Made by a program: the position numbers and the translations under genes
Notes under the pieces: model-generated
Database searches by the model: none
The model's input: the letters and a program-made list of their open reading frames with translations, nothing else
Told to the model about the DNA's origin: nothing
Part shown: positions 1 through 64,000 of the stretch, piece after piece
How the letters are laid out: the number at the start of each line of letters is the position of its first letter
How positions within the stretch are numbered: position 1 is the stretch's first letter
Assembly (NCBI RefSeq): GCF_900141765.1
Contig: NZ_FSRK01000001.1
Coordinates: 620,001-684,000, forward strand
Origin: Epilithonimonas zeae
GTDB taxonomy: Bacteria; Bacteroidota; Bacteroidia; Flavobacteriales; Weeksellaceae
DNA: 64,000 bases
Direction of reading: 5' to 3'

Positions 1-1
1 A

Positions 2-1216
2 ATCAATTTCAAAAAAATAAAGACAATAAGCGGAATTGATATTAAAGATTTTTCTGAAGTTTTTAATGTCAATAATGAAAAATCTGTTATTGTTGATGCT
101 TTGTTTGGTTATGGACTGAATCGAGAATTGTCTGATGATTTTAAAAATTTAATTGAAAAATTAAATCAAATTCCAGTTCCGAAAATTTCTATTGATATTC
201 CAACTGGACTTTATGCAGATAAGATTATTGAAGAAAATTCTATTGTTTTAAAAGCTGATTTTACTTTGACTTTTCAGTTTTACAAAAGAAGTTTTCTTCA
301 TCCTGAAACGGGGCGATTTTGTGGGAAAATTACAGTTTTAGATATTGAGTTGGATAAGGATTTTATTGATGAAGTTGAAACTGATTATTTTATAATTGAT
401 GAAAAATTAATCAGAGAAATTTACAAACCACGCGGAGATTTCAGTCACAAAGGAACTTTCGGTAAAAGTATTTTGGTTGGTGGAAGTTATGGTAAAATCG
501 GTGCGATTCTGATGTCCACTTTATCAGCTCTGAAAACTGGAAATGGGTTGACTTTTACTATTGCGCCAGAATGTGGCAATATCATTTTGCAATCTCGAAT
601 TCCGGAAGCGATGTTTATTGGTTCAGGAGAAAATTATATTGATACAATCGAAATTCAGGAAAAAGCTGTTTATGGAATTGGTCCCGGATTAGGAAAAGAA
701 GAACAAACCCAAAAAGCCTTGTTTGATTTTTTGGAATCTTATCAAAATCCTGTAATTCTCGATGCTGATGCATTGAATTTTTTAGCTGAAAATGATAAAT
801 TAAGCTTAATTCCAAAAAATGCTGTCATCACGCCACATCCTCTGGAATTTGAAAGGTTATTTGGTAAAACTGATAACTCTTTTGAGAGAATAGAATTGGC
901 AAAACAGAAAGCAAAAGAATTACAGATTTTTATCATTCTAAAAGATCATCATACGGCTGTCATTACACCAAAAAATAAAGTGTTTTATAATATCACAGGC
1001 AATTCCGGAATGGCAAAAGGTGGAAGCGGAGATGTTCTGACAGGGATTTTGACATCATTGATTTCTCAAAAATATAATATTGAAAAAGCTTGCATTTTCG
1101 GCGTTTGGCTTCACGGAAAAGCTGGTGATTTGGCTGCTGAAGAATTTTCGAAAGAAGCAATGTTACCAACCGATCTCATCAATAAAATTGGTGAAGTTTT
1201 TAAACGTCTTAATTAA
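2..1216 (+). CDS. nnr: Bifunctional NAD(P)H-hydrate epimerase/dehydratase, 5' end cut by window
   Basis: Repairs hydrated NAD(P)H: the N-terminal YjeF_N domain epimerises NAD(P)HX and the C-terminal ribokinase-like domain dehydrates the S form using ATP or ADP. The reading frame is open from base 2, so the true start lies upstream; position 101 is an internal TTG codon, not a start. Visible from the epimerase are DALFGYGLN and DIPTGL (usually DIPSGL). The dehydratase shows GTFGKSILVGGSYGK, GPGLG, LDADALN, TPHPLEFERLFG and the AKGGSGDVLTGI loop. The family is about 500 residues, so roughly 100 are missing. The stop overlaps the convergent topoisomerase stop by a few bases. Confidence 0.93.
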   Translation: MNFKKIKTISGIDIKDFSEVFNVNNEKSVIVDALFGYGLNRELSDDFKNLIEKLNQIPVPKISIDIPTGLYADKIIEENSIVLKADFTLTFQFYKRSFLHPETGRFCGKITVLDIELDKDFIDEVETDYFIIDEKLIREIYKPRGDFSHKGTFGKSILVGGSYGKIGAILMSTLSALKTGNGLTFTIAPECGNIILQSRIPEAMFIGSGENYIDTIEIQEKAVYGIGPGLGKEEQTQKALFDFLESYQNPVILDADALNFLAENDKLSLIPKNAVITPHPLEFERLFGKTDNSFERIELAKQKAKELQIFIILKDHHTAVITPKNKVFYNITGNSGMAKGGSGDVLTGILTSLISQKYNIEKACIFGVWLHGKAGDLAAEEFSKEAMLPTDLINKIGEVFKRLN

Positions 1217-2199
1217 TTCAATTTTGATTTTAACATATACAAAACACCAACTTCAGTTTCGGACAGATTTTCATTTTTCCTCAACAATTTTTTAATTTCT
1301 TTTCTGAAATATTGGATGGTATGCCCGTTTTTATAATGTTCAAAAATTCTGGGATCAATGTAAGAGTCGCGCGCAACAGAAGGTGTATTACCTAATTTTT
1401 CAGAAACGGCAACAATTGCATTTCGGATTCTTTTCTTCAATTCTTTTTGTTGTTTTTTTTCACAGATTCCCAATTCGTCCAGAATTCCGGCGGCAATCAT
1501 TGTCCCTGCCCAGGTTCTGAAATCTTTTGCAGAAAATTCCTCACCCATAATTTCTTTGATGTATTGATTCAAATCCTGACTTTCAACCGTAATAAGATTG
1601 TTGTCTTTATCATAATATTTGAAAAGTCTGTAACCTGGGAGATCTTCCAAATCGGAAATGACTTTTGTCAATTTAGCATTGATAATATGTTTTTCTTGAA
1701 ATTTTCCTGATTTTCCTTTGTATGAAAAAATCATTTCGTCACCTTCAATATTAAGATGTTTTTTGCGGATGGTTGTTAAGCCATAGCTCTGGTTTTGTTG
1801 TGTATACTTTGGACTTCCTGGTCTGAAATAAGCAGAATCTAAAAGTCTGACCATTGCCGCTAAAACCTTTTCACGGGTCATTTTTTTCTTTCTCAGATGT
1901 TGTCCAGTTACACGTCGCATATGTTCGAGATTTTCGGCAAAATGTAAAATCCTGTCAAACTTGTCCGCGTCTTTCTTAGCTCGGAATTTTGGATTGTAGA
2001 TGTATTGCTTTCTGCCTTTTTGGTCTCTCCCGATTGCCAGTACTTTTGCGCTTTTATTGGTTGTGATTTCAACATTGGTCCAAGCTGGTGGAATGACCAA
2101 CGACTTTATATATTCGATTTTTTGTGGGTCTTTTAGTTTCTCTTTATTTTTATCGAAATAAGAAAAATTTTTTCCTGTAGCTTGGCGGGTAAGTTTCAT
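1213..2199 (-). CDS. DNA topoisomerase IB (poxvirus/bacterial type)
   Basis: Relaxes supercoils by nicking one strand through a 3'-phosphotyrosyl bond, without ATP. At 328 residues it matches the small bacterial topoisomerase IB family. The active-site set is visible: Arg in GLTTIRKKH, Lys in the KGKSGK loop, Arg in DFRTWAGT, Asn271 in LGNTPSV and the catalytic Tyr280 in SYIDP, with Asn nine residues before Tyr as in the Deinococcus enzyme. It is convergent with nnr, the two stop codons overlapping, and appears monocistronic. This enzyme is patchily distributed in bacteria and is additional to gyrase and topoisomerase I. Confidence 0.93.
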   Translation of the reverse strand: MKLTRQATGKNFSYFDKNKEKLKDPQKIEYIKSLVIPPAWTNVEITTNKSAKVLAIGRDQKGRKQYIYNPKFRAKKDADKFDRILHFAENLEHMRRVTGQHLRKKKMTREKVLAAMVRLLDSAYFRPGSPKYTQQNQSYGLTTIRKKHLNIEGDEMIFSYKGKSGKFQEKHIINAKLTKVISDLEDLPGYRLFKYYDKDNNLITVESQDLNQYIKEIMGEEFSAKDFRTWAGTMIAAGILDELGICEKKQQKELKKRIRNAIVAVSEKLGNTPSVARDSYIDPRIFEHYKNGHTIQYFRKEIKKLLRKNENLSETEVGVLYMLKSKLN

Positions 2200-2370
2200 A
2201 ATTTTGATTTGATAATTTTCCTAAACAATAAAAATGCCGATTTTTCAATTTTAGAATTAGGAGGAAAGAAGTTGTAAAAATTAAGTCATAATGATGTTTT
2301 TATGATTTTATTAACAGAGGTCACAACGGCTTTTTAAACGAAAATTTCTATTTTAGCAAAAATTTTTTTG

Positions 2371-3270
2371 ATGCCAAAGACAGTTGACGATTTTAATAAA
2401 AGCAGACTGAGATCAAGTAATATTACTGTGGTCATCAGTATTTCGCTGGTTTTATTCCTTGTGGGATTATTTGGATTGATATTGATCAATGCTCAAAAAT
2501 ATTCGGATTATATCAAGGAGCAATTGGTGGTGGAAGCTTATTTTGATGAGTATTTGGATCCACGCGACTCTGCTAAAACGCTTAAATTCCAAGAGGAAAC
2601 GTTTACCACTATCAAGCAGCAGAATTATGTAAAGCAAGCTAAATATATTTCCAAGCAACAAGCTACTGTTTTGGCGAAAAAACAGTTGGGAATAGACGCT
2701 GATGCGCTTTTTGAAGAAGATATATTTCCTGCTTCTGTCGAAGTGACTTTAAAACCGGAATTTGTTGATCCTGCAAAAATTGATGGTGTTGTAACACAAC
2801 TTAAGGCGATAAAAGGCGTAAAAGATGTGGCTAATGATAATCAATTAACCATCGATGTTTATAACAATTTGAATAGAATTCTGACTTGGATTTTGGCATT
2901 TTCAATTTTATTCTTGATTGTCGCAATGGTTCTAATTAATAATTCAATCAGACTGAAAATATTCTCAAAGAGATTTATCATCAAGACCATGCAATTGGTT
3001 GGAGCTAAGAGGAGATTTATTCTGATGCCTTTTATAAAAGAAGCCTTGGTACTTGGATTAATTGGTGCATTTATAGGACTTTTAGCTTTAGGAGGTGTTT
3101 GGTATTATTTCACAAGCCAGATTGGGACACCTTTTGTTCAGGATACAAACCAATATGTTTTCTTGGTAATAATAATTTTATTAGTAGGGGTTTTTATAAC
3201 CATTGCAAGTACTATCTTTGCAACCTGGAGATTTTTACGAAGCAACGTAGATGATCTATATTACTCTTAA
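2371..3270 (+). CDS. ftsX: Cell-division protein FtsX
   Basis: Permease-like subunit of the FtsEX complex, which couples the divisome to peptidoglycan hydrolysis at the inner membrane. The 299-residue protein has an N-terminal membrane helix (about residues 17-40), a periplasmic domain of about 130 residues and three C-terminal helices, the standard FtsX layout. ATG at 2371 is preferred over a TTG one codon upstream. No ftsE is adjacent, which is common in Bacteroidetes. The next gene begins two bases after the stop, so they are probably co-transcribed, ending at the hairpin at 3602. Confidence 0.9.
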   Translation: MPKTVDDFNKSRLRSSNITVVISISLVLFLVGLFGLILINAQKYSDYIKEQLVVEAYFDEYLDPRDSAKTLKFQEETFTTIKQQNYVKQAKYISKQQATVLAKKQLGIDADALFEEDIFPASVEVTLKPEFVDPAKIDGVVTQLKAIKGVKDVANDNQLTIDVYNNLNRILTWILAFSILFLIVAMVLINNSIRLKIFSKRFIIKTMQLVGAKRRFILMPFIKEALVLGLIGAFIGLLALGGVWYYFTSQIGTPFVQDTNQYVFLVIIILLVGVFITIASTIFATWRFLRSNVDDLYYS

Positions 3271-3272
3271 CA

Positions 3273-3578
3273 ATGGCAAAAAAAATGAATAAATATTCTG
3301 CAGATCAAATAGGAAAACCTACTGAAACTGCTGAAAAAAATGCTTTTTATTTCGGAAACAAGAATTTTAAATTGATGTTAATCGGATTGGGATTGATTCT
3401 TTTAGGATTTGTTCTAATGATGGGAGCGGACGCTAATACAACACCAGACGGAAAATTTGACCCGAATTACTGGAACGAAGAGATTTTCTCTTTCAGAAGA
3501 ATCAGATTAGCGCCAATGTTGGTCATTGCAGGATTTGTGGTTCAGGTTTTTGCAATTCTGAAGAGAAACAAAGATTAA
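3273..3578 (+). CDS. DUF3098 two-helix membrane protein
   Basis: Small protein of 101 residues with two membrane helices (about residues 31-50 and 79-96), separated by a loop containing GKFDPNYWNEEIFSFRR. This matches the Bacteroidetes DUF3098 family, which is typically encoded directly after ftsX. Function unknown; the two-base gap to ftsX suggests a role near the division or envelope machinery, which is inference. The N-terminus is hydrophilic, without a signal peptide. Confidence 0.85.
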   Translation: MAKKMNKYSADQIGKPTETAEKNAFYFGNKNFKLMLIGLGLILLGFVLMMGADANTTPDGKFDPNYWNEEIFSFRRIRLAPMLVIAGFVVQVFAILKRNKD

Positions 3579-3601
3579 ACTTTAATAAGAAATACAATAA
3601 T

Positions 3602-3638
3602 AACTTTGTCTTGGTGAAACTGAGACAAAGTTTTTTTT
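3602..3638 (+). terminator. Rho-independent terminator after ftsX-DUF3098
   Basis: A 10-bp stem AACTTTGTCT/AGACAAAGTT with an 11-base loop is followed by a run of T. It separates the ftsX unit from uppP. Confidence 0.8.
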
Positions 3639-3654
3639 AATAAACAAACAAACT

Positions 3655-4473
3655 ATGGATTTGATCAAGGCAATTATCATTGCAATCATAGAAGGACTTA
3701 CCGAATATTTACCAATTTCTTCAACTGCTCATATGGGATTTGCTGCAAGCCTGATGGGATTAGAAGAAACTGAATTTCTCAAGATGTTTCAGGTTTCTAT
3801 CCAGTTCGGGGCAATACTTTCTGTGGTTGTGGCTTATGGGAAAAAATTCTTTGATTTCAGCAATCTGCAGTTTTATTACAAATTAGCTTTTGCCGTTTTG
3901 CCAGCTTTGGGAATTGGTTTTTTCTTAGATGATGTTATTGAATCTGTTCTGGGAAATCAAATCGCTATTTCATCTGTTTTGGTTTTAGGTGGAGTCGTTT
4001 TGTTGTTTGCAGATAATTGGTTCAAGAATCCAATTATTCACGACGAGAAGGAAATCACGATTAAAAAAGCAGTGGCAATAGGCTTTTGGCAATGTTTGGC
4101 AATGATGCCTGGAACGAGTAGGAGTGCAGCTTCTATTATTGGTGGGATGTCTCAGGGATTGTCCAGAAAAGCTGCAGCGGAATTTTCATTTTTCTTGGCT
4201 GTTCCCACGATGTTGGCTGTAACGCTTTACTCGGTTTTTGTAAAAACTTGGGGCAAAGAAAATGGGAATCCACAAAAAGGTTATGAGATGATTTTAGCTT
4301 CACAAGATCATATTTTGATTTTTGTAATCGGAAATATCGTTGCGTTTGTTGTTGCTTGGATTGCTATCAAATCCTTCATTGCTTTGTTGAATAAATATGG
4401 ATTCAAACCTTGGGGTTGGTATCGTATTTTTGTTGGAATTGCACTGTTGATTTATTTTTATTTCTTCAAATAA
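3655..4473 (+). CDS. uppP: Undecaprenyl-diphosphate phosphatase (BacA family)
   Basis: Dephosphorylates undecaprenyl pyrophosphate at the inner membrane to recycle the lipid carrier for peptidoglycan and polysaccharide synthesis; overproduction gives bacitracin resistance in other bacteria. The 272-residue polytopic protein carries both signatures: EGLTEYLPISSTAHM near the N-terminus and PGTSRSAASIIGGM near residue 155. Length is typical. The stop codon abuts the truB ATG with no intervening base, so the two are translationally coupled. Confidence 0.95.
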   Translation: MDLIKAIIIAIIEGLTEYLPISSTAHMGFAASLMGLEETEFLKMFQVSIQFGAILSVVVAYGKKFFDFSNLQFYYKLAFAVLPALGIGFFLDDVIESVLGNQIAISSVLVLGGVVLLFADNWFKNPIIHDEKEITIKKAVAIGFWQCLAMMPGTSRSAASIIGGMSQGLSRKAAAEFSFFLAVPTMLAVTLYSVFVKTWGKENGNPQKGYEMILASQDHILIFVIGNIVAFVVAWIAIKSFIALLNKYGFKPWGWYRIFVGIALLIYFYFFK

Positions 4474-5172
4474 ATGACAGCAGAAGAATTACAATCCGGA
4501 CAGATATTTTTATTGGACAAACCTTTGGATTGGACAAGTTTTCAGGCTGTCAATAAGCTGAAATATAAACTTAAAAATGAGTTCAAGGAATTACCTAAAA
4601 AATTCAAAATTGGTCATGCTGGAACTTTGGATCCGCGAGCGACAGGATTATTGATTATTTGTACAGGAAAATTCACAAAGAAAATTCCGGAAATCCAAGA
4701 TGCGCCGAAAGAGTATTGGACAGAAATAAAAATCGGAGTTCAAACCGAATCTTACGACACCGAGAAGCCAGAAATCCTACCAATCAATTATTCTCACATT
4801 ACCGAGAAAGATATTCATCAAGCTTTAGAAAAATTCATTGGAGAAATTGATCAGAAACCACCTGTTTTTTCAGCCTTAAAAGTTGATGGAAAAAGGGCTT
4901 ATGATCTGGCAAGAGCTGGAGCAGGAGTAGAAATGAAGTCCAGAAAAACTACGATTCATTATCTTAATAATATAGAGATTGATCTGCCTTATGTTTCTTT
5001 TATTGTAGGTTGTTCCAAAGGAACTTATATCAGAAGTTTGGCTCACGACATTGGACAAGAATTAAAGGTTGGCGCTTATTTGACACAGCTCAGAAGGACA
5101 AAAATTGGAAATTATTCAATAGAAAGTGCTACTTCTGATTATCTCGAAAACGATTTCCATTTTAATAATTAA
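4474..5172 (+). CDS. truB: tRNA pseudouridine-55 synthase TruB
   Basis: Converts U55 in the T-loop of tRNA to pseudouridine. The 232-residue protein has the TruB motif I (LDKPLDWTSF) and motif II KIGHAGTLDPRATG with catalytic Asp53, plus KGTYIRSLAHDIG near residue 187. It ends soon after the catalytic domain and lacks the C-terminal PUA domain of the 314-residue E. coli enzyme, giving the short Bacteroidetes form. Directly abuts uppP. Confidence 0.95.
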   Translation: MTAEELQSGQIFLLDKPLDWTSFQAVNKLKYKLKNEFKELPKKFKIGHAGTLDPRATGLLIICTGKFTKKIPEIQDAPKEYWTEIKIGVQTESYDTEKPEILPINYSHITEKDIHQALEKFIGEIDQKPPVFSALKVDGKRAYDLARAGAGVEMKSRKTTIHYLNNIEIDLPYVSFIVGCSKGTYIRSLAHDIGQELKVGAYLTQLRRTKIGNYSIESATSDYLENDFHFNN

Positions 5173-5302
5173 AGAATTTTATTTTACATTATTAATAATG
5201 TATTTGCTATTACTGTTGAATATAATTTATTTTATAATGTTTATTTAAAATTAATTATTAATCTTAAAGAGAAGTTAAAAACTAAATATTTGTTTAATTC
5301 TT

Positions 5303-5333
5303 TTGTTTATTCTGAAGGGAATCTCTATTTTCG
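5303..5333 (+). promoter_or_regulatory. Putative Bacteroidetes promoter of the T9SS cargo gene
   Basis: TTG at 5303-5305, a 20-bp spacer and TATTTTCG at 5326-5333 (one mismatch to TAnnTTTG). It lies 42 bp upstream of the ATG in an AT-rich 200-bp gap. Confidence 0.5.
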
Positions 5334-5375
5334 CCTTCCATTTTTTAAAACAATCGTTTAATTTAAATAAATAAT

Positions 5376-6242
5376 ATGAAAAAACTTCTATTATCTTTTA
5401 TTGCTACATCGGCAATTTTCTTTTCAGCTAACGCACAAACAAAAATCTCTTTTGAAACTTCAGAAGGTTATACTGCTGGTAATGTAGATGGTCAAAAAGA
5501 TTGGACTGCTTCAAGTTCTTATTTTAAAGTATCAAACAATAGAGCTACAGATGGAACAAGCTCTTTATATATCGAGGATGATGCGAGTGAAGAGTGGAGT
5601 AATGCTTTCACAACAATACCAAACTATAGTAAAACGGAAGTATCTGCAGATGTTTATCTTGATGGTTTTGATTCTGATTATGCAGTAGGACTATATACTG
5701 AAGATGGAGATGTAGTTGCAGATTTTTGGTTAACATACCAAAGCTGGAATTTTGTGGTCTATGATCCGGCTCAAGAAACTTATGTGGAAACTGATTTAGA
5801 ATGGGACTCTACAACTTGGTATAACTTCAAAACTGTAATTGATAAAGCAAATAACACACTTGAATATTATGTGAACGGAAATGTTATTTACTCAACAACA
5901 TTGACAGCTACAAATTTTTCATTTTTAGACCTATCTATAGAAAATTATGGTTCTGGTTTCAGTGTTGATAATATCCAAGTTAAAGATGCTACGTTAGCTG
6001 TTGCTGAAGCAGGTAAAAAAGACATCTTCAGAGTTTATCCAAATCCAACTGTAGATGTTGTGAATTTTGATGTTGCTGGAAAAATTAATTCTGTTGAAGT
6101 TTATGATGCTGCTGGTAAACTAGTTAAAACGTCTAAAAATGGAGAAAAATCATTAAACGTAGCTGAACTTAGCAAAGGTAATTATGTAGTTAAAGTACAA
6201 ACAGAAAATGCTTCTTATACTAAAAAAGTAATCAAAAAATAA
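5376..6242 (+). CDS. Secreted protein with T9SS C-terminal sorting domain
   Basis: Predicted cargo of the type IX secretion system. Residues 1-21 are a Sec signal peptide ending ANAQ. The middle (about 22-205) is rich in Asp, Thr, Tyr and Trp and looks like a jelly-roll/LamG-type beta sandwich. The C-terminal 75 residues form a T9SS type A sorting domain: VYPNPTVDVVNF, then VEVYDAAGKLVK, then GNYVVKVQTENASYTKKVIKK. Length 288. It stands alone with its own promoter and a strong terminator. Substrate unknown; a carbohydrate-binding or adhesive role is a guess from the fold. Confidence 0.85.
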   Translation: MKKLLLSFIATSAIFFSANAQTKISFETSEGYTAGNVDGQKDWTASSSYFKVSNNRATDGTSSLYIEDDASEEWSNAFTTIPNYSKTEVSADVYLDGFDSDYAVGLYTEDGDVVADFWLTYQSWNFVVYDPAQETYVETDLEWDSTTWYNFKTVIDKANNTLEYYVNGNVIYSTTLTATNFSFLDLSIENYGSGFSVDNIQVKDATLAVAEAGKKDIFRVYPNPTVDVVNFDVAGKINSVEVYDAAGKLVKTSKNGEKSLNVAELSKGNYVVKVQTENASYTKKVIKK

Positions 6243-6265
6243 ATCATTTATTTTGATGTAATCAT

Positions 6266-6295
6266 AGCCTCGCTTTTAAAGTGAGGCTTTTTTTA
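6266..6295 (+). terminator. Rho-independent terminator
   Basis: Stem AGCCTCGC/GTGAGGCT (one G-U pair) with a 7-base loop, followed by seven T. It sits directly before the rluF promoter. Confidence 0.85.
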
Positions 6296-6326
6296 TTGTG
6301 TTAAGTTTTAATAAAGCATATTTTTG
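6296..6326 (+). promoter_or_regulatory. rluF promoter; rules out the upstream start codon
   Basis: TTG at 6296-6298, a 20-bp spacer and TATTTTTG at 6319-6326, an exact TAnnTTTG match. Because the -7 element includes the TTG codon at 6324, that codon cannot be the translation start; transcription should begin near 6331-6334. Confidence 0.7.
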
Positions 6327-6344
6327 CATATAGATTTAGAAGAG

Positions 6345-7067
6345 TTGGAAAAAATTAGAATCAATAAATATTTGTCAGAAGTTGGATTTTGCTCCAGAAG
6401 AGCAGCTGATAAGCTTTTGGAAGAAGGCAGAATTACAATCAATGGTATAGTTCCAGAATTAGGGACTAAAGTTTCTGATGAAGACGAAATTTTTGTCGAT
6501 GGAAAAACCATCAAAAAAGTAGAAGAGGAGTTTGTTTATATCGCTTTCAATAAGCCTGTTGGAATCGTTTGTACAACAGATACGAAGCGTGAAAAAAATA
6601 ATATTATTGATTACATCAACCATCCAAAACGTATTTTCCCAATCGGAAGATTGGATAAACCTAGCGAAGGTCTAATTTTATTAACTTCTGATGGCGATAT
6701 CGTCAACAAAATTCTTAGGGCTAGAAACAATCACGAAAAAGAATATTACGTAAGAGTCAATAAACCAATCACGGAAAAGTTCCTTGAAAAAATGAGAAAC
6801 GGCGTTACTATTCTTGATACAGTAACTAAGAAGTGTGAAGTCGAAAAAATTGACACAATGAACTTCCGAATTGTTCTAACGCAAGGTCTCAACCGACAAA
6901 TCCGAAGAATGTGCGAACATCTGGATTATGAAGTAAAGAAACTCAAGAGAATCCGAATAATGAATATCAAACTTGATCTTCCCGTTGGAAAATGGCGCGA
7001 TTTGACAGCAGAAGAAATGAAAGAATTAAATGGATTATTAGAAGATTCCAGCAAAACGTTTGAGTGA
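6345..7067 (+). CDS. rluF: 23S rRNA pseudouridine synthase RluF, TTG start
   Basis: Modifies U2604 of 23S rRNA in the RluF subfamily. From TTG at 6345 the protein is 240 residues: S4 RNA-binding domain (about 3-50, RINKYLSEVGFCSRR), then the RsuA/RluF catalytic domain with GRLDKPSEGL and catalytic Asp104. The stretches RNNHEKEYYV, TVTKKCEV and LTQGLNRQIRRMCEHL are RluF-type rather than RluB or RluE. No ATG is available between promoter and domain start; TTG gives MEKIRINKYL, the expected N-terminus. The leader would be only about 12 nt. Confidence 0.9.
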   Translation: MEKIRINKYLSEVGFCSRRAADKLLEEGRITINGIVPELGTKVSDEDEIFVDGKTIKKVEEEFVYIAFNKPVGIVCTTDTKREKNNIIDYINHPKRIFPIGRLDKPSEGLILLTSDGDIVNKILRARNNHEKEYYVRVNKPITEKFLEKMRNGVTILDTVTKKCEVEKIDTMNFRIVLTQGLNRQIRRMCEHLDYEVKKLKRIRIMNIKLDLPVGKWRDLTAEEMKELNGLLEDSSKTFE

Positions 7068-7143
7068 TTTTTTTAAATCTGCTTAATTTCTAAAATCTGC
7101 GAGTTTTTTTTATACATAATTTTCAATTTTCAATTATCAACTA

Positions 7144-8481
7144 TCATTTATAACTAATAATATAAAGTCTCATTTTTTCCTCGTATTCTGGCTTCAATTT
7201 CAAATATTTCCAAATCTTTTTATCATCAGGATAAGAAATTCTGTAAAAGATTATTCTGTCGGCAGAATATCGGAAATAGGGATGTTTTTTCAGCCAATCT
7301 TCAGGTGCTTCGGCTAAAGAATATTTCGGAACATCTGAGTTGTCAAGCTTTGCAACATAGATTAATTTTTCGCCCAAAGCTCGGTCGATTTCATATGTTT
7401 CTAGCAGTTGGTTTTTATTGATAAAACCACCAAGTTTCTTTCTGAAAGCTAAAATTCCTGCCGCATCTTTTTCAGTAAATCCAAATTCCTGCAGTTGTTT
7501 GAAAGTGATTTGATTGAGATTAATTTTTGAAAAATCAGTTTTTTCCGCAACTGTAATTTTTTCATCAGTTTGTTTAGGTTTGTCAACAACAGAAAGCTTA
7601 ATCCAAGGTTTCATTTCCTCAAATTTTTCCGACGAAATCATAAAACATTTCTGAACATCTTCCAGTGATTTGAAAGAGCCTTTTAGAATCTTATCTCGAT
7701 ATTTCAAAATTGAAATAGCTTGTTTTTCAGAAAATCCTAATTGTTGCCATTGTTCTTGATTCAACTCATTGGGGTCAAAGTAGTGACTGATTTTCACCAC
7801 TTCTTTTTCTTTCTTTTTCTCAAATTTGTTAGCCAGATTTTCCGGCGTTTTATTAGGTAAAATCAAGAAAGGTGACATTTGGGAAAATTGCTCGTCATTA
7901 ATCATAAAACACTCTTTCAGCTTTTCTTTGCTGATGAAACTTCCGCCGAGATAATTCTTATATTTTAAAATGGCAGCCGATTGCTTCTCAGAAAAACCTA
8001 AGTTTTCCCAATCTTTTTGAGAATAAGAATCTGGGTTAAATTTCCCTTTGATATTGAGTTTCTTCTTTTCGTAAGGTTTGTAAGCAAATTCATTATTTTT
8101 AAAATCAGAATTATTTTCAGGAAGAAGAATGTAATTTTTCAGCTGTTCATACTTCTCTGGCGTAAGTGCGTAACATTTTTTGAACTGCTCCTTAGATTTG
8201 AAATTTCCGCCAACAACTTCCTTATATTTCAAAATTGTTTTGATCTGCTTTTCATTGAAACCAAGATTCTTCCACTGATTTTCGTCTAAATCATTTGGAT
8301 TAAATTCAGTCAGAATAATCTCTTCAACTTTCGGTGTAATGAAAGTGATTTGAGGCTTTTCATAATGCTGATTTTTCTTATAAATCGAAAAAGCAGTCTG
8401 CGAAAAAATAACAAGAATCCCGAAAATTGCAAGGCTGAAAATCTGCCTTTTCCGGATTTGGAAAGGTAATTTTGGATTCAT
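7144..8481 (-). CDS. Membrane-anchored protein with four helix-hairpin-helix repeats
   Basis: From ATG at 8481 (a TTG six codons upstream is less likely) the protein is 445 residues: a basic N-terminus, one membrane helix (about residues 13-32), then four ComEA-like helix-hairpin-helix units of about 75 residues. Each starts F/I-N/D-P/L-N followed by a Trp or Leu, LGF, a K-rich helix, ILKYK, GG.F and a Leu-rich helix. The last unit is the most degenerate. ComEA proteins bind DNA at the outer face of the membrane and usually carry one unit; a DNA-binding role is therefore plausible but unproven. The tail holds a conserved-looking HPYFRYSADRIIFYRI stretch. Convergent with rluF. Confidence 0.75.
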   Translation of the reverse strand: MNPKLPFQIRKRQIFSLAIFGILVIFSQTAFSIYKKNQHYEKPQITFITPKVEEIILTEFNPNDLDENQWKNLGFNEKQIKTILKYKEVVGGNFKSKEQFKKCYALTPEKYEQLKNYILLPENNSDFKNNEFAYKPYEKKKLNIKGKFNPDSYSQKDWENLGFSEKQSAAILKYKNYLGGSFISKEKLKECFMINDEQFSQMSPFLILPNKTPENLANKFEKKKEKEVVKISHYFDPNELNQEQWQQLGFSEKQAISILKYRDKILKGSFKSLEDVQKCFMISSEKFEEMKPWIKLSVVDKPKQTDEKITVAEKTDFSKINLNQITFKQLQEFGFTEKDAAGILAFRKKLGGFINKNQLLETYEIDRALGEKLIYVAKLDNSDVPKYSLAEAPEDWLKKHPYFRYSADRIIFYRISYPDDKKIWKYLKLKPEYEEKMRLYIISYK

Positions 8482-8551
8482 CTTTTGTGTTTTAACCAAA
8501 GTTAAATAAAAAATGAATCGAAAAATTAATAGTTGGAAAAAATAATTTTAT

Positions 8552-8884
8552 TTAATCGTTCAAAGAGTTTTTTAACTTCAAAAGTTCCGCTTTGATAAAT
8601 TCCAATCTGTCAATAATCGTGATGGTTTCAGAGATTTTTGTATTGGTTGTCAATGCAACTCTTGCGCCGTCCAGCGTATAACCTTTTTCTTTTACGAGAT
8701 GATAAATAATCTTCAAATTCTCGATGTCAGAAGGTGTAAAATAGCGGTTTCCTTTCTTGTTTTTCTTAGGTTTGATGATAGGGAATTCCTGTTCCCAATA
8801 GCGAATTAGGGACGTGTTTACATCAAAAGCCTTGGCAACTTCGCCAATAGAATAGTAGAGTTTGTCCGGAAGATTGAGTTTCAT
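8552..8884 (-). CDS. MerR-family transcriptional regulator
   Basis: A 110-residue protein from ATG at 8884 (a TTG seven codons upstream is possible). Residues 9-76 are a MerR winged helix: YYSIGEVAKAFDVN, SLIRYWEQEFP, KKGNRYFTPSDIENL. The rest is a short helix for dimerisation without the Cys residues of metal-sensing members. It resembles the small MerR proteins conserved across Flavobacteriia. It is divergent from the lipoprotein gene at 8965, with only 80 bp between the starts, so it may control that promoter; this is inference. Confidence 0.88.
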   Translation of the reverse strand: MKLNLPDKLYYSIGEVAKAFDVNTSLIRYWEQEFPIIKPKKNKKGNRYFTPSDIENLKIIYHLVKEKGYTLDGARVALTTNTKISETITIIDRLEFIKAELLKLKNSLND

Positions 8885-8964
8885 TGATAAAAATCGAATT
8901 CTCAAAGATAATTATTTTTAATTCTTTTAAGCAAATTGTAACTTGCGACTTTATTATTTATGCT

Positions 8965-9855
8965 ATGAAAAGTTTTTGGAAGTTTCGTTATGTGGCGATT
9001 TTGTTGATTCTGATGAATTGCAAAGTTCAAAATACCAATGAAAAATTGTTTGACGTTCCGCCGACATTACTTTCAAGTCAATTTACTTTTACGGAAGGAC
9101 CGGCTTTTGATAAAGAAGGAAATGTCTATTTTACAGATCAGCCCAATGATAAGATCTATTTATGGAACTGGAAAACCAATCAGTTGGAATTATTTCTTGC
9201 TAAAACAGGACGAGCGAACGGAACTTATTTTGATAAAGATGATAATCTCATTACTTGTTCCGATGACAACGGTGAGATCTGGAAAATCAATAAAAATAAG
9301 GATATTCAGGTTTTATCAAAAGGTTTTGAAGGTAAAAGACTGAACGGACCAAATGATCTTTGGATCGATAAATTTGGAGGAATTTATTTTACAGATCCGT
9401 TGTACAAAAGAGATTATTGGAAAAACTTCAAAGAGGAGATTCCTGAGAAAAACCTTTATTACAGAAATCAAAACGGAACGATTACAAAACTGGAAACCTT
9501 CGTTCAGCCTAATGGAATTATCGGTTCTGAAAAACTTAAGAAACTTTATGTTTCTGATATCAATGCCGGGAAAACTTATGTTTACGATATCCTTGGTAAA
9601 GGAAAATTATCTGAAAAGAAATTGTTCTGCGAAATGGGTTCGGACGGAATGACTTTGGACAGTAAAGGAAATCTTTATCTCACAGGAAATGGTGTAACGA
9701 TTTTCAATAATAAAGGCAAAAAATTAACCTATATTCCGATTGATGAGGAATGGACTTCCAATGTGACTTTTGGCGGAAAAAATAACTCTACTTTGTTCAT
9801 CACAGCGTCGCATTCTGTTTATGTTTTGCCTATGAATGTCTCCGGAATCAAATAA
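8965..9855 (+). CDS. SMP-30/gluconolactonase (LRE-like) lipoprotein
   Basis: Predicted periplasmic or surface lipoprotein with lipobox LILMNC (Cys19), followed by a six-bladed SMP-30/gluconolactonase beta-propeller of about 260 residues. Family hallmarks include FTEGPAFDKEGNVYFTDQ, the metal-site segment RLNGPNDLWIDKFGGIYFTDPLY and SDGMTLDSKGNLY. The family hydrolyses sugar lactones with a divalent metal; the exact substrate is not readable. ATG at 8965 is chosen because it begins the signal peptide; the frame is open 27 codons further upstream. The gene ends in a hairpin shared with the convergent helicase. Confidence 0.88.
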   Translation: MKSFWKFRYVAILLILMNCKVQNTNEKLFDVPPTLLSSQFTFTEGPAFDKEGNVYFTDQPNDKIYLWNWKTNQLELFLAKTGRANGTYFDKDDNLITCSDDNGEIWKINKNKDIQVLSKGFEGKRLNGPNDLWIDKFGGIYFTDPLYKRDYWKNFKEEIPEKNLYYRNQNGTITKLETFVQPNGIIGSEKLKKLYVSDINAGKTYVYDILGKGKLSEKKLFCEMGSDGMTLDSKGNLYLTGNGVTIFNNKGKKLTYIPIDEEWTSNVTFGGKNNSTLFITASHSVYVLPMNVSGIK

Positions 9856-9857
9856 AA

Positions 9858-9881
9858 AAATCGCTTATTAATAAGCGATTT
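9858..9881. terminator. Bidirectional terminator overlapping the helicase stop codon
   Basis: An 11-bp perfect stem AAATCGCTTAT/ATAAGCGATTT with a 2-base centre and A/T runs on both sides serves two convergent genes. The stop codon of the minus-strand helicase (9868-9870) lies inside the hairpin. Confidence 0.8.
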
Positions 9882-11175
9882 CTATTTTTATCTTTTTGCC
9901 TTTCAGTTTTTCGTTGGCTAATTGTTTGAGCAATTCGATGGTTTTTTTACGGTTGACAGCGACGTAAGAAGTCGTGTCTTTTACTTCAATCAATCCAATG
10001 TCATCTTTTCCAAGACCGCCTTTTTTGATTAGATAACCAACAATATCAACTTTATTGACTTTGTCTTTCTTTCCGGCGCTGATGTAAATCGTTTGATTTG
10101 GTGTTCTTTCCGGAACACGGTTACTTTCCGAAACATTTTCTTCCGGCGTATTGCTTTTGATGAATGGGAAATTCTCGTCCTCGGTCATTATAAGATAAGC
10201 AAAACCTTTCGCGTTCATTCTCGCCGTTCGCCCGTTTCTGTGGATGAAAGCATCTTCTTTCGGAGGTAATTGATAATGCACAATCGATTCTACTTCAGGA
10301 ATGTCCAAACCTCTGGAAGCTAAATCTGTTGTGATTAATATTCTCGCAGAATCATTTCTGAATTTGAGCAAAGCACGTTCGCGCTCGTCCTGTTCCATTC
10401 CGCCGTGGAAAGTTTCCCGCTGGATTCCTTTTTCCCTCAGAAGTTCAGAAATTCTGTCCACTGCATCTCTGTGATTACAGAAAATCAATGTTCTTTTGTT
10501 GCCAATTTTACAGATCAATTGGAACAAAGTATTCAGTTTTTCCTCTGGCGTTGTCATTACCTTTTTTAGCTGAATGTTCGGTTTTGACTCGTTTTCTTTG
10601 AGGAAATTAATTTTCTTTTCGTTATTGAGTTCTACAAACTTCGGAATGTTGTCCATCACCGTTGCAGAAGTCAAGATTCTTTGAGAAAGGCTTGTCAAAG
10701 AACCAATAATATATTCCATATCTTCTTGAAAGCCCAATTCCAAAGCTTTGTCAAACTCATCCAAAACCAAAGTCTTGATGGTTTCCGGATTGAAATTTTC
10801 ATTTTTCAAGTGATAAGCAATTCTTCCCGGTGTTCCGATTAAAACTGCAGGTGCTTCAATCAAATTATTGATTTCTATCTTTTTATCGTGTCCGCCATAA
10901 GCAATAGAAACTTTGAAATCTGTTCCCATCGATTTGAAAACCTGTTCGATTTGTAAAGCTAATTCTCTTGCCGGAACCAAAATCAAGGTTTGAATTCCTT
11001 TGACGTCAGATTTCAAATTTCTAAGAACAGGAAATAAAAATCCTAATGTTTTTCCTGAACCGGTTGGTGACAATAAAACCACGTCGGTTTCATTCTCAGA
11101 TGCTTTGTATATAGATTTCTGCATTTGATTCATATCCTGAATCTGCAGTTTTTCGAAGATTGGTTGTAATTCCAT
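9868..11175 (-). CDS. DEAD-box RNA helicase, DbpA-like
   Basis: ATP-dependent RNA helicase of 435 residues. Motifs in order: SPTGSGKT (36-43), PARELALQ (68-75), TPGR (115-118), DEFD (139-142, a variant of DEAD), SAT (170-172), TDLASRGLD, and HRNGRTAR. The C-terminal 75 residues (QTIYISAGKKDKVNK onward) resemble the DbpA RNA-binding domain, which targets hairpin 92 of 23S rRNA, suggesting a role in large-subunit assembly. Family members usually have a Q-motif; the N-terminus here shows only a weak version. Monocistronic, convergent with the lipoprotein gene. Confidence 0.9.
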   Translation of the reverse strand: MELQPIFEKLQIQDMNQMQKSIYKASENETDVVLLSPTGSGKTLGFLFPVLRNLKSDVKGIQTLILVPARELALQIEQVFKSMGTDFKVSIAYGGHDKKIEINNLIEAPAVLIGTPGRIAYHLKNENFNPETIKTLVLDEFDKALELGFQEDMEYIIGSLTSLSQRILTSATVMDNIPKFVELNNEKKINFLKENESKPNIQLKKVMTTPEEKLNTLFQLICKIGNKRTLIFCNHRDAVDRISELLREKGIQRETFHGGMEQDERERALLKFRNDSARILITTDLASRGLDIPEVESIVHYQLPPKEDAFIHRNGRTARMNAKGFAYLIMTEDENFPFIKSNTPEENVSESNRVPERTPNQTIYISAGKKDKVNKVDIVGYLIKKGGLGKDDIGLIEVKDTTSYVAVNRKKTIELLKQLANEKLKGKKIKIEIAY

Positions 11176-11230
11176 TTTGCAAAGGTAAGTATTTGGAAGA
11201 TCATTGTTGGTTTGTCATTATAAATAGTGA

Positions 11231-11287
11231 TTTTTAGAATTTACACTTTTATGGTGGTTTTTGGTTTTGCTTATCATTCTACATTTG
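11231..11287 (+). promoter_or_regulatory. Promoter region of the major curlin gene
   Basis: TACATTTG at 11280-11287 matches TAnnTTTG exactly, with a possible TTG at 11261-11263 (16-bp spacer). TTTTTA-N3-TTTAC at 11231-11244 recurs upstream of the second curli transcript at 12241-12254, making it a candidate regulator site. Confidence 0.5.
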
Positions 11288-11317
11288 TTCTACAATTAAT
11301 CAATAAAAATTACTACA

Positions 11318-12136
11318 ATGAAAAAATTTATTTTTGGAGTTATCACACTATTTTTTGTGAGCTTCGTATCCGCACAATCTAACATTGATTTGAGTGCACA
11401 GATTGGAAACCTTAACACTGCTACAGTGGATCAAACAGGAATCTTGAACTTCAACGCCTTATTACAAGACGGTAATCGTAACGATGCAGATATAGACCAA
11501 GTAGGATGGGTAAACAGCAATGTTGCTCTAAGTATGGGAAACAGAAACTCTATAGATGTAGACCAATGGGGAATCGGAAACTCTAATACTACCAGCCAAT
11601 ATGGTAATAGAAACTCTGCACAGACTTTACAGATTGGATTATTCAATGAAGTGGATCAATTACAAATCGGTAGAAGAAATGACGCTTCTGCTACCCAATT
11701 AGGAGCTGGGAATTATATCAGTCAATATCAAAATGGTAGAAGAAACAGCGCAACTGCTCTCCAAATTGGTACAGATAACGATATCTGGCAAGACCAAATG
11801 GGTAGAAGAAATGAGGCTTATGCATTTCAACTAGGATCAGATAACTACATCCATCAATTGCAGTCTGGTAATGATAACAGCGCAACTCATCTTCAGTTTG
11901 GTAGCGATAATGTTGCGGATTCTCATCAATATGGTGATGATAACACAACTATGGGGTTGCAAGTTGGAAATAGTAACTATTTGAGCCAATACCAATATGG
12001 CGATGATAATGTTGCTTTGGATGCTCAAATCGGAAATAGCAACTATACAAGCGTAACTCAAACTGGAGATTCTCATTTCCATATGGGATTACAAGTTGGT
12101 AACAGTAACTCGTTGATTGTAAATCAATCTAATTAA
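11318..12136 (+). CDS. csgA: Major curlin-like amyloid subunit (CsgA type), 22 half-repeats
   Basis: Predicted secreted fibre subunit of a curli-type functional amyloid. Residues 1-19 are a signal peptide (FVSA). From Gln28 to residue 269 the protein is an unbroken series of 22 units of exactly 11 residues, each beginning QxGxxN (20 of 22; exceptions SMGNRN and QTGDSH), then QSN to end at 272. E. coli CsgA has five full repeats in 151 residues; this has eleven. Odd units carry Arg (GNRN, GRRN) from unit 3 to 13 and Asp (GNDN, GDDN) from 15 to 19. It is followed by a hairpin and then the csg accessory genes. The symbol is by role; it could equally be a nucleator. Confidence 0.9.
   Translation: MKKFIFGVITLFFVSFVSAQSNIDLSAQIGNLNTATVDQTGILNFNALLQDGNRNDADIDQVGWVNSNVALSMGNRNSIDVDQWGIGNSNTTSQYGNRNSAQTLQIGLFNEVDQLQIGRRNDASATQLGAGNYISQYQNGRRNSATALQIGTDNDIWQDQMGRRNEAYAFQLGSDNYIHQLQSGNDNSATHLQFGSDNVADSHQYGDDNTTMGLQVGNSNYLSQYQYGDDNVALDAQIGNSNYTSVTQTGDSHFHMGLQVGNSNSLIVNQSN
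11399..12124 (+). repeat. 22 tandem 33-bp curlin units
   Basis: The DNA encoding the 11-residue units runs in a strict 33-bp period without insertions or deletions. Units have diverged at synonymous and surface positions, so this is protein-level repetition rather than a recent DNA duplication. Confidence 0.9.
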
Positions 12137-12170
12137 TTACAGTTATTTTGTTTTTGATTATGTAAAAAAG

Positions 12171-12204
12171 AATAGGAGAAGTTGAGGTTTCTCCTATTTT
12201 TTTG
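12171..12204 (+). terminator. Terminator after the major curlin gene
   Basis: Stem AATAGGAGAA/TTCTCCTATT with an 8-base loop is followed by a run of T. It probably gives a separate abundant curlin transcript, distinct from the secretion genes downstream. Confidence 0.8.
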
Positions 12205-12232
12205 TCTTTTGAATTAATTAAGACTAACGGAA

Positions 12233-12275
12233 AACCGTGATTTTTAATCTTTACCAACTAACCGTGTTTTTTACC
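12233..12275 (+). promoter_or_regulatory. Direct repeats upstream of the curli secretion operon
   Basis: AACCGTGATTTTT at 12233-12245 and AACCGTGTTTTTT at 12260-12272, each followed by TTTACC, repeat with a 27-bp pitch just upstream of 12308. A short palindrome ACGG-AAAA-CCGT overlaps the first. Candidate binding site for the LuxR-type regulator; no clear TAnnTTTG element is present here. Confidence 0.4.
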
Positions 12276-12307
12276 ATTTTGTTCCAGCGTAACTTTATAT
12301 AAAAAAG

Positions 12308-12712
12308 ATGAAAAGAATATTTACCATATTGTTTTGTTTGATTCTTGTTTTTTTTTCAATGAAAACTAAATCGCAACAGATTAGCTGGATGCAGATTAAT
12401 AGCAATAATGTTATAGAAATTATTACTAAACAAACTCCAACATTGGAATCATATTCTTCTACATTGCAAATTGGTAATTCTAATAACGCTGAGCTTTATC
12501 TCAATGATAAAAGCAATATTTTATTACAGCAGATTGGAGATTATAACAGACTTTTCTATAATAATTCTTTTACAGAGACAGAAGTTAAAACTTCCATTAT
12601 AACTCAGGGATTTAACAATATCATAGATATCACAGGCAATAACAGTATTTCTGAAAATCTGAAACTAACCGTCAAAGGTGATAATATGATCATTTTTATG
12701 AGAAACTACTAA
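12308..12712 (+). CDS. Small curlin-like protein (CsgB-like minor subunit)
   Basis: A 134-residue secreted protein with signal peptide (residues 1-22, ending TKSQ). It has imperfect curlin-like units: LQIGNSNNAELYL, LLQQIGDYNRLFY, ITQGFNNIIDITGNNS, and a C-terminal stretch ending in the basic, aromatic IIFMRNY. In E. coli the CsgB minor subunit nucleates CsgA polymerisation on the cell surface and its degenerate last repeat anchors it. By analogy this is the likely nucleator. It opens the accessory operon and precedes the csgE-like gene by 11 bp. The unit register is irregular, unlike the major curlin, so the assignment rests partly on context. Confidence 0.7.
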   Translation: MKRIFTILFCLILVFFSMKTKSQQISWMQINSNNVIEIITKQTPTLESYSSTLQIGNSNNAELYLNDKSNILLQQIGDYNRLFYNNSFTETEVKTSIITQGFNNIIDITGNNSISENLKLTVKGDNMIIFMRNY

Positions 12713-12723
12713 AATTATTGAAG

Positions 12724-13455
12724 ATGAAAAATTTATATGTTCTAATGTTTCTTATAGTGATTTGCTTTCCGATTCTAAAAATCAAAGGACAAGATGAGAA
12801 AAAAATTATAGCAAAAATAGAAAGCAAAGATATAGAAGGACAATTGAAACTAAATGCAACAGTTACTAATAATTCCGCCATTTTTCAAGAACTGAATTAT
12901 CTATTGGTTTCTATTAAAAAAGGAAGTAATGGAAATCTTTCTAATAACAAACAAAGTGGCAAGTTCTCTATTAATCCCAATGAAACTAAAAAACTTTCTG
13001 AGATTAGTGTTAATCTAAACGATAAAGATGCGTTAAAAGCTTTCCTGTACATTCGAGATGAACAAACCCAAAAACTCATTGCAAAAGATAGTCTTAATAT
13101 TAATGATGATTCTTTCCGAAAAAAACTCAATAAAGTTGAAGAAACCGAATCATTTGAACTGAATGGACTCACGATAGATGAAACCAAAACCAAAATCGGA
13201 AGAGATTTTTATGATGCTTTCTATCTCCAATACAGCCAAATGCCGGATAAAATTAATAATACAATTGTCATCTCAGAATTGCCTTCCAGAGGAACAAACG
13301 GACAAATTAATATCGTGATTGATGATAAAACAATTTACAGTTTTATGACCAATCCTAATGAGGATTATCAGAAAGAGCAGCTTGCAATGACTTTTCGGTA
13401 TATCAAAGATTATAATTTCAAAAAAAGTCTTATTAAAAACGAATTCTTATTCTAA
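12724..13455 (+). CDS. csgE: CsgE with an N-terminal CsgH/CsgC-like domain
   Basis: Predicted periplasmic curli factor of 243 residues, twice the length of E. coli CsgE. Signal peptide 1-22 (KIKGQ). Residues about 140-243 are recognisably CsgE: ELNGLTIDETKTKIGRDFY and AF, ISELPSRG, NPNEDYQKEQ, matching the G-DFY-AF and ERPS features of the E. coli protein that caps the CsgG pore. Residues about 25-125 look like a beta sandwich resembling CsgH (YLLVSIKKGSNGN, KQSGKFSINPNETKKLS), a family that blocks premature amyloid formation. ATG at 12724 is preferred to TTG at 12718. The fusion reading is inference. Confidence 0.8.
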   Translation: MKNLYVLMFLIVICFPILKIKGQDEKKIIAKIESKDIEGQLKLNATVTNNSAIFQELNYLLVSIKKGSNGNLSNNKQSGKFSINPNETKKLSEISVNLNDKDALKAFLYIRDEQTQKLIAKDSLNINDDSFRKKLNKVEETESFELNGLTIDETKTKIGRDFYDAFYLQYSQMPDKINNTIVISELPSRGTNGQINIVIDDKTIYSFMTNPNEDYQKEQLAMTFRYIKDYNFKKSLIKNEFLF

Positions 13456-13466
13456 AAACACAAAAG

Positions 13467-13877
13467 ATGAAAACTATATTTATTCTTATGTTACTAACTG
13501 TTGGTGGAATCCTTGCGAAATCCCAACAGTTAGTTTATAAACCGATTAATCCCGCATTTGGCGGTGATACTTTTAATTATCAATGGCTTTTGAGTTCGGC
13601 TAATGCACAGAATCCATTTGATGATGAAGATAGTTACAAGAATCTTCTTGACGGTCTTAATTCTATGGATAGTTTTACGGAAAGTCTAAACAGACAAATC
13701 CTTAGTCAATTATCTCAAAAATTATTTGAAGATCAGTTTGGGAATGGACCTTTAACGCCAGGTAATTATATGTTCGGTTCTTTATATCTGCAGGTTACAC
13801 AATCTTCCCAAGGTTTACTAATCAATATTTTGAATACCGATAACGGAGAACAAACAGAAATTGTAATTCCGAAATAA
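13467..13877 (+). CDS. csgF: Curli assembly factor CsgF
   Basis: Secreted through CsgG and placed at the outer mouth of the pore, where it couples the nucleator to the secretion channel. The 136-residue protein has a signal peptide (about 1-19, ending AKSQ) and the diagnostic mature N-terminus: INPAFGGDTFNYQWLLSSA then NAQN, closely matching E. coli NPNFGG and LLNSAQAQN. The helical middle (about 60-90) and beta-rich tail ending QTEIVIPK also fit. Eleven bases separate it from csgE and 18 from csgG. Confidence 0.93.
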   Translation: MKTIFILMLLTVGGILAKSQQLVYKPINPAFGGDTFNYQWLLSSANAQNPFDDEDSYKNLLDGLNSMDSFTESLNRQILSQLSQKLFEDQFGNGPLTPGNYMFGSLYLQVTQSSQGLLINILNTDNGEQTEIVIPK

Positions 13878-13895
13878 AAATTAAAACCAAATCTG

Positions 13896-15257
13896 ATGAA
13901 AACTTATATTAATCCTAAATGGCTTTGTGTTTTCGTACTTTCATTATTTCAAAATTGCAGTACGTTATTCAATTTGCCTATCAATAGTGAAAAATCTTCT
14001 TTAGGTGAAATAACTTCTTATACAACTGAGCTCAAAAATCTTCCTCAACCAAAAGAAAAAATCGTGATAGGAGTTTATAAATTCCGAGATCAGACGGGGC
14101 AATATAAACCTTCGGAAACAGGAAGCAACTGGAGCACAGCAGTTCCTCAAGGAACAACAACGATTCTGATAAAAGCTTTGGAAGACAGCAGATGGTTTTT
14201 ACCAATAGAAAGAGAAAATATCGCGAATCTCCTTAATGAAAGACAAATTATAAGATCTACAAGACAAGAATATCTCAAGGAAACTGATAAATCTACTCAG
14301 ACGTTGCCTCCTTTATTATATGCAGGAATTCTTCTGGAAGGTGGTGTGATTTCTTATGATAGTAATGTTATGACAGGCGGAATTGGAGCTAGATATTTTG
14401 GAATAGGAGCTTCTTCCCAATATCGTCAGGATAGAATTACAATTTATTTAAGAGCTGTTTCTACGCTCAATGGAGAGATTATGAAAACGGTTTACACTTC
14501 CAAAACAATACTTTCTACAAGTGTTAACGGTAATTTCTTTAGATATATTGATCTGGAAAGACTTTTGGAATCTGAAGTTGGTGTAACTCAGAATGAACCA
14601 GTACAGTTAGCTGTTACCGAAGCTATTGAAAAAGCTGTAAAATCATTAATAGTAGAAGGAATAAGAGATGGAATTTGGGGCAAAGCAGTTGAAGATTTTA
14701 CTAAATATAAAAGCTTGATTGATAATTATAATAACGAAGAAACAATTAATTCTGGAAAAGTGATTGGGAATAAATTTCCTAATAATTACAGACAAAAATT
14801 CGCTCTGTTCGCTGATATCGAAGGGCAACAGATCAAAGGAGATTATGTAAATCCAAATTGGAATGTCGGAGGAAAAATGGGATTCAAATACTTTATCAAT
14901 GATCATCTCAATCTGGAGCTGAATGCAAATATTCTCAAGCTTCAGAATGAAAATATATTTACCAGAACTTACATCGTATCGGAAATTAATTTAGAGTTTA
15001 TGATTTTGCCGAAGTATAAATTGACGCCTTTTATCTATGCGGGCGGAGGAACATTGTCTTCCAAAAAGTCAAATTTATACAAAGCTCAAGTAGGTGGTGG
15101 ATTGGAATATCTACTGGATAAAAATTTTGCATTAAGAATTTCCTCTCAATATGATCTTGGTTTCAAAGATACTTGGGATGATTTTGTTAATGGCAAAAGG
15201 AAGGATCAAGCGATTCGAATTGCTTTTGGTGTTAATTTTTATATCGGAAAAAAATAA
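13896..15257 (+). CDS. csgG: Curli secretion pore CsgG with C-terminal barrel-like extension
   Basis: Outer-membrane lipoprotein forming the nonameric curli export channel. Lipidated Cys21 follows SLFQN. Residues about 45-275 align through the length of E. coli CsgG: KIVIGVYKFRDQTGQYKP, STAVPQGTTTILIKALEDSR, LLNERQIIR, GGIGARYFGIGASSQY and FRYIDLERLLESEVG. At the pore constriction the E. coli Asn55-Phe56 pair is Asn-Trp, and Tyr51 is replaced in a one-residue-longer loop (PSETGSNW). About 170 further residues follow, with alternating hydrophobic strands ending FGVNFYIGKK, typical of a small outer-membrane beta-barrel. E. coli CsgG ends at 277. Confidence 0.93.
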   Translation: MKTYINPKWLCVFVLSLFQNCSTLFNLPINSEKSSLGEITSYTTELKNLPQPKEKIVIGVYKFRDQTGQYKPSETGSNWSTAVPQGTTTILIKALEDSRWFLPIERENIANLLNERQIIRSTRQEYLKETDKSTQTLPPLLYAGILLEGGVISYDSNVMTGGIGARYFGIGASSQYRQDRITIYLRAVSTLNGEIMKTVYTSKTILSTSVNGNFFRYIDLERLLESEVGVTQNEPVQLAVTEAIEKAVKSLIVEGIRDGIWGKAVEDFTKYKSLIDNYNNEETINSGKVIGNKFPNNYRQKFALFADIEGQQIKGDYVNPNWNVGGKMGFKYFINDHLNLELNANILKLQNENIFTRTYIVSEINLEFMILPKYKLTPFIYAGGGTLSSKKSNLYKAQVGGGLEYLLDKNFALRISSQYDLGFKDTWDDFVNGKRKDQAIRIAFGVNFYIGKK

Positions 15258-15267
15258 AACGTCTGTC

Positions 15268-16773
15268 ATGAAAACAATTATAAAAAACACAATACTCATC
15301 ATCTTTTCTTTTTTATTGCTTTCTTGTAATGAAGAATTGGTAGAACAAACTCAAACAGGAGTTTTAAAAGGAAAAGTTGTGAAAAGAGGAAGTAATGAAC
15401 CTTTGGCTAATGTCAAAATATTTACAAACCCGACAACAAAAACCGTTTTTAGTGCTAGTGATGGAACATTTGAAATTTCGGATATTCCTATTGGTAACTA
15501 CTCAGTGAAAGCAGAGCTCTCAGGTTATCTTGCAAATTTTACCAGCGTTAATTTTCAAACTCAAAATCAGTTGGTAACGATTGTTTTTGAAATGGAAGAT
15601 GATGAATCTCTCAATTCCTCGCCAACAATTCCGGAGCTCTTGAGTCCAATAGATAACTCAGAAAACCAGCCACTTTCTGTTGAACTAACTTGGAATTCTA
15701 CAGATCCTGATAGTCTGGATGTTCTTAAATACAGATTGATTGTTAAGAATAACCTTAATACAGATGTTCTGGAGGTTAAAGATCTATTAGATAAACATTA
15801 CACTTTGAAAGATCTCAAATTTGGAGTGAGTTATTTTTGGCAAATCGCTGTTTCCGACGATATTCATCCAGAAGTTTTAAGCGCAGTAAGTAAATTTACA
15901 ACCAATACAGTACCTGCAAATAGATTTCATTATGTAAGAAAGCAATCTGGAAATCTTTACATTGTTTCCAGTAATGATACGGGAGATAACTTCCAATTCA
16001 CAGCGCTTGCGAATAATAGTTGGCGACCAAGAAAAAATAACAATGCAGGACTTATTGCTTTTCTAAGAACAGAAGGCGGAGGCACACATATTTTTACAGC
16101 AAAACCTGATGGTTCTGATGTTTTCAAAGTTACTAGTGTTCCTCTTGGGGGATTTAATAGCTATGAATTGGACTTTGCTTGGAAAACTAATGGTAAGGAA
16201 TTGATTTATGCTAATTTTGACAAACTTTACAGAATCAACAAGGATGGCAGCGGACAGGAATTAATTTATACAACTCCGGATGGTAGTTTGATTTCCGAAT
16301 GTGATTGGAGTTACGATGGAAGTAAGATTGCGCTTAAGACTAATGATTTCAATGGTTACAATTCAAAGATCTATATTATAGATATGTTGGGGAATGTTAT
16401 CAAAACAGTTCTTTCTGGAGTTGCTGGAGGAAGTGGAGGATTAGATTTTTCTATTGATGGTAATTATCTGGTTTATACACACGATGTTTCTGGTTATCAA
16501 GATGGTAACTATAGACAATTAGATTCTCATATTTTTATTTATAATTTGATGGATAATACTGTAAGAGATATTTCTACCGAAAGTGAAAAACCAAACGGAA
16601 CCAACGATCTTGATCCAAGATTCTCGCCTAATAATGCTCAGATTATTTTTACTAATACTTCTAACGATGGTATTTCTCAGAGAAATGTAGAAATGGTTGA
16701 TATTAATAATTCCGGAACAGATTTAGAAAGAACTTCGTTGTTCAGTAATGCGGAAATGCCAGATTATGAATGA
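15268..16773 (+). CDS. Surface lipoprotein: carboxypeptidase-regulatory-like, FnIII-like and beta-propeller domains
   Basis: Last gene of the curli operon, 10 bp after csgG. From ATG at 15268 it is 501 residues: lipobox LLLSC (Cys20), a CarboxypepD_reg-like sandwich (about 30-105, GVLKGKVVKRGSNEPLANVKI), an FnIII-like domain (about 115-215, LLSPIDNSENQ, FGVSYFWQIAVSDD), then a TolB/WD40-like beta-propeller (about 220-500) with repeated WKTNGKELIYANF, WSYDGSKIAL, FSIDGNYLVYT and FSPNNAQIIFT. No equivalent exists in the E. coli csg operons. Its position suggests it anchors, decorates or processes the fibre; this is inference. Confidence 0.8.
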   Translation: MKTIIKNTILIIFSFLLLSCNEELVEQTQTGVLKGKVVKRGSNEPLANVKIFTNPTTKTVFSASDGTFEISDIPIGNYSVKAELSGYLANFTSVNFQTQNQLVTIVFEMEDDESLNSSPTIPELLSPIDNSENQPLSVELTWNSTDPDSLDVLKYRLIVKNNLNTDVLEVKDLLDKHYTLKDLKFGVSYFWQIAVSDDIHPEVLSAVSKFTTNTVPANRFHYVRKQSGNLYIVSSNDTGDNFQFTALANNSWRPRKNNNAGLIAFLRTEGGGTHIFTAKPDGSDVFKVTSVPLGGFNSYELDFAWKTNGKELIYANFDKLYRINKDGSGQELIYTTPDGSLISECDWSYDGSKIALKTNDFNGYNSKIYIIDMLGNVIKTVLSGVAGGSGGLDFSIDGNYLVYTHDVSGYQDGNYRQLDSHIFIYNLMDNTVRDISTESEKPNGTNDLDPRFSPNNAQIIFTNTSNDGISQRNVEMVDINNSGTDLERTSLFSNAEMPDYE

Positions 16774-16867
16774 TTTAATAAAATAAAGAAATGAAATTGA
16801 GGAATATTAATCAGAAAGATTAATTAGAAATAAAGTTAAAAAATATATTGCAATTTTTTGTGGTAGG

Positions 16868-16912
16868 AAAGAATTTCTAGGCTGTACAAGGTGTTTGAAA
16901 TTCTTTTTTTTT
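16868..16912 (+). terminator. Terminator of the curli operon
   Basis: Stem AAAGAATTTC/GAAATTCTTT with a 19-base loop is followed by a long T run, between the operon and the convergent regulator gene. Confidence 0.65.
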
Positions 16913-16915
16913 GAT

Positions 16916-17560
16916 TTATTCTATGATGTGATTTTCTATAGCGTATTTTACAACGCCTGCGGAATTTTTCACATTCAGTTTTAGGAGGATTTTTTTGCGA
17001 TGCGTTTCTACTGTATTGATACTAATAAAAAGCTTTTCACAAATTTGTTTGCTACTTAGTCCGTCACAAATCAGTTTTAGAACTTCCATTTCTCTTTTAG
17101 TAAGGCAATCTGCGTGATCGTTTTGGTTGTTCTGCTTGTGACTTATAAAATTTATCATTCTTTCTTTTGCAAAATCACAGATGTAAATTAGATCCGAACT
17201 AAGAGCTTCAATAGATTTCACAAATTCATTATAGCAACAATTGATGTCCAGATAACTTTTGATACCTTTCTCAAAAAGCTTTCTGATTTTTGAGACTTCA
17301 TAAAAATTTCCAATAGTAATAATTTTTATGTCTTTGTATTCGTTAACCAAATTTTCTACTAAAACATACATTTCTGTCAATACAAGAGAGTTAGCACCTA
17401 GCAAAAGAAAATCAGGGGGGCTATTTTTGATACATTCGTAAAGTGTTTCTGTTGAGGTACAAATGCTTATGTTGCTGAAAATATCGCCTTGTGTAAGCAG
17501 TTTGGAGAGTCCTTCTGTATAAAATAGAGGTTCATCAAAAATAATTAGTTTTGGTTTCAT
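16916..17560 (-). CDS. LuxR-type regulator, CsgD-like, with receiver lacking the phospho-Asp
   Basis: A 214-residue response-regulator-like protein. The C-terminal 65 residues are a LuxR helix-turn-helix (LTKREMEVLKLICDGLSSKQI, INTVETHRKKILLKL). The N-terminal 130 residues have a receiver-like pattern, but the strand that should end in the phosphorylated Asp reads PDFLLLGAN, and the usual conserved Lys is absent (GIKSYLDIN). E. coli CsgD, the curli master regulator, also has a divergent receiver with this HTH. It sits convergent to the curli operon, which makes it the obvious local candidate regulator; direct control is inference. Confidence 0.8.
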   Translation of the reverse strand: MKPKLIIFDEPLFYTEGLSKLLTQGDIFSNISICTSTETLYECIKNSPPDFLLLGANSLVLTEMYVLVENLVNEYKDIKIITIGNFYEVSKIRKLFEKGIKSYLDINCCYNEFVKSIEALSSDLIYICDFAKERMINFISHKQNNQNDHADCLTKREMEVLKLICDGLSSKQICEKLFISINTVETHRKKILLKLNVKNSAGVVKYAIENHIIE

Positions 17561-17588
17561 AGGTTTATTTTTTTCAACGGTTGTAACT

Positions 17589-17596
17589 CAAATATA
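17589..17596 (-). promoter_or_regulatory. -7 element of the LuxR-type regulator gene
   Basis: On the minus strand TATATTTG matches TAnnTTTG, 29 bp upstream of the ATG at 17560. No clear -33 TTG is seen. Confidence 0.45.
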
Positions 17597-17958
17597 ATGA
17601 AAATTTAATAATTATTTGTGATTTTTTTTATTTAATTTGTATTCTTGTGTTAATAAATTTAACTTGGGTTTTATTTTATTTTTCTGTTAAACTGTTGATT
17701 AAAAAAGGTGCTTATTTGTTTTTTTTAAATTGTTGAAATTTAGTTGTTTAATATTTTTTGATTTAAATAGTTTAGCCTTTTTTATAAATCATTTTTACAA
17801 ACGATTGTTTTATGAATTATTATTAAAAATTAAATAAATCGCTACTGTGTATGAGTTATTGGACTAATCGTCACTGCTCTTAAGATGTTTTTCTATTAAT
17901 TAAATATTATGGTTTGATTTTCAATTGATTATAATTAACTTCAACTTCTTTAAAATTA

Positions 17959-17989
17959 TTGCTAGGTTCAAATATTTTGCTTATTTTTG
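17959..17989 (+). promoter_or_regulatory. rpsA promoter
   Basis: TTG at 17959-17961, a 20-bp spacer and TATTTTTG at 17982-17989, an exact Bacteroidetes-type match with the same spacing as the rluF promoter. It gives a leader of about 115 nt. Confidence 0.7.
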
Positions 17990-18111
17990 CACCACTTTTG
18001 TGAACGTACTTTGGGCGAAGTAAAACATTAACAATTAACATCTTCCGTATTTTTCAGGAGTCACAGCAAAGCCAAAGTCTGAGTAAATAGGAATACAAAT
18101 TTTATTAGAAA

Positions 18112-19908
18112 ATGTCAAAAGAGACAAATTCAGCAGAGGTTCTTTTGAACCAAAACGTAGCACCAGAACAATTTGATTGGGATTCTTTCGAGTCAGGTCT
18201 TAACGCAGAAGACAGAAGCGAGAAGAAAGAATTGGAAGAAATCTATAATGGTTCTCTTAACGATCTTACAGATAACGACGTCATTGTTGGTAAAGTTGTA
18301 AGATTGACTGATAAAGAAGCTATCGTAGATATCAACTTCAAATCTGAAGGTGTTATTTCTCTTAACGAATTCCGTTACAACCAAGGTCTTAAAGTAGGCG
18401 ATGAAGTTGAAGTAATGGTGGACAGAAGAGAAGACAAAACCGGACAATTACAATTATCTCACAGAAAAGCTAGAACGCTTAAAGCTTGGGATAGAGTAAA
18501 CGAACTTCACGAAACTGGAGAGATCGTAAACGGTTTTGTAAAATCTAGAACTAAAGGAGGTATGATCGTTGATGTTCACGGAATCGAGGCATTCTTGCCA
18601 GGTTCTCAAATCGACGTGAAGCCAATCAAAGATTACGATCAGTTCGTAGGTAAAACTATGGAGTTCAAAGTTGTGAAAATCAACCCAGAGTTCAAAAACG
18701 TAGTTGTATCTCACAAAGCGCTTATCGAAGCAGATATCGAAGGTCAGAAAAAAGAAATCATCGCTCAATTGGAGAAAGGACAAGTTCTTGAAGGTACTGT
18801 TAAGAACATCACTTCTTACGGTGTATTCGTAGATCTTGGAGGTGTTGATGGATTGATCCACATTACAGATCTTTCTTGGTCTAGAGTGAACCACCCATCT
18901 GAAATCCTAGAGGATGGACAAACTGTAAAAGTTGTTATCCTTGATTTTGATGATGAGAAAACAAGAATCCAATTAGGTATGAAGCAATTAGAGGCTCATC
19001 CTTGGGATGCGCTTTCTGCTGACTTAAAAGTTGGAGATAAAGTAAAAGGAAAAGTAGTAGTTCTTGCTGACTATGGTGCATTTGTAGAAATCGCTCCAGG
19101 TGTAGAAGGATTGATCCACGTTTCTGAAATGTCTTGGTCTACTCACTTGAGAAGTGCTGGAGATTTCGTAAAAGTTGGTGATGAAGTAGAAGCAGAAGTT
19201 CTTACTTTGGATAGAGAAGATAGAAAAATCTCTCTAGGTATCAAGCAATTGAACAAAGATCCTTGGGAAAATATCGAAGCTAAGTATCCAGTAGGTTCTC
19301 AACACGTTGGAACTGTAAGAAACTTCACAAACTTCGGAGTATTTGTAGAATTGGAAGAAGGAATTGATGGATTGATCTATATCTCTGACCTTTCTTGGAC
19401 TAAGAAAATCAAGCACCCATCTGAGTTCTGTGCAGTTGGAGATAAATTAGATGTTGTAGTATTAGAATTGGATACTCAAGCAAGAAGATTGTCTCTAGGT
19501 CACAAACAATTGACTGAGAATCCTTGGGATAAATTCGAAACTAAATATGCTGAAGGAACTGTACACGCTGGAAAAGCTGTAGAAGTGCACGATAAAGGTG
19601 CTTCTGTACAATTCGAAGATGCTGAAGTTGAAGCGTTCTGCCCATCAAGATTATTAGAGAAGGAAGACGGATCTAAAATCAAAAAAGGAGAAGAAGCTCA
19701 ATTCAAAGTAATCGAGTTCAACAAAGAATTCAAGAGAGTAGTAGTTTCTCACACAGGAATCTTCAGAGATGAGGAGAAAAAGAATGTAAGAGAATCTTCT
19801 AACAGATCAAGCAATGTTGCTTCTTCTTCAAATAACGAAGAAAGATCAACTCTTGGAGATATCGATGCATTAGCAGAATTGAAAAGAAAAATGGAAGAAG
19901 GTAAATAA
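18112..19908 (+). CDS. rpsA: 30S ribosomal protein S1
   Basis: Binds mRNA on the small ribosomal subunit and helps initiation, important in Bacteroidetes, which rarely use Shine-Dalgarno pairing. The 598-residue protein contains six S1 OB-fold domains. They start near DVIVGKVVRLTDKE, GEIVNGFVKSRTKGG, GQVLEGTVKNITSYGVFVDL, GDKVKGKVVVLADYGAFVEI, GSQHVGTVRNFTNFGVFVEL and GTVHAGKAVEVHDKG. The C-terminal tail after residue 560 is Ser/Asn/Glu-rich. Codon use is more biased (aga, cgt-poor, many tct/cct) than in neighbours, as expected for high expression. Confidence 0.97.
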   Translation: MSKETNSAEVLLNQNVAPEQFDWDSFESGLNAEDRSEKKELEEIYNGSLNDLTDNDVIVGKVVRLTDKEAIVDINFKSEGVISLNEFRYNQGLKVGDEVEVMVDRREDKTGQLQLSHRKARTLKAWDRVNELHETGEIVNGFVKSRTKGGMIVDVHGIEAFLPGSQIDVKPIKDYDQFVGKTMEFKVVKINPEFKNVVVSHKALIEADIEGQKKEIIAQLEKGQVLEGTVKNITSYGVFVDLGGVDGLIHITDLSWSRVNHPSEILEDGQTVKVVILDFDDEKTRIQLGMKQLEAHPWDALSADLKVGDKVKGKVVVLADYGAFVEIAPGVEGLIHVSEMSWSTHLRSAGDFVKVGDEVEAEVLTLDREDRKISLGIKQLNKDPWENIEAKYPVGSQHVGTVRNFTNFGVFVELEEGIDGLIYISDLSWTKKIKHPSEFCAVGDKLDVVVLELDTQARRLSLGHKQLTENPWDKFETKYAEGTVHAGKAVEVHDKGASVQFEDAEVEAFCPSRLLEKEDGSKIKKGEEAQFKVIEFNKEFKRVVVSHTGIFRDEEKKNVRESSNRSSNVASSSNNEERSTLGDIDALAELKRKMEEGK

Positions 19909-19934
19909 TCGCCTTAAATCATTTTAAAATAATG

Positions 19935-19961
19935 AAGCCACCTTTTTTAGGTGGCTTTTTT
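19935..19961 (+). terminator. rpsA terminator
   Basis: Stem AAGCCACC/GGTGGCTT with a 7-base loop and a T run. Confidence 0.88.
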
Positions 19962-19997
19962 AGCCAAAAAAACAATTTAGTATATAAAAATTAACCT

Positions 19998-20759
19998 ATG
20001 AAAAAAATTCTATTATCTTTAGGCTTCATCACAGCCGCTTTTTCATCAGCTCAAATCAATTTGAATGAGGGTTTTGAAGCTGGATCTACGCCAGCTGGTT
20101 TTACAAATGTTAGCTTTTTCCCAAGCAAGGTTCTTACGCCTTGTACTGGAAGCTATGGTTTGACAAGAAACTTCTGGAGCGGCGGAATTGCGGGATCAAC
20201 AACCTATTCTTCTACATTATCTAACGGTGGTAAAATTGATATTTCCTTCGCTTATAAAACTCACATCTATTCTGGAGGATCTGTGAATGGAACGTTGAAG
20301 GCAGAATATTCTACTGATGGTGGTCAAAATTATACAGCTTTAGGAACTATTAACCTCAATTCAGTAATTACTTGTACTACTTGGTCTGGATCTATTCCTC
20401 AAAGTTCGGTTCCGGCAGGATCAGATTTCAAATTCAGAGTTTCCGGACAATGGACATCAGGTGAGTATGATGTTATTTTAGATGACTTCAAATTAACGCA
20501 ATCACCATTCTTGGCAACTTCTGATATTGCTAAAAAAGAAACTGCAGTTTATCCAAATCCTTTCAAAGATGTAATTTATTTGGATAATGCTGAGGCAGTA
20601 AAATCTGTATCAATTGCTGATATTTCTGGAAAGACTGTAAAAAATATCAACAATATATCTAAAAATTTATATTTAAGTGATTTGAAAACGGGCGTTTATA
20701 TAATTACTATTAATTATAAAGACGGTAAATCAAATACTAATAAAATAGTTAAGAATTAA
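19998..20759 (+). CDS. Secreted protein with T9SS sorting domain
   Basis: A 253-residue predicted T9SS cargo. Signal peptide 1-18 (AAFSSAQ). Residues about 20-170 form a beta sandwich with NEGFEAGSTPAGFTN and VILDDFKL, the pattern of cleaved-adhesin/MAM-like jelly rolls that bind sugars or proteins. The C-terminal 75 residues are a type A sorting domain: AVYPNPFKDVIYLDN, VSIADISGKTVKN, LKTGVYIITINYKDG, NKIVKN. It lies alone between two terminators, before the M36 protease gene. Function beyond secretion not readable. Confidence 0.85.
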   Translation: MKKILLSLGFITAAFSSAQINLNEGFEAGSTPAGFTNVSFFPSKVLTPCTGSYGLTRNFWSGGIAGSTTYSSTLSNGGKIDISFAYKTHIYSGGSVNGTLKAEYSTDGGQNYTALGTINLNSVITCTTWSGSIPQSSVPAGSDFKFRVSGQWTSGEYDVILDDFKLTQSPFLATSDIAKKETAVYPNPFKDVIYLDNAEAVKSVSIADISGKTVKNINNISKNLYLSDLKTGVYIITINYKDGKSNTNKIVKN

Positions 20760-20763
20760 TTTT

Positions 20764-20802
20764 AAAAAAACATCTTTATAATTTATAAAGATGTTTTTTT
20801 TT
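20764..20802 (+). terminator. Terminator after the T9SS protein gene
   Basis: A long AT-rich hairpin centred at 20782 with arms ACATCTTTATAA/TTATAAAGATGT extended by A/T pairs, then a T run. Confidence 0.8.
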
Positions 20803-20862
20803 GATTTATTTGGTTATTTTTAATAAATTCGATTGATTTTTTAATTAAATACGAAATTTATT

Positions 20863-23469
20863 ATGAAGAAGAGAAAACTACCCCTTATTGTTGCGGTAAT
20901 TTCATTATTTACAATGAATTCTGTTTATGGACAGAATTATAATACTGTAGTAGAAAATTATCTAAAAACATCAACTTTCGTTGGTGAAAATGTAATTAAT
21001 AAAGATTTTGTAATCGCATCTGAAGATATATCAAAATCATTGAATGCTACTGTTGTTAAAATACAGCAGACTTATAATGGAATTCCTGTTTTTGGAAATT
21101 CTTCTACGTTATTAATAAGAGATAACAATGTACTGAGTTATACAGGTGATTTTAGTGTGAATGCATCTAAAACTTCAGGTACTTCTCAAGCTCAAGATGC
21201 GTCGAGTATTCTTGTGAAGGTTGTTGATAATATGAAGTTACCAAATAGCAAGGATTATAAAATTTCCTTAGCTAAAGGTGATATTAAAACACCTACTTTA
21301 GTCTATTATGATAATGGATCAGAATTGATTCTCTCTTACGAAGTAGAATTTTACGAGAATAAATCTAATAATCTTTGGCATGTAATTGCAGATGCTAAAA
21401 CAGGGGAAATTTACGATCAAAATAATCTGACTCTTTCTTGTAATTTTACTGACGGAGCTTTTGAGAGAGAGCATAATCATAACGATGAGGTAGTAAATCA
21501 CACAGTTGCTTATCCACAAAATAATACGAGTAAAGGTATTTCTCTATTGGCCAATAACGCTTCATATAGAGTTTTTCCTTTTCCGGTAGAAGCCCCAACT
21601 TTTGGTGATAGAGAATTATTGATGAATCCTTGGGATAATACAGCATCGTCTCTTGGATGGCAAAATGATAATGCTACTGAATATAATATTACTAGAGGAA
21701 ATAATGTACATACCTATCTTGATGAAGGTAGTACAAATGCTATCGGCGCATCTGCGGATGGAGGCGCTTCGCATATTTTTGATTTTCCTTTCGATCCTGC
21801 AAATGGTTTAGACAGTTATAAAAATGCATCAATCACTAATTTATTTTATGTTAATAATAGGGTTCATGATGTATTGTATAAGTTTGGTTTTACTGAAACT
21901 TCAAAAAACTTTCAAGCTTACAATTTTGGAAAAGGTGGTATACAAAATGATTATGTATTAGCAGAAGCAAGAGATGGAGCAGGAGTGGCTGACCTTTCCT
22001 TAGGTTACTATGATAATGCTAATTTCTCAACTCCATCTGACGGGAGTAAACCTAGAATGCAGATGTATATTTGGTTAGGATCTCAACCATATTTTTCATT
22101 CAACGGACCTTCTAGTGTTGCGGGTACCAATATTCCTTCAGTTGGGTTAGGTTATTTTGGAACACCTCTTTGGAAACAATCTGTGACAGGTGATGTTGCT
22201 ATTTCGCCAGTCTTAGATGCTTGTACAGCACTTCCAGCGGGATCTCTTACAGGCAAAATAGGTATTGCACAAAGAGGAACCTGTAATTTTATAGCAAAAG
22301 TTAAAAATATTGAAGATGCTGGTGCAATAGGTGCTATTATTTATAATTCAGCAGACGCAGCAACCAATCCCGGGGAAGCTATTAGTAATATGTCGGGAGA
22401 TGGAGTAACTCCCATTAATATTCCTTCAGTTTTTCTTCCTCAATCTAGAGGAGAGGCTATCAATTCATTAATTAACGGAGGACAAAATGTAAATGTAACA
22501 CTTAAAGTTCCTGTAAAAGATGGCAGCTTAGATAATGGCATTATAAGTCACGAGTATGGACATGGATTGTCTAATAGATTGACAGGAACTAATGTAAGCT
22601 GTTTAAGTTCTACTTTAGATAAAGAACAAATGGGAGAAGGTTGGTCAGATTTCTTAGCTTTAATGTTAACTATGAAAGCTACTGATAATGCCTCTGTTGC
22701 TAGAGGTATTGGTACATACGCAACTAATGAGCCTACTACAGGAGGAGGTATTCGTCCGGCTAAATATTCTCCAGATTTGTCTATTAATAACTATACTTAT
22801 GGGAAAACTAATGGAATGGAGTATACAAACGCAAATGGTGCTTTAGTTCCAAATGTACACTCTATTGGTTTTGTTTGGGCAACAATTCTTTGGGATCTTC
22901 ATTGGAAATATGTTGAAAAATATGGATTTAATAATGATATAACTGCTGACCCTAACTCTGGATCTGCAAGAGTTTTCCAAACTGTTGTTGATGGACTTAA
23001 GTTACAAGGTTGTTATCCTACTTTCATAATGGGTAGAGATGCTATAATTGCGGCAGATCAAGCTTCAAACAACGGAGATAACAAATGTCTTATCTGGAAT
23101 ACTTTTGCGAAAAGAGGTGTTGGTGTCAACGCAAGTGCAGGATCTAAAACAAATATTAATGACCAAGTAGAGGACTTTACAGTTCCGGCTGACTGTGCAT
23201 TAGCAACCAATGAAGTTACAGCAGTAAAAGGATTTAGCATTTATCCAAACCCGGCGAAAAATGAATTTTACTTAAACTTTAAAAATAATATTTTAGGAAA
23301 AGTTAACGTTGAAATTTATGATGCATCTGGAAAAGTGGTTGCTACACAACAGATAGATCCTTCTGCAAAAGAAGCTATCAACACTCAAAAGTTACCAAAT
23401 GGAGTATATGTTGTAAAAGCATCAGGTATTGGTGTTAATTATAGCTCTAAAATGATTGTGAATAAATAA
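20863..23469 (+). CDS. Secreted M36 (fungalysin) metalloprotease with PA and T9SS domains
   Basis: Zinc endopeptidase predicted to be exported by T9SS. Layout of the 868 residues: signal peptide 1-23 (SVYGQ); fungalysin/thermolysin propeptide to about 190; M36 catalytic domain interrupted by a PA domain (about 400-545, GKIGIAQRGTCNFIAKV, GAIGAIIYN); zinc motif His563-Glu-Tyr-Gly-His567 with third ligand Glu592 in MGEGWSDF; T9SS sorting domain from about 795 (FSIYPNPAKNEFYLNF, YDASGKVVA, GVYVVKASG). HEYGHGLSNRLTG is close to the fungal HEYTHGLSNRLTGG. It likely degrades extracellular protein. Own terminator downstream. Confidence 0.93.
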   Translation: MKKRKLPLIVAVISLFTMNSVYGQNYNTVVENYLKTSTFVGENVINKDFVIASEDISKSLNATVVKIQQTYNGIPVFGNSSTLLIRDNNVLSYTGDFSVNASKTSGTSQAQDASSILVKVVDNMKLPNSKDYKISLAKGDIKTPTLVYYDNGSELILSYEVEFYENKSNNLWHVIADAKTGEIYDQNNLTLSCNFTDGAFEREHNHNDEVVNHTVAYPQNNTSKGISLLANNASYRVFPFPVEAPTFGDRELLMNPWDNTASSLGWQNDNATEYNITRGNNVHTYLDEGSTNAIGASADGGASHIFDFPFDPANGLDSYKNASITNLFYVNNRVHDVLYKFGFTETSKNFQAYNFGKGGIQNDYVLAEARDGAGVADLSLGYYDNANFSTPSDGSKPRMQMYIWLGSQPYFSFNGPSSVAGTNIPSVGLGYFGTPLWKQSVTGDVAISPVLDACTALPAGSLTGKIGIAQRGTCNFIAKVKNIEDAGAIGAIIYNSADAATNPGEAISNMSGDGVTPINIPSVFLPQSRGEAINSLINGGQNVNVTLKVPVKDGSLDNGIISHEYGHGLSNRLTGTNVSCLSSTLDKEQMGEGWSDFLALMLTMKATDNASVARGIGTYATNEPTTGGGIRPAKYSPDLSINNYTYGKTNGMEYTNANGALVPNVHSIGFVWATILWDLHWKYVEKYGFNNDITADPNSGSARVFQTVVDGLKLQGCYPTFIMGRDAIIAADQASNNGDNKCLIWNTFAKRGVGVNASAGSKTNINDQVEDFTVPADCALATNEVTAVKGFSIYPNPAKNEFYLNFKNNILGKVNVEIYDASGKVVATQQIDPSAKEAINTQKLPNGVYVVKASGIGVNYSSKMIVNK

Positions 23470-23507
23470 AATTTTCAATCTTTAAATAATAAGCTAATTG
23501 CAGCTTT

Positions 23508-23540
23508 AAATGGTCGGAATTTATTCCGACCATTTTTATA
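23508..23540 (+). terminator. Terminator of the M36 protease gene
   Basis: A 13-bp perfect stem AAATGGTCGGAAT/ATTCCGACCATTT with a 2-base centre, then T-rich sequence. Confidence 0.85.
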
Positions 23541-23641
23541 AAGATGAATCAAATTTCTATTTCAGGAATCTAATTTATAATCTTTGAAAAATTTTATTTA
23601 ACAACTTATAAATCGTAAATTCGCCGGCTCTCTAAAAAACT

Positions 23642-24625
23642 ATGGAAAAGAAAAATATTTTAAAAGGAGTTCTTTTTGTTGGTATTGGTGCTAGTATTTA
23701 CGGAATGCTGGCTACATTTGTGAAAATGTCGTATAACGATGGTTTTACAACTTCAGAAGTAACAACGGCACAATTTATACTTGGAATTATTGGATTATTG
23801 ATTCTGAATATCATTCAAACCAAAACCTCTAAAAAACCATTATCTGCACCCAGCCGAAAAGAAATCAGAATGTTGATGTTGGCTGGAACATCACTTGGTT
23901 GTACAAGTTTGTTCTACTACATTGCCGTTCAATACATCAATGTTTCGATTGCGATTGTATTGTTGATGCAGTCGGTTTGGTTCAGTGTAGTTGTAGAAAG
24001 TTTCATTACCAAAAAATTTCCGAATGCCAGAAAAATCATTGCTACAATCATCGTTTTGTTAGGAACAGTTTTAGCGACGAATTTGATTAATCTTAACGTT
24101 AAAATCGATTGGCACGGCATATTCTGGGGATTATTGGCAGCAGCTTCTTTTACAATGACGATGTTTACCTCCAATACTTTAGCAACGCATTTGCCGGTTC
24201 TTAGAAAAAGTTTTACAATGCTTTGTGGCGGCTCTATTATTGTCCTGTTATTTTTGTTCTTTGCTCAGATAGGACCAATGTATTTTGATGGACTTAAGTC
24301 TTTCTACCTCAATTTTACAGAGAATACACAACACATCAGACCATTTGATTATTCCATTTTTTGGACTTACGGATTTGTATTGGCATTATTCGGAACCATC
24401 ATTCCTCCGATTTTGTTCAATCTTGGTTTCCCGAATGCAGGTTTGGGATTAGGAAGTATCATCTCGTCATTAGAACTTCCTGTTTCTGTTACAATGGCAT
24501 TTATGTTACTGAATGAAGAAGTTATTTTAATCCAATGGTTGGGAATAGCTTTGATACTTTTTGCAATTGTTCTGATGAATTTACCTTCTAAAAATCAAAA
24601 CAAAGAAGCAATATCTTACCACTAA
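23642..24625 (+). CDS. DMT-superfamily transporter (two EamA domains)
   Basis: A 327-residue inner-membrane protein with about ten hydrophobic helices in two EamA repeats, the standard drug/metabolite exporter layout. Repeat one includes ILKGVLFVGIGASIYGMLATF, repeat two IDWHGIFWGLLAAASFTMTMF. The end shows the conserved GLGSIISSLELPVSVTMAF and helix IQWLGIALILFAIVL. Substrate cannot be told from sequence; relatives export amino acids or their analogues. TAAATTCG at 23616-23623 is a possible -7 element 18 bp before the ATG. Convergent with the small YtxH-like gene, sharing its terminator. Confidence 0.88.
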   Translation: MEKKNILKGVLFVGIGASIYGMLATFVKMSYNDGFTTSEVTTAQFILGIIGLLILNIIQTKTSKKPLSAPSRKEIRMLMLAGTSLGCTSLFYYIAVQYINVSIAIVLLMQSVWFSVVVESFITKKFPNARKIIATIIVLLGTVLATNLINLNVKIDWHGIFWGLLAAASFTMTMFTSNTLATHLPVLRKSFTMLCGGSIIVLLFLFFAQIGPMYFDGLKSFYLNFTENTQHIRPFDYSIFWTYGFVLALFGTIIPPILFNLGFPNAGLGLGSIISSLELPVSVTMAFMLLNEEVILIQWLGIALILFAIVLMNLPSKNQNKEAISYH

Positions 24626-24627
24626 AT

Positions 24628-24660
24628 AAAAAAAGCCGTCTCAATTGAAACGGCTTTTTT
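24628..24660. terminator. Bidirectional terminator between the transporter and the small protein gene
   Basis: AAAAAAGCCGT pairs with ACGGCTTTTTT around a nearly self-complementary centre TCAATTGA. A and T runs on both flanks allow termination in both directions. Confidence 0.85.
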
Positions 24661-24664
24661 ATTT

Positions 24665-24901
24665 TTATTCTGCAGCTTGCTGAGCATCATTTTTCAGCTC
24701 ATCAGCCTTACTTTTGAGCTGGTCTACAGTTTGTCCAGCTTTATCTTTCAGATCATTCCCGAATTTCGTCAGGTTGTCTTTTGCCGTGTTGATCGTATCT
24801 TTCACCTTTTGCTGATCTTCCGGAGAAGCTTTTTTGTATTTCCACCAAGCCAAAGCTCCCAATCCTAACAATGCCAAAAGACCATTTGTCTTATTTCCCA
24901 T
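24665..24901 (-). CDS. Small YtxH-like membrane-anchored protein
   Basis: A 78-residue protein: one short hydrophobic segment (about residues 7-20, GLLALLGLGALAWW) followed by a long, highly charged amphipathic helix with regular Lys/Asp spacing (TINTAKDNLTKFGNDLKDKA, QLKSKADELK). This is the YtxH/LEA-like pattern often seen in stress-induced envelope proteins. No enzymatic motif. Single gene ending in the shared terminator. Confidence 0.75.
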   Translation of the reverse strand: MGNKTNGLLALLGLGALAWWKYKKASPEDQQKVKDTINTAKDNLTKFGNDLKDKAGQTVDQLKSKADELKNDAQQAAE

Positions 24902-24983
24902 GATATAATTTTTTGATTAATATTTGATTCTTAAAGTTACAAGAAAAATGTATGCCATCTCTCGATTTTAAAGAAAAAATTTA

Positions 24984-25110
24984 GGGCGTGTCCTTTCCAA
25001 CACATTGGCAGGGGCTGGGACCGCGCTGTCCACTATTATCTTTTTTGCCTTTCCCATAAGCCCAATCAAAAAAAGGATAACCGTTACCATCGCTCACGCG
25101 CTGCGCAGGG
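24984..25110 (+). repeat. Dispersed intergenic repeat, copy 1
   Basis: A GC-richer block between genes starting GGGCGTGTCCTTT (24984-24996) and ending near CGCTCACGCG. The same 13-bp start occurs inverted at 35884-35896, and both copies end in a CTCACGC-type segment. An internal inverted repeat pairs TTATCTTTTTTG with CAAAAAAAGGATAA. It occupies most of the 225-bp gap; no ORF. Confidence 0.65.
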
Positions 25111-25126
25111 TAGAACCAGTCAGCAA

Positions 25127-26479
25127 TTAATCCAATTTTGTCAACAGTTCAGCCAATTGTCTTGTCAATTCTTTTCTACTGAACTCATTGATATTAGCAG
25201 AATTCTGAATAGATTTTCCACTTTTCCAATCCTCATAAAGCGAATAAATAAAATCCTGGATTTCCATATTCTCAGAATAATCAAAGTGCTTTCCAGCATT
25301 GGTTTTATCGAGAATCGTTTCCACATCTGCATCTTTTGGACCAAACGAAATAATCTTTTTTCCGGTCGCCAGATATTCAAACAACTTTCCTGGGATAATT
25401 CCTTTAGAGCTTTCATTCGGAAAATTGGTAATCAACAACAAATCAGAGGTTTCCATTTCTTTAACAGAATCATTGTGAGCCAGATAACCAAGATTCCTAA
25501 TATTATCTCTCAAAACCGAACTCTCAATGTCACTCAGAATTTTATCATCAACTCGTCCAACGAACTTCAATTCAAAATCCTTAGCAAAATCCTGATGTTT
25601 CTCACAAAGTTCAATCAAAGCTTTCCAAAGATTTTCCGGATTTCTCAATTGCTCCAAAACCCCGACATAACTCAACGTGAATCTAGGTTTGGGTGTTTTA
25701 GAGTTTGAGTGTTTCGGAGCTTCAGAAACTTCACCTTTATCAATCTCCAACGCTCCAACTCCCAAACTCTCCGACTTATCAAATCCATTCGTCACACAAA
25801 AAGCTTTTGCTCCATTTTTTCTGAAATTCTCAGCATCGGTATAACTTGTCGCCAGCGTTAAATCAGAATTTTCAAAAACAGATTTTTCAAGTTGTCTGTG
25901 TTTTTTATCAGAAGCTGAGGTTAATTTCAAATGTTTATAATAAGAAATCTCTGTCCAAGGATCACGGAAGTCGGCGATCCATTTCAGATTAGGCAATTCT
26001 TTTTTCAAACCCAATCCAATCAGATGAAGACTGTGTGGTGGACCAGTTGTAACGATTGTTTCAATATGATTTTCTACCAGATATTGTCTTAAGAATTCGA
26101 TTGAAGGTTTCACCCAAAATTTCCTCGCATCTGGAATGAAAAAATTTCCTCTTATAAAAATGGAAAGCTTAGAGATAAAAGACTGATTTTTCCCAACATC
26201 AAATTGCCCACCTTTGAACTTCTTATTACTCTTACTGAATTTTTCTGCAATCTGATATGGCTCCCAAATATTGGTTTTTACAATCTTCAGATTTTCTGGC
26301 ACTTCTTTTACCAGAGTATCATCTACCAAAGGATAACTTGGGTTTTCCGGAGTGTAAATAATTGGCTCAAAACCAAATTCGGGAAGATATTTGGCGAATT
26401 TCAGCCAACGCTGTACACCAGGTCCGCCAGCAGGTGGCCAGTAATAGGTAACAATTAATACTTTTTTCAATTTTTCCAT
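25127..26479 (-). CDS. Family 4 glycosyltransferase
   Basis: GT-B glycosyltransferase of 450 residues, probably acting in surface polysaccharide synthesis. N-terminal Rossmann fold: VLIVTYYWPPAGGPGVQRWLKFAKYL; acceptor-side segments TTGPPHSLHLIGLGLKK and WIADFRDPW. C-terminal donor domain: FTLSYVGVLEQLRNPENLW, FVGRVDDKI, LGYLAHNDSVKEM, and IPGKLFEYLATGKKIISFGPKDADVE, where the Glu-rich loop binds the nucleotide sugar. ATG at 26479 chosen over TTG two codons upstream. Residues about 235-266, between the two domains, are encoded by an intergenic-type repeat (separate entry). Monocistronic. Confidence 0.9.
   Translation of the reverse strand: MEKLKKVLIVTYYWPPAGGPGVQRWLKFAKYLPEFGFEPIIYTPENPSYPLVDDTLVKEVPENLKIVKTNIWEPYQIAEKFSKSNKKFKGGQFDVGKNQSFISKLSIFIRGNFFIPDARKFWVKPSIEFLRQYLVENHIETIVTTGPPHSLHLIGLGLKKELPNLKWIADFRDPWTEISYYKHLKLTSASDKKHRQLEKSVFENSDLTLATSYTDAENFRKNGAKAFCVTNGFDKSESLGVGALEIDKGEVSEAPKHSNSKTPKPRFTLSYVGVLEQLRNPENLWKALIELCEKHQDFAKDFELKFVGRVDDKILSDIESSVLRDNIRNLGYLAHNDSVKEMETSDLLLITNFPNESSKGIIPGKLFEYLATGKKIISFGPKDADVETILDKTNAGKHFDYSENMEIQDFIYSLYEDWKSGKSIQNSANINEFSRKELTRQLAELLTKLD
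25690..25776 (-). repeat. Repeat insertion inside the glycosyltransferase gene
   Basis: This stretch encodes roughly SESLGVGALEIDKGEVSEA onward to the domain junction. Its ends form imperfect inverted repeats built of GAGTTTG-like units: GTCGGAGAGTTTGGGAGTTG near one end and GTTTTAGAGTTTGAGTGTTT near the other. AGTCGGAGAGTTT (minus strand of 25764-25776) recurs exactly at 43005-43017 in an intergenic region, so this looks like a mobile or spreading intergenic repeat tolerated in frame in a linker. Confidence 0.55.
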
Positions 26480-26613
26480 TTTCAATTTTCAGAATGCCTG
26501 AAACTGTCCTGTAAATTTATTTGTTTTTGAACCGATTTCAAAATGATTTATAAAATATATATTGTTATAAAACCGTTGAAATATTGATCAACAGTAATTT
26601 ATATCTATGGTAT

Positions 26614-26621
26614 TATCTTTG
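26614..26621 (+). promoter_or_regulatory. -7 promoter element of the basic secreted protein gene
   Basis: TATCTTTG matches TAnnTTTG, 30 bp upstream of the ATG at 26652. It rules out the in-frame ATG at 26607, which lies upstream of the expected transcript start. Confidence 0.5.
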
Positions 26622-26651
26622 CTCCGATTGATTTCTGTTAAAAAAGTAAAT

Positions 26652-27206
26652 ATGAAAAGATTAATTTTAATTCTGATGTTAATGGCAACAGGCTTAACAT
26701 CTGGACTTTTTCAGGCGCAGATTAATGTCAATATTAATATTAACAGTCAGCCAAAATGGGGACCTTCCGGCTACGATTATGTGGAATCCTATTATCTGCC
26801 AGAGTATGACCTTTATTATAATGTTCCTAAGCGCGGCTATTATTACTCTTCTGGAAGCAGATGGGTCTTCTCGCCTGTTTTACCTGTGAGATACCGCCAC
26901 ATCGATTTATACAGGACGCACAAAGTTGTATTAGTCGATCGTTATCCTTACAAAAGACATAAAGTTCATTATAATCAGTATGCCAGCTACAGAGTCAATC
27001 ACGCTCCACCAGTACTTGTAAGGCATTACAATGGTAATAATTATCATAAGAAAAATTTTAAGAACCATTACAAATCGCCTAAATATAAGTACGCCAAAGT
27101 TGGTCATCAAGGCAATTTCAATCGTGGGGAAAATAAACACTTTAAAATGGGAAACCATCCAAAACCAAATAAACATCACAAAGGCGGTCCGAGAGGACAT
27201 AGATAA
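26652..27206 (+). CDS. Secreted Tyr/His/Lys-rich basic protein
   Basis: A 184-residue protein with signal peptide (about 1-22, SGLFQAQ). The mature chain starts with INVNININSQPKWGP, then Tyr-rich segments (YYLPEYDLYYNVPKRGYYYSS), a conserved-looking WVFSPVLPVRYRHIDLYRT and a strongly basic tail of Lys, His, Asn and Gly (NHPKPNKHHKGGPRGHR). Small envelope proteins of this kind are common in Chryseobacterium, of unknown role; the His-rich tail could bind metal or polyanions, which is speculation. Confidence 0.75.
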   Translation: MKRLILILMLMATGLTSGLFQAQINVNININSQPKWGPSGYDYVESYYLPEYDLYYNVPKRGYYYSSGSRWVFSPVLPVRYRHIDLYRTHKVVLVDRYPYKRHKVHYNQYASYRVNHAPPVLVRHYNGNNYHKKNFKNHYKSPKYKYAKVGHQGNFNRGENKHFKMGNHPKPNKHHKGGPRGHR

Positions 27207-27213
27207 TATAAGC

Positions 27214-27243
27214 AAACCTCAATTTTTTAATTGAGGTTTTTTT
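27214..27243 (+). terminator. Terminator of the basic secreted protein gene
   Basis: Stem AAACCTCAATT/AATTGAGGTTT with a 4-base loop, then T run. Confidence 0.88.
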
Positions 27244-27343
27244 GTTCGAAATTTTCTATTAAAATTTTTAAGAATTTTCCTGCTGAGAATTTCTGCTTCA
27301 GCATTACATTCTGTAAATTTATCTGTTTTTAAAATGAGTTAAA

Positions 27344-27910
27344 ATGATATATGAATCGGGGAAAAGCTTTTCTTCCAAAGACTACAAACAAGAGCAGATT
27401 GAGCAAGGCGATTACGAAGAATGCGATTTCACAGGAATCGATTTTTCAAACTATGATTTATCTGAGTTCAAATTTTCTAATTGCGATTTTGAAGATTGTG
27501 ATTTGAGCAATGTGAAGATTCTTCAGACTGCTTTTAGAGATGTCATTTTTAAGAACTGTAAAATGATGGGACTTAATTTTGAAGATGCTCATTCCTTCAA
27601 TATATCTTTTAGGTTTGAAGATTGTGTTCTGGATCATTCCTCCTTTTATCAGTTAGATATTCGGAAAACGATTTTTAGAAATTGTAGTTTAAAAGAAGTA
27701 GATTTTACGGAAGCAAATCTTTCCAATGCGTTTTTCGATAACTCTAATTTATCCAATGCTGTTTTTGACCGAACAATTTTAGATAATGCAAATCTCAAGA
27801 ATGCCATCAATTATTCTATCAATCCCAATAAGAATCAACTCAAAAAAACCAAATTCGCAAAAGACAATCTCGCCGGATTATTAGACCAATTTCAGATAAT
27901 TATCGAGTAA
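27344..27910 (+). CDS. Pentapeptide-repeat protein
   Basis: A 188-residue cytoplasmic protein made of A(D/N)LXX-like units: DFTGIDFSNYDLSEFKFSNCDF, DCDLSNVKI, NCKMMGLNF, NCSLKEVDFTEANLSNAFFDNSNLSNAVFDR, LDNANLKNA. These form a right-handed quadrilateral beta helix. It resembles the McbG/Qnr group in length, some members of which protect gyrase from quinolones or toxins, but the resistance loops cannot be judged by eye. The C-terminal residues KDNLAGLLDQFQIIIE match the dimerisation tail of Qnr-like proteins. No signal peptide. Confidence 0.85.
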   Translation: MIYESGKSFSSKDYKQEQIEQGDYEECDFTGIDFSNYDLSEFKFSNCDFEDCDLSNVKILQTAFRDVIFKNCKMMGLNFEDAHSFNISFRFEDCVLDHSSFYQLDIRKTIFRNCSLKEVDFTEANLSNAFFDNSNLSNAVFDRTILDNANLKNAINYSINPNKNQLKKTKFAKDNLAGLLDQFQIIIE

Positions 27911-27958
27911 ATTTGCACTTTAAAATTTCCTCTTCTCTGGAGGGTGACGGGGTGGTCA
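27908..27958 (+). promoter_or_regulatory. ggt promoter element and repeat remnant in the leader
   Basis: TAAATTTG at 27908-27915 (exact TAnnTTTG) overlaps the stop codon of the pentapeptide gene. At 27926-27958 the leader holds TTTCCTCTTCTCTGGAGGGT and GACGGGGTGGTC, which look like a shortened copy of a repeat family common between flavobacterial genes. Confidence 0.45.
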
Positions 27959-27981
27959 ATAACATCAAATTAAATATCAAT

Positions 27982-29667
27982 ATGAAAAAATTACTATACG
28001 CAAGTTTCCTTTTATCTGTCACGGTTTGCGCACAATATAAAGACTTTAATCTTATCAAAGAAGTTAAAGTTAAAAACAAAGGCGTAGTTGTCTCAGCACA
28101 TCCACTCGCAAGTGAGGCTGGATCAAAGATTATGAAAAAACGTGGAAATGCCTTTGATGCTGCTATTGCTACACAATTGGCTTTGGCAGTTGTTTATCCT
28201 CAGGCTGGTAATATCGGTGGAGGCGGATTTATGGTCGCAGTAACTTCCGATGGGAAAAAGTTAGCTTTAGATTACCGTGAAACTGCACCGTCTAAAGCTA
28301 GTTTTGATATGTACTGGGATAAAAAGGGAAATGCTAATACAGATTTGTCTCAATATGGCAGATTGGCGGTTGGTGTGCCTGGAAGCATCTCTGGGATGTT
28401 TGAAACTTTGAAATATGCCAAGCTTCCATTTTCAAAACTAATAGAACCTGCTATAGATCTAGCACAAAAAGGTTTTACGATTACCGAGCAGGAAGCAGAT
28501 CTTCTCAACCGTCATCAGGATGATTTTAAAAAGCACAACAAAAACAAAATCGTTTTCATTAATGATAAAGGCTGGAAAGCAGGAGATTTGTTGATTCAAC
28601 CGGAGTTGGCGGAAACTTTAAAAAGAATCCAAAAATCTGGAGAAAAAGAATTCTATGAAGGAAAAACAGCTGAATTGATTTTGGCTGAAATGAAACTCGG
28701 AAACGGAATTATTCAGGCAAAAGACCTTAAAAGTTATAAAACAAAAGAAAGAAAAGCGCTGTCGTTTGATTATAAAGGAAACGAAATCATATCGATGCCA
28801 ATGCCTTCCAGCGGTGGAACTTTGCTGGCTCAGATGTTGAAAATGGCTTCTTATGAAGACCTTTCCAAATACCAGCAGAATTCGGCTGAAGCTGTTCAGA
28901 TTATGGTGGAAGCGGAGCGAAGAGCTTATGCTGACAGGGCAGAATATATGGGTGACCCAGATTTTACAGCAGACAAAACCCAAATGCTTATCTCAGATGA
29001 GTATCTAAAAAACAGATGGAAATCTTTTAATCCTAATCAGGCTACATTAAGCAAAGATGTAGGAACCATTATCAATCAGCCAAAAGAAAGTACACAGACT
29101 ACACATATCTCTATTTTGGACAAGTTTGGAAATGCTGTTTCTATTACCACAACACTTAATGGTTATTACGGCAGTAAAACGGTTGTTTCCGGAGCAGGAT
29201 TTTTCCTGAATAACGAAATGGACGATTTCTCTATAAAACCTGGTGTTCCTAATATGTTTGGCGCAGTTGGTGGAGAAGCCAACAAGATAGAACCAGGAAA
29301 AAGAATGTTGTCATCTATGACACCTACGATAGTTCTAAAAGATGGAAAAGTAAAAATGGTTGTTGGAACTCCTGGAGGAACAACAATTCCTACATCGGTT
29401 TTTCAAGCAATTGTTGGTGTGATTGATTTTAAACAAAATGCTAATTTCTCTATTAATACGCCAAAGTTTCATCACCAATGGTTGCCGGAAGTCGTAAAAG
29501 TAGAATATAATTTCCCGGAAACTACAATCAAAACGCTTGAGAAAAAGAATTATAAATTCGAAAAAATCAAGCAGATAGGAAAGACAGAAATAATCCTCGT
29601 TGATGATAATCTGAACATACACGCTGTGGCAGATGGGAGAGGAGATGATTCTGTAGGAGTGGAATAA
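27982..29667 (+). CDS. ggt: Gamma-glutamyltransferase
   Basis: Periplasmic Ntn-hydrolase that cleaves the gamma-glutamyl bond of glutathione and transfers or hydrolyses the glutamate. From ATG at 27982 it has 561 residues with signal peptide (about 1-19, TVCAQ). Large-subunit motif GNIGGGGFMVA is present; autocleavage should occur before Thr373 of the TTHIS motif, which becomes the nucleophile of the small subunit. MLSSMTPTIV and the GTPGGTTIPTSVFQ loop complete the active site. Length and organisation are standard. The frame is open upstream to 27913 but that part lies in a repeat. Confidence 0.95.
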   Translation: MKKLLYASFLLSVTVCAQYKDFNLIKEVKVKNKGVVVSAHPLASEAGSKIMKKRGNAFDAAIATQLALAVVYPQAGNIGGGGFMVAVTSDGKKLALDYRETAPSKASFDMYWDKKGNANTDLSQYGRLAVGVPGSISGMFETLKYAKLPFSKLIEPAIDLAQKGFTITEQEADLLNRHQDDFKKHNKNKIVFINDKGWKAGDLLIQPELAETLKRIQKSGEKEFYEGKTAELILAEMKLGNGIIQAKDLKSYKTKERKALSFDYKGNEIISMPMPSSGGTLLAQMLKMASYEDLSKYQQNSAEAVQIMVEAERRAYADRAEYMGDPDFTADKTQMLISDEYLKNRWKSFNPNQATLSKDVGTIINQPKESTQTTHISILDKFGNAVSITTTLNGYYGSKTVVSGAGFFLNNEMDDFSIKPGVPNMFGAVGGEANKIEPGKRMLSSMTPTIVLKDGKVKMVVGTPGGTTIPTSVFQAIVGVIDFKQNANFSINTPKFHHQWLPEVVKVEYNFPETTIKTLEKKNYKFEKIKQIGKTEIILVDDNLNIHAVADGRGDDSVGVE

Positions 29668-29691
29668 AAGTATTGTAAATATTATAGAAAA

Positions 29692-29718
29692 TTGAATATA
29701 AGAATTGTTATAAATTTG
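29692..29718 (+). promoter_or_regulatory. Putative promoter of the AraC-type membrane regulator
   Basis: TTG at 29692-29694 and TAAATTTG at 29711-29718 (exact -7), with a 16-bp spacer, slightly short. The ATG follows 24 bp later. Confidence 0.5.
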
Positions 29719-29742
29719 CCTCTGATAGAAAACTAAGAATCA

Positions 29743-30801
29743 ATGAATTTCGGACAACAAATGTTATTTTTCTTTAGTGCAATAGGAGCCTTTAATGGGC
29801 TTCTGTTGGGCGTTTATCTGTTGTTCTTTAAAAAAAAGAAATCTCTTCCCGATTTTTTCTTAGGATTAATTCTATTGACATTAAGTATCAGGGTAGGAAT
29901 CACTGTCTGTATTTATTTCTATCCGGATTGGCCAAGAATAATTCCTAATTTGGGATTGTCGGCACTGTTTTTTACAGGACCGGCATTGTACTATTATATC
30001 CGTTCATCTTTTTTGAAGGAGCAATTTGATGTTAAAAGTGCTGTAAAATCCTTTGGTGTTTTGATATTGATCCTGTGCGGAGTCGGGATTCTGCATTTCA
30101 TTTTTCCAAATGTTTGGAATAGGTATTTTGCAACATTTATTTATGGAATATGGACCATTTTCATTTTTCTATCCATTTACGATTATTACATACTTTCAGA
30201 AAAATACGCTAAGTCGAATCAATTTATCCTTCCGGTTTTGGTTAGCAATGCAATTATATTTCTTTCTTATCAGTTGCTTTCGACAGGTTGGATTCAGGTT
30301 TATTGTGCTGGTGGAAGCCTTGTGTTCTCATTTGTTTTGTATGCCAATTTTCTGGTTTTGTTTAATAAGAAATACCAGGCAAAAGTCGCAAAAGAAGAAA
30401 CTAAATATTCCAATAAAAAAATATCCGATCTGCAGGCAGATAATTTTGTTTCAAAATTAGAAAAGCTGATGAATGCCGAAGAATTGTATAAAAATCCAAA
30501 TTTGAAATTGATTGACCTTGCATTGAAAATGAATATGTCAGCTCATCAACTTTCTCAATTGTTGAATGATAATTTGGGAAAAAGTTTTTCTACATATATC
30601 AATGAATACAGAATTAATGAAGCCTGTGAAAAAATTGAAAATGGCTCTTATCTGAAAATTGAGGAGATAGGATACGAGGTTGGGTTCAACTCAAAATCTA
30701 CATTTTTCTCCACTTTTAGGAAAATCAAGAACACCACGCCACTTTTGTACAAACAATCTCAAACGGTTTCTGAACCTAGGTTTCAGAGTTCAAATTTATA
30801 A
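29743..30801 (+). CDS. AraC-family regulator with N-terminal membrane domain
   Basis: A 352-residue protein. Residues about 1-215 are seven predicted membrane helices, e.g. MLFFFSAIGAFNGLLLGVYL. After a short linker, residues about 235-345 form an AraC double helix-turn-helix: LKLIDLALKMNMSAHQLSQLLN, then IEEIGYEVGFNSKSTFFSTFRK. Such 7TM-AraC proteins of Bacteroidetes are thought to sense an envelope or extracellular ligand and act directly on DNA. It sits directly upstream of an outer-membrane receptor gene in the same orientation, the likely target; inference. Confidence 0.88.
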   Translation: MNFGQQMLFFFSAIGAFNGLLLGVYLLFFKKKKSLPDFFLGLILLTLSIRVGITVCIYFYPDWPRIIPNLGLSALFFTGPALYYYIRSSFLKEQFDVKSAVKSFGVLILILCGVGILHFIFPNVWNRYFATFIYGIWTIFIFLSIYDYYILSEKYAKSNQFILPVLVSNAIIFLSYQLLSTGWIQVYCAGGSLVFSFVLYANFLVLFNKKYQAKVAKEETKYSNKKISDLQADNFVSKLEKLMNAEELYKNPNLKLIDLALKMNMSAHQLSQLLNDNLGKSFSTYINEYRINEACEKIENGSYLKIEEIGYEVGFNSKSTFFSTFRKIKNTTPLLYKQSQTVSEPRFQSSNL

Positions 30802-30852
30802 TTCTGTACTTCGGAATTTAAACTTCAAAACCTGATTTTTGTAAGTATCAGA

Positions 30853-30860
30853 TACTTTTG
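30853..30860 (+). promoter_or_regulatory. -7 promoter element of the outer-membrane receptor gene
   Basis: TACTTTTG matches TAnnTTTG 21 bp upstream of the ATG at 30882. No TTG at proper spacing; dependence on the adjacent activator would explain this. Confidence 0.45.
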
Positions 30861-30881
30861 GTCTCATAAAATTTAAAATTT

Positions 30882-33047
30882 ATGAAAACCAGATCAGGGA
30901 TTTTTTTTCTGTTATTATTCTCATTTTTTTCCAAATCACAGGAAACTGTAAAAAAGGATTCTTTAAAGAAAGATAATCAAAAGGACTCTCTTACAAGTAT
31001 TTCGGAGGTTGTAATACAATCTTCCCGACGTATAAAACTGAATGACGGAAACATTGTAATGAATGTTTCAGGGAATAAAGACTTCAAAACATCAATGAAT
31101 ATGCTGGACGTTTTAAGAAAAAGTCCTGGCGTAACTGTCGATCAGGAAGACGGCATCTTTCTTGGCGGAAGAGTGAGTCCTGCTATTTTTATTAATGGAA
31201 AACCCGTTGTGATGAGCAGTCAGGAGTTGCAGTCTTACCTGAGATCATTGTCACCGGAAATGGTGGAATCTGTTGAAATAAACTCCAACCCTTCTTCAAA
31301 ATATGACGCAGAATTTAAAGGGATTATCGATATTAAATTAAAAAAGAATACCAATCTTGGCTGGAGAGGTAGTTACATCGGGAATGTTTATGCCAACAAA
31401 TTCAGCTACAGAGAAAATTCGCTCAACCTCTCTTACAATACTGAGAAACTGGTTTATAATCTTCAATTCGGTTACAATTATGGGATTTCAACGTATCGCT
31501 ACAATGCATTACAGCGTTTGGCAAATACAAATGTGATGAGAACCAAAAACTATCAGGAAGATGATGCTGAAATCTATAATATTCAGGTAGGAATTGATTA
31601 TCGACTGAACAATAAAAATAGGTTTGGAGTAAATGTTAGAGGTAGTTTCCGAGATAATTACCGGACACGATTGGGCTCATTGTATACCACGAATGATGAT
31701 GAGACACAGCTTATTTTTAATACGGAAAGTAATAATCCCACTCATTATGCCCAAAATAATTATGGTATAACGACGGATTACTCTTTTCAAAATAAAAACT
31801 TTAAGCTCAGTTTTTTAGGTAATTATCTCTCGGTTGAAAATAAGCAAAAGGATGATTTTATCAATAAAGACAGGCCAACTTCAGAACTTTTATCCTATTG
31901 GAAATCGGATCTTTTAAATAAGATTAATATTTATACAGGACAAATTGATGTCTCTCAAAAGATTGGAAACTCTACCTTAGAAGCGGGTGTGAAATTCAGC
32001 GACACAAGTACGGATAATAATATAAAATATGATACTTTGTCGGTAAGTAATCAATTTATTTTTGATCCGAACCGAAGCAATATATTTTCTTATAAGGAGA
32101 AAATATTTGCTGGGTATCTCGCTTATAGTAAGAAATTTAATAAACTTCAGATCAACGCTGGATTAAGATTTGAAAACACAAAAAGTATTTCCAATGCCAT
32201 CACCACAGATTCTATCGTATCAAGAAATTATTTGGAATGGCTGCCATCTCTGAGTACAAATTATGTATTTAATAAATCAAATGAATTATTCATCTCCTAC
32301 AGCAGGAAGATTACCAGGCCGGTTTTTTCACAACTCAATCCATTCAGATTTTATTTCAGTCCACTCAATTACTGGATTGGTAACCCTTATCTACAACCAT
32401 CTTTCACAAGCCAGATCAAAACAACGTATCGTTTTAAAAATTGGGTAACCAGTTTCACTGTCGGAAGAGAAAAAGATGTAATGACCCGATATCCGCTTTA
32501 TAATCCCCAAACCAATGTCTTAGAATACTTAGGGACTAATCTCCCTTATAGGAATTTTGCAGTTCTGGAAACTAGCTTTCCTGTAAAAATAACCAAATGG
32601 TGGAATGTAAACAGTCAGCTTTCCGGATATTACAATTATGAATTCAGACCATATCTGGATGAAGTTTTTGCTTTGAAAATTTATAATTATGAAATTCGGT
32701 TGAATCAGGTTTTCTCTTTGTCGAAAGGATATACAATCAATGTTTTCGCAAATTATGAATCCAAAGGCGGCAATAGCTTATACATTATAAAACCACGATA
32801 TACAATAGATCTGTCAATACAAAAACTATGGTTTGACAATAAACTGAATACGAAAATAGGCTACAATAATATTTTCAATTCCTACGATCAGCGTGTTGAA
32901 TTCCGACACAAACGGATTATGGATAATCAATTCACACATTGGTGGGATACCCGAAAATTGCTTTTCTCTCTAAGTTATAATTTCGGAAGTTCAAAATATC
33001 AGGCAAAAGAAATTCAGAGAACCGAAGAAGAAAATAGAACCAGATAA
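30882..33047 (+). CDS. Outer-membrane beta-barrel receptor (PF14905 type)
   Basis: A 721-residue protein with signal peptide (about 1-19, FFSKSQ), a short linker, a plug-like domain (about 40-145: SEVVIQSSRRIKLNDGN, LDVLRKSPGVTVD, PAIFINGKPVVMSSQELQSYL, GIIDIKLKK) and a large beta-barrel ending QRTEEENRTR. This is the family-3 outer-membrane barrel related to TonB-dependent receptors, without the usual C-terminal aromatic residue. No SusD-like partner is adjacent. Ligand unknown; the upstream membrane AraC regulator suggests inducible uptake or sensing. Confidence 0.85.
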   Translation: MKTRSGIFFLLLFSFFSKSQETVKKDSLKKDNQKDSLTSISEVVIQSSRRIKLNDGNIVMNVSGNKDFKTSMNMLDVLRKSPGVTVDQEDGIFLGGRVSPAIFINGKPVVMSSQELQSYLRSLSPEMVESVEINSNPSSKYDAEFKGIIDIKLKKNTNLGWRGSYIGNVYANKFSYRENSLNLSYNTEKLVYNLQFGYNYGISTYRYNALQRLANTNVMRTKNYQEDDAEIYNIQVGIDYRLNNKNRFGVNVRGSFRDNYRTRLGSLYTTNDDETQLIFNTESNNPTHYAQNNYGITTDYSFQNKNFKLSFLGNYLSVENKQKDDFINKDRPTSELLSYWKSDLLNKINIYTGQIDVSQKIGNSTLEAGVKFSDTSTDNNIKYDTLSVSNQFIFDPNRSNIFSYKEKIFAGYLAYSKKFNKLQINAGLRFENTKSISNAITTDSIVSRNYLEWLPSLSTNYVFNKSNELFISYSRKITRPVFSQLNPFRFYFSPLNYWIGNPYLQPSFTSQIKTTYRFKNWVTSFTVGREKDVMTRYPLYNPQTNVLEYLGTNLPYRNFAVLETSFPVKITKWWNVNSQLSGYYNYEFRPYLDEVFALKIYNYEIRLNQVFSLSKGYTINVFANYESKGGNSLYIIKPRYTIDLSIQKLWFDNKLNTKIGYNNIFNSYDQRVEFRHKRIMDNQFTHWWDTRKLLFSLSYNFGSSKYQAKEIQRTEEENRTR

Positions 33048-33086
33048 AATAACAACACCTGCTATAATAAGCAGGTGTTGTTATTT
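33047..33086. terminator. Strong bidirectional terminator
   Basis: A 17-bp perfect stem AAATAACAACACCTGCT/AGCAGGTGTTGTTATTT with a 6-base loop lies between the convergent receptor and rny genes, beginning at the last base of the receptor stop codon. Confidence 0.9.
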
Positions 33087-33109
33087 TTAATATGAATATT
33101 TCAGGTAAA

Positions 33110-34681
33110 TTATCTGGCGATATTCACAGCTCTGGTTTCTCTAATTACTGTAACTCTTACTTGTCCAGGATAAGTCAACTCATTCTGGATTTTTTCGGAA
33201 ATGTCATAAGATAATTGGTAAGCATTTTCGTCATTCACTTTTCCGCTTTCTACCATCACTCTCAGTTCTCTACCAGCTTGGATGGCGTAAGCGCTTGAAA
33301 CACCTTCAAAACTCAAAGCTGCAGCTTCAAGATCTTTTAATCTTTGGATGTAAGATTCCAAAACTTGTCTTCTTGCACCTGGTCTTGCACCTGAAATAGC
33401 ATCTGCTACCTGGATGATTGGAGATAGGAGAGAAGTCATTTCGATTTCGTCGTGGTGAGCCCCAATAGCATTGATCACTTCTGCATTTTCACCATATTTC
33501 TCTGCCCATTGCATTCCTAGAAGTGCGTGAGGCAATTCTGATTCCTGCTCCGGAACTTTACCGATATCATGTAATAGACCAGCTCTTTTTGCTAATTTTA
33601 CATTTAATCCTAATTCGGCTGCCATAGTTGCAGCAATGTTAGCTACTTCACGGGAGTGTTGCAATAAGTTCTGACCATAAGACGAGCGGAACTTCATTCT
33701 ACCAACGATTTTTACCAATTCTGGATGTAAACCGTGGATTCCAAGATCAATGATGGTTCTCTTACCAACTTCGATGATTTCTTCCTCGATATGTTTTCTT
33801 GTTTTCTCAACAACTTCTTCAATTCTTGCCGGGTGGATTCTACCATCCGTTACCAATCTGTGTAAAGACAATCTCGCAATCTCTCTTCTTACGGGGTCAA
33901 AGCACGAAAGAAGAATGGCTTCCGGAGTATCATCTACGATAATTTCAACGCCTGTTGCCGCTTCCAAAGCACGGATATTTCTACCTTCTCTACCTATGAT
34001 TCTACCTTTGATCTCATCAGATTCGATATTAAACACAGAAACTGAGTTCTCTACTGCTTGTTCCGTTCCAATTCTCTGAATGGTTTGGATAACGATTTTT
34101 CTGGCTTCATTCTTAGCATTCAGTTGCGCTTCTTCCATAATGCTCTGAACGTGAGCCTGAGCTTTGGTTTTAGCTTCAGCTCTCAAAGATTCTACCAGCT
34201 CGTTCTTAGCTTCTTCAGCAGAGTAGTTGGAGATTTTTTCCAGCATTTCTACTTTCTGAGCTGTTGCAACATCCAAATCGTGTTGTTTTTTCTGAACAAT
34301 TTCCAGTTTTTTGTTGTAATCTGCAACTTGTCTTTCCAGGTCTTTTTCTAATTTTCCAGCTTTGCTAAGCTCGTCATTCAGTTTATTTTCTTTGTCTTTG
34401 GTACGCTTTTCAGCCTCCTGCATTTTTTTCTCTCTGTTGTTGATGTTGGCATCGTGCTCCGACTTCAGTTCCAGAAATTTTTCTTTGGCTTGCAGATGTT
34501 TTTCTTTTTTTACCGCTTCTGCCTGTACATTGGCTTTTTCTATAATGTTTTCGGCTGTTTTCTTAGCATCTTCTACAATGTATTGAGCTTTTGAATTGAG
34601 AGAACTTTTTCCGAAGAAAAGTCCTGCAACTGCTCCGATGATAAGGGCAACGACACCGATAATAATGGTAATTGTGTCCAT
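33110..34681 (-). CDS. rny: Ribonuclease Y
   Basis: Membrane-tethered endoribonuclease that starts mRNA decay. The 523 residues show an N-terminal membrane helix (about 4-23, [19 protein letters not shown]), a long charged coiled coil to about 205, a KH domain ([21 protein letters not shown]) and an HD domain with HDIGKV as the metal motif and [17 protein letters not shown] nearby. Length and order match the family exactly. It lies downstream of zapA with the 6S RNA gene between. Confidence 0.96.
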
Positions 34682-34799
34682 AAAATTTATATATATTGAG
34701 TTTAATTGTCTCTTTTTAATTTGTAAAAAGTACCATGTAATGTGTACAATGACTTTTCAATCTTAATACTTTATACATTCTACTTTGTACAAAGTGCAT

Positions 34800-34968
34800 A
34801 AAAAAACCTACAACAGTTCAGTTATAGAGTAAACTCCATAAAAACACGATTTGAACTGATTTTCACTCTCTGTAATCTGCGCAAGACAGCACGCCATCGA
34901 ATGAACTTTCGTCCGGTAATTTTTAATTGTTGAGTTTACTTCTTTGTGTTAGAACTATTGTAGGCAGC
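34800..34968 (-). ncRNA. ssrS: 6S RNA
   Basis: Regulatory RNA that mimics an open promoter and sequesters housekeeping RNA polymerase. On the minus strand CCTACAATAGTTC (34964-34952) pairs with GAACTGTTGTAGG (34819-34807) through one G-U pair, and inside it AGTAAACTC (34940-34932) pairs with GAGTTTACT (34836-34828). The two strands are separated by internal bulges and a long central domain ending in further hairpins, and the 3' arm runs into seven U. Size (about 165 nt), fold and position between zapA and rny fit 6S RNA. The 5' end is uncertain by a few bases. Confidence 0.82.
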
Positions 34969-34983
34969 TTGTAATAGAAAAAA

Positions 34984-35271
34984 TTATTTTTCCAATTGCT
35001 CTAAGAGTGTATTGATTTTGGCAACACGCCCGTTTGTATTTTTAATATTTTTCTCGTTGTTTAAAGAATATACTTCTGCATTGGTTCCCAGTTTCAAAGC
35101 GCACATCGCAAGAGCATCCTGTTTATCTCTCACATCGAAGCTTGCCTCGAAATCCTTTATCATACTTTCTATCTGTTTCCCTACTTTACGCAAGGTTTCT
35201 TCTTCTGCAGCAGGCACGTTCAACGGATAATTTCTTCCGGCTATATTGATCGTTATTCTTCTGAAATCCAT
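34984..35271 (-). CDS. zapA: Cell-division protein ZapA
   Basis: Cytoplasmic FtsZ-ring stabiliser that crosslinks FtsZ protofilaments. The 95-residue protein has the ZapA fold: beta start RITINIAGRNYPLNVPAAEEETLRKVG, conserved DKQDALAMCALKL segment and a C-terminal coiled coil ending LLEQLEK. ATG lies two bases after the stop of the upstream coiled-coil gene, so the two are one transcript. The 6S RNA begins just past its stop. Confidence 0.92.
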   Translation of the reverse strand: MDFRRITINIAGRNYPLNVPAAEEETLRKVGKQIESMIKDFEASFDVRDKQDALAMCALKLGTNAEVYSLNNEKNIKNTNGRVAKINTLLEQLEK

Positions 35272-35273
35272 TG

Positions 35274-35576
35274 TTATAAACCGCTGTTTTGTAATTCAGA
35301 AACGCACATATCTATTTCTTTTACCAATCTGTTGATGTGATTTTTCATCAGTCGGTTGTGTTCTGCGTTTCCGGATATTGCTGAGTAGAGTTTTAATTCT
35401 TTATTTTCTTCTGCTAATATCTGGTTTCTGCGTTTTTCCTCGGCATATTCTTCCTTCACTTTTTGTAGCTCCTCAGCCGTTTCTGCGTGTTTTTCTGAAA
35501 GAGTCCTGAACTTTTTGTAAAGGTTCTGAATCTTTTTCTCTAAAACAGAAAAGTTGTTTTCTAATTCGCTTAGCAT
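35274..35576 (-). CDS. Coiled-coil protein paired with zapA
   Basis: A 100-residue soluble protein, almost entirely heptad coiled coil (about 3-68: LENNFSVLEKKIQNLYKKF, ELQKVKEEYAEEKRRNQ) followed by a short conserved tail NRLMKNHINRLVKEIDMCVSELQNSGL. The tight arrangement with zapA is typical of Bacteroidetes. A division role like that of ZapB (also a small coiled coil that binds ZapA) is plausible, but the sequence is too simple to prove it. Confidence 0.75.
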   Translation of the reverse strand: MLSELENNFSVLEKKIQNLYKKFRTLSEKHAETAEELQKVKEEYAEEKRRNQILAEENKELKLYSAISGNAEHNRLMKNHINRLVKEIDMCVSELQNSGL

Positions 35577-35601
35577 TACCAGAATTAAATTCTAACTTTT
35601 A

Positions 35602-35609
35602 CAAAAATA
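35602..35609 (-). promoter_or_regulatory. -7 element of the coiled-coil/zapA unit
   Basis: Minus-strand TATTTTTG matches TAnnTTTG, 26 bp before the ATG at 35576. No clear -33 element. Confidence 0.5.
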
Positions 35610-35763
35610 AGAAAAATTAATGATGAATTAACACCTTATTCCTGTTTTGTGAAAATGAATGGGTTTGTGTTTGATTTATAAGGATTTAAAGTTGAATGAA
35701 AAAATGTACGGGAAAATAAATGGTTTCTAAAGTTTCTCTTTTTTTGGTAACGCCATTTTCTAA

Positions 35764-35896
35764 TTGGCACCGCTGCGTGAGGGCGGAAGGCATTGTTGGA
35801 GCTCTCCCGATGAAACCTTGCAAGGTTTCATCGGGAAGCGACTGCCTGTAGACCGACCTGCTTGTCCCGATGCAGTCGGGATAAAAGGACACGCCC
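35764..35896 (-). repeat. Dispersed intergenic repeat, copy 2, with a 32-bp palindrome
   Basis: Inverted relative to copy 1 at 24984. Read on the minus strand it starts GGGCGTGTCCTTT and ends CCCTCACGCAGCG. Inside are a perfect 32-bp palindrome at 35805-35836 (arm TCCCGATGAAACCTTG) and a smaller hairpin TCCCGA-5-TCGGGA at 35865-35881. It fills the main part of the 357-bp gap between the coiled-coil gene and porT; the rest (35577-35763) holds only a promoter element. Confidence 0.65.
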
Positions 35897-35899
35897 ACA

Positions 35900-35926
35900 A
35901 AAAAAGCTTCCTTAATAGAAAGCTTT
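35900..35926 (-). terminator. Terminator of the ubiE-porT unit
   Basis: Minus-strand stem AAAGCTTTC/GGAAGCTTT (one wobble pair) followed by T run, directly after the porT stop. Confidence 0.7.
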
Positions 35927-35933
35927 GTAGATT

Positions 35934-36746
35934 TTATTCGAATTTCAAAACAAACATAAATGCTCTGGTTTGCATTGTGGAAATGGCTGGTGTCCAATAA
36001 GGTGGTGTGGTTGCTTTGTCCTGAACTAACTCGTTGTTCGTAAAGAATGTTCCTCTGATTGCTGGCGTTAACTTAAATCTGCTAAAATAAAACTGAATTC
36101 CTAACTCTGCAGACCAACCGAAATTGTGAGTAGTTGTACGGAAAGTATTCACGCTGTTGTCGCCTTCGGAAGTTTCATTGGACTGAAGATTCATCATATA
36201 ATTGACACCAACAGCGGCGTAAGGACGCGAGTTGTACCAACGGTCACCGTGGATTTCCAGCAAAATCGGAACATCTACATAAGTGGATTTTACAATTCTT
36301 TTCTGATCTACATCAGTTGGAGCGGTAATATTTGGTGTTATACTCCCATCAGGTAATGTAAATCCTCCTGGAAATGCTTCATTGACTTTGTCAAACGTAT
36401 TGAAGGTCAAATCTCTTTGTACGAAATGTAAACCTGGTTCTATACGAAGATCTAGATAATAATTAAGCCTCATTTTTCCAATCAACCCGGCACCGAAGCT
36501 GTAAGTGGATTTGGATTCGACCAGATTTCTGTTGCCATCCATCCCATATTTTGGATTGAGAACCATTTTATAATCAAAATTATTACCAGCCAGATAAAAT
36601 CCATAACTGAATTTTTCCAGATCCATTCCTTCTCTGTTTTCTTGTCTGTCTTTTGTTCTGAAAAGATTGTTGTAAGTCTGTGCCTGAAGGTTACTGCCCA
36701 GTATTATGGCAGATATTGATAATATTTTGATTAATCTTTGCTTCAT
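35934..36746 (-). CDS. porT: T9SS outer-membrane protein PorT/SprT
   Basis: Outer-membrane beta-barrel needed for type IX secretion in Porphyromonas and Flavobacterium. The 270-residue protein has signal peptide (about 1-22, SNLQAQ) and then alternating amphipathic strands typical of an eight-stranded barrel: FSYGFYLAGNNFDYKMVLN, YSFGAGLIGKMRLNYYLDLRIEPGLHF, YVDVPILLEIHG, RPYAAVGVNYMMNL, ending FMFVLKFE. Assignment rests on these segments plus its position one base after ubiE, a conserved porT context. It fits the T9SS cargo seen elsewhere in the window. Confidence 0.85.
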   Translation of the reverse strand: MKQRLIKILSISAIILGSNLQAQTYNNLFRTKDRQENREGMDLEKFSYGFYLAGNNFDYKMVLNPKYGMDGNRNLVESKSTYSFGAGLIGKMRLNYYLDLRIEPGLHFVQRDLTFNTFDKVNEAFPGGFTLPDGSITPNITAPTDVDQKRIVKSTYVDVPILLEIHGDRWYNSRPYAAVGVNYMMNLQSNETSEGDNSVNTFRTTTHNFGWSAELGIQFYFSRFKLTPAIRGTFFTNNELVQDKATTPPYWTPAISTMQTRAFMFVLKFE

Positions 36747-36747
36747 C

Positions 36748-37473
36748 CTATTTTGTAGCTTTATAAATGGTGGCTATTCCTAAACTTAATTTTGTATATT
36801 CTACTTTTTTGAAACCTGTATTCAGAAGAATGGTTTTCATTTTTTCTCCAAAAGGAAAAGCGTTTACAGAATCCGGAAGATAGGTGTAAGCTCTGTTGTC
36901 TTTGGAAACCAAACGCCCGATCGCAGGCAAAATGTTCTTGAAATAAAACATATAAAAAGGTCCTAAAAATCCTTCAACTTTTGAGAATTCTAAGATATAA
37001 ATACTTTTGTTTTCTTTCACCACTCTTCGTAGTTCTGATAATCCTTTTTCCAGATTTTCAAAATTTCTTACTCCAAATGCAACGGTAACGCCATCAAATT
37101 TATTGTCTTCAAACGGAAGTTGTTCTGCATCGCCTTTCTGCATGGTGATTTTGCTGTCAAGATTTTGTTTCTTGATTTTCTCGATTCCAACGTTCAGCAT
37201 TTGTTGTGAAAGATCTAAACCAACAACGTTGGCATTAGTTCCCTTTTGAACGGTAATGGCTAAATCTCCGGTTCCGGTCGCTACATCCAAAACCAATTGT
37301 GGCTGGTCTTTTTTTAGCATATCTACCAACTTGTTTCTCCAAAGCACATCAATTTTCATTGATAAAACGTGATTCAAAAGATCATATTTTGGCGCAATGT
37401 TGTCAAACATATCTTCTACTTGACTTTTCTTGCTGTTTTCGGAGTTATATGGTGTTACGTTGTTGTGTTCCAT
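36748..37473 (-). CDS. ubiE: Demethylmenaquinone methyltransferase UbiE/MenG
   Basis: SAM-dependent C-methylation giving menaquinone, the last step of quinone synthesis. The 241-residue protein shows the family signatures: YDLLNHVLSMKIDVLWRNKLV near the N-terminus, SAM motif VLDVATGTGDLAI (about 80-92), QKGDAEQLPFEDNKFDGVTVAFGVRNFENL, and FPFGEKMKTILLNTGF. Length is standard. It is upstream of porT with one base between stop and start; ubiE-porT pairing is a recurring Bacteroidetes arrangement. Confidence 0.95.
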   Translation of the reverse strand: MEHNNVTPYNSENSKKSQVEDMFDNIAPKYDLLNHVLSMKIDVLWRNKLVDMLKKDQPQLVLDVATGTGDLAITVQKGTNANVVGLDLSQQMLNVGIEKIKKQNLDSKITMQKGDAEQLPFEDNKFDGVTVAFGVRNFENLEKGLSELRRVVKENKSIYILEFSKVEGFLGPFYMFYFKNILPAIGRLVSKDNRAYTYLPDSVNAFPFGEKMKTILLNTGFKKVEYTKLSLGIATIYKATK

Positions 37474-37522
37474 TTTATAGTTGATAAATAATAATTGATA
37501 AACGGTTATTTAAACCGAATCA

Positions 37523-38095
37523 TCAAAATTTGTAATAGTTGTTGTAATAATTGATAAAATCCTGCTTTCTGAAAATCTTTGATCTGCTTTCGATTTTTGC
37601 TACGTTTTTGATAACACGATCATAATCTTCGTCCAGATTGTAGTAGAAATCTTCAGAATATAGCTTGTTCATTTTCTTAACATCGCCAAGATAAAGTTTC
37701 TTGTCAATCTCCAAGCCTGGTTTTGTGGCCATCAAAGAATCTTTGTTTAAGCCATAACCATAGTACTGATTGTTGATGTAATAATCTTTGTGTGTGATAT
37801 TCAGAAGACCTCTAACTTTGTTCACTGTGAAGGCAGAATCGTAAAGCATCTGCTTGTTCTGATCAAAAACCTGAATCTTATTTTTCCCTTTATTAAGGTC
37901 AACTTTCAGATATTGTCCGGCAGACAACACCTTTTCTTCGCCATTATTGACTTTGAAATAATAAGTTTCCGGCGTAGGATTATCTACCAAATAATAATTC
38001 GGTTTTGCCAAAAACAAAAAGTAAACAGCAAAGGCAAATCCCATTGCCAACAAAGAAAAAATCAAACCTTTTGTAGATGCGCTCAGATTTTTCAT
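37523..38095 (-). CDS. Membrane-anchored protein of unknown function
   Basis: 190 residues, not recognised. A single N-terminal membrane helix (about 9-30, LIFSLLAMGFAFAVYFLFL) is followed by an extracytoplasmic region: a possible small beta domain (about 38-100, YYFKVNNGEEKVLSAGQYLKVDL, KIQVFDQNKQMLY) and a Tyr/Asn/Asp-rich helical C-terminus. It lies between ribD and ubiE in the same direction. TAAATTCG on the minus strand at 38112-38119 may be its -7 element. Confidence 0.65.
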   Translation of the reverse strand: MKNLSASTKGLIFSLLAMGFAFAVYFLFLAKPNYYLVDNPTPETYYFKVNNGEEKVLSAGQYLKVDLNKGKNKIQVFDQNKQMLYDSAFTVNKVRGLLNITHKDYYINNQYYGYGLNKDSLMATKPGLEIDKKLYLGDVKKMNKLYSEDFYYNLDEDYDRVIKNVAKIESRSKIFRKQDFINYYNNYYKF

Positions 38096-38149
38096 AGAGT
38101 GATTAAAGGTGCGAATTTACGTAATTTTTTCTGAGCTGTAATTCTGATA

Positions 38150-39202
38150 TTAATCAACACTTTTGTTGCTGAAAAATAAAACTTCTGTGTCTCTCAGGTT
38201 TTCTATTTTTTGAGGATTGAAATTGAATTCCGGAGCTTTGGTTCCGTTTTTCAGATTAAGATTTGGATTTTTGAAAATCAAACTCTCATCCCAAAGATTT
38301 TGATTGATGAATTCCTGTAACGTAAAGCCTCCGCCTTCGATAATCACAGACTGAATTTGTAATTCATATAATTTTTCTAAAATCTGATTAATAGAGTTTT
38401 GCCTTTCTATTTTAATGAATTTTAGATTTCTATCTTCTAAATCTTTAACCGAATTAAAAATAATTGTTTCCGCTTCGCTATTATAAATATTAGAATTTTC
38501 AGAGACATCGAGATTGAAATCAATCAAAATTCTAATAGGATTTCGACCTTCAATTTCTCTCACAGTTAAACTCGGATTGTCGTGCAACGCAGTATTTTTT
38601 CCAACCAAAATGGCGTGTTCCTCACTTCTCATCTGATGAACAAATTGTTTCGAAAGCTTATTGCTGATTTGGAAGGGTTTAAAATCTTTGTCCATAAATC
38701 CATCCGCAGATTGTGCCCATTTCAAAATAATAAACGGACGTTTTTTCTCGTGATAAGTGAAAAACCGTTTGTTAAGTTGTCTGCATTCGTTTTCCAAAAC
38801 GCTAGAAACAACTTCGATTCCTGCATCGGTAATGATTTTTTTACCTTTTCCATTCACTTTGTCGTGGCTGTCCATTGCGCCAATCACAACTTTTTTGAAA
38901 CCGAGTTCCACAATTTTCAACGCGCAAGGTGGCGTTTTTCCAAAATGGGCACAAGGTTCCAATGAAACATAAATCGTAGATTCTGGAATCAAATGTTTGT
39001 CTTCGTCTTTAATGGAATTAATTGCATTGATTTCTGCGTGTGGTTCGCCTGCTTTCTTGTGAAAGCCTTCGCCGATAATTCGGTCATTATAAACGATTAC
39101 CGAACCAACTAAAGGATTGGGGTAGGTTTTTCCTAAAGCTTTTTCAGCTAATTCGATACATCGTTTGATGTAAAACTCATCATCATTTTTAGCTTCTGAC
39201 AT
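38150..39202 (-). CDS. ribD: Bifunctional riboflavin biosynthesis deaminase/reductase RibD
   Basis: Deaminates and then reduces the pyrimidine intermediate of riboflavin synthesis. The 350 residues contain a zinc deaminase domain with His55-Ala-Glu57 and PCAHFGKTPPC (Cys84, Cys93), then the reductase domain from about 145 (RPFIILKWAQSADGFMD, AILVGKNTALHDNPSLTVR, VIIEGGGFTLQEFI). Both halves look intact. No other rib gene is nearby, which is usual outside Bacillus. A secreted-protein gene precedes it by 24 bp. Confidence 0.95.
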   Translation of the reverse strand: MSEAKNDDEFYIKRCIELAEKALGKTYPNPLVGSVIVYNDRIIGEGFHKKAGEPHAEINAINSIKDEDKHLIPESTIYVSLEPCAHFGKTPPCALKIVELGFKKVVIGAMDSHDKVNGKGKKIITDAGIEVVSSVLENECRQLNKRFFTYHEKKRPFIILKWAQSADGFMDKDFKPFQISNKLSKQFVHQMRSEEHAILVGKNTALHDNPSLTVREIEGRNPIRILIDFNLDVSENSNIYNSEAETIIFNSVKDLEDRNLKFIKIERQNSINQILEKLYELQIQSVIIEGGGFTLQEFINQNLWDESLIFKNPNLNLKNGTKAPEFNFNPQKIENLRDTEVLFFSNKSVD

Positions 39203-39226
39203 CTTTACTCTGACTTCTAATAAAAT

Positions 39227-39880
39227 TTATTTCTTCGGTTCTACCGCAGTCGGTTTGTAAGTTACCATCGGAACTGCAGTCGTAATGACCGCTTCCATCA
39301 GTCGACTTCTTTCTTTGGATAGAGCTTTGCTTGAGTATTTCAAATCGCCGGCAATTCTTTTTGAATAAGAAAAAATCACGAACGACTTTTTGCCATTGGT
39401 ATCAAAATTTTTGAATCGATCAATATTATATTCTGCGTAAGATTCGCCTTCTTGCGGAACAACCGTTACGAGATAATCTACGATAATTTCCTTACCATCA
39501 GGGCTTTCTGTCACGCTCACAAAGGAATATTTGTCCTGAGTTCTTTCCTTTCTTTTCTCAACATATTCCACTTTTTGTTTGACAGCCGTTTCGATATCAA
39601 TTTCTTTATCGAAGTATGAAATGTTAATGAGTTCCTTGTAATTTTTGAAATCATCATCTCTTAAAATATATTGCTGCTGCGCCCATGTCGCTGAGTTTTG
39701 CTTGCTCCAAGCCAGGAAATATTCATTGCCATTAAATGTCAACGGACCTGGAATATTCAGGCGGTCGATAACTTCCGTTGGAACTGCAGCTGTCGTTTCT
39801 TCGGTTTTAGTTTCCTGAGCGTAAACCAGAGATGAAAAAGCCAAACCGATTGAGATAGCCAGTAGATTTCTTATTTTCAT
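39227..39880 (-). CDS. Secreted protein of unknown function
   Basis: 217 residues, not recognised. Signal peptide 1-21 (SLVYAQ), then a Thr/Glu-rich linker and a compact domain: LTFNGNEYFLAWSKQNSATWAQQ, YFDKEIDIETAVKQKVEYVEKR, SFVSVTESPDGKEIIVDYLV, FVIFSYSKRI. No cysteines, no T9SS tail, so probably periplasmic. Runs in the same direction as ribD, with a short gap. Confidence 0.65.
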   Translation of the reverse strand: MKIRNLLAISIGLAFSSLVYAQETKTEETTAAVPTEVIDRLNIPGPLTFNGNEYFLAWSKQNSATWAQQQYILRDDDFKNYKELINISYFDKEIDIETAVKQKVEYVEKRKERTQDKYSFVSVTESPDGKEIIVDYLVTVVPQEGESYAEYNIDRFKNFDTNGKKSFVIFSYSKRIAGDLKYSSKALSKERSRLMEAVITTAVPMVTYKPTAVEPKK

Positions 39881-39919
39881 ATATTTTAGATTTGTTGTTT
39901 GTATCTAATATCTTTTAAT

Positions 39920-40609
39920 TTATTTTTCAGAATCAATTTCCTTTAGAATTTGGTTAATCTGATTTAATGCATTTTGATATTCATCGATCAAGCCTTTGCT
40001 ATTATAACTCAAATTAGAATAATTAGACTGCATTCTTTGACTTTTATAAAAATCGGATAAATTAAGATTACCAGGATCCGCATCTTTTATTTTCAGTTGT
40101 TCAGAATTTATAAAATTAACTCTGAATGTCAGATTAGGTAAAGTTTGCTGATAATATGCCAAAATTTGGTTCTTTAAAGAATCGTTTTCTATTGTTCCAA
40201 TTTTACCACTTGATTTGAAACCTTCATATCTTCCAACATTGAAAGCAGATCCCAAAAGATAAAAATTTGAATGAGAGCCTACCAAACTGTCTGTTACAGA
40301 TGTTTTTTGGTTTTTTAAAGAGAGAATAAATTTATAATCACTATCAAGACTTGACAATGTTTTTTTATTTTCTTCAATCAGTTTTGCATCTGCTTCCAGA
40401 TCAGTTTTCAGTTCTTTTAGAAATTTGTTAGATTCTTTTTGCTCGTGTCTGTGCTCACTCCAGCCGTGAAGCCAAATAGAAAGTGATACTGCAAAAACAA
40501 TAATAAAGATTTCGACAATGATTTCTTTAATTTTTTCGTTGACTGTATGTTTTGGATTTTTTACAGTTTTATAAATTTTTCTGGAATGTTTGCTGATTTC
40601 TTCTTGCAT
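39920..40609 (-). CDS. Membrane protein, DUF6090-like
   Basis: 229 residues. A cytoplasmic basic start (about 1-27), one membrane helix (about 28-48, EIIVEIFIIVFAVSLSIWLHG) and a long periplasmic helical region rich in Glu, Lys, Ser and Asn. The segment WSEHRHEQKESNKFLKELKTDLEAD resembles the conserved part of DUF6090 proteins, common in flavobacteria, of unknown function. Lies between nadE and the secreted-protein gene, same direction. Confidence 0.6.
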   Translation of the reverse strand: MQEEISKHSRKIYKTVKNPKHTVNEKIKEIIVEIFIIVFAVSLSIWLHGWSEHRHEQKESNKFLKELKTDLEADAKLIEENKKTLSSLDSDYKFILSLKNQKTSVTDSLVGSHSNFYLLGSAFNVGRYEGFKSSGKIGTIENDSLKNQILAYYQQTLPNLTFRVNFINSEQLKIKDADPGNLNLSDFYKSQRMQSNYSNLSYNSKGLIDEYQNALNQINQILKEIDSEK

Positions 40610-40645
40610 AAACTATTGTTTTTGTAGTTGTCAAAAAATTAAATT

Positions 40646-41437
40646 CTATTTTAATTCTTTCGGAATCTCACAAACAGGAATTGGATTCATCTTATGTTGA
40701 GTTGCTCTGTTGAATCTCAGATAGATTTCCATCACTTCTTTTTCTCTCCCGCTAAAATCTTCTGCATTTTTTCCTGCGATCTGCTGTTCCATTGCCCATT
40801 CCAATTCCGGATAAGTGGCGCCAATTTGATCTTCATCCGTTCTTTCAACTTCCCAAAGTCCGTCTGTTGGTTTTGCTTTTTGAATACTTTCAAGAATTCC
40901 TAATTCTTTTGCAATTTCGTAAACCTGAGTTTTATAAAGATCAGCAATAGGAGAGATGTCAACACCACCGTCACCATATTTTGTAAAAAATCCGACTCCG
41001 AAATCTTCTACTTTGTTTCCTGTTCCGGTTACCAATAATCCGTTGATTTGACCGTAATAATAAAGTGTTATCATTCTCAGTCTAGATCTTGTGTTGGCTT
41101 CTGCCAGATTTTTATTCGGCGAATCGTCTTTGTAGCCTTCTGTTGTTTTTTCAAAACTTTCAAAAGTTGGCGTAAGGTCAACTCGGAAACCTTCAACATT
41201 AGGGAAATTAGCTTTCAGAAAATCGATGTGATCTTGTGCTCTATCTACCTGATCGGGCTTTTGACGGATTGGCATTTCCAAAACCAAAGTTTGTAGTCCT
41301 GTTTTAGCTGCTAAAACTGAAACTACAGCGGAATCAATTCCTCCGGAAACGCCTACTACAAAACCTTTTGAGTTAGCTTTGGTTGCATAATCTTTTAACC
41401 AATTGACGATATGATCTATTACTTTTTGTGTCTGCAT
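40646..41437 (-). CDS. nadE: NAD+ synthetase, ammonia-dependent
   Basis: Amidates nicotinic acid adenine dinucleotide to NAD+ with ATP. The 263-residue protein has the PP-loop SGGIDS at 31-36, LVLEMPIRQK, NTRSRLRMITLYYYGQ, VTGTGNKVEDFGVGFFTKYGDGGVDISPIADLYKT in pieces, and the short length of the NH3-dependent type without a glutaminase domain. The GNAT gene upstream (5 bp gap) and nadE likely form one transcript. Confidence 0.95.
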   Translation of the reverse strand: MQTQKVIDHIVNWLKDYATKANSKGFVVGVSGGIDSAVVSVLAAKTGLQTLVLEMPIRQKPDQVDRAQDHIDFLKANFPNVEGFRVDLTPTFESFEKTTEGYKDDSPNKNLAEANTRSRLRMITLYYYGQINGLLVTGTGNKVEDFGVGFFTKYGDGGVDISPIADLYKTQVYEIAKELGILESIQKAKPTDGLWEVERTDEDQIGATYPELEWAMEQQIAGKNAEDFSGREKEVMEIYLRFNRATQHKMNPIPVCEIPKELK

Positions 41438-41442
41438 TATTT

Positions 41443-41973
41443 TTATTTTCTATTATTTTTTTCTAATTCGTACCAATTACAAATATCACCTTTATCAAAA
41501 AAAGTTCCCTTGTTTTCAAAACCTAATTTTGTGAGAATATGATTGGAAGATTCATTTCCAACATCAGCGTAAGCATAGATTTTATAAGCATTCAGTTGAT
41601 TGAATCCAAAGTCTAAAGAAGCTATTGCTGATTCGGTTGCGTAACCTTTTCCCCAGAATTTGGGAAGAAAACGATAGCCTAATTCATATACATTTTTAAA
41701 ACCGTTCACTTCATCAGTCAATAATTTAATTCCACACCATCCAATGAATTGATTGCTTTCATTTTCAATAACAGCCAATCTTCCGGTTCCATTATTTTTG
41801 TATTGATTCAGAATGTTATCAACCATTTTTGCGGATTCTTCTTTTTCCGTAATTGGCGAAACTCCAACATATTTCATAACATCAGGATTGCTGTCTAAAA
41901 GAAAAATGTTGTCAACATCTTCTTCTGTTAATTTTCTTAACATTAATCTTTCAGTAAATATTGGGAGCTTCAT
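41443..41973 (-). CDS. GNAT acetyltransferase (RimJ/RimL-like)
   Basis: 176 residues with the RimJ/RimL pattern: start LPIFTERLMLRKLTEEDVDNIF, YELGYRFLPKFWGKGYATESAIASL (acetyl-CoA loop, R/Q-x-x-G-x-G/A-like GKGYAT), and the tail ESSNHILTKLGFENKGTF. Substrate unknown; relatives acetylate N-termini of proteins or small amines. Divergent from gldB: the gldB promoter -33 element lies within its first codons. Confidence 0.85.
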   Translation of the reverse strand: MKLPIFTERLMLRKLTEEDVDNIFLLDSNPDVMKYVGVSPITEKEESAKMVDNILNQYKNNGTGRLAVIENESNQFIGWCGIKLLTDEVNGFKNVYELGYRFLPKFWGKGYATESAIASLDFGFNQLNAYKIYAYADVGNESSNHILTKLGFENKGTFFDKGDICNWYELEKNNRK

Positions 41974-41993
41974 CTATTAAAATTGTATTTTTG
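41961..41993 (+). promoter_or_regulatory. gldB promoter
   Basis: TTG at 41961-41963, a 22-bp spacer and TATTTTTG at 41986-41993 (exact -7). The ATG at 42021 follows 27 bp later, ruling out the in-frame upstream ATG at 41961. Confidence 0.6.
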
Positions 41994-42020
41994 CTGTTCG
42001 AAAATCTTAATGTAAAAATA

Positions 42021-43004
42021 ATGAAGTTTTTCCGATATATCACGATTTCTGCAGTTTTAGTTTTTGGATTGAGTTCCTGCAAAAAAGAAAATGAAAACAA
42101 ATGGAATGTCGAAATTAAAAATCCGGTTAAAAAAGTAGAAGTCACAGATTTGTCTGGTGAATTTTATAATTCTTCGGTTAATCTTGAAGATTTTAAAAAT
42201 AAATATCCTTGGTTTCAAGGTTCTGTTCCTGATGCAGATTACGAAAGCAGAAGAAAGGATACAATGGAAGTTCGCATTTATAAAGAAGCGATTTCTAAGA
42301 TTGATAAAACAAAACTGAATAAAGATTTGGTTGATCTTTTTTCACGTATCAAAAATTATTTCCCGAAGTTCGTTCCACCTCATATTTATCTTTATTCATC
42401 GGTTATTGATCCCCAAAATGTGACAGATCCGATATTCCTGAGAGAAGATCAGAATATGCTTTTTGTTGATATCACAGGTTTTCTAGGAAATGGAAACAAG
42501 AATTATAAAGGCTTGGAATTGTACTTTCAAAAATCGATGAATCCGGATAATTTAATTCCGAAGATTTCTGCTTTTTTTGCAGCGAGATTAGTTCCTGTGC
42601 CAGTAGATCAACAGAAATTTTTGGATCAAATGGTTTATCAGGGAAAGATTCAGATTCTTCAGGATGCATTTTTACCTAATGTTCCTGACTATTTTAAAAT
42701 CAATTATACCAAGGAACAATACGATTGGGCGGTTGCTAATGAAGCCAACATCTGGAATTATTTTGTAGAAAGCGATTTGTTATTCAGTGCAGACCCGAAT
42801 CTTTCAGAAAGATTTATCACACCTGGACCGTTTTCAAAATTCTACACAGAAGTGGATCGTGAAAGTTCCCCACAAATTGCAATTTGGACTGGTTGGCAGA
42901 TTTGCAAACATTATCTGAAAGCACATCCAGAAGAAAAATTACAACTTTTTTTGAAAAAGAATGCAACAGAAATTTTCAATGGCTCGGAATATAGACCAAA
43001 ATAG
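42021..43004 (+). CDS. gldB: Gliding motility lipoprotein GldB
   Basis: Required for gliding in Flavobacterium and linked to the T9SS machinery. The 327-residue lipoprotein has lipobox FGLSSC (Cys20), then the GldB domain: KKVEVTDLSGEFYNS, YPWFQGSVPDADYESRRKD, YLYSSVIDPQNVTDPIFLRED, FVDITGFLGNGNKNYKG, WTGWQICKHYL. Length is typical. It is followed by gldC after a repeat-containing 137-bp gap. The presence of gldB does not prove motility; many non-gliding Chryseobacterium keep these genes for secretion. Confidence 0.93.
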   Translation: MKFFRYITISAVLVFGLSSCKKENENKWNVEIKNPVKKVEVTDLSGEFYNSSVNLEDFKNKYPWFQGSVPDADYESRRKDTMEVRIYKEAISKIDKTKLNKDLVDLFSRIKNYFPKFVPPHIYLYSSVIDPQNVTDPIFLREDQNMLFVDITGFLGNGNKNYKGLELYFQKSMNPDNLIPKISAFFAARLVPVPVDQQKFLDQMVYQGKIQILQDAFLPNVPDYFKINYTKEQYDWAVANEANIWNYFVESDLLFSADPNLSERFITPGPFSKFYTEVDRESSPQIAIWTGWQICKHYLKAHPEEKLQLFLKKNATEIFNGSEYRPK

Positions 43005-43141
43005 AGTCGGAGAGTTTTGGATTAAGTTTATGCTGAGCTTGTCGAAGCGCCTTTGTAAGCTTAAAAATAGTTAATTAAATAAAAAAATCTTTGTGAACTC
43101 TGTGTTCAAAAAGAAGTATCATATATTAAAGAATAGAATCA
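43005..43141. repeat. Intergenic repeats between gldB and gldC
   Basis: AGTCGGAGAGTTT at 43005-43017 is shared with the repeat inside the glycosyltransferase gene. TGCTGAGCTTGTCGAAGCGC at 43031-43050 is of a short repeat type scattered through Bacteroidetes genomes. AATCTTTGTGAACTCTGTGT near 43086 looks like a third class. No gene. Confidence 0.5.
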
Positions 43142-43468
43142 ATGAAAAAATCAAAAATAGTTATTGATGTAGAGTTGGACGATAATCACGTTCCGGAAAA
43201 AATGTTTTGGAAAGCCGAAGATGGTGGCATCAAAAGGCAGGAAACCAAAGCAGCGATGATTTCAGTTTGGGACAGCAAAGCAATGGAGGCTTTGAGAATC
43301 GACCTTTGGACAAAAGATATGCCTGTTGACGAAATGAAGAGATTCTTCCATCAGATTCTGGTTTCTATTGGACATACTTACGAAAGAGCAACCAGCGAAG
43401 ATGATGTAGCACAATGGTTGCAAGAAGTAGCTGAAGAGTTTGCTGTGAAATCAGCGATTAAAATGTAA
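43142..43468 (+). CDS. gldC: Gliding motility protein GldC
   Basis: 108-residue cytoplasmic protein matching GldC over its length: KSKIVIDVELDDNHVPEKMFW, AEDGGIKRQETKAAMIS, WDSKAMEALRIDLWTKDMPV and HTYERATSEDDVAQWL. In Flavobacterium johnsoniae its loss reduces but does not abolish gliding, and it is encoded next to gldB as here. Function at the molecular level unknown. Confidence 0.93.
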   Translation: MKKSKIVIDVELDDNHVPEKMFWKAEDGGIKRQETKAAMISVWDSKAMEALRIDLWTKDMPVDEMKRFFHQILVSIGHTYERATSEDDVAQWLQEVAEEFAVKSAIKM

Positions 43469-43487
43469 ATCGTAAAATAGTAAAACT

Positions 43488-43543
43488 GTAAAATCGTTTA
43501 TATAAATATGTGATTTAGCAAATCATCAAATCAACGATTTTAC
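43488..43543. repeat. Nested inverted repeat between gldC and the PLP enzyme
   Basis: Outer arms GTAAAATCGTT (43488-43498) and AACGATTTTAC (43533-43543) are perfect; an inner hairpin TGATTT-AGC-AAATCA is at 43511-43525. GATTTAGCAAATCATC (43512-43527) recurs inverted at 46407-46422. No T run in either direction, so a terminator role is doubtful. Confidence 0.6.
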
Positions 43544-43563
43544 GAATTAACAAATCAAAAAAT

Positions 43564-44718
43564 ATGAAATTCAATACAAAAGTTATACACGGTGGACAAC
43601 ACCACGAACCAGCAACTGGAGCGGTAAATGTTCCTGTTTTTTTAACATCGACATTCGCGCAAAAAAGTCCGGGACAATTAATTTCCGGCTACGAATATTC
43701 CAGAGGAGCAAATCCTACGAGACAAGCTTTAGAAGATTCTTTAGCAAGCATCGAAAACGGAGCTAGAGGTTTAGCTTTCGGTTCCGGTTTGGCTGCAATT
43801 GATTGTGTTTTGAAATTATTAAATCCAGGCGACGAAGTGATTGCTGTCGATGACCTTTACGGTGGTTCTTACAGAATGTTCACAAGATTATTCGAGAAAT
43901 ACCAATTGAAATTTACATTCATCGGTTTTGATAATGTTGAGGAATTGGAAAGTGTTATTACTGATAAAACCAAATTAATCTGGCTAGAAACTCCGACCAA
44001 TCCTTTGATGAAATTAGTGGATATCAAAATGGTCGCTGATGCTGTAAAAGGGAAAGATATTTTGGTAGCTGTTGATAATACATTTGCAACGCCTTACATT
44101 CAGAAGCCTTTGGATTTAGGAGCTGATATTGTGATGCATTCTGCGACTAAATATTTGGGTGGACATTCTGATGTGATTGCCGGTGCTTTAATTGCAAAAG
44201 ATGCTGAATTAGGAGAGAAATTACATTTTATCCAATTTGCGAGTGGTGGAATTTTAGGCCCTCACGATTCTTATTTGGTCTTAAGAGGAATCAAAACTTT
44301 GGCGCTTAGAATGCAAAGACATTCTGATAACGGTTTTGAGATTGCAAAATATCTTGAGAATCATTCTTTGGTAGAAAAGATTTATTATCCGGGGTTATCG
44401 TCTCATCCGCAGTACGATTTGGCGACAAGACAAATGACGGAATTTGGTGGAATGGTTTCTTTCACTTTCAAATCCGGAAAAAAAGATGACGCCATTAAAT
44501 TCTTGGAAAATATCAAAGTTTTCACTTTGGCAGAATCTTTGGGTGGAGTAGAATCGTTAGCGAATCTTCCTGCAATGATGACGCACGCTTCAATCCCTGA
44601 AGATAAAAGAGCGGTTCTAGGAATCACGGATGATTTGGTGAGATTAAGTGTCGGAATCGAAGATGCAGAAGATTTGATTGCTGATTTGGAACAAGCGTTT
44701 AACTCAATAAATGATTAA
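43564..44718 (+). CDS. Cystathionine gamma-synthase-type PLP enzyme
   Basis: Trans-sulfuration enzyme of the Cys/Met metabolism PLP family, 384 residues. PLP Lys196 is in MHSATKYLGGHSD; also visible are YEYSRGANPTRQALE, GSGLAAID, DDLYGGSYRMF, ETPTNPLMKLVD, VDNTFATPYIQKPL and SLGGVESLANLPAMMTH. The last, with serine-rich start HGGQHHEPATGAVNVPVF, favours cystathionine gamma-synthase (MetB) or gamma-lyase; these cannot be split by eye. Monocistronic. Confidence 0.9.
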   Translation: MKFNTKVIHGGQHHEPATGAVNVPVFLTSTFAQKSPGQLISGYEYSRGANPTRQALEDSLASIENGARGLAFGSGLAAIDCVLKLLNPGDEVIAVDDLYGGSYRMFTRLFEKYQLKFTFIGFDNVEELESVITDKTKLIWLETPTNPLMKLVDIKMVADAVKGKDILVAVDNTFATPYIQKPLDLGADIVMHSATKYLGGHSDVIAGALIAKDAELGEKLHFIQFASGGILGPHDSYLVLRGIKTLALRMQRHSDNGFEIAKYLENHSLVEKIYYPGLSSHPQYDLATRQMTEFGGMVSFTFKSGKKDDAIKFLENIKVFTLAESLGGVESLANLPAMMTHASIPEDKRAVLGITDDLVRLSVGIEDAEDLIADLEQAFNSIND

Positions 44719-44777
44719 TGATAATTAATTTAATTTCTATCATTTATAAATTATCATTCATCAATTATAATTAAAAT

Positions 44778-45284
44778 ATGACTTTTCGTGATGCGACTTT
44801 AGATGACCTTCCTAAGATTGTGGAAATTTATAATTCTACGGTTGCATCTCGATTGGTTACTGCTGATTTGGAACCTGTTTCTGTCGAGAGCAAAATCGAT
44901 TGGTTTCATCAGCATAACTCTGAATTTCGTCCACTTTGGATAGTTTTGGATTCGGAGAAAAATATAGTTGGTTGGGTAAGTTTTCAGGATTTTTACGGAA
45001 GACCAGCTTATCAGAAAACGGCTGAAATCAGTATTTATATTGATGAAAAATATCGGGGAAAAGGCTTGGGTAGATTGATTCTGGAATATGCCATCGAAAA
45101 GTCCAACGACCTCGGAATAGAAAATCTTTTGGCTTTCATCTTTGCACACAATCTTCCGAGTCTGACTTTGTTTGAGAAATTCGGGTTTGAATTATGGGCC
45201 AATCTCAAAAATATTGCAGAATTGGACGGCGAAAAGAGAAGCCTTATTATTCTCGGAAAAACTATCAAAGACTCAAATCATTAA
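44778..45284 (+). CDS. GNAT acetyltransferase (phosphinothricin acetyltransferase-like)
   Basis: 168 residues. Start FRDATLDDLPKIVEIYNSTV, WVSFQDFYGRPAYQKTAEISIYI then EKYRGKGLGRLILEYAIEK (acetyl-CoA pyrophosphate loop RGKGLG) and tail LFEKFGFELWANLKNIAELDG. These are the landmarks of the Pat/Bar/YncA group, which acetylates methionine sulfoximine-like amino acids. The stop abuts the ATG of the next gene, so the two are coupled. Confidence 0.88.
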   Translation: MTFRDATLDDLPKIVEIYNSTVASRLVTADLEPVSVESKIDWFHQHNSEFRPLWIVLDSEKNIVGWVSFQDFYGRPAYQKTAEISIYIDEKYRGKGLGRLILEYAIEKSNDLGIENLLAFIFAHNLPSLTLFEKFGFELWANLKNIAELDGEKRSLIILGKTIKDSNH

Positions 45285-46355
45285 ATGGAAAACATCGCTT
45301 CTTGTTGTTATTGGATTATTTCAGCTCTGGCGATTTTGTCGGTATTGATTCCTGCTATCAAAAACACTTATTGGACTTTTAGGGTTTTCGATTATCCTCG
45401 ATTTCAGAAATTTGTTATTCTTTTAATCCTCATTTTCGCGTGGTTTTTCACTTTCGAAAATCCAAATATTTATGAATATTTAATTCTCATTATTGAAGTA
45501 ATTTGTGCAGGATATTTGTTCTATATCATCTTGCCTTACACAGATTATGGGAAAACGATGATTGATAAAACTCAACCAAATCCTGATGAAAAAGTTTTAG
45601 ATATTCTCGTTTGTAATGTTTATCAGCATAACAGGAATTATCAGAAGTTAATTGATTTAGTAAAAGAAGAAAATCCATCCGTTTTATTTTTTCTGGAGAC
45701 TGATGAAGAATGGCAAAACGCTTTAAAATCGGTTACAAAACATTACGAATATAAAATTGAAGTTCCTCTCGCCAACACTTACGGGCTTTTGTTTTACAGC
45801 CATTTTCCGGTTAAGAATTACGAAATTAATTATTTGATTGATGACGATATTCCGTCGATTGTGGCGGATTTGGAATACAAAAATCAAGTTGTCAGATTAT
45901 TTGGAATTCATCCAACACCGCCGGTTCCGCAGGAAAATCCTGAAAGTACGGAACGTGATGCGGAGATTCTTTTGGTTGGAGAAAAAGCGAAAAACTATGG
46001 CAAACCTTCCATTGTTTTCGGAGATTTGAATGATGTCGCTTGGTCCAGAACGACTAAATTATTTCTAAAATCCAGCGGGATGCTCGACCCGCGACGTGGA
46101 CGAGGAATGTTCAATACGTTTCACGTCAAATATTGGTTTCTGCGTTGGCCTCTTGACCACTTTTTCGTAAGTCCACATTTCCGACTAGTAGATATGAAAA
46201 GAATGAAATCTGTTGATTCTGACCATTTTCCGATTTGGATTTCGTTGGTTGTGCGAAATGAGGATAAAGAAGACCAATTCGGTATTTCTAATGAAGAACA
46301 AGAGGAGGTTTTTGAAAAAATAGAAGAAGGTATCGAGAAAGGCGACGCTAATTAG
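45285..46355 (+). CDS. Endonuclease/exonuclease/phosphatase-family membrane protein
   Basis: 356 residues. Three N-terminal membrane helices (to about residue 90) are followed by an EEP-fold domain: ILVCNVYQHNRNY, SVLFFLETDEEW, LLFYSHFPVKNYEI, FGIHPTPP, VFGDLNDVAWSRTTKLF, WPLDHFFVSPHF and the catalytic SDHFPI. Metal-binding Asn, Glu, Asp and His are all present. The family cleaves phosphodiesters in nucleic acids or lipids; the membrane anchor suggests an extracytoplasmic active site. The acidic tail beyond 335 is probably disordered. Confidence 0.88.
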   Translation: MENIASCCYWIISALAILSVLIPAIKNTYWTFRVFDYPRFQKFVILLILIFAWFFTFENPNIYEYLILIIEVICAGYLFYIILPYTDYGKTMIDKTQPNPDEKVLDILVCNVYQHNRNYQKLIDLVKEENPSVLFFLETDEEWQNALKSVTKHYEYKIEVPLANTYGLLFYSHFPVKNYEINYLIDDDIPSIVADLEYKNQVVRLFGIHPTPPVPQENPESTERDAEILLVGEKAKNYGKPSIVFGDLNDVAWSRTTKLFLKSSGMLDPRRGRGMFNTFHVKYWFLRWPLDHFFVSPHFRLVDMKRMKSVDSDHFPIWISLVVRNEDKEDQFGISNEEQEEVFEKIEEGIEKGDAN

Positions 46356-46406
46356 AATTTTTTAAAAGAAAATTTCACGCAGATTTCGCAAATTGGGCAG
46401 GTTTTT

Positions 46407-46422
46407 GATGATTTGCTAAATC
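46407..46422 (-). repeat. Short copy of the gldC-side repeat
   Basis: GATGATTTGCTAAATC is the exact reverse complement of 43512-43527. It sits in a gap with other repeat-like pieces (CACGCAGATTTCGCAAATT just before it, AATCAGCGAGAAG just after). Confidence 0.55.
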
Positions 46423-46489
46423 TAGAAAATCAGCGAGAAGTAATTTTAATTTTTGCTGATTCTTTAATTTTAAATTAAATCTAAAATTT

Positions 46490-46933
46490 ATGAAAAAACT
46501 GATTCTTGCTTTCGCAGTTTTCTTTTGTTTCCAATTTTCTTTTGCTCAGAAATCTGAAGCTAATCCAATTTATATTGTTGATAACGTGATTGTTTCTAAT
46601 GTGTTGCTTCACAGTTTCAATCCAAATGATATAGAAAATGTTCAGGTTTACAAATCGCCATCTTCGCAAATCGAACAATATGATGACCTCGTAAAAAATG
46701 GTTTGATTAATATTATAATGAAAAAGCCTCAAGCTATCGAAAAAGTAACAATTGCTGAAGCTAAAACAAAATTGAATCTCACTCAAGAATCAAGATTTTT
46801 TCTGAATGATATCGAAGTTCACAACGAGTCGATTCTAATTGCGGAAGACCTTTTGAAAAAAGCCAGAATTCTACAGCCTGATAAGAAATTCAATAATTAT
46901 AAAGTTCCTGCAGTCAACATAGAAACTAATTAA
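46490..46933 (+). CDS. Small secreted protein resembling an isolated TonB plug
   Basis: 147 residues with signal peptide (about 1-19, FQFSFAQ). The next 60 residues, NPIYIVDNVIVSNVLLHSFNP, DIENVQVYKSPSSQIEQYDDL, KNGLINIIMKK, follow the plug signature of SusC/TonB-dependent receptors (an IVDG-like strand, then IE-V-V-K, then G-I-I-M). No barrel follows; the chain ends at residue 147. Could be a remnant or a free-standing plug-like protein. Function unknown. Confidence 0.65.
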   Translation: MKKLILAFAVFFCFQFSFAQKSEANPIYIVDNVIVSNVLLHSFNPNDIENVQVYKSPSSQIEQYDDLVKNGLINIIMKKPQAIEKVTIAEAKTKLNLTQESRFFLNDIEVHNESILIAEDLLKKARILQPDKKFNNYKVPAVNIETN

Positions 46934-47091
46934 AACCATTAATAAAAATTTCAATTCAAATTTCTATACTCATTTGGGCTTAAGCTAATTTTTTGATTAA
47001 ACAATGTCGTAAAATGCTGAGAGAATTATCAGTAGAACTATTTCCCAACTGCAATAACAAAAAAAGGATAGCTCTTCTATCTCTTACGCAG

Positions 47092-47126
47092 AAAAAGTCC
47101 GCTCGACAATTCGTAAAGCGGACTTT
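47092..47126 (-). terminator. Terminator of the AraC-SDR unit
   Basis: Stem AAAGTCCGCT/AGCGGACTTT with a 13-base loop; on the minus strand it is followed by TTTTCT. It lies 24 bp after the dehydrogenase stop. Confidence 0.7.
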
Positions 47127-47149
47127 CTTGAAAATTTGTTTTGTATTCG

Positions 47150-47908
47150 TTAGATTTTAAATCCTCCGGAAACTTCGATTCTCTGTGCATTAATCCATTT
47201 AGAATCATCTGAACAAAGGAACGCGACCACGCTTCCGATATCATCTGGCAAACCAACTCTTCCCAAAGCTGTTTCAGACGAGATATGGTTGTTCAAATCT
47301 GCCACATCACGCACAACGCCGCCTCCAAAATCAGTTTCAATCGCACCAGGCGCAATGGAGTTCACTCTGATTTTTCTGCTTCCTAATTCCAAAGCCTGGT
47401 ATCTTGATAAAGAATCAATTGCAGCTTTCATTGCTCCATAAGCAGAATATCCAGCGAAAGAAAATCTTGCCAAACCAGAAGATGTGTTCACAACGCTGCT
47501 TCCGTCATTCAGTAATGGTAATAATTTTTGAGTTAAGAAATATGGACCTTTGAAATGGATATTCGTCATCGCATCCAAAATTTCCTCAGTTGTTGTTTCA
47601 AAACTTTGATTAATTCCGATTCCTGCGTTGTTTACCAAAGCGTCCAATTTTGCGGAAGCAAACTGAGTGTCCAAAACATTTTGTACTTCCGTTGTAAATT
47701 GGTCAAAACCTGAAGTTGTAGAAATATCCAAAGGCAATGCGTACGCTTTCTGTCCGATGCTTTCGATTTGCTTTACAACTTCATTTGCTGCTTCTTTTTT
47801 TGTTTGATAAGTGATTATAAGGTCGAATCCTTTTTTTGCCAGTTGTAAAGCTGAATCTTTACCCAATCCACGACTTCCGCCGGTTACTAATGCTATTTTA
47901 CTTGCCAT
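47150..47908 (-). CDS. Short-chain dehydrogenase/reductase
   Basis: 252-residue classical SDR. NAD(P) loop TGGSRGLGKDSA, NNAG motif (LVNNAGIG), catalytic Ser in NTSSGLARF, YSAYGAMK (Tyr and Lys of YxxxK), and IRVNSIAPGAIETDFGGG; C-terminal WINAQRIEVSGGFKI. The Arg in the first loop suggests NADPH. Substrate unknown. It follows the AraC gene in the same direction by 84 bp and is the likely target or partner of that regulator. Confidence 0.93.
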   Translation of the reverse strand: MASKIALVTGGSRGLGKDSALQLAKKGFDLIITYQTKKEAANEVVKQIESIGQKAYALPLDISTTSGFDQFTTEVQNVLDTQFASAKLDALVNNAGIGINQSFETTTEEILDAMTNIHFKGPYFLTQKLLPLLNDGSSVVNTSSGLARFSFAGYSAYGAMKAAIDSLSRYQALELGSRKIRVNSIAPGAIETDFGGGVVRDVADLNNHISSETALGRVGLPDDIGSVVAFLCSDDSKWINAQRIEVSGGFKI

Positions 47909-47992
47909 GTTTTAATGTTTTATTTAATGGTACAAAGTTGAAAAATTATGGCATCAGGTTATTTGTATAAATCAAATCGATATTTGTGAAAA

Positions 47993-48934
47993 TCAAACAA
48001 TCATTAATTCTCGGTAATGCTGTGGCGACTGTTGGCTGTGTTTCTTGAAAAAGTTAGAAAAATGCGCGACTTCTTCAAAACCTAATGTGAAAGCAATTTC
48101 AGAAATATTCCATTGGGTTTGAGTTAATAATATTTTAGCTTCCTGGAAGATTCTGCTTCCTATTATTTCTCCGGTCGTTTTTCCGGTTGTTTCCTTTAAA
48201 ACTCTATTCAAGTGGTTCACATGGACTCCCAATATTCCGGCAAAATCGGCAGGTGTTTTCAGTTGCAGAAGCTGACTGATGTTTTCGATGGGAAACTGTC
48301 TTTCCAGTAATTCGATAAATAATGTTGTGGCTCTGGAAGCGGCAGTTTTATTATTTTCAATGGGCTGAATTGGTTTTAATTTCTGGCCAAAATGAATCAG
48401 TTCCATCACATAATTTCTCAACAAATCATATTTATATAGATAATCCGACTTGATTTCTTCGTGCATTTTCAGGAATATAGCTTCGAACTGATGATATTGT
48501 TCTGTAGTAATCTGAAAAATAAAATCGCTGTTTGCAGAGAACACTGGAAGATTATCAAGTTCTAATCCAATCTTAGTAGTTGGTAAAAAATCTTTGGTAA
48601 AAACACAAAAATGTCCAGATTGGTCTGTACAGAGATGCGTGTAATTGTAAGGAATTTTTGGTGATGCAAAAAGAACGGCGCAATCTTCAATCTGGATTGT
48701 TTTGTCTGCATATTCCACTTTGTTCTTACCATTAATCAAACTTATTTTGTAGTAAGTTCTTCTGTTGTAGGGCATTTCGGTTTTCGATTTACAGCTTCTG
48801 TAAATTTCAGAAATATCAAAAACATTAAAGTGACCAATATCCTTATTAATATTTTCATTTAGGAATTGATTGATATCTGGACAAGTATCTCCAAGAATAT
48901 CCTGATAAAATTCTTTGATGGTAATAGAACTCAT
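47993..48934 (-). CDS. AraC-family transcriptional regulator
   Basis: 313 residues from ATG at 48934 (a TTG six codons upstream less likely). Residues 1-190 are a cupin-like sensing domain (YYKISLINGKNKVEYADKTI); residues about 205-310 the AraC DNA-binding domain (FAGILGVHVNHLNRVLKETTG, WNISEIAFTLGFEEVAHFSNFFKK). Closely similar to the broken regulator at 53761, so the two are paralogues. Divergent from the dehydrogenase gene at 49123; two 14-bp direct repeats lie between. Confidence 0.92.
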   Translation of the reverse strand: MSSITIKEFYQDILGDTCPDINQFLNENINKDIGHFNVFDISEIYRSCKSKTEMPYNRRTYYKISLINGKNKVEYADKTIQIEDCAVLFASPKIPYNYTHLCTDQSGHFCVFTKDFLPTTKIGLELDNLPVFSANSDFIFQITTEQYHQFEAIFLKMHEEIKSDYLYKYDLLRNYVMELIHFGQKLKPIQPIENNKTAASRATTLFIELLERQFPIENISQLLQLKTPADFAGILGVHVNHLNRVLKETTGKTTGEIIGSRIFQEAKILLTQTQWNISEIAFTLGFEEVAHFSNFFKKHSQQSPQHYRELMIV

Positions 48935-49032
48935 TGTATTTGTAAAAATCAAAGATACGAGTTTGGAATTGATTTCAGAAGATATATTAGTTAATAGAAA
49001 ATTCTATTTATATATAAAATTGAATCATTCCG

Positions 49033-49067
49033 TCATTTTGGCTACAACCAAACTCATTTTGGCAACA
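49033..49067. promoter_or_regulatory. Paired 14-bp direct repeats, probable AraC operator
   Basis: TCATTTTGGCTACA at 49033-49046 and TCATTTTGGCAACA at 49054-49067 are identical but for one base and begin 21 bp apart, two helical turns, on one face of DNA. This matches the way AraC proteins bind. The site lies between the divergent araC (48934) and dehydrogenase (49123) genes. Confidence 0.7.
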
Positions 49068-49122
49068 TTTTGCTTGCTGCTTCTGCGGACATTTGTATTA
49101 TAAAATTTAAACAAAATTTACA

Positions 49123-49932
49123 ATGCAAAAAACAATTTTCATCACTGGCGCATCATCAGGATTAGGTAAAGCGACAGCCAAATTATTTCAGTCAAAAGAT
49201 TGGAACGTCATCGCAACAATGAGAAATCCTGAAAAAGAAACCGAACTTTCTCAATTGGAAAATGTAACCCTGCTTCCATTGGATGTTACGAACTTGGAGC
49301 AGATTCAGGAAACGGTAAAAAAGGCAATTGAACATCATACAATTGATGTGGTTTTCAACAACGCAGGTTATGGTTTGATTGGCGCTTTGGAAGCTTTGAC
49401 CGACGAACAAATCGTAAAACAATTAGACACCAATTTACTTGGAGTAATTCGTGTGACGCAGGCTTTCATTCCTTATTTCAGAAAAAATAGAAACGGATTA
49501 TTTATCACAACGACTTCGATTGGCGGACTTCTGACTTTCCCTCTGGATTCGCTTTATCACGCTACAAAATGGGCTTTGGAAGGCTGGAGCGAGAGTATGT
49601 CTTTTGAATTGGCTTTGCATAATGTTGGCATCAAAACCATTGCGCCGGGCGGAATTAAAACTAATTTTGCAGGAGAATCATTAGCTGTTGCCAATCATCC
49701 GGCTTATGAAAACGGAATGCAGAAATTATTTGAACTGATGAATCCTGAGAACTTCGAACCGGTAGAATGGATTGCGGATGTGGTTTATGAAGCGGCGACA
49801 GACGGGAAAAATAAGTTACGATATGTAACTGGAGAATTTGCGAACCAGTTGTACAATCGTCGTTTGGAAATCGGTTCCGAAGCTGCAGTTCAGGAAATGA
49901 AACAGATGGTTTTTGGAAGTTTACTCAACTAA
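49123..49932 (+). CDS. Short-chain dehydrogenase/reductase
   Basis: 269-residue SDR: FITGASSGLGKATAKLF, VVFNNAGYGLIGAL, TTTSIGGLLTFPLDSLYHATKWALEG (Ser and YxxxK), IAPGGIKTNFAGES. Closest in layout to ketoreductase-like oxidoreductases of the 3-oxoacyl/retinol type. Substrate unknown. It is followed after 11 bp by a second AraC regulator, then two small genes, all in one direction and probably one operon (49123-51532). Confidence 0.92.
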   Translation: MQKTIFITGASSGLGKATAKLFQSKDWNVIATMRNPEKETELSQLENVTLLPLDVTNLEQIQETVKKAIEHHTIDVVFNNAGYGLIGALEALTDEQIVKQLDTNLLGVIRVTQAFIPYFRKNRNGLFITTTSIGGLLTFPLDSLYHATKWALEGWSESMSFELALHNVGIKTIAPGGIKTNFAGESLAVANHPAYENGMQKLFELMNPENFEPVEWIADVVYEAATDGKNKLRYVTGEFANQLYNRRLEIGSEAAVQEMKQMVFGSLLN

Positions 49933-49943
49933 AAAATTAAGAA

Positions 49944-50855
49944 ATGAATAATCCAATAAAAGTAAATTCTATATCACAGCTTCACGAGATGTTGAATTTT
50001 GCTAAGCCTGTTCACCCTTTGATCAGTATCAATGACAATGCTAATATGGTTGTTGATGAAAATCTTCTGAACCAGCATTTTTTGTTCAATTTCTACAAGA
50101 TTTCATACAAAAAAACACTGAAAGGTAAAATTGGTTATGGCCAAGGTTATTATGATTTTGATGAAGGCGGAATGGTTTTTACCGCTCCCAACCAACTGAT
50201 TTCCACAACGTCGGATGATATGGAATATGAAGGTTTGACAATGCTCATTCATCCCGATTTTCTGAGGAATTATTCCTTGGGAACGCGAATCAAAAGCTTG
50301 GGATTCTTTTCTTACGCTGCGAATGAAGCTTTGTTTTTATCGGACAAAGAAAAACAGACGATTTTTTCAGTTTTTGATAATATTAAAGAAGAACTGAATA
50401 ACACGATTGATGATTTCAGTCAGGATGTCATTATTTCTCATATCGAGGTTTTGCTCAATTACAGCAATCGTTTTTATAAACGACAATTCATCACCAGAAA
50501 AGCGGTGAACAATGATTTGCTTTCGAAAATCGAAGAACTTTTAAATGTTTATTTCGAAAAAGAACAAGGTTTGAATAAAGGTTTGCCAACTGTAGATTAT
50601 TTGGCAACGGAACTCAGCCTTTCGTCAAGATATTTAAGCGATATGCTTCGGTCTTTGACGGGACAAAATGCACAGCAACTCATCCACGAAAAATTGATTG
50701 AAAAAGCCAAAGATTATCTCACAACAACACAGCTTTCTGTTGCAGAAATAGCTTATCAGCTGGGTTTTGAGCATCCGCAGTCTTTCAATAAGTTATTTAA
50801 AAATAAGACCAATCAGACGCCTGTACAATTTAAACAAGGCTTTTATCATAATTAA
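49944..50855 (+). CDS. AraC-family transcriptional regulator
   Basis: 303 residues: an N-terminal ligand-binding half (about 1-195, YKISYKKTLKGKIGYGQGYYDFDEGGMVF) and a C-terminal double HTH (about 200-300, DYLATELSLSSRYLSDMLRSLTG, VAEIAYQLGFEHPQSFNKLFKNKT). Distinct from the paralogous pair at 48 and 54 kb. Lies inside the dehydrogenase operon, the next gene starting 8 bp after its stop. Confidence 0.92.
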   Translation: MNNPIKVNSISQLHEMLNFAKPVHPLISINDNANMVVDENLLNQHFLFNFYKISYKKTLKGKIGYGQGYYDFDEGGMVFTAPNQLISTTSDDMEYEGLTMLIHPDFLRNYSLGTRIKSLGFFSYAANEALFLSDKEKQTIFSVFDNIKEELNNTIDDFSQDVIISHIEVLLNYSNRFYKRQFITRKAVNNDLLSKIEELLNVYFEKEQGLNKGLPTVDYLATELSLSSRYLSDMLRSLTGQNAQQLIHEKLIEKAKDYLTTTQLSVAEIAYQLGFEHPQSFNKLFKNKTNQTPVQFKQGFYHN

Positions 50856-50863
50856 ATTTAAAA

Positions 50864-51196
50864 ATGAATATAGAAACCTTTATCAAAGATTGGATTGCCG
50901 TTGGCAACACTTATGACACTGAAAAATATCTTGAATTTTATCACGAAAAAGCAGTTTTAGACGACCCATCAGTAGGAAGGAAATTTATCGGTCACAGCGG
51001 AATTAAAGATTATTTCGTAAGTTATTTTATCGGATATCAAACTCAGACTGAATTGAGGAAATTAGATATTAAAGAAAATTCCGCTTACTTGGAAGTAGAA
51101 TTTACGGGCGATTTTCCGGAAGGTAGAATAGGAGGGAGCTTTGATTTTATTTTTAAAAATGATAAGATTGAGTTTGTGAAAGCGGATTTGATTTAA
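50864..51196 (+). CDS. SnoaL/NTF2-like protein
   Basis: 110 residues with the cone-shaped alpha+beta fold of the NTF2 superfamily: helices IETFIKDWIAVGNTYDTEKYLEFYHEKAVLDDPSVG, then beta strands KLDIKENSAYLEVEFTGDF, GRIGGSFDFIF. Family members are small-molecule isomerases or binding proteins. Function not predictable. Part of the operon starting at 49123. Confidence 0.8.
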   Translation: MNIETFIKDWIAVGNTYDTEKYLEFYHEKAVLDDPSVGRKFIGHSGIKDYFVSYFIGYQTQTELRKLDIKENSAYLEVEFTGDFPEGRIGGSFDFIFKNDKIEFVKADLI

Positions 51197-51211
51197 AAAA
51201 AAACAAAAAAT

Positions 51212-51532
51212 ATGGCAACAAATAATTTTGATGAAATCATCAATCGCTCATTGGAATTAAGAAAGAAATATCACGAATTAGAAATCCAGCATCACGGCAG
51301 CGAATGGACGGTGGAAGAAGATGCATTGGCATATTTGACGGACGCTGGTTTAGTAGGAAGAAATATTATGTCGCAACAAAATCGCTGGCCAAAAACCAAC
51401 AGCGAATCTGAGTTGGAGCATAAAATCGGAGAAAATATCTGGTGGCTGATTGTATTGGCCGAGCGTTCCAACATTGATATTAAAAACGCGATGGAAAATT
51501 TTTTAACCAAAACTGAAAAATTGATTGGATAA
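51212..51532 (+). CDS. MazG-like nucleotide pyrophosphohydrolase (tentative)
   Basis: 106-residue all-helical protein. ELEHKIGENIWWLIVLAERSNIDIKNAMENFLTKTEKLI resembles the E-x3-D/E metal-binding helix and following helix of MazG-like pyrophosphohydrolases, but the first EExxE motif is replaced by VEEDALAYLTDAGLVGR. Either a divergent family member or an unrelated helical protein. Last gene of the dehydrogenase operon. Confidence 0.5.
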   Translation: MATNNFDEIINRSLELRKKYHELEIQHHGSEWTVEEDALAYLTDAGLVGRNIMSQQNRWPKTNSESELEHKIGENIWWLIVLAERSNIDIKNAMENFLTKTEKLIG

Positions 51533-51605
51533 GCTCTTGCAAGCGGATTTGATTAATAATAGTAACTCTTTCTTAGTTTAAATTAATAAGTTTTTAATTA
51601 TTGAA

Positions 51606-52004
51606 TTATTGCTTATTCGATTTTTCCGAACCCATTTCAGCTTTCACTTTTTCACGATGCTGAATTCCCCAGCGTGTCATTGCACCAACCAGTTCTTCTA
51701 AAGTCTGGCTGTAAGGAAGCAATTCATATTCAATCGTTACTGGATAACCGTTTTCCACTTTTTTGATGATAAAACCATTCAGTTCCAAATCTTTCAGTTC
51801 ACTCGAAAGGACTCTTGCAGAAATTCCGGTGACTTGTTTCTGAATTTCTGTAAATCGCTTATTTCCCCTTGCCATCGCAATGATAATCATCAGTTTCCAT
51901 TTTCCACCAATAACGTACAATGCATCAGAAACTGCTGTTAAAACGGTATGGCATTCTTCAGTGAATGCTTTGTTATCTGTTTGATTTTGTGTTGATTCTT
52001 TCAT
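51606..52004 (-). CDS. HxlR-family regulator
   Basis: 132-residue winged-helix regulator: CHTVLTAVSDALYVIGGKWKLMII, RGNKRFTEIQKQVTGISARVLSSELKDLELNGFI, VEYELLPYSQTLEELVGAMTRWGIQH. The Cys in ECHTV at the usual redox-sensing position suggests thiol or quinone sensing as in YodB, which is inference. Divergent from the SnoaL-like gene at 52133; a 13-bp palindrome lies just upstream of its start. Confidence 0.92.
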   Translation of the reverse strand: MKESTQNQTDNKAFTEECHTVLTAVSDALYVIGGKWKLMIIIAMARGNKRFTEIQKQVTGISARVLSSELKDLELNGFIIKKVENGYPVTIEYELLPYSQTLEELVGAMTRWGIQHREKVKAEMGSEKSNKQ

Positions 52005-52017
52005 AACTAATCGATTT

Positions 52018-52030
52018 GTTAGTCACTAAC
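52018..52030. promoter_or_regulatory. 13-bp palindrome, probable HxlR operator
   Basis: GTTAGTCACTAAC is a perfect inverted repeat about a central C, 14 bp upstream of the HxlR start codon and 40 bp upstream of the -7 element of the divergent gene. Confidence 0.65.
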
Positions 52031-52069
52031 CTTTACGTAACAACTAATAAAATGTAAGCAAATATATTA

Positions 52070-52077
52070 TAGTTTTG
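52070..52077 (+). promoter_or_regulatory. -7 element of the SnoaL-like gene
   Basis: TAGTTTTG matches TAnnTTTG, 55 bp upstream of the ATG at 52133. No TTG at proper distance. Confidence 0.45.
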
Positions 52078-52132
52078 TCAAGTATTAATACAGATTCAGA
52101 AAATTAAAAAACAGCATTAAACATTTAAAATT

Positions 52133-52567
52133 ATGACATTAGAAATCTTAAAAACAAAGGAAGATTTAAGAAACTTAATCGATGATTACGCTTATTTAGG
52201 TGATGAGAAGAAGATCCCACAGGTAATGGATTTGTTCACGCCCGACCTTACTTACCAAGTTTATATGAATGGAAATTTAGTTTCCAGCGTTTCAGGAAGA
52301 GAAGATATGGAGAATAACTTCAACGGTCACGCCAATGAAGTGAAAACATATTTTACTTTAAACGGACAACATACTGTAAAAATTGACGGAGAATCGGCTA
52401 CTGGAATTTCATTTTCGCAACTTAAAATGATAAGAGAAGTAGAAGGAAAAGATGTTTTGACGGATTACAGTGTGAAATATGAAGACTTTTATGTCAATCA
52501 AAATGGAAATTGGCTTATCAAAGACCGTGTTGCTCATTTTTTAATTATTGAATCAAGAGCTGTATAA
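52133..52567 (+). CDS. SnoaL/NTF2-like protein
   Basis: 144 residues of the NTF2-like superfamily (SnoaL_4 type): LRNLIDDYAYLGDEKKIPQVMDLFTPDLTYQVYM, GREDMENNFNGHANEVKTYFTLNGQHTVKIDG, ATGISFSQLKMIREVEGKDVLTDYSVKYED, FVNQNGNWLIKDRVAHF-like end. Relatives include dehydratases and ring-modifying proteins. Single gene under apparent HxlR control. Confidence 0.85.
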   Translation: MTLEILKTKEDLRNLIDDYAYLGDEKKIPQVMDLFTPDLTYQVYMNGNLVSSVSGREDMENNFNGHANEVKTYFTLNGQHTVKIDGESATGISFSQLKMIREVEGKDVLTDYSVKYEDFYVNQNGNWLIKDRVAHFLIIESRAV

Positions 52568-52591
52568 TGAAGGTAAACACTTAAAATAATG

Positions 52592-52624
52592 AAGAGCTAT
52601 CCACAAAACAGATAGCTCTTTTAT
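52592..52624. terminator. Bidirectional terminator
   Basis: Stem AAGAGCTATC/GATAGCTCTT with a 9-base loop, T run on the plus side, between the SnoaL-like gene and the convergent MarR-GNAT gene. Confidence 0.8.
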
Positions 52625-52646
52625 TGTTAAGTTCAGGGATGAAAAT

Positions 52647-53609
52647 CTACTTTTTCAAATCCAGTTCCATCTGAATATTCGCCCGTCTATAAGGAGTTGG
52701 GCGACCTGTAATTCTTTCGAATCCCATTTTGTAGTACAAATTAATCGCAGGTTTCAGTATCGTATTGCTTTCCAAATATAATTTTAAAGCACCTAATTCT
52801 TTAGCAGAATTAATAATTGCCTGACCCAAAAGCCAACCCAAGTTTTTCCCTTGAGCTTTCGGAGAAACCGCCATTTTTGCCATTTCAAAATCGTAGTTTT
52901 CGTCATTCATTTTTATCAGAGCACAAACGCCTAAAGGTACGTCTTTGTACAACGCAACTAAAATTTTTCCACCTTTGTCCAAAATGTATTCCTGCGGATT
53001 GTCCAGTAATTTGTAATCAGTTTCTTCCATTTCAAAGTAAGTCGAAATCCATTCTTCATTCAAAGCTTTGAAAACAGATTGATATTTTGGTTCGTATTCC
53101 ACGATTTTTACATCTTTACTTTCACGTAGTTTTTTCTGTTCCTGAACTCGTTTTAATAATGATTTTTGTTCCAGTAAAAATTCCCACTCAGCAACTGCTT
53201 CCCAAAGGTTATGGTTGGCTTCTGACAAAAGACTTTCCACAGCGAGATCAATGTCAACGCATTGTTCATTCAACATTTTTTTTGCTAATGTTTTTCCTGT
53301 ATCGGTCAATGCGACAACATTTCTGCGTTTGTCATCAGATTCAAGTTTATCATTGATTAAATCAGCTTTTATCATTTCCTTCACAATTTTGGTGACAGAA
53401 GGTTGAGAATGTCCAATTTCTTTAGCGATTTCCGTGATTGTTATTTCCTCTGTTTCTGACAAAACAAAGAAAACCGGAAACCATTTCGGAGAAAATTTCG
53501 CAACATCATACATTTCATAAATTTTCATTGCATCATCTGTAAACCGGCTCGTCAGCAAACGCAATCTGCTTCCCAAAGCCATTTTTCCCGTTCTTTCAAA
53601 TATATTCAT
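52647..53609 (-). CDS. MarR-GNAT bifunctional protein
   Basis: 320 residues fusing a MarR winged helix (about 1-150: FVLSETEEITITEIAKEIGHSQPSVTKIVKEMIKADLI, DDKRRNVVALTDTGKTL) to a GNAT acetyltransferase (about 165-320: KYQSVFKALNEEWISTYFEMEETDYKLLDNP, MAVSPKAQGKNLGWLLGQAIINSAKELGALKLYL). This fusion is a known flavobacterial family of unknown substrate. An inverted repeat directly upstream suggests autorepression. Confidence 0.92.
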   Translation of the reverse strand: MNIFERTGKMALGSRLRLLTSRFTDDAMKIYEMYDVAKFSPKWFPVFFVLSETEEITITEIAKEIGHSQPSVTKIVKEMIKADLINDKLESDDKRRNVVALTDTGKTLAKKMLNEQCVDIDLAVESLLSEANHNLWEAVAEWEFLLEQKSLLKRVQEQKKLRESKDVKIVEYEPKYQSVFKALNEEWISTYFEMEETDYKLLDNPQEYILDKGGKILVALYKDVPLGVCALIKMNDENYDFEMAKMAVSPKAQGKNLGWLLGQAIINSAKELGALKLYLESNTILKPAINLYYKMGFERITGRPTPYRRANIQMELDLKK

Positions 53610-53618
53610 AATTAATTA

Positions 53619-53632
53619 CATAACTGATTATG
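53619..53632. promoter_or_regulatory. Inverted repeat, probable MarR operator
   Basis: CATAA-CTGA-TTATG is a perfect 5-4-5 inverted repeat 10 bp upstream of the MarR-GNAT start codon, the usual spot for a MarR autorepression site. Confidence 0.6.
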
Positions 53633-53736
53633 CAAATGTAAAAATAAATTTTGATTTAATAATTAATTGTAAAGAATTCATTTTGATTTCTTTGATATGA
53701 TTAAATTAAAATAATAATTAAATCTAAATTCTGTAA

Positions 53737-54652
53737 GTTTGATTTTCTTAATTTTGGAAAATGAAAGAAAAGGCAAAAAGAATTGTTTCGGAATTTAATG
53801 CTGAATTAAAACTGAAAGGTTTCCGTGCGTTTCAGATTGAGCAGGACGGAAATGAAACCCGCGTGTAAAGCAGGAAAGAATTCTATAAAATCTGTCTGAC
53901 AACAGGGAAGAGTAAAATTCATTATTCCGATAAAAGCTTCGAGCAGGAAGGAACGGTGCTTTTTTTTGGAAATCCGCATATTCCGTATTCCTGGGAAACG
54001 ATTTCAACAACTTATAAAGGCTATACCATTCTTTTTTCTGAAGAATTTTTCAAAAATTCTGAACGTTCCGAAAGCTTGCAGCAATCTTCTTTCTTTAAAA
54101 TTGGTGGAACTCCGGTTCTGAAAATTACCGAAGAGCAAAGACTTTTTCTAAATACCATTTTCCAAAAGATGATTGCAGAGCAGGAAGGCGATTATATTTA
54201 TAAAGATGAACTTATTCGCAACTACATTAGCCTGATCATCCACGAATCTCTAAAGCTGGAACCAGCAAAAGATTTTGACCAGAACAAGAATGCGGCATCA
54301 AGATTATCATCCGTTTTTCTGGAGCTATTGGAAAGACAATTTCCTATCGAAACAACAAACCAGCCTCTGCAGCTGAAATCAGCTAAGGATTTTGCAAAAA
54401 TTCTGAATGTTCACGTTAATTATCTCAATCGTGCCGTGAAAGAAGTTACCGGAAAATCCACCACAACCCATATCACGGAACGTATTCTCACAGAAGCAAA
54501 AGCATTGCTGCAGCATACCGACTGGAATATTTCAGAAATCGCTTTCGCACTAGGATTCGATTATCCGACGTATTTTAATAATTTTTTCAAAAAACAGACC
54601 GGAACCAATCCGAAAACATTCCGTTTGACGGAGGTTTGATTTTCTTAATTTT
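53737..54652 (+). repeat. 19-bp direct repeats flanking the broken araC gene
   Basis: GTTTGATTTTCTTAATTTT occurs exactly at 53737-53755 and at 54634-54652, the coordinates here spanning both copies. The first lies just before the ATG of the araC pseudogene, the second overlaps its stop codon and leads into the hydrolase promoter region. Either shared operators or recombination ends. Confidence 0.75.
53761..54639 (+). pseudogene. AraC-family regulator interrupted by one nonsense codon
   Basis: Reading from ATG at 53761 gives MKEKAKRIVSEFNAELKLKG and a cupin-like start, then TAA at 53866-53868. The same frame then continues without break to 54639 as a complete AraC sensor and DNA-binding domain (FYKICLTTGKSKIHYSD, FAKILNVHVNYLNRAVKEVTG, WNISEIAFALGFDYPTYFNNFFKK). 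The paralogue at 47993 has Tyr at the position of the TAA (PYNRRTYYKI against V-stop-SRKEFYKI), so one base change from TAC or TAT explains it. A GTG at 53956 could still start a 227-residue C-terminal product. Confidence 0.85.
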
Positions 54653-54729
54653 TGGTTTGATTATTATTAACTGTTAGCGCTCCGCAGTTTCTAATTTTGT
54701 ATCAGTAATTTTTAAAACAAAATTCAGAT

Positions 54730-55785
54730 ATGAAAATAGTAACCACAGCGATGGTTTTGTCCTTTCTTTTCATCGGACAGGCATTTGCGCAGAATAAAAA
54801 ATCAAATCAAACAAAAATGAATGTGACGGAACAAAACGAACATTATACGTTTAAGCTAAGTGATAAAGTAATCCGAAAAGCGGTGACTTTCAAAAACCGT
54901 TACGGAATAACCCTTTCCGGAGATCTATACCTTCCAAAAAATGCAGATAACGAAAAACTAGCAGCTTTGGCAATCAGCGGACCGTTTGGTGCGGTAAAAG
55001 AACAGTCTTCAGGTTTGTATGCCAACCAAATGGCGGAAAGGGGTTTTGCCGTTATCGCTTTTGACCCTTCATATACCGGTGAAAGTGGGGGTGAGCCGAG
55101 AGATATTGCTTCACCCGACATCAATACCGAAGATTTTAGTGCGGCAGTTGATTTCTTAGGGCTTCAACACAATGTAGACCGAAACAAAATCGGAATCATC
55201 GGAATTTGTGGTTTTGCAACTTTTGCTTTGAATGCGACCATTGCCGACAAACGAGTGAAAGCGGTGGCGACGACGAGCGCTTATGATATTTCAAGAGTCA
55301 GCGCCAAAGGATATTACGATAAAATGACTCCCGAAGAACGTACAAAAGCTTTCGAAACAATGAGCCTGCAACGTTGGGTGGATGCCGAAAACGGAAAACC
55401 GGAATATCCGACAACCCATTTGCCGGAAAAATTAAAAGGTGATGAACCTCAATTTGTTAAGGATTATTTTGATTATTACAAAACGCCGAGAGGGTATCAT
55501 AAACGTTCTTTAAACTCGAATAAAGGCTGGACGAAAACCAATTCTCTGTCTTTTGCCAATTCCGTAATGTTGAGTTATATCAAAGAAATTTCACCAAGAC
55601 CTATGCTTCTTATTGCCGGGGAAAATGCACACTCCAAATATATGAGTGAAGATATTTACAAAATGGCTTCAGAACCGAAAGAATTGATGATTATTCCAAA
55701 TGCGGTTCACGTAGATTTATACGATAGAGTCGATGTAATTCCTTTTGAAAAGCTGGATCATTTCTTCAGAACCAATTTGAAATAA
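54730..55785 (+). CDS. Secreted alpha/beta hydrolase
   Basis: 351 residues with signal peptide (about 1-20, GQAFAQ). Alpha/beta-hydrolase fold: AVTFKNRYGITLSGDLYLPKN, LAALAISGPFGAVKEQSSGLYA, GFAVIAFDPSYTGESGGEPR, and a nucleophile elbow GICGFA at about 157-162, i.e. Cys in place of Ser as in dienelactone hydrolase. C-terminal acid/His region PRPMLLIAGENAHSKYM and IPNAVHVDLYD. Relatives are YcjY/DLH-like hydrolases. Its regulator is probably the (now broken) upstream araC. Confidence 0.88.
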   Translation: MKIVTTAMVLSFLFIGQAFAQNKKSNQTKMNVTEQNEHYTFKLSDKVIRKAVTFKNRYGITLSGDLYLPKNADNEKLAALAISGPFGAVKEQSSGLYANQMAERGFAVIAFDPSYTGESGGEPRDIASPDINTEDFSAAVDFLGLQHNVDRNKIGIIGICGFATFALNATIADKRVKAVATTSAYDISRVSAKGYYDKMTPEERTKAFETMSLQRWVDAENGKPEYPTTHLPEKLKGDEPQFVKDYFDYYKTPRGYHKRSLNSNKGWTKTNSLSFANSVMLSYIKEISPRPMLLIAGENAHSKYMSEDIYKMASEPKELMIIPNAVHVDLYDRVDVIPFEKLDHFFRTNLK

Positions 55786-55800
55786 TTGAATAGTGCAATA

Positions 55801-55848
55801 GCTGAATCCGCATCTTTAGAAATGGCGGATTTAGCATTTTTTTTTTTC
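55801..55848 (+). terminator. Terminator of the hydrolase gene
   Basis: Stem GCTGAATCCGC/GCGGATTTAGC (one wobble) with a 13-base loop and a run of 12 T. Confidence 0.85.
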
Positions 55849-55862
55849 TAAATATTTGAAAA

Positions 55863-56429
55863 ATGAGCTTTAACAAAGATATTTTCGTCAGACTTCGGGA
55901 TGGCGAAACAATAATGCCTAATGACCCGGAAATTCATAAATTGCGGGAAGCTTCTTATGAAATTAAGAAACAATTGATTGAATTAAATAATTCCACAGAG
56001 CCGGATGAGATTTTAAACATATTAGGTGAAATTGTCGGTGAGAAATTGAAGAATGTAGCGGTATTTACACCTGTTTATATCAACTACGGGAAGAATCTTA
56101 AGATTGGTAAAAATGTGTTCATCAATTTCGACTGTACTTTTCTGACTTTAGGCGGAATTACCATTGAAGATGACGTTTTAATAGGTCCGAAAGTAAGTCT
56201 GATAACAGAAAATCATCCTTTAGAGCCTCAACATAGGAAAGGATTGATTGGTAAATCAATTTTAATCAAGAAAAATGCGTGGATTGGAGCCAATTCAACG
56301 ATTCTTCCCGGAGTTACGATTGGTGAAAATGCAGTTGTTGCTGCCGGAGCTGTAGTTTCAAAGGATGTTCCGGACAATGTTGTGGTAGGAGGGATTCCTG
56401 CAAAAATCATCAAAACAATAGAATCATAA
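55863..56429 (+). CDS. Hexapeptide-repeat acetyltransferase (maltose/galactoside O-acetyltransferase type)
   Basis: 188 residues: helical MAC domain at the start (about 1-60, FVRLRDGETIMPNDPEIHKLREA), then left-handed beta helix of hexapeptide units (YGKNLKIGKNVFINFDCTFLTLGGITIEDDVLIGPKVSL, WIGANSTILPGVTIGENAVVAAGAVVSKDVP, VVGGIPAKIIK). Catalytic His in ENHPLEP. Acetylates sugars or related hydroxyls with acetyl-CoA. Starts soon after the hydrolase terminator, followed by the cupin gene at 15 bp. Confidence 0.9.
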   Translation: MSFNKDIFVRLRDGETIMPNDPEIHKLREASYEIKKQLIELNNSTEPDEILNILGEIVGEKLKNVAVFTPVYINYGKNLKIGKNVFINFDCTFLTLGGITIEDDVLIGPKVSLITENHPLEPQHRKGLIGKSILIKKNAWIGANSTILPGVTIGENAVVAAGAVVSKDVPDNVVVGGIPAKIIKTIES

Positions 56430-56444
56430 ATTAATTGTAAAACA

Positions 56445-56951
56445 ATGAAATATTTAATCATTATTTTATCGTTCAGCACAACGTTAATCGCACAAAATAA
56501 AGTAAATTCAAACAAAATAAAATCTAACAAAATGAATACGGATATTCCTAAAATAAGTGATTTTCCGACAGGTGAAGAAAACAGGGCTTATGCGCAGTAC
56601 TTTATTGGCAAATCCTATTTGGCGCCACTTACAAGCAACAAAGATTTAAATGTTCCCCTTTCTAATGTCACATTTGAACCGGGTTGTCGCAACAATTGGC
56701 ACAGCCATACAGGCGGACAGCTTTTGATTGTTGTGGGTGGAGAAGGTTTATATCAGGAAAGAGGAAAACCTGCCCGTCGTTTAAAAACCGGGGATATCGT
56801 AGAAATTGCTCCAAACGTTGAGCATTGGCACGGCGCGACTTCCGAAAGTTGGTTTTCGCATTTAGCGACGAATGGTAATCCGCAAACCAATCAAAATATT
56901 TGGCTGGAAGCTGTTTCCGACGAAGAATTTGCTGAGGCCAACAAAAAATAA
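56445..56951 (+). CDS. Secreted cupin protein
   Basis: 168 residues with a short signal peptide (about 1-16, TTLIAQ). Single cupin domain with metal ligands visible: first motif NVTFEPGCRNNWHSHTGGQLLIVVGGEG and second motif GDIVEIAPNVEHWHGA. Small cupins of this kind often occur beside carboxymuconolactone decarboxylase-like proteins, as here (57101). Enzymatic role unknown. Confidence 0.88.
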   Translation: MKYLIIILSFSTTLIAQNKVNSNKIKSNKMNTDIPKISDFPTGEENRAYAQYFIGKSYLAPLTSNKDLNVPLSNVTFEPGCRNNWHSHTGGQLLIVVGGEGLYQERGKPARRLKTGDIVEIAPNVEHWHGATSESWFSHLATNGNPQTNQNIWLEAVSDEEFAEANKK

Positions 56952-57100
56952 TTTTAGATTAATTTAAATACAAAGCGAGCTTTAATAAGAGATAGTGATA
57001 TTATGAGGTTTAAAGCATTTAGTTTAAAAATAATTTTATACGCTTTGTGTTAAATTTTTCATATAAATAGTAAACAGATAATCAAAAATAATTTTCTATA

Positions 57101-58162
57101 ATGAGCAAAAACAAGTTTCTACAATGGATAATTCTTTTTATACTCACATTAAGTACGACAAAAATGGATGCACAAGAAAATAAAACCAATCAAAATTTGA
57201 ATGCTAAAGAACAAAGTTTGGTAAAGATTTCTTCACTCACCGCAACCGGAAATCTTGAAAGTCTAAAACTTCAGTTGAATGCCGGATTGGATTCTGGTTT
57301 GACGATTAATGAAATTAAAGAAGCCTTGGTTCAATTGTATGCGTACTGTGGTTTTCCCAGAAGTCTGAATGCTATCAATACTTTTAAATCAGTTTTAGAC
57401 AAAAGAAAAGCGAAAGGTATTAATGATCTCGAAGGAAAGAAAATCATTGTCGGAAATACTGTTGAAGATAAATATGAACAAGGCAGAAAAACCCTTGAAG
57501 AACTAACAAAAATGCCACAAACCAAACCAGCAAAAGGCTTTGGTGAGTTTGCTCCACGAATTGATGTTTTTTTAAAAGAACATTTATTTGCCGATATTTT
57601 TGTGAGTGATGTTTTAACTTTTCAGCAAAGAGAAATAGTAACGATTTCTGCTCTGGCATCTTTGGATGGAGTAGATGCACAGTTGCAATCGCATATTAAT
57701 ATGGGAAAAAATACGGGAATAACTGAAAATCAATTAGCTCAATTGGCTGATTTGGTTCAGGAGTCTGTCAACAAAACTCAGGCAAACACAGTCCGAAAAA
57801 TCATTGGAAAACCGCTTGTTCCGATTATTAAAAGTGATATCATGATTCGGATTTCTGAAATTGAAATTGTACCCGAATTTTTGGAAGAATACAAATCAAT
57901 TCTGAAAGAAGAAGCTTCAGCTTCGGTAAAATTAGAGAAAGGCGTGATTGCCATTTTCCCGATGTTTCAGCAGAAAAATCCGACTCAAATCAGAATTGTA
58001 GAAATCTATGCGGATAAAGATGCGTATCAGTTTCATTTGCAGACGCCACATTTTCAACATTACAAAACCTCGACTTTGAAGATGGTAAAATCATTAAATC
58101 TAGTTGATATGGAAAGTCTTGATAAGGAAACGATGTCATTAATATTTGATAAAATAAAATAA
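57101..58162 (+). CDS. Double carboxymuconolactone decarboxylase plus monooxygenase-domain protein
   Basis: 353 residues with an N-terminal signal sequence (about 1-25, KMDAQ). Two CMD/AhpD-like helical domains (about 38-105: LKLQLNAGLDSGLTINEIKEALVQLYAYCGFPRSLNA; about 155-235: FQQREIVTISALASLDGVDAQLQSHINMGKNTGITENQL) precede an antibiotic-biosynthesis-monooxygenase-like domain (about 255-340: IRISEIEIVPEFLEEYKSILKEEA, IRIVEIYADKDAYQFHLQTPHFQHY). No CxxC peroxidase pair, so not AhpD proper. Likely one operon with the cupin. Ends in the hairpin at 58209. Confidence 0.88.
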   Translation: MSKNKFLQWIILFILTLSTTKMDAQENKTNQNLNAKEQSLVKISSLTATGNLESLKLQLNAGLDSGLTINEIKEALVQLYAYCGFPRSLNAINTFKSVLDKRKAKGINDLEGKKIIVGNTVEDKYEQGRKTLEELTKMPQTKPAKGFGEFAPRIDVFLKEHLFADIFVSDVLTFQQREIVTISALASLDGVDAQLQSHINMGKNTGITENQLAQLADLVQESVNKTQANTVRKIIGKPLVPIIKSDIMIRISEIEIVPEFLEEYKSILKEEASASVKLEKGVIAIFPMFQQKNPTQIRIVEIYADKDAYQFHLQTPHFQHYKTSTLKMVKSLNLVDMESLDKETMSLIFDKIK

Positions 58163-58208
58163 TTAAAAATGAGTACAAAAGTAAACGCTAACTAATTCTA
58201 ATGTTTTT

Positions 58209-58238
58209 AAAGTGGTGATTTTTTCATCACTTTTTTTG
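58209..58238 (+). terminator. Terminator before the B12 operon
   Basis: Stem AAAGTGGTGA/TCATCACTTT (one wobble) with a 5-base loop, then T run. Confidence 0.85.
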
Positions 58239-58261
58239 TTTCTGAAGTTTTGATTATTCAC

Positions 58262-58277
58262 AGTGATTTTTATCACA
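58262..58277. promoter_or_regulatory. CRP/FNR-like palindrome upstream of the B12 operon
   Basis: AGTGA-TTTTTA-TCACA matches the CRP-type pattern TGTGA-N6-TCACA at nine of ten positions and is a perfect GTGAT-4-ATCAC inverted repeat. It lies 35 bp upstream of the -7 element, suited to an activator of the CRP/FNR superfamily. Confidence 0.45.
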
Positions 58278-58311
58278 ATATTTTATTCTGACTTTGTCAA
58301 TCTATTTTATA

Positions 58312-58319
58312 TATCTTTG
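58312..58319 (+). promoter_or_regulatory. -7 promoter element of the B12 operon
   Basis: TATCTTTG matches TAnnTTTG; the nearest TTG (58294-58296) is only 15 bp upstream. The riboswitch begins 5 bp downstream, so transcription should start with the aptamer. Confidence 0.55.
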
Positions 58320-58323
58320 CGCC

Positions 58324-58485
58324 AATCTGGTGAGCTGTAAAAAGCGCTTAATAGGGAATCCGGTGAAAATCCGGAGCAGACCCGCTACTGTAAGCTTCAC
58401 ACAAAGGTTTTTGAAAATTATATCCACTGTCGCAAGATGGGAAGGATTTCAAAAATGAAGTAAGTCAGGAGACCTGCCAGAAATT
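58324..58485 (+). promoter_or_regulatory. Cobalamin riboswitch
   Basis: A complete cobalamin aptamer: closing helix AATCTGG/CCAGAAATT; GGGAATCCGGTGAAAATCC then GGAGCAGACCCGCTACTGTAA (the P3-P6 core); and the B12 box AAGTCAGGAGACCTGCC at 58462-58478. It binds an adenosyl- or methyl/aqua-cobalamin and should lower expression of the downstream uptake genes when B12 is plentiful. No terminator hairpin with a T run follows it, so control is more likely translational; see the start-codon hairpin. Confidence 0.95.
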
Positions 58486-58573
58486 ATAAATATTTGACGC
58501 TTTCGTGGAATAAAGCTTAGTCAACAATGATTTTGTGTAGCATAAACTGTGCATTATCCTTGCTTTCTTACCT

Positions 58574-58613
58574 CCATTAGCGTCATCATTATTCGATATG
58601 AGCTAATGGTGAC
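58574..58613 (+). promoter_or_regulatory. Start-codon hairpin, candidate riboswitch output
   Basis: CCATTAGC (58574-58581) pairs perfectly with GCTAATGG (58602-58609), burying the ATG at 58606. An alternative pairs GTCATCATT (58582-58590) with AATGGTGAC (58605-58613). They exclude one another. A two-codon frame ATG-AGC-TAA at 58598 overlaps the receptor ATG (TAATG). Confidence 0.55.
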
Positions 58614-60627
58614 ACGATTTACTTTTCGGTTTTATAAAACTGCTGTTGCGATATTTGTGACAGCTTCTTCGCTATGTTTTTCCCAGTCAAAAAAAGATTC
58701 GGTTAAGGAAACAGAGATTCAAAAAGTCAATGTTTACAAAAAGAATTTCAAAGAGATTCTTCCGGCTCAGACGCTTTCAGGCGAACAATTAGAGAGACTA
58801 AACAGTGAATCCGTTGCAGATGCATTGCGATACTTTTCTGGTGTTCAAATCAAAGATTACGGAGGAATTGGCGGACTCAAAACCATCAATATCCGAAGTA
58901 TGGGAAGCCAGCACGTTGGAGTTTTCTATGACGGAATTCAACTCGGAAATGCTCAAAACGGATTGGTTGATTTAGGTCGGTTTTCTTTGGATGATATTGA
59001 GGAAATCTCGCTTTATAACGGGCAGAAATCTGAGATTTTCCAGCCTGCAAAGGATTTTGGTTCGTCAGGTTCAATTTATCTTCAACCGAAAACACCGAGT
59101 TTTAAATTTAATAAAAAAACAAATCTCGTTCTGAGGTTGAAGAACAGTTCTATCGATTTGTTCAATCCGTCTTTCCGTTTAGAGCAGAAGATTTCGGAGA
59201 GAGTTTCGGCGAGTTTCAGTTCAGAATTTTGGCAGAGCGACGGGATTTATCGTTTTCGTTATCATAAAAAATATCCTGATGGCGAAAGAGCTTACGACAC
59301 AATTGCAAAACGTTTCGATTCTGATATCAAAGCCAAACGATTCGAAACCAGTCTCCACGGAAACCAGAATAATGGAAGCTGGAACATCCGAGGTTACGGT
59401 TATCTATCCAATCGTGGAATTCCAGGAGCGATTGTTAACAATAGATTTGGAGCAAGAGGACAGCGGATGATTGATGAAAATTATTTTGTTCAGGCTAATT
59501 TCAGAAAGAAGTTGTTTCCAAAACTAGAAACACAATTCAAAGGTAAGTTTGCCTATGATTACACAAATTATATTGATACTGTTTCATCCATAAAAATCAA
59601 AAATCAATATATCCAGAGAGAGGTTTATTTGTCTTCATCTAATATTTATTCCATTACACCAAAATGGGATTTCAGTGCTAATTTTGATTTTCAATATAAC
59701 AATCTGGATGCTTTTGGAACAGGGATTTATAATTTTTCTTTTCCGACTCGTTACACTTCCTTAGCTGCTTTTGCAACCACTTATGAGTTTAATCGGTTTA
59801 AATTTTTAGGAAGTCTTTTGGGAACTTTCGTTCACGAAGATGTTGAGATGAATGCCAAATCTCCCGATAAAAACGAATGGACACCGGCTGCTTTTTTAAG
59901 CTATCAACTTTCTAATGACTTTACGCTGAGAGCATTTTATAAAAGAATGTTTAGGATGCCGACATTCAACGATTTGTATTACACCAATATCGGAAATACA
60001 TTTTTGAAACCGGAATTCACAAACCAATATAACGTTGGCTTCACTTATCAGAAATTTTATAAAAATCAAACCTTCCAATCTTTCTATGCAAAGGTTGATA
60101 CTTATTTCAATAAAGTTCAGGATAAAATTGTTGCTGCGCCTAATGGAAGTATGTTCCGCTGGACGATGTACAATTTGGGAGAAGTTGAGATTATCGGAAC
60201 CGATGTTAATCTGCAAGCAGAATTACAGTTTGGAAATGTAAAAATCAAACCCTTGCTGAGTTATACTTATCAGAGTGCCAGAGATTTTTCTGATAGAGCA
60301 GACCCTTATTTTGGCGACCAGATTCCTTATACGCCTTGGCATTCAGGAACTTTTACACTGATGTCAGATTACAAAGATTGGTCGTTCAATTACAGTTTTA
60401 TGTATGTCGGTGAGCGCTATGATGTGAGCCAGAACAATATCGCTTTTAACTACATTCAACCTTGGTACACACACGATTTATCGATTCAGAAAAAAATCAA
60501 TTGGAAGAATTATCAGTTCAAAGCAAGCTTGGAAGTGAACAACATTTTCAATCAATTCTATGAAGTGGTTTTGAGTTATCCAATGCCGGGGCGAAATTTT
60601 AAACTCATTGTAAGTTTCACATTATGA
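58606..60627 (+). CDS. TonB-dependent vitamin B12 receptor, BtuB-like
   Basis: Outer-membrane receptor of 673 residues from ATG at 58606. Signal peptide about 1-27 (SLCFSQ). Plug domain about 45-150: LPAQTLSGEQLERLNSESVADALRY, GVQIKDYGGIGGLKTINIRSMG, VGVFYDGIQLGN, EEISLYNGQ; then a 22-strand barrel ending in a conserved Phe-rich FKLIVSFTL strand. Cobalamin as ligand is inferred from the riboswitch and the BtuG-like partner downstream. The ORF extends upstream into the leader, but ATG is chosen because a signal peptide starts there. Overlaps the next gene by ATGA. Confidence 0.92.
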   Translation: MVTRFTFRFYKTAVAIFVTASSLCFSQSKKDSVKETEIQKVNVYKKNFKEILPAQTLSGEQLERLNSESVADALRYFSGVQIKDYGGIGGLKTINIRSMGSQHVGVFYDGIQLGNAQNGLVDLGRFSLDDIEEISLYNGQKSEIFQPAKDFGSSGSIYLQPKTPSFKFNKKTNLVLRLKNSSIDLFNPSFRLEQKISERVSASFSSEFWQSDGIYRFRYHKKYPDGERAYDTIAKRFDSDIKAKRFETSLHGNQNNGSWNIRGYGYLSNRGIPGAIVNNRFGARGQRMIDENYFVQANFRKKLFPKLETQFKGKFAYDYTNYIDTVSSIKIKNQYIQREVYLSSSNIYSITPKWDFSANFDFQYNNLDAFGTGIYNFSFPTRYTSLAAFATTYEFNRFKFLGSLLGTFVHEDVEMNAKSPDKNEWTPAAFLSYQLSNDFTLRAFYKRMFRMPTFNDLYYTNIGNTFLKPEFTNQYNVGFTYQKFYKNQTFQSFYAKVDTYFNKVQDKIVAAPNGSMFRWTMYNLGEVEIIGTDVNLQAELQFGNVKIKPLLSYTYQSARDFSDRADPYFGDQIPYTPWHSGTFTLMSDYKDWSFNYSFMYVGERYDVSQNNIAFNYIQPWYTHDLSIQKKINWKNYQFKASLEVNNIFNQFYEVVLSYPMPGRNFKLIVSFTL

Positions 60628-61760
60628 GAAAACTAAATCTAATTTTAATGGCTTTTGCATTCATTACTTTAATGTCTTGCAGAACGGACGATATCATCAT
60701 TCGTGAGGAAGTTGAAGAAGGTCTTGCTCAACCGGAAAATACCGCTATCAAAGGGTTTTATCTTTTGAACGAAGGCAATATGGGAACGAACAAGGCGACT
60801 TTGGATTTCTTCGATTACACGACAGGAACTTATCATAGAAATATCTATTCCGAGATTAATCCAAATGTTGTAAAAGAATTGGGCGACGTTGGCAACGACA
60901 TCAAAATTTATGGAAGTAAGATGTACGCTGTCATTAATGTTTCTAATAAAATTGAAGTTCTGGAAGCCAAAACTGCTAAAAGAATCAAAACCATCAATCT
61001 TGAAAACTGCCGTTATGTGACTTTCAAAGACGGGAAAGTTTATGCTTCAAGTTACGCCGGCCCGGTTGTTCTCGACCCCAATGCACCGCTTGGAAAAATT
61101 GCTGAGATTGATACGGTTTCGCTTTCCATAAAACGTGAAGTTGTCGTTGGTTATCAGCCGGAGGAAATGACGATTGTCGGGAATAATCTTTACGTTGCCA
61201 ATTCCGGAGGTTACCGATTTCCAAATTATGACAAAACCGTTTCCGTCGTTGATTTGAACACATTTACCGAGACCAAAAAAATCGATGTTGCGATTAATCT
61301 TCATCACATTACAAAGGACGATGACGGCGATTTGTATGTGAGTTCCAGAGGCGATTATTACAACGTTCCATCCAGTTTATTTTTGGTCGATTCCAAAACC
61401 GGAACTGTGAAAAAAGACTTTCACATTGCGGTCAGCGAGATGACGATTGTGAACGGCAAACTCTATTATTACGGCAACGAATTCAATTACAACACGCATT
61501 CCTACACCAAATCTTTTGGAATCATTGATGTAAAAACCGAGCAAATCATCTCAAACAAAATCATCGACCAGGAATATGTAGATGCGATAAAAACACCTTA
61601 CGGAATTGCCGTCAATCCAATCACAGAAGACATTTATATGACCGATGCAAGGAATTATGTTTCCACAGGATTCGTCTATTGCTTTGATAAAAACGGAAAA
61701 TTCAAATGGAAAACTGAAGGCGGAAATATTCCTGCACACTTTGTTTTTCTCTATAAATAA
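60624..61760 (+). CDS. BtuG-like beta-propeller surface lipoprotein
   Basis: 378-residue lipoprotein (lipobox TLMSC, Cys19) that is a YncE/DUF5074-like propeller of seven blades: GFYLLNEGNMGTNKATLDFFD, VGNDIKIYGSKMYAVINVSNKIEVLEA, YQPEEMTIVGNNLYVANSGG, LHHITKDDDGDLYVSSRG, TPYGIAVNPITEDIYMTDARNY. In Bacteroides, the propeller BtuG sits on BtuB and captures B12 with very high affinity. The overlap of its start with the receptor stop implies stoichiometric translation. Named by similarity of role; direct B12 binding is inferred. Confidence 0.82.
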   Translation: MRKLNLILMAFAFITLMSCRTDDIIIREEVEEGLAQPENTAIKGFYLLNEGNMGTNKATLDFFDYTTGTYHRNIYSEINPNVVKELGDVGNDIKIYGSKMYAVINVSNKIEVLEAKTAKRIKTINLENCRYVTFKDGKVYASSYAGPVVLDPNAPLGKIAEIDTVSLSIKREVVVGYQPEEMTIVGNNLYVANSGGYRFPNYDKTVSVVDLNTFTETKKIDVAINLHHITKDDDGDLYVSSRGDYYNVPSSLFLVDSKTGTVKKDFHIAVSEMTIVNGKLYYYGNEFNYNTHSYTKSFGIIDVKTEQIISNKIIDQEYVDAIKTPYGIAVNPITEDIYMTDARNYVSTGFVYCFDKNGKFKWKTEGGNIPAHFVFLYK

Positions 61761-61766
61761 ATTGAT

Positions 61767-62951
61767 ATGAAAATGAAAAATTACTTTCTAAAATTTACTT
61801 TGCTGTCATTAATTACAATCGGAATGATTGCCTGTAAAAACGATGACGACGAAAATACGTTTAGCCTTGCTGATTCTTATTCCGTTGACCGTTTCAAAGT
61901 GTTGAATATTCCGACTAATACTTCAGGAACTTTCACTTGGAAAATTAATGATTCTTTGATTTCAGAAAATTCAACATTAGATTTCATCAGTCCTTACGCC
62001 AGAACTTATCCTTTGACTTTGCAGGTTGAAAGTAACGGAACGACTACAACTTACACCTCAAAAATCATTGTCAACAAAGAATCGGTTTCTTACAGTAAAT
62101 ACATTTCGAATGTTTTCGATTTCCGTCCTGCTGTTGGACAATTTATGAATGAGATTCCGGAATATTCTGCTGGAAATACATCGGAACAGATGATTCAGAA
62201 AGCGAAACAATCATTGGTTGGTTCCAATTCTTCGATGATTTCGTTGGGTGGATTTGGAGGTTATGTCACTTTTGGATTTGACCACACCATCCCAAATATG
62301 AATGGCAAAGATTTCAAGATTCTGGGCAATGCATTTTGGGGCGATTTGTCTGCGGAAGAACGTTCGGGCTCTTGCGAACCGGGAATCATTCTGGTAGCTT
62401 ACGACAAAGATAAAAACGGAAAACCCGATGAAGACGAATGGTTCGAAATTGCAGGAAGCGAATATTTCAAAAATACAACCGTAAAGAATTACACAATTAA
62501 TTACTTCAAACCCAACGAATCCAAACCGCCAGTTCCTGGAATAGAATATTGGGAAAACGATGTAGAATATATCAAGTGGACAGATAATCTGGGAAATTCA
62601 GGATTCAAAACAAAAAATGTTTTCCACATTCAAAGCTATTATCCGTTGTGGATTTCTGATGCTTCTTACAATTTTACGGGAACTAAGTTGGCTAATAATT
62701 ACTACGACCAGAGTGGAAGCGGAACGTATTGGGTCGGAAAGTCTTATGCCTTCGGATACGCAGACAACGCACCGAATAACGACGAAGCTTCCAATATTGA
62801 TATTTCTTGGGCTGTTGACAAGAACGGCAATTACGTCAAACTTCCCGGAATCGATTTCGTGAAAGTCTATACGGGAGTCAATCAGGAAGCGGGCTGGCTG
62901 GGCGAAGTTTCTACAGAAGTTGCCGGCGCTTACGATTTACACTTAAAATAA
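61767..62951 (+). CDS. Cell-surface lipoprotein of the B12 operon
   Basis: 394-residue lipoprotein (MIACKNDDDE, lipidated Cys near residue 23). A PKD-like domain (about 35-110, FKVLNIPTNTSGTFTWKINDS) precedes a larger domain with FRPAVGQFMNEIPEYSAGNTSEQMI, SLGGFGGYVTFGFDHTIPNMNGKDF, FWGDLSAEERSGSCEPGIILVAYDKDKNGKPDEDEW, and DISWAVDKNGNYVKLPGIDFVKVYTG. The family is found in B12 loci of Bacteroidetes next to BtuB/BtuG. Role unknown; probably surface-exposed and B12-related by context. Six bases after the propeller gene. Confidence 0.75.
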   Translation: MKMKNYFLKFTLLSLITIGMIACKNDDDENTFSLADSYSVDRFKVLNIPTNTSGTFTWKINDSLISENSTLDFISPYARTYPLTLQVESNGTTTTYTSKIIVNKESVSYSKYISNVFDFRPAVGQFMNEIPEYSAGNTSEQMIQKAKQSLVGSNSSMISLGGFGGYVTFGFDHTIPNMNGKDFKILGNAFWGDLSAEERSGSCEPGIILVAYDKDKNGKPDEDEWFEIAGSEYFKNTTVKNYTINYFKPNESKPPVPGIEYWENDVEYIKWTDNLGNSGFKTKNVFHIQSYYPLWISDASYNFTGTKLANNYYDQSGSGTYWVGKSYAFGYADNAPNNDEASNIDISWAVDKNGNYVKLPGIDFVKVYTGVNQEAGWLGEVSTEVAGAYDLHLK

Positions 62952-62985
62952 AATTCAACAATAATATTCTTTAAATCAATTAAAA

Positions 62986-64000
62986 ATGAAAAAGTTTTAT
63001 CTTTTCACATTGCTGTTGTTCTTTGCATTTTTTACCAATGCACAAGTCACAGTTCAGGGAGTTCCGAGAAATGACCTCAAAACGAATTCCATTAAAAAAA
63101 CTCAATCTAAAAAAGCAGATTTCACAATGGATGATATCATCTATTGGGTGGGAACAGGTTCTAACAAAGCAGCTTTCGTCGTTCAATGGAATGATGCTAA
63201 AAATCCAGATGCTTTGGTATGGGGTTTTAAATGGGACGGAAATGCAACCGGCGAAGATATGCTGAAAGCGATTGCAAAAACCGATAAGCGTTTTTTTTCA
63301 TTATTATACCAAGGAACACAATACGGAAGTGCAATTGGCGGACTTGGTTTTGACCTTGACGGAAAAGGAACAATCGGGCTTTACAATAATGGAAACACAA
63401 CTTATCCACTATATCCGGTAGATGGATTTGTTAATACAACTGCTTATGATTTTGACAATTATACAGCGATTGATCCTAATGATCATTGGGGAGCTGGCTG
63501 GTACACCGGTTATTGGTCGTATTGGGTAAAAGATCCTACAGATACGGATTTCGGGTATTCTGGTTTAGGAGCAAGTAGCAGACAATTGCAGAATGGTTCC
63601 TGGGATATCTGGAATTTCAACCCAAATTTTGAAAGCTTTGATATCTCATCAACGATGACGCCTGTTTCCGCTTATTCTGCACAGGCAGATTTTACCAAAG
63701 GTTATTTTATGGTAAATGAAGATTGGTTTGGTCACACAAACGGTTCTGTGAACTTTGTTGGTGATAATAACCAAATCTATTATAGAGTTTACAGCGAGAA
63801 GAATAATAATCAGGCATTTGGAGCGACGACTCAGTTTGGAACAATCTACGGAGACAAATTCTATTTCATTTCCAAACAAGCAGCTGATGGTGGCGATACA
63901 CAATACACACCTGGCGGAAGATTAGTAGTTGCGAATGCCACCACGATGGAGAAAATCAAAGGCTTTGACAACATCGGTGGAGGAGACGGACGTTCTTTCC
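62986..64000 (+). CDS. Secreted protein with DUF5074/BtuG-like propeller, 3' end cut by window
   Basis: Open from ATG at 62986 to the window end (338 codons visible). Signal peptide about 1-21 (FFTNAQ), no lipobox. An N-terminal domain (about 45-155) shows FTMDDIIYWVGTGSNKAAFVVQWND, ALVWGFKWDGNATGEDMLKAIA and GGLGFDLDGKG. From about 235 a propeller starts, YFMVNEDWFGHTNGSVNFVG, YRVYSEKNNNQAFGATTQFGTIYGDKFYFISKQ, DNIGGGDGRSF. The missing end could carry a T9SS sorting domain, fitting the absence of lipidation. B12 function inferred from the operon. Confidence 0.8.
   Translation, partial: MKKFYLFTLLLFFAFFTNAQVTVQGVPRNDLKTNSIKKTQSKKADFTMDDIIYWVGTGSNKAAFVVQWNDAKNPDALVWGFKWDGNATGEDMLKAIAKTDKRFFSLLYQGTQYGSAIGGLGFDLDGKGTIGLYNNGNTTYPLYPVDGFVNTTAYDFDNYTAIDPNDHWGAGWYTGYWSYWVKDPTDTDFGYSGLGASSRQLQNGSWDIWNFNPNFESFDISSTMTPVSAYSAQADFTKGYFMVNEDWFGHTNGSVNFVGDNNQIYYRVYSEKNNNQAFGATTQFGTIYGDKFYFISKQAADGGDTQYTPGGRLVVANATTMEKIKGFDNIGGGDGRSF

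Follow-up and report, generated by a model that had tools for sequence, protein, structure and literature searches.

The plus-strand gene at 12724..13455 of the window (the whole 64,000-nucleotide stretch of DNA that was analysed) encodes a 243-residue CsgE protein that carries a CsgH-family domain at its N-terminus. An earlier note, written from the sequence, had pointed to this architecture, and our analysis confirms the observation: the profiles of a pore-cap family (CsgE, PF10627, E 3.6e-13) and of an amyloid-inhibitor family (CsgH, NF041112, E 6.6e-9) both match within a single ORF. We consider it quite likely that the product is a secreted chain in which a CsgH-family amyloid-suppressor domain is joined by a linker to a CsgE cap, with slippage in sister lineages.

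A CsgH-family domain in the CsgE chain

The chain begins with a Sec-type signal peptide (residues 1-22; 12724..12789), called by eye, and the predicted model has a helix at residues 2-18. It is followed by a cysteine-free, seven-stranded domain of the CsgC/CsgH family (residues 27-128; 12802..13107), identified by profile, profile-profile and fold comparison. A linker drawn from the predicted model (residues 129-144; 13108..13155), with pLDDT below 50 at residues 133-144, leads to the CsgE domain (residues 146-230; 13159..13413). All of these features lie on the plus strand, as does a run of seven A's within the linker (13119..13125), at about the same place as the A9-A10 run of the split relatives described below. 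In the window copy, the CsgH and CsgE parts share one frame across this A7 junction. The C-terminal half had been aligned by eye with CsgE, and PF10627 matches it at residues 146-230 with 50.1 bits against a curated cut-off of 25. The predicted C-terminal domain also has the CsgE fold, by comparison with CsgE PDB 2na4. Profile, fold and the neighbouring csgF and csgG genes liken the protein to CsgE of E. coli (PF10627; PDB 2na4), from which it differs by about 105 additional residues, the CsgH-like domain; the NCBIfam CsgE model has 129 positions. The whole-chain model leaves the placement of the CsgH-like domain relative to the CsgE domain unfixed (pTM 0.44).

Profile, profile-profile and fold comparisons all support the kinship of the N-terminal half with CsgC/CsgH that the earlier note had suggested. 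The NCBIfam CsgH model matched residues 31-114 with 35.7 bits (cut-off 35), and the domain alone scored 37.9. The NCBIfam CsgC model gave E 1.5e-5, below its cut-off, and Pfam Tafi-CsgC (PF10610) gave E 3.5e-4 and 21 bits, short of its cut-off of 25. Pfam CsgH (PF21112) had no match to the window protein at E <= 5; among 73 relatives, Tafi-CsgC matched 31 and Pfam CsgH 3. The HMM-HMM comparison proposed in the earlier note returned a significant match: an alignment of 25 chosen N-terminal domains, compared by hhalign with six stand-alone CsgH ORFs from other Bacteroidota, gave 98.7% and E 2.1e-16 over 99 columns. The 40 upstream ORFs of split relatives matched the same stand-alone CsgH alignment at 98.5% and E 3.9e-15, whereas the control, a comparison with 25 other CsgE proteins, reached 0.4%. 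Pfam CsgH recognises all six stand-alone ORFs, with E-values from 2.4e-7 to 2.7e-4, and one of these matches passes the cut-off; the alignment of the six omits a second match in genome G344 and a weak match in an 836-residue frame of genome G019.

A Foldseek search with the domain alone returned CsgH (2n59) and CsgC (2xsk) as the two best PDB matches, with TM-scores by query length of 0.68 and 0.71 for ranks 1 and 2, and the predicted domain has the seven-stranded Ig-like fold of these structures. The structure comparison proposed earlier thus placed CsgH and CsgC on top, but unrelated Ig-like domains of a transglutaminase and a glycoside hydrolase tied with them by Z, so that the fold alone is not decisive. 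These ties, which are of structure alone, and the silence of Pfam CsgH on the window protein would suit a generic Ig-like domain unrelated to CsgC/CsgH. We give that reading a very slight probability, given the NCBIfam CsgH match, the hhalign match to Bacteroidota CsgH and the existence of separate csgH ORFs in curli loci of other Bacteroidota; it is the profile evidence, not the fold, that rules out a generic origin.

The domain resembles Rhodopseudomonas palustris CsgH (2n59) and E. coli CsgC (2xsk) in its seven-stranded Ig-like fold and in its CsgH profile score over the NCBIfam cut-off. Those are free proteins, whereas the window domain is part of a CsgE chain and has no cysteine. In its passages on classification, Taylor et al. 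2016 (PMC4838910) assigns CsgC and CsgH by disulphide pattern, and the window domain has neither the CxC of CsgC nor the distant cysteines of CsgH. Because of this absence we file it as a cysteine-less member of the CsgC/CsgH family: a CsgH-like domain that falls outside CsgH as that paper strictly defines it. Cysteines are scarce among relatives too: at least one occurs in the domain of 2 out of 103 fused and 4 out of 40 split proteins. The same source, where it treats inhibition, describes positive charge as important and a CxC mutant of CsgC as little weakened. The window domain has a pI of 9.13 against 4.19 for its CsgA, more than two units apart, and a domain more basic than its client fits the electrostatic mechanism described there for CsgC/CsgH. 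Strong basicity is not general, however, since the median domain pI of relatives is 6.9 (103 fused) and 6.0 (40 split). We therefore rejected strong positive charge, found in the window, as a mark of CsgH-like activity.

Curli locus and distribution in Bacteroidota

The fusion gene lies in a curli locus of plus-strand genes. Upstream is a 272-residue curlin of the CsgA/CsgB type (11318..12136; PF07012 E 2.6e-28 in 11 stretches; NCBIfam CsgB 2.3e-21 and CsgA 1.2e-19), the presumed client, and then a gene for a small secreted protein (12308..12712) with curlin-like repeats by eye only, for which Pfam and NCBIfam profiles gave no curlin family match. Downstream are csgF (13467..13877; PF10614 E 1.5e-35) and a csgG with an additional C-terminal part (13896..15257; PF03783 E 1e-68 at residues 48-262 of 453).

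Several features of the surrounding genes are recorded here in their own right. Residues of about 300-453 of CsgG weakly resemble a small outer-membrane barrel (OMP_b-brl E 0.0037, below cut-off). Two other loci, L033 and L036, encode CsgG proteins of comparable length (452 and 458 residues), and the NCBIfam CsgG model has 277 positions. After csgG, 15268-16773 encodes a lipoprotein with a TolB/Dpp5-like propeller part; a comparable lipoprotein gene follows csgG in L033 and L036, and the gene may be part of the curli operon in the window's group. On the minus strand, 16916-17560 encodes a LuxR-type response regulator adjoining the curli genes. Its best NCBIfam match is MctR (E 1.8e-23), with the CsgD model at E 3.5e-12, both far below cut-off; it could be a local curli regulator.

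Named relatives of the window protein come from Chryseobacterium sp. (81% identity) and Epilithonimonas lactis (79%). Among 395 sampled genomes of the phylum, 41 have PF10627, 16 of these from the window's order (Flavobacteriales), and 22 have a CsgH profile match. In 15 of the 16 CsgE genomes of the order, the CsgH match falls within the CsgE frame or immediately precedes it. Of the 25 CsgE genomes from outside the order, 6 carry csgH as an ORF of its own, encoded 3.7-6.6 kb downstream of csgE on the same strand; the CsgH profile search found none in the other 19. These stand-alone ORFs (L178-L183, from six genomes) are like the window domain in matching it profile to profile over the whole domain and in sharing a curli locus with csgE; unlike the window fusion, they are separate ORFs 3' of csgE. 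G344 has two neighbouring CsgH matches (G344:C35:73474-74190), and G019, a genome with no CsgE match, has the weak match mentioned above. In the window genome, the single CsgC-profile match at E <= 1 and the single CsgH-profile match at E <= 0.001 are both the fusion ORF, and at these thresholds no second CsgC/CsgH gene was found.

At the protein level, the CsgH profile matched 69 of 73 CsgE proteins chosen for alignment among in-frame proteins, nearly all of the window's order, and at E <= 0.01 none of 25 from elsewhere in the phylum. The alignment of 25 proteins from outside the order, L002 among them, omits L018 and L045, where the start was computed to lie within the ORF. LysM occurs in 8 of these 25 CsgE proteins, and the remainder have no N-terminal extension or an unrecognised one, as if the CsgE N-terminus of Bacteroidota were a slot for accessory domains.

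Split relatives and the conserved A-run

Counted by hand and with the window included, 160 genomes of the order bear CsgE. We read 147 at sequence level; for the remaining 13, tabulated open frames are 243-286 aa. L163 and L170 represent one genome, and L075 ends at a contig edge. Short CsgE frames of 112-129 aa occur in 35 of 72 CsgE-bearing genomes of the genus of G316, presumed to be Flavobacterium, and frames of 114-119 aa in 4 of 74 in the window's family, where one more is interrupted by a contig end.

In 40 of the 147 loci (window included), CsgE is preceded by a CsgH ORF that is read in a different frame. The CsgH profile recognises each of these 40 upstream ORFs, and signal peptides were seen on them by eye. 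The frame offset never varies among the 40; within the overlap, the longest stretch of A's measures 10 nt in 39 loci and 9 in one; the next base is G in 38 and C in 2; and the CsgH-frame stop codon starts 1-31 nt past the run. Every split locus thus combines a homopolymer of at least nine at the end of ORF 1 with an ORF 2 in one fixed other frame. In the earlier note's reading the inhibitor would sit exactly where curlin enters the pore. The split loci widen this picture: with CsgH and CsgE in different frames over an A9-A10 run, these species probably produce the inhibitor in free form as well as at the pore. Ten in-frame relatives carry A9-A11 in the linker too, with A11 in L031. In eight of these a slip either way meets a stop within 17 nt, and in L107 and L162 one slip direction stays open for about 50 nt; here free CsgH would be the lesser product.

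The runs are concentrated in the linker. Of 147 hundred-base linkers (14,700 bp; window omitted, the L163/L170 genome counted twice), 50 contain a run of at least nine A's, against 22 such runs in the remaining 514,828 bp of these loci. Genome-wide, exact A10 runs on both strands number 93 in 5.6 Mb of G316 and 41 in 6.1 Mb of G526. Shared ancestry was allowed for on a CsgE+CsgF tree built by a quick method without bootstrap, with several long branches and omitting L163, L075, L032 and L033. The split state can be explained on it by 5 changes, of which well-supported branches force 3 or more, while shuffled labels need 35; so few changes imply that the state has long been retained. Both parts of the split loci are under purifying selection, with a median dN/dS of 0.09 for CsgE (dS was usable in 224 of 780 pairs, and individual pairs reach 0.72) and 0.12 for CsgH (165 of 780, reaching 0.79).

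From these sequences we think it probable that one gene of the window's order yields a free CsgH-like inhibitor by default and a CsgH-CsgE fusion after slippage at the conserved A9-A10 run. Jointly with this reading, and with the same degree of belief, we suppose that the split/fused trait switched several times and that window-type species have the fusion fixed in one frame. In split lineages, straight reading through A10 would reach the stop codon and release free CsgH, and a shift by one frame would give the fusion. RNA polymerase slippage is described on nine A's in Thermus dnaX and on U's in Shigella mxiE in the sections of Baranov 2005 (PMC1088944) on these genes. The split loci resemble T. 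thermophilus dnaX and mxiE, as presented there, in a long homopolymer with a nearby stop, which would likewise give two products of one gene. For mxiE the same pages have slippage making the longer product, as would be expected for split csgH-csgE. The csg case would differ in its products, a free chaperone and a chaperone-pore-cap fusion, and it is candidate slippage in relatives only, not in the window copy.

We lean towards polymerase slippage over a ribosomal shift, although a -1 shift on A_AAA_AAG is a possibility that we take seriously. That heptamer is in register with the CsgH reading frame in 38 of 40 split loci, with A_AAA_AAA in the other 2, and AAG closes the run in all 37 phase-1 loci, while AAG makes up 72 of 382 lysine codons of the CsgE parts; these counts are not independent, because genomes of one clade share both AAG and the run by descent. 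Against ribosomal shifting as the only cause, a ribosome would need six A's, yet ten are retained, and 2 of the 40 loci lack AAG. Folding after the run gave a mean z of -1.34, with 9 of 40 split loci below -2, when computed without a fused control; with that control, split and fused loci were alike (mean z -1.18 for 40 split, -1.11 for 25 fused), and a conserved downstream hairpin as a frameshift stimulator found no support in this comparison.

It is also conceivable, but unlikely, that no recoding takes place and the ORFs are decayed, separately translated or phase-variable by DNA slippage. Homopolymers are prone to mutation and error, L031 carries its A11 in frame at this very place, and the data are one genome per species. 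Separate translation could begin at an ATG, GTG or TTG present in the CsgE frame before the domain or within its first ten codons in 20 of 40 split loci; the other 20 have none, 29 have no ATG, and CsgE started in this way would presumably be without a signal peptide. This reading sits poorly with a single offset and a near-constant run length over 40 genomes, with the low dN/dS medians and with the csgF-sized ORF found downstream in all 146 tree rows, and phase variation predicts scattered lengths where 39 of 40 runs are A10.

Proposed function and meaning

The likeliest function of the window protein, on its domain content, is a dual one: capping the pore and suppressing amyloid from a single polypeptide. 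It would be a single secreted chain of CsgH-family domain, flexible linker and CsgE domain. E. coli CsgE caps CsgG, as stated in the relevant part of PMC6050966, and by analogy the CsgE half would form a periplasmic cap under CsgG, one that would have to accommodate nine extra domains. The N-terminal domain would hang from the cap and hold acidic curlin chains unfolded just before pore entry, and because each CsgE half brings one on a flexible linker, several inhibitor domains would surround the entrance. It would also replace free CsgC/CsgH, no other such gene having been found in the window genome by the profile searches above. In split species, most of the product would be free CsgH and the slipped share would serve as cap. 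Because two products would come from one slippage site, a single gene would determine how much inhibitor is free relative to the amount tethered at the pore, and slippage would thereby apportion it between the periplasm and the CsgG entrance.

The domain could instead derive from CsgH and no longer suppress amyloid, acting as a spacer or as an arm that lends stability to the CsgE cap or to the cap's contact with CsgG. The lost cysteines and the lack of a general basic charge point that way, and the other N-terminal extensions of Bacteroidota CsgE, with LysM in 8 of 25, suggest that an extension may serve placement, not client binding. We hold this to be rather improbable: the CsgH profile still matches 69 of 73 in-frame and 40 of 40 split proteins, the window domain is basic, and a split CsgH ORF that ends right after the domain and is under purifying selection is hard to explain for a mere spacer.

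Dueholm 2012 (PMC3521004) states that csgC is missing from Bacteroidetes genera and describes csgH for Alphaproteobacteria. The pertinent lines of Taylor 2016 mention a Bacteroidetes CsgH-like sub-family without placing it in CsgE. Among the open-access matches listed we found no description of a CsgH-CsgE fusion or frameshift, a weak negative with subscription papers and preprints outside its scope. Neither appears in the portions consulted of PMC5135000, PMC12822426 and PMC10192328, and the corresponding extracts of a frameshift survey (PMC3711429) and a recoding review (PMC5009743) mention neither curli nor such a fusion or shift.

Out-of-frame csgE genes could pass for pseudogenes, so that curli systems in these bacteria may be misannotated. 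The split loci also offer a candidate cellular gene in which slippage chooses between two chaperone forms. Because the inhibitor domain shares a chain with the pore cap, the site at which CsgC/CsgH acts on curlin becomes testable: in the window arrangement the inhibitor would be unable to leave the pore entrance, and the relatives allow separate, tethered and probably mixed forms of the inhibitor to be compared as they occur in nature.
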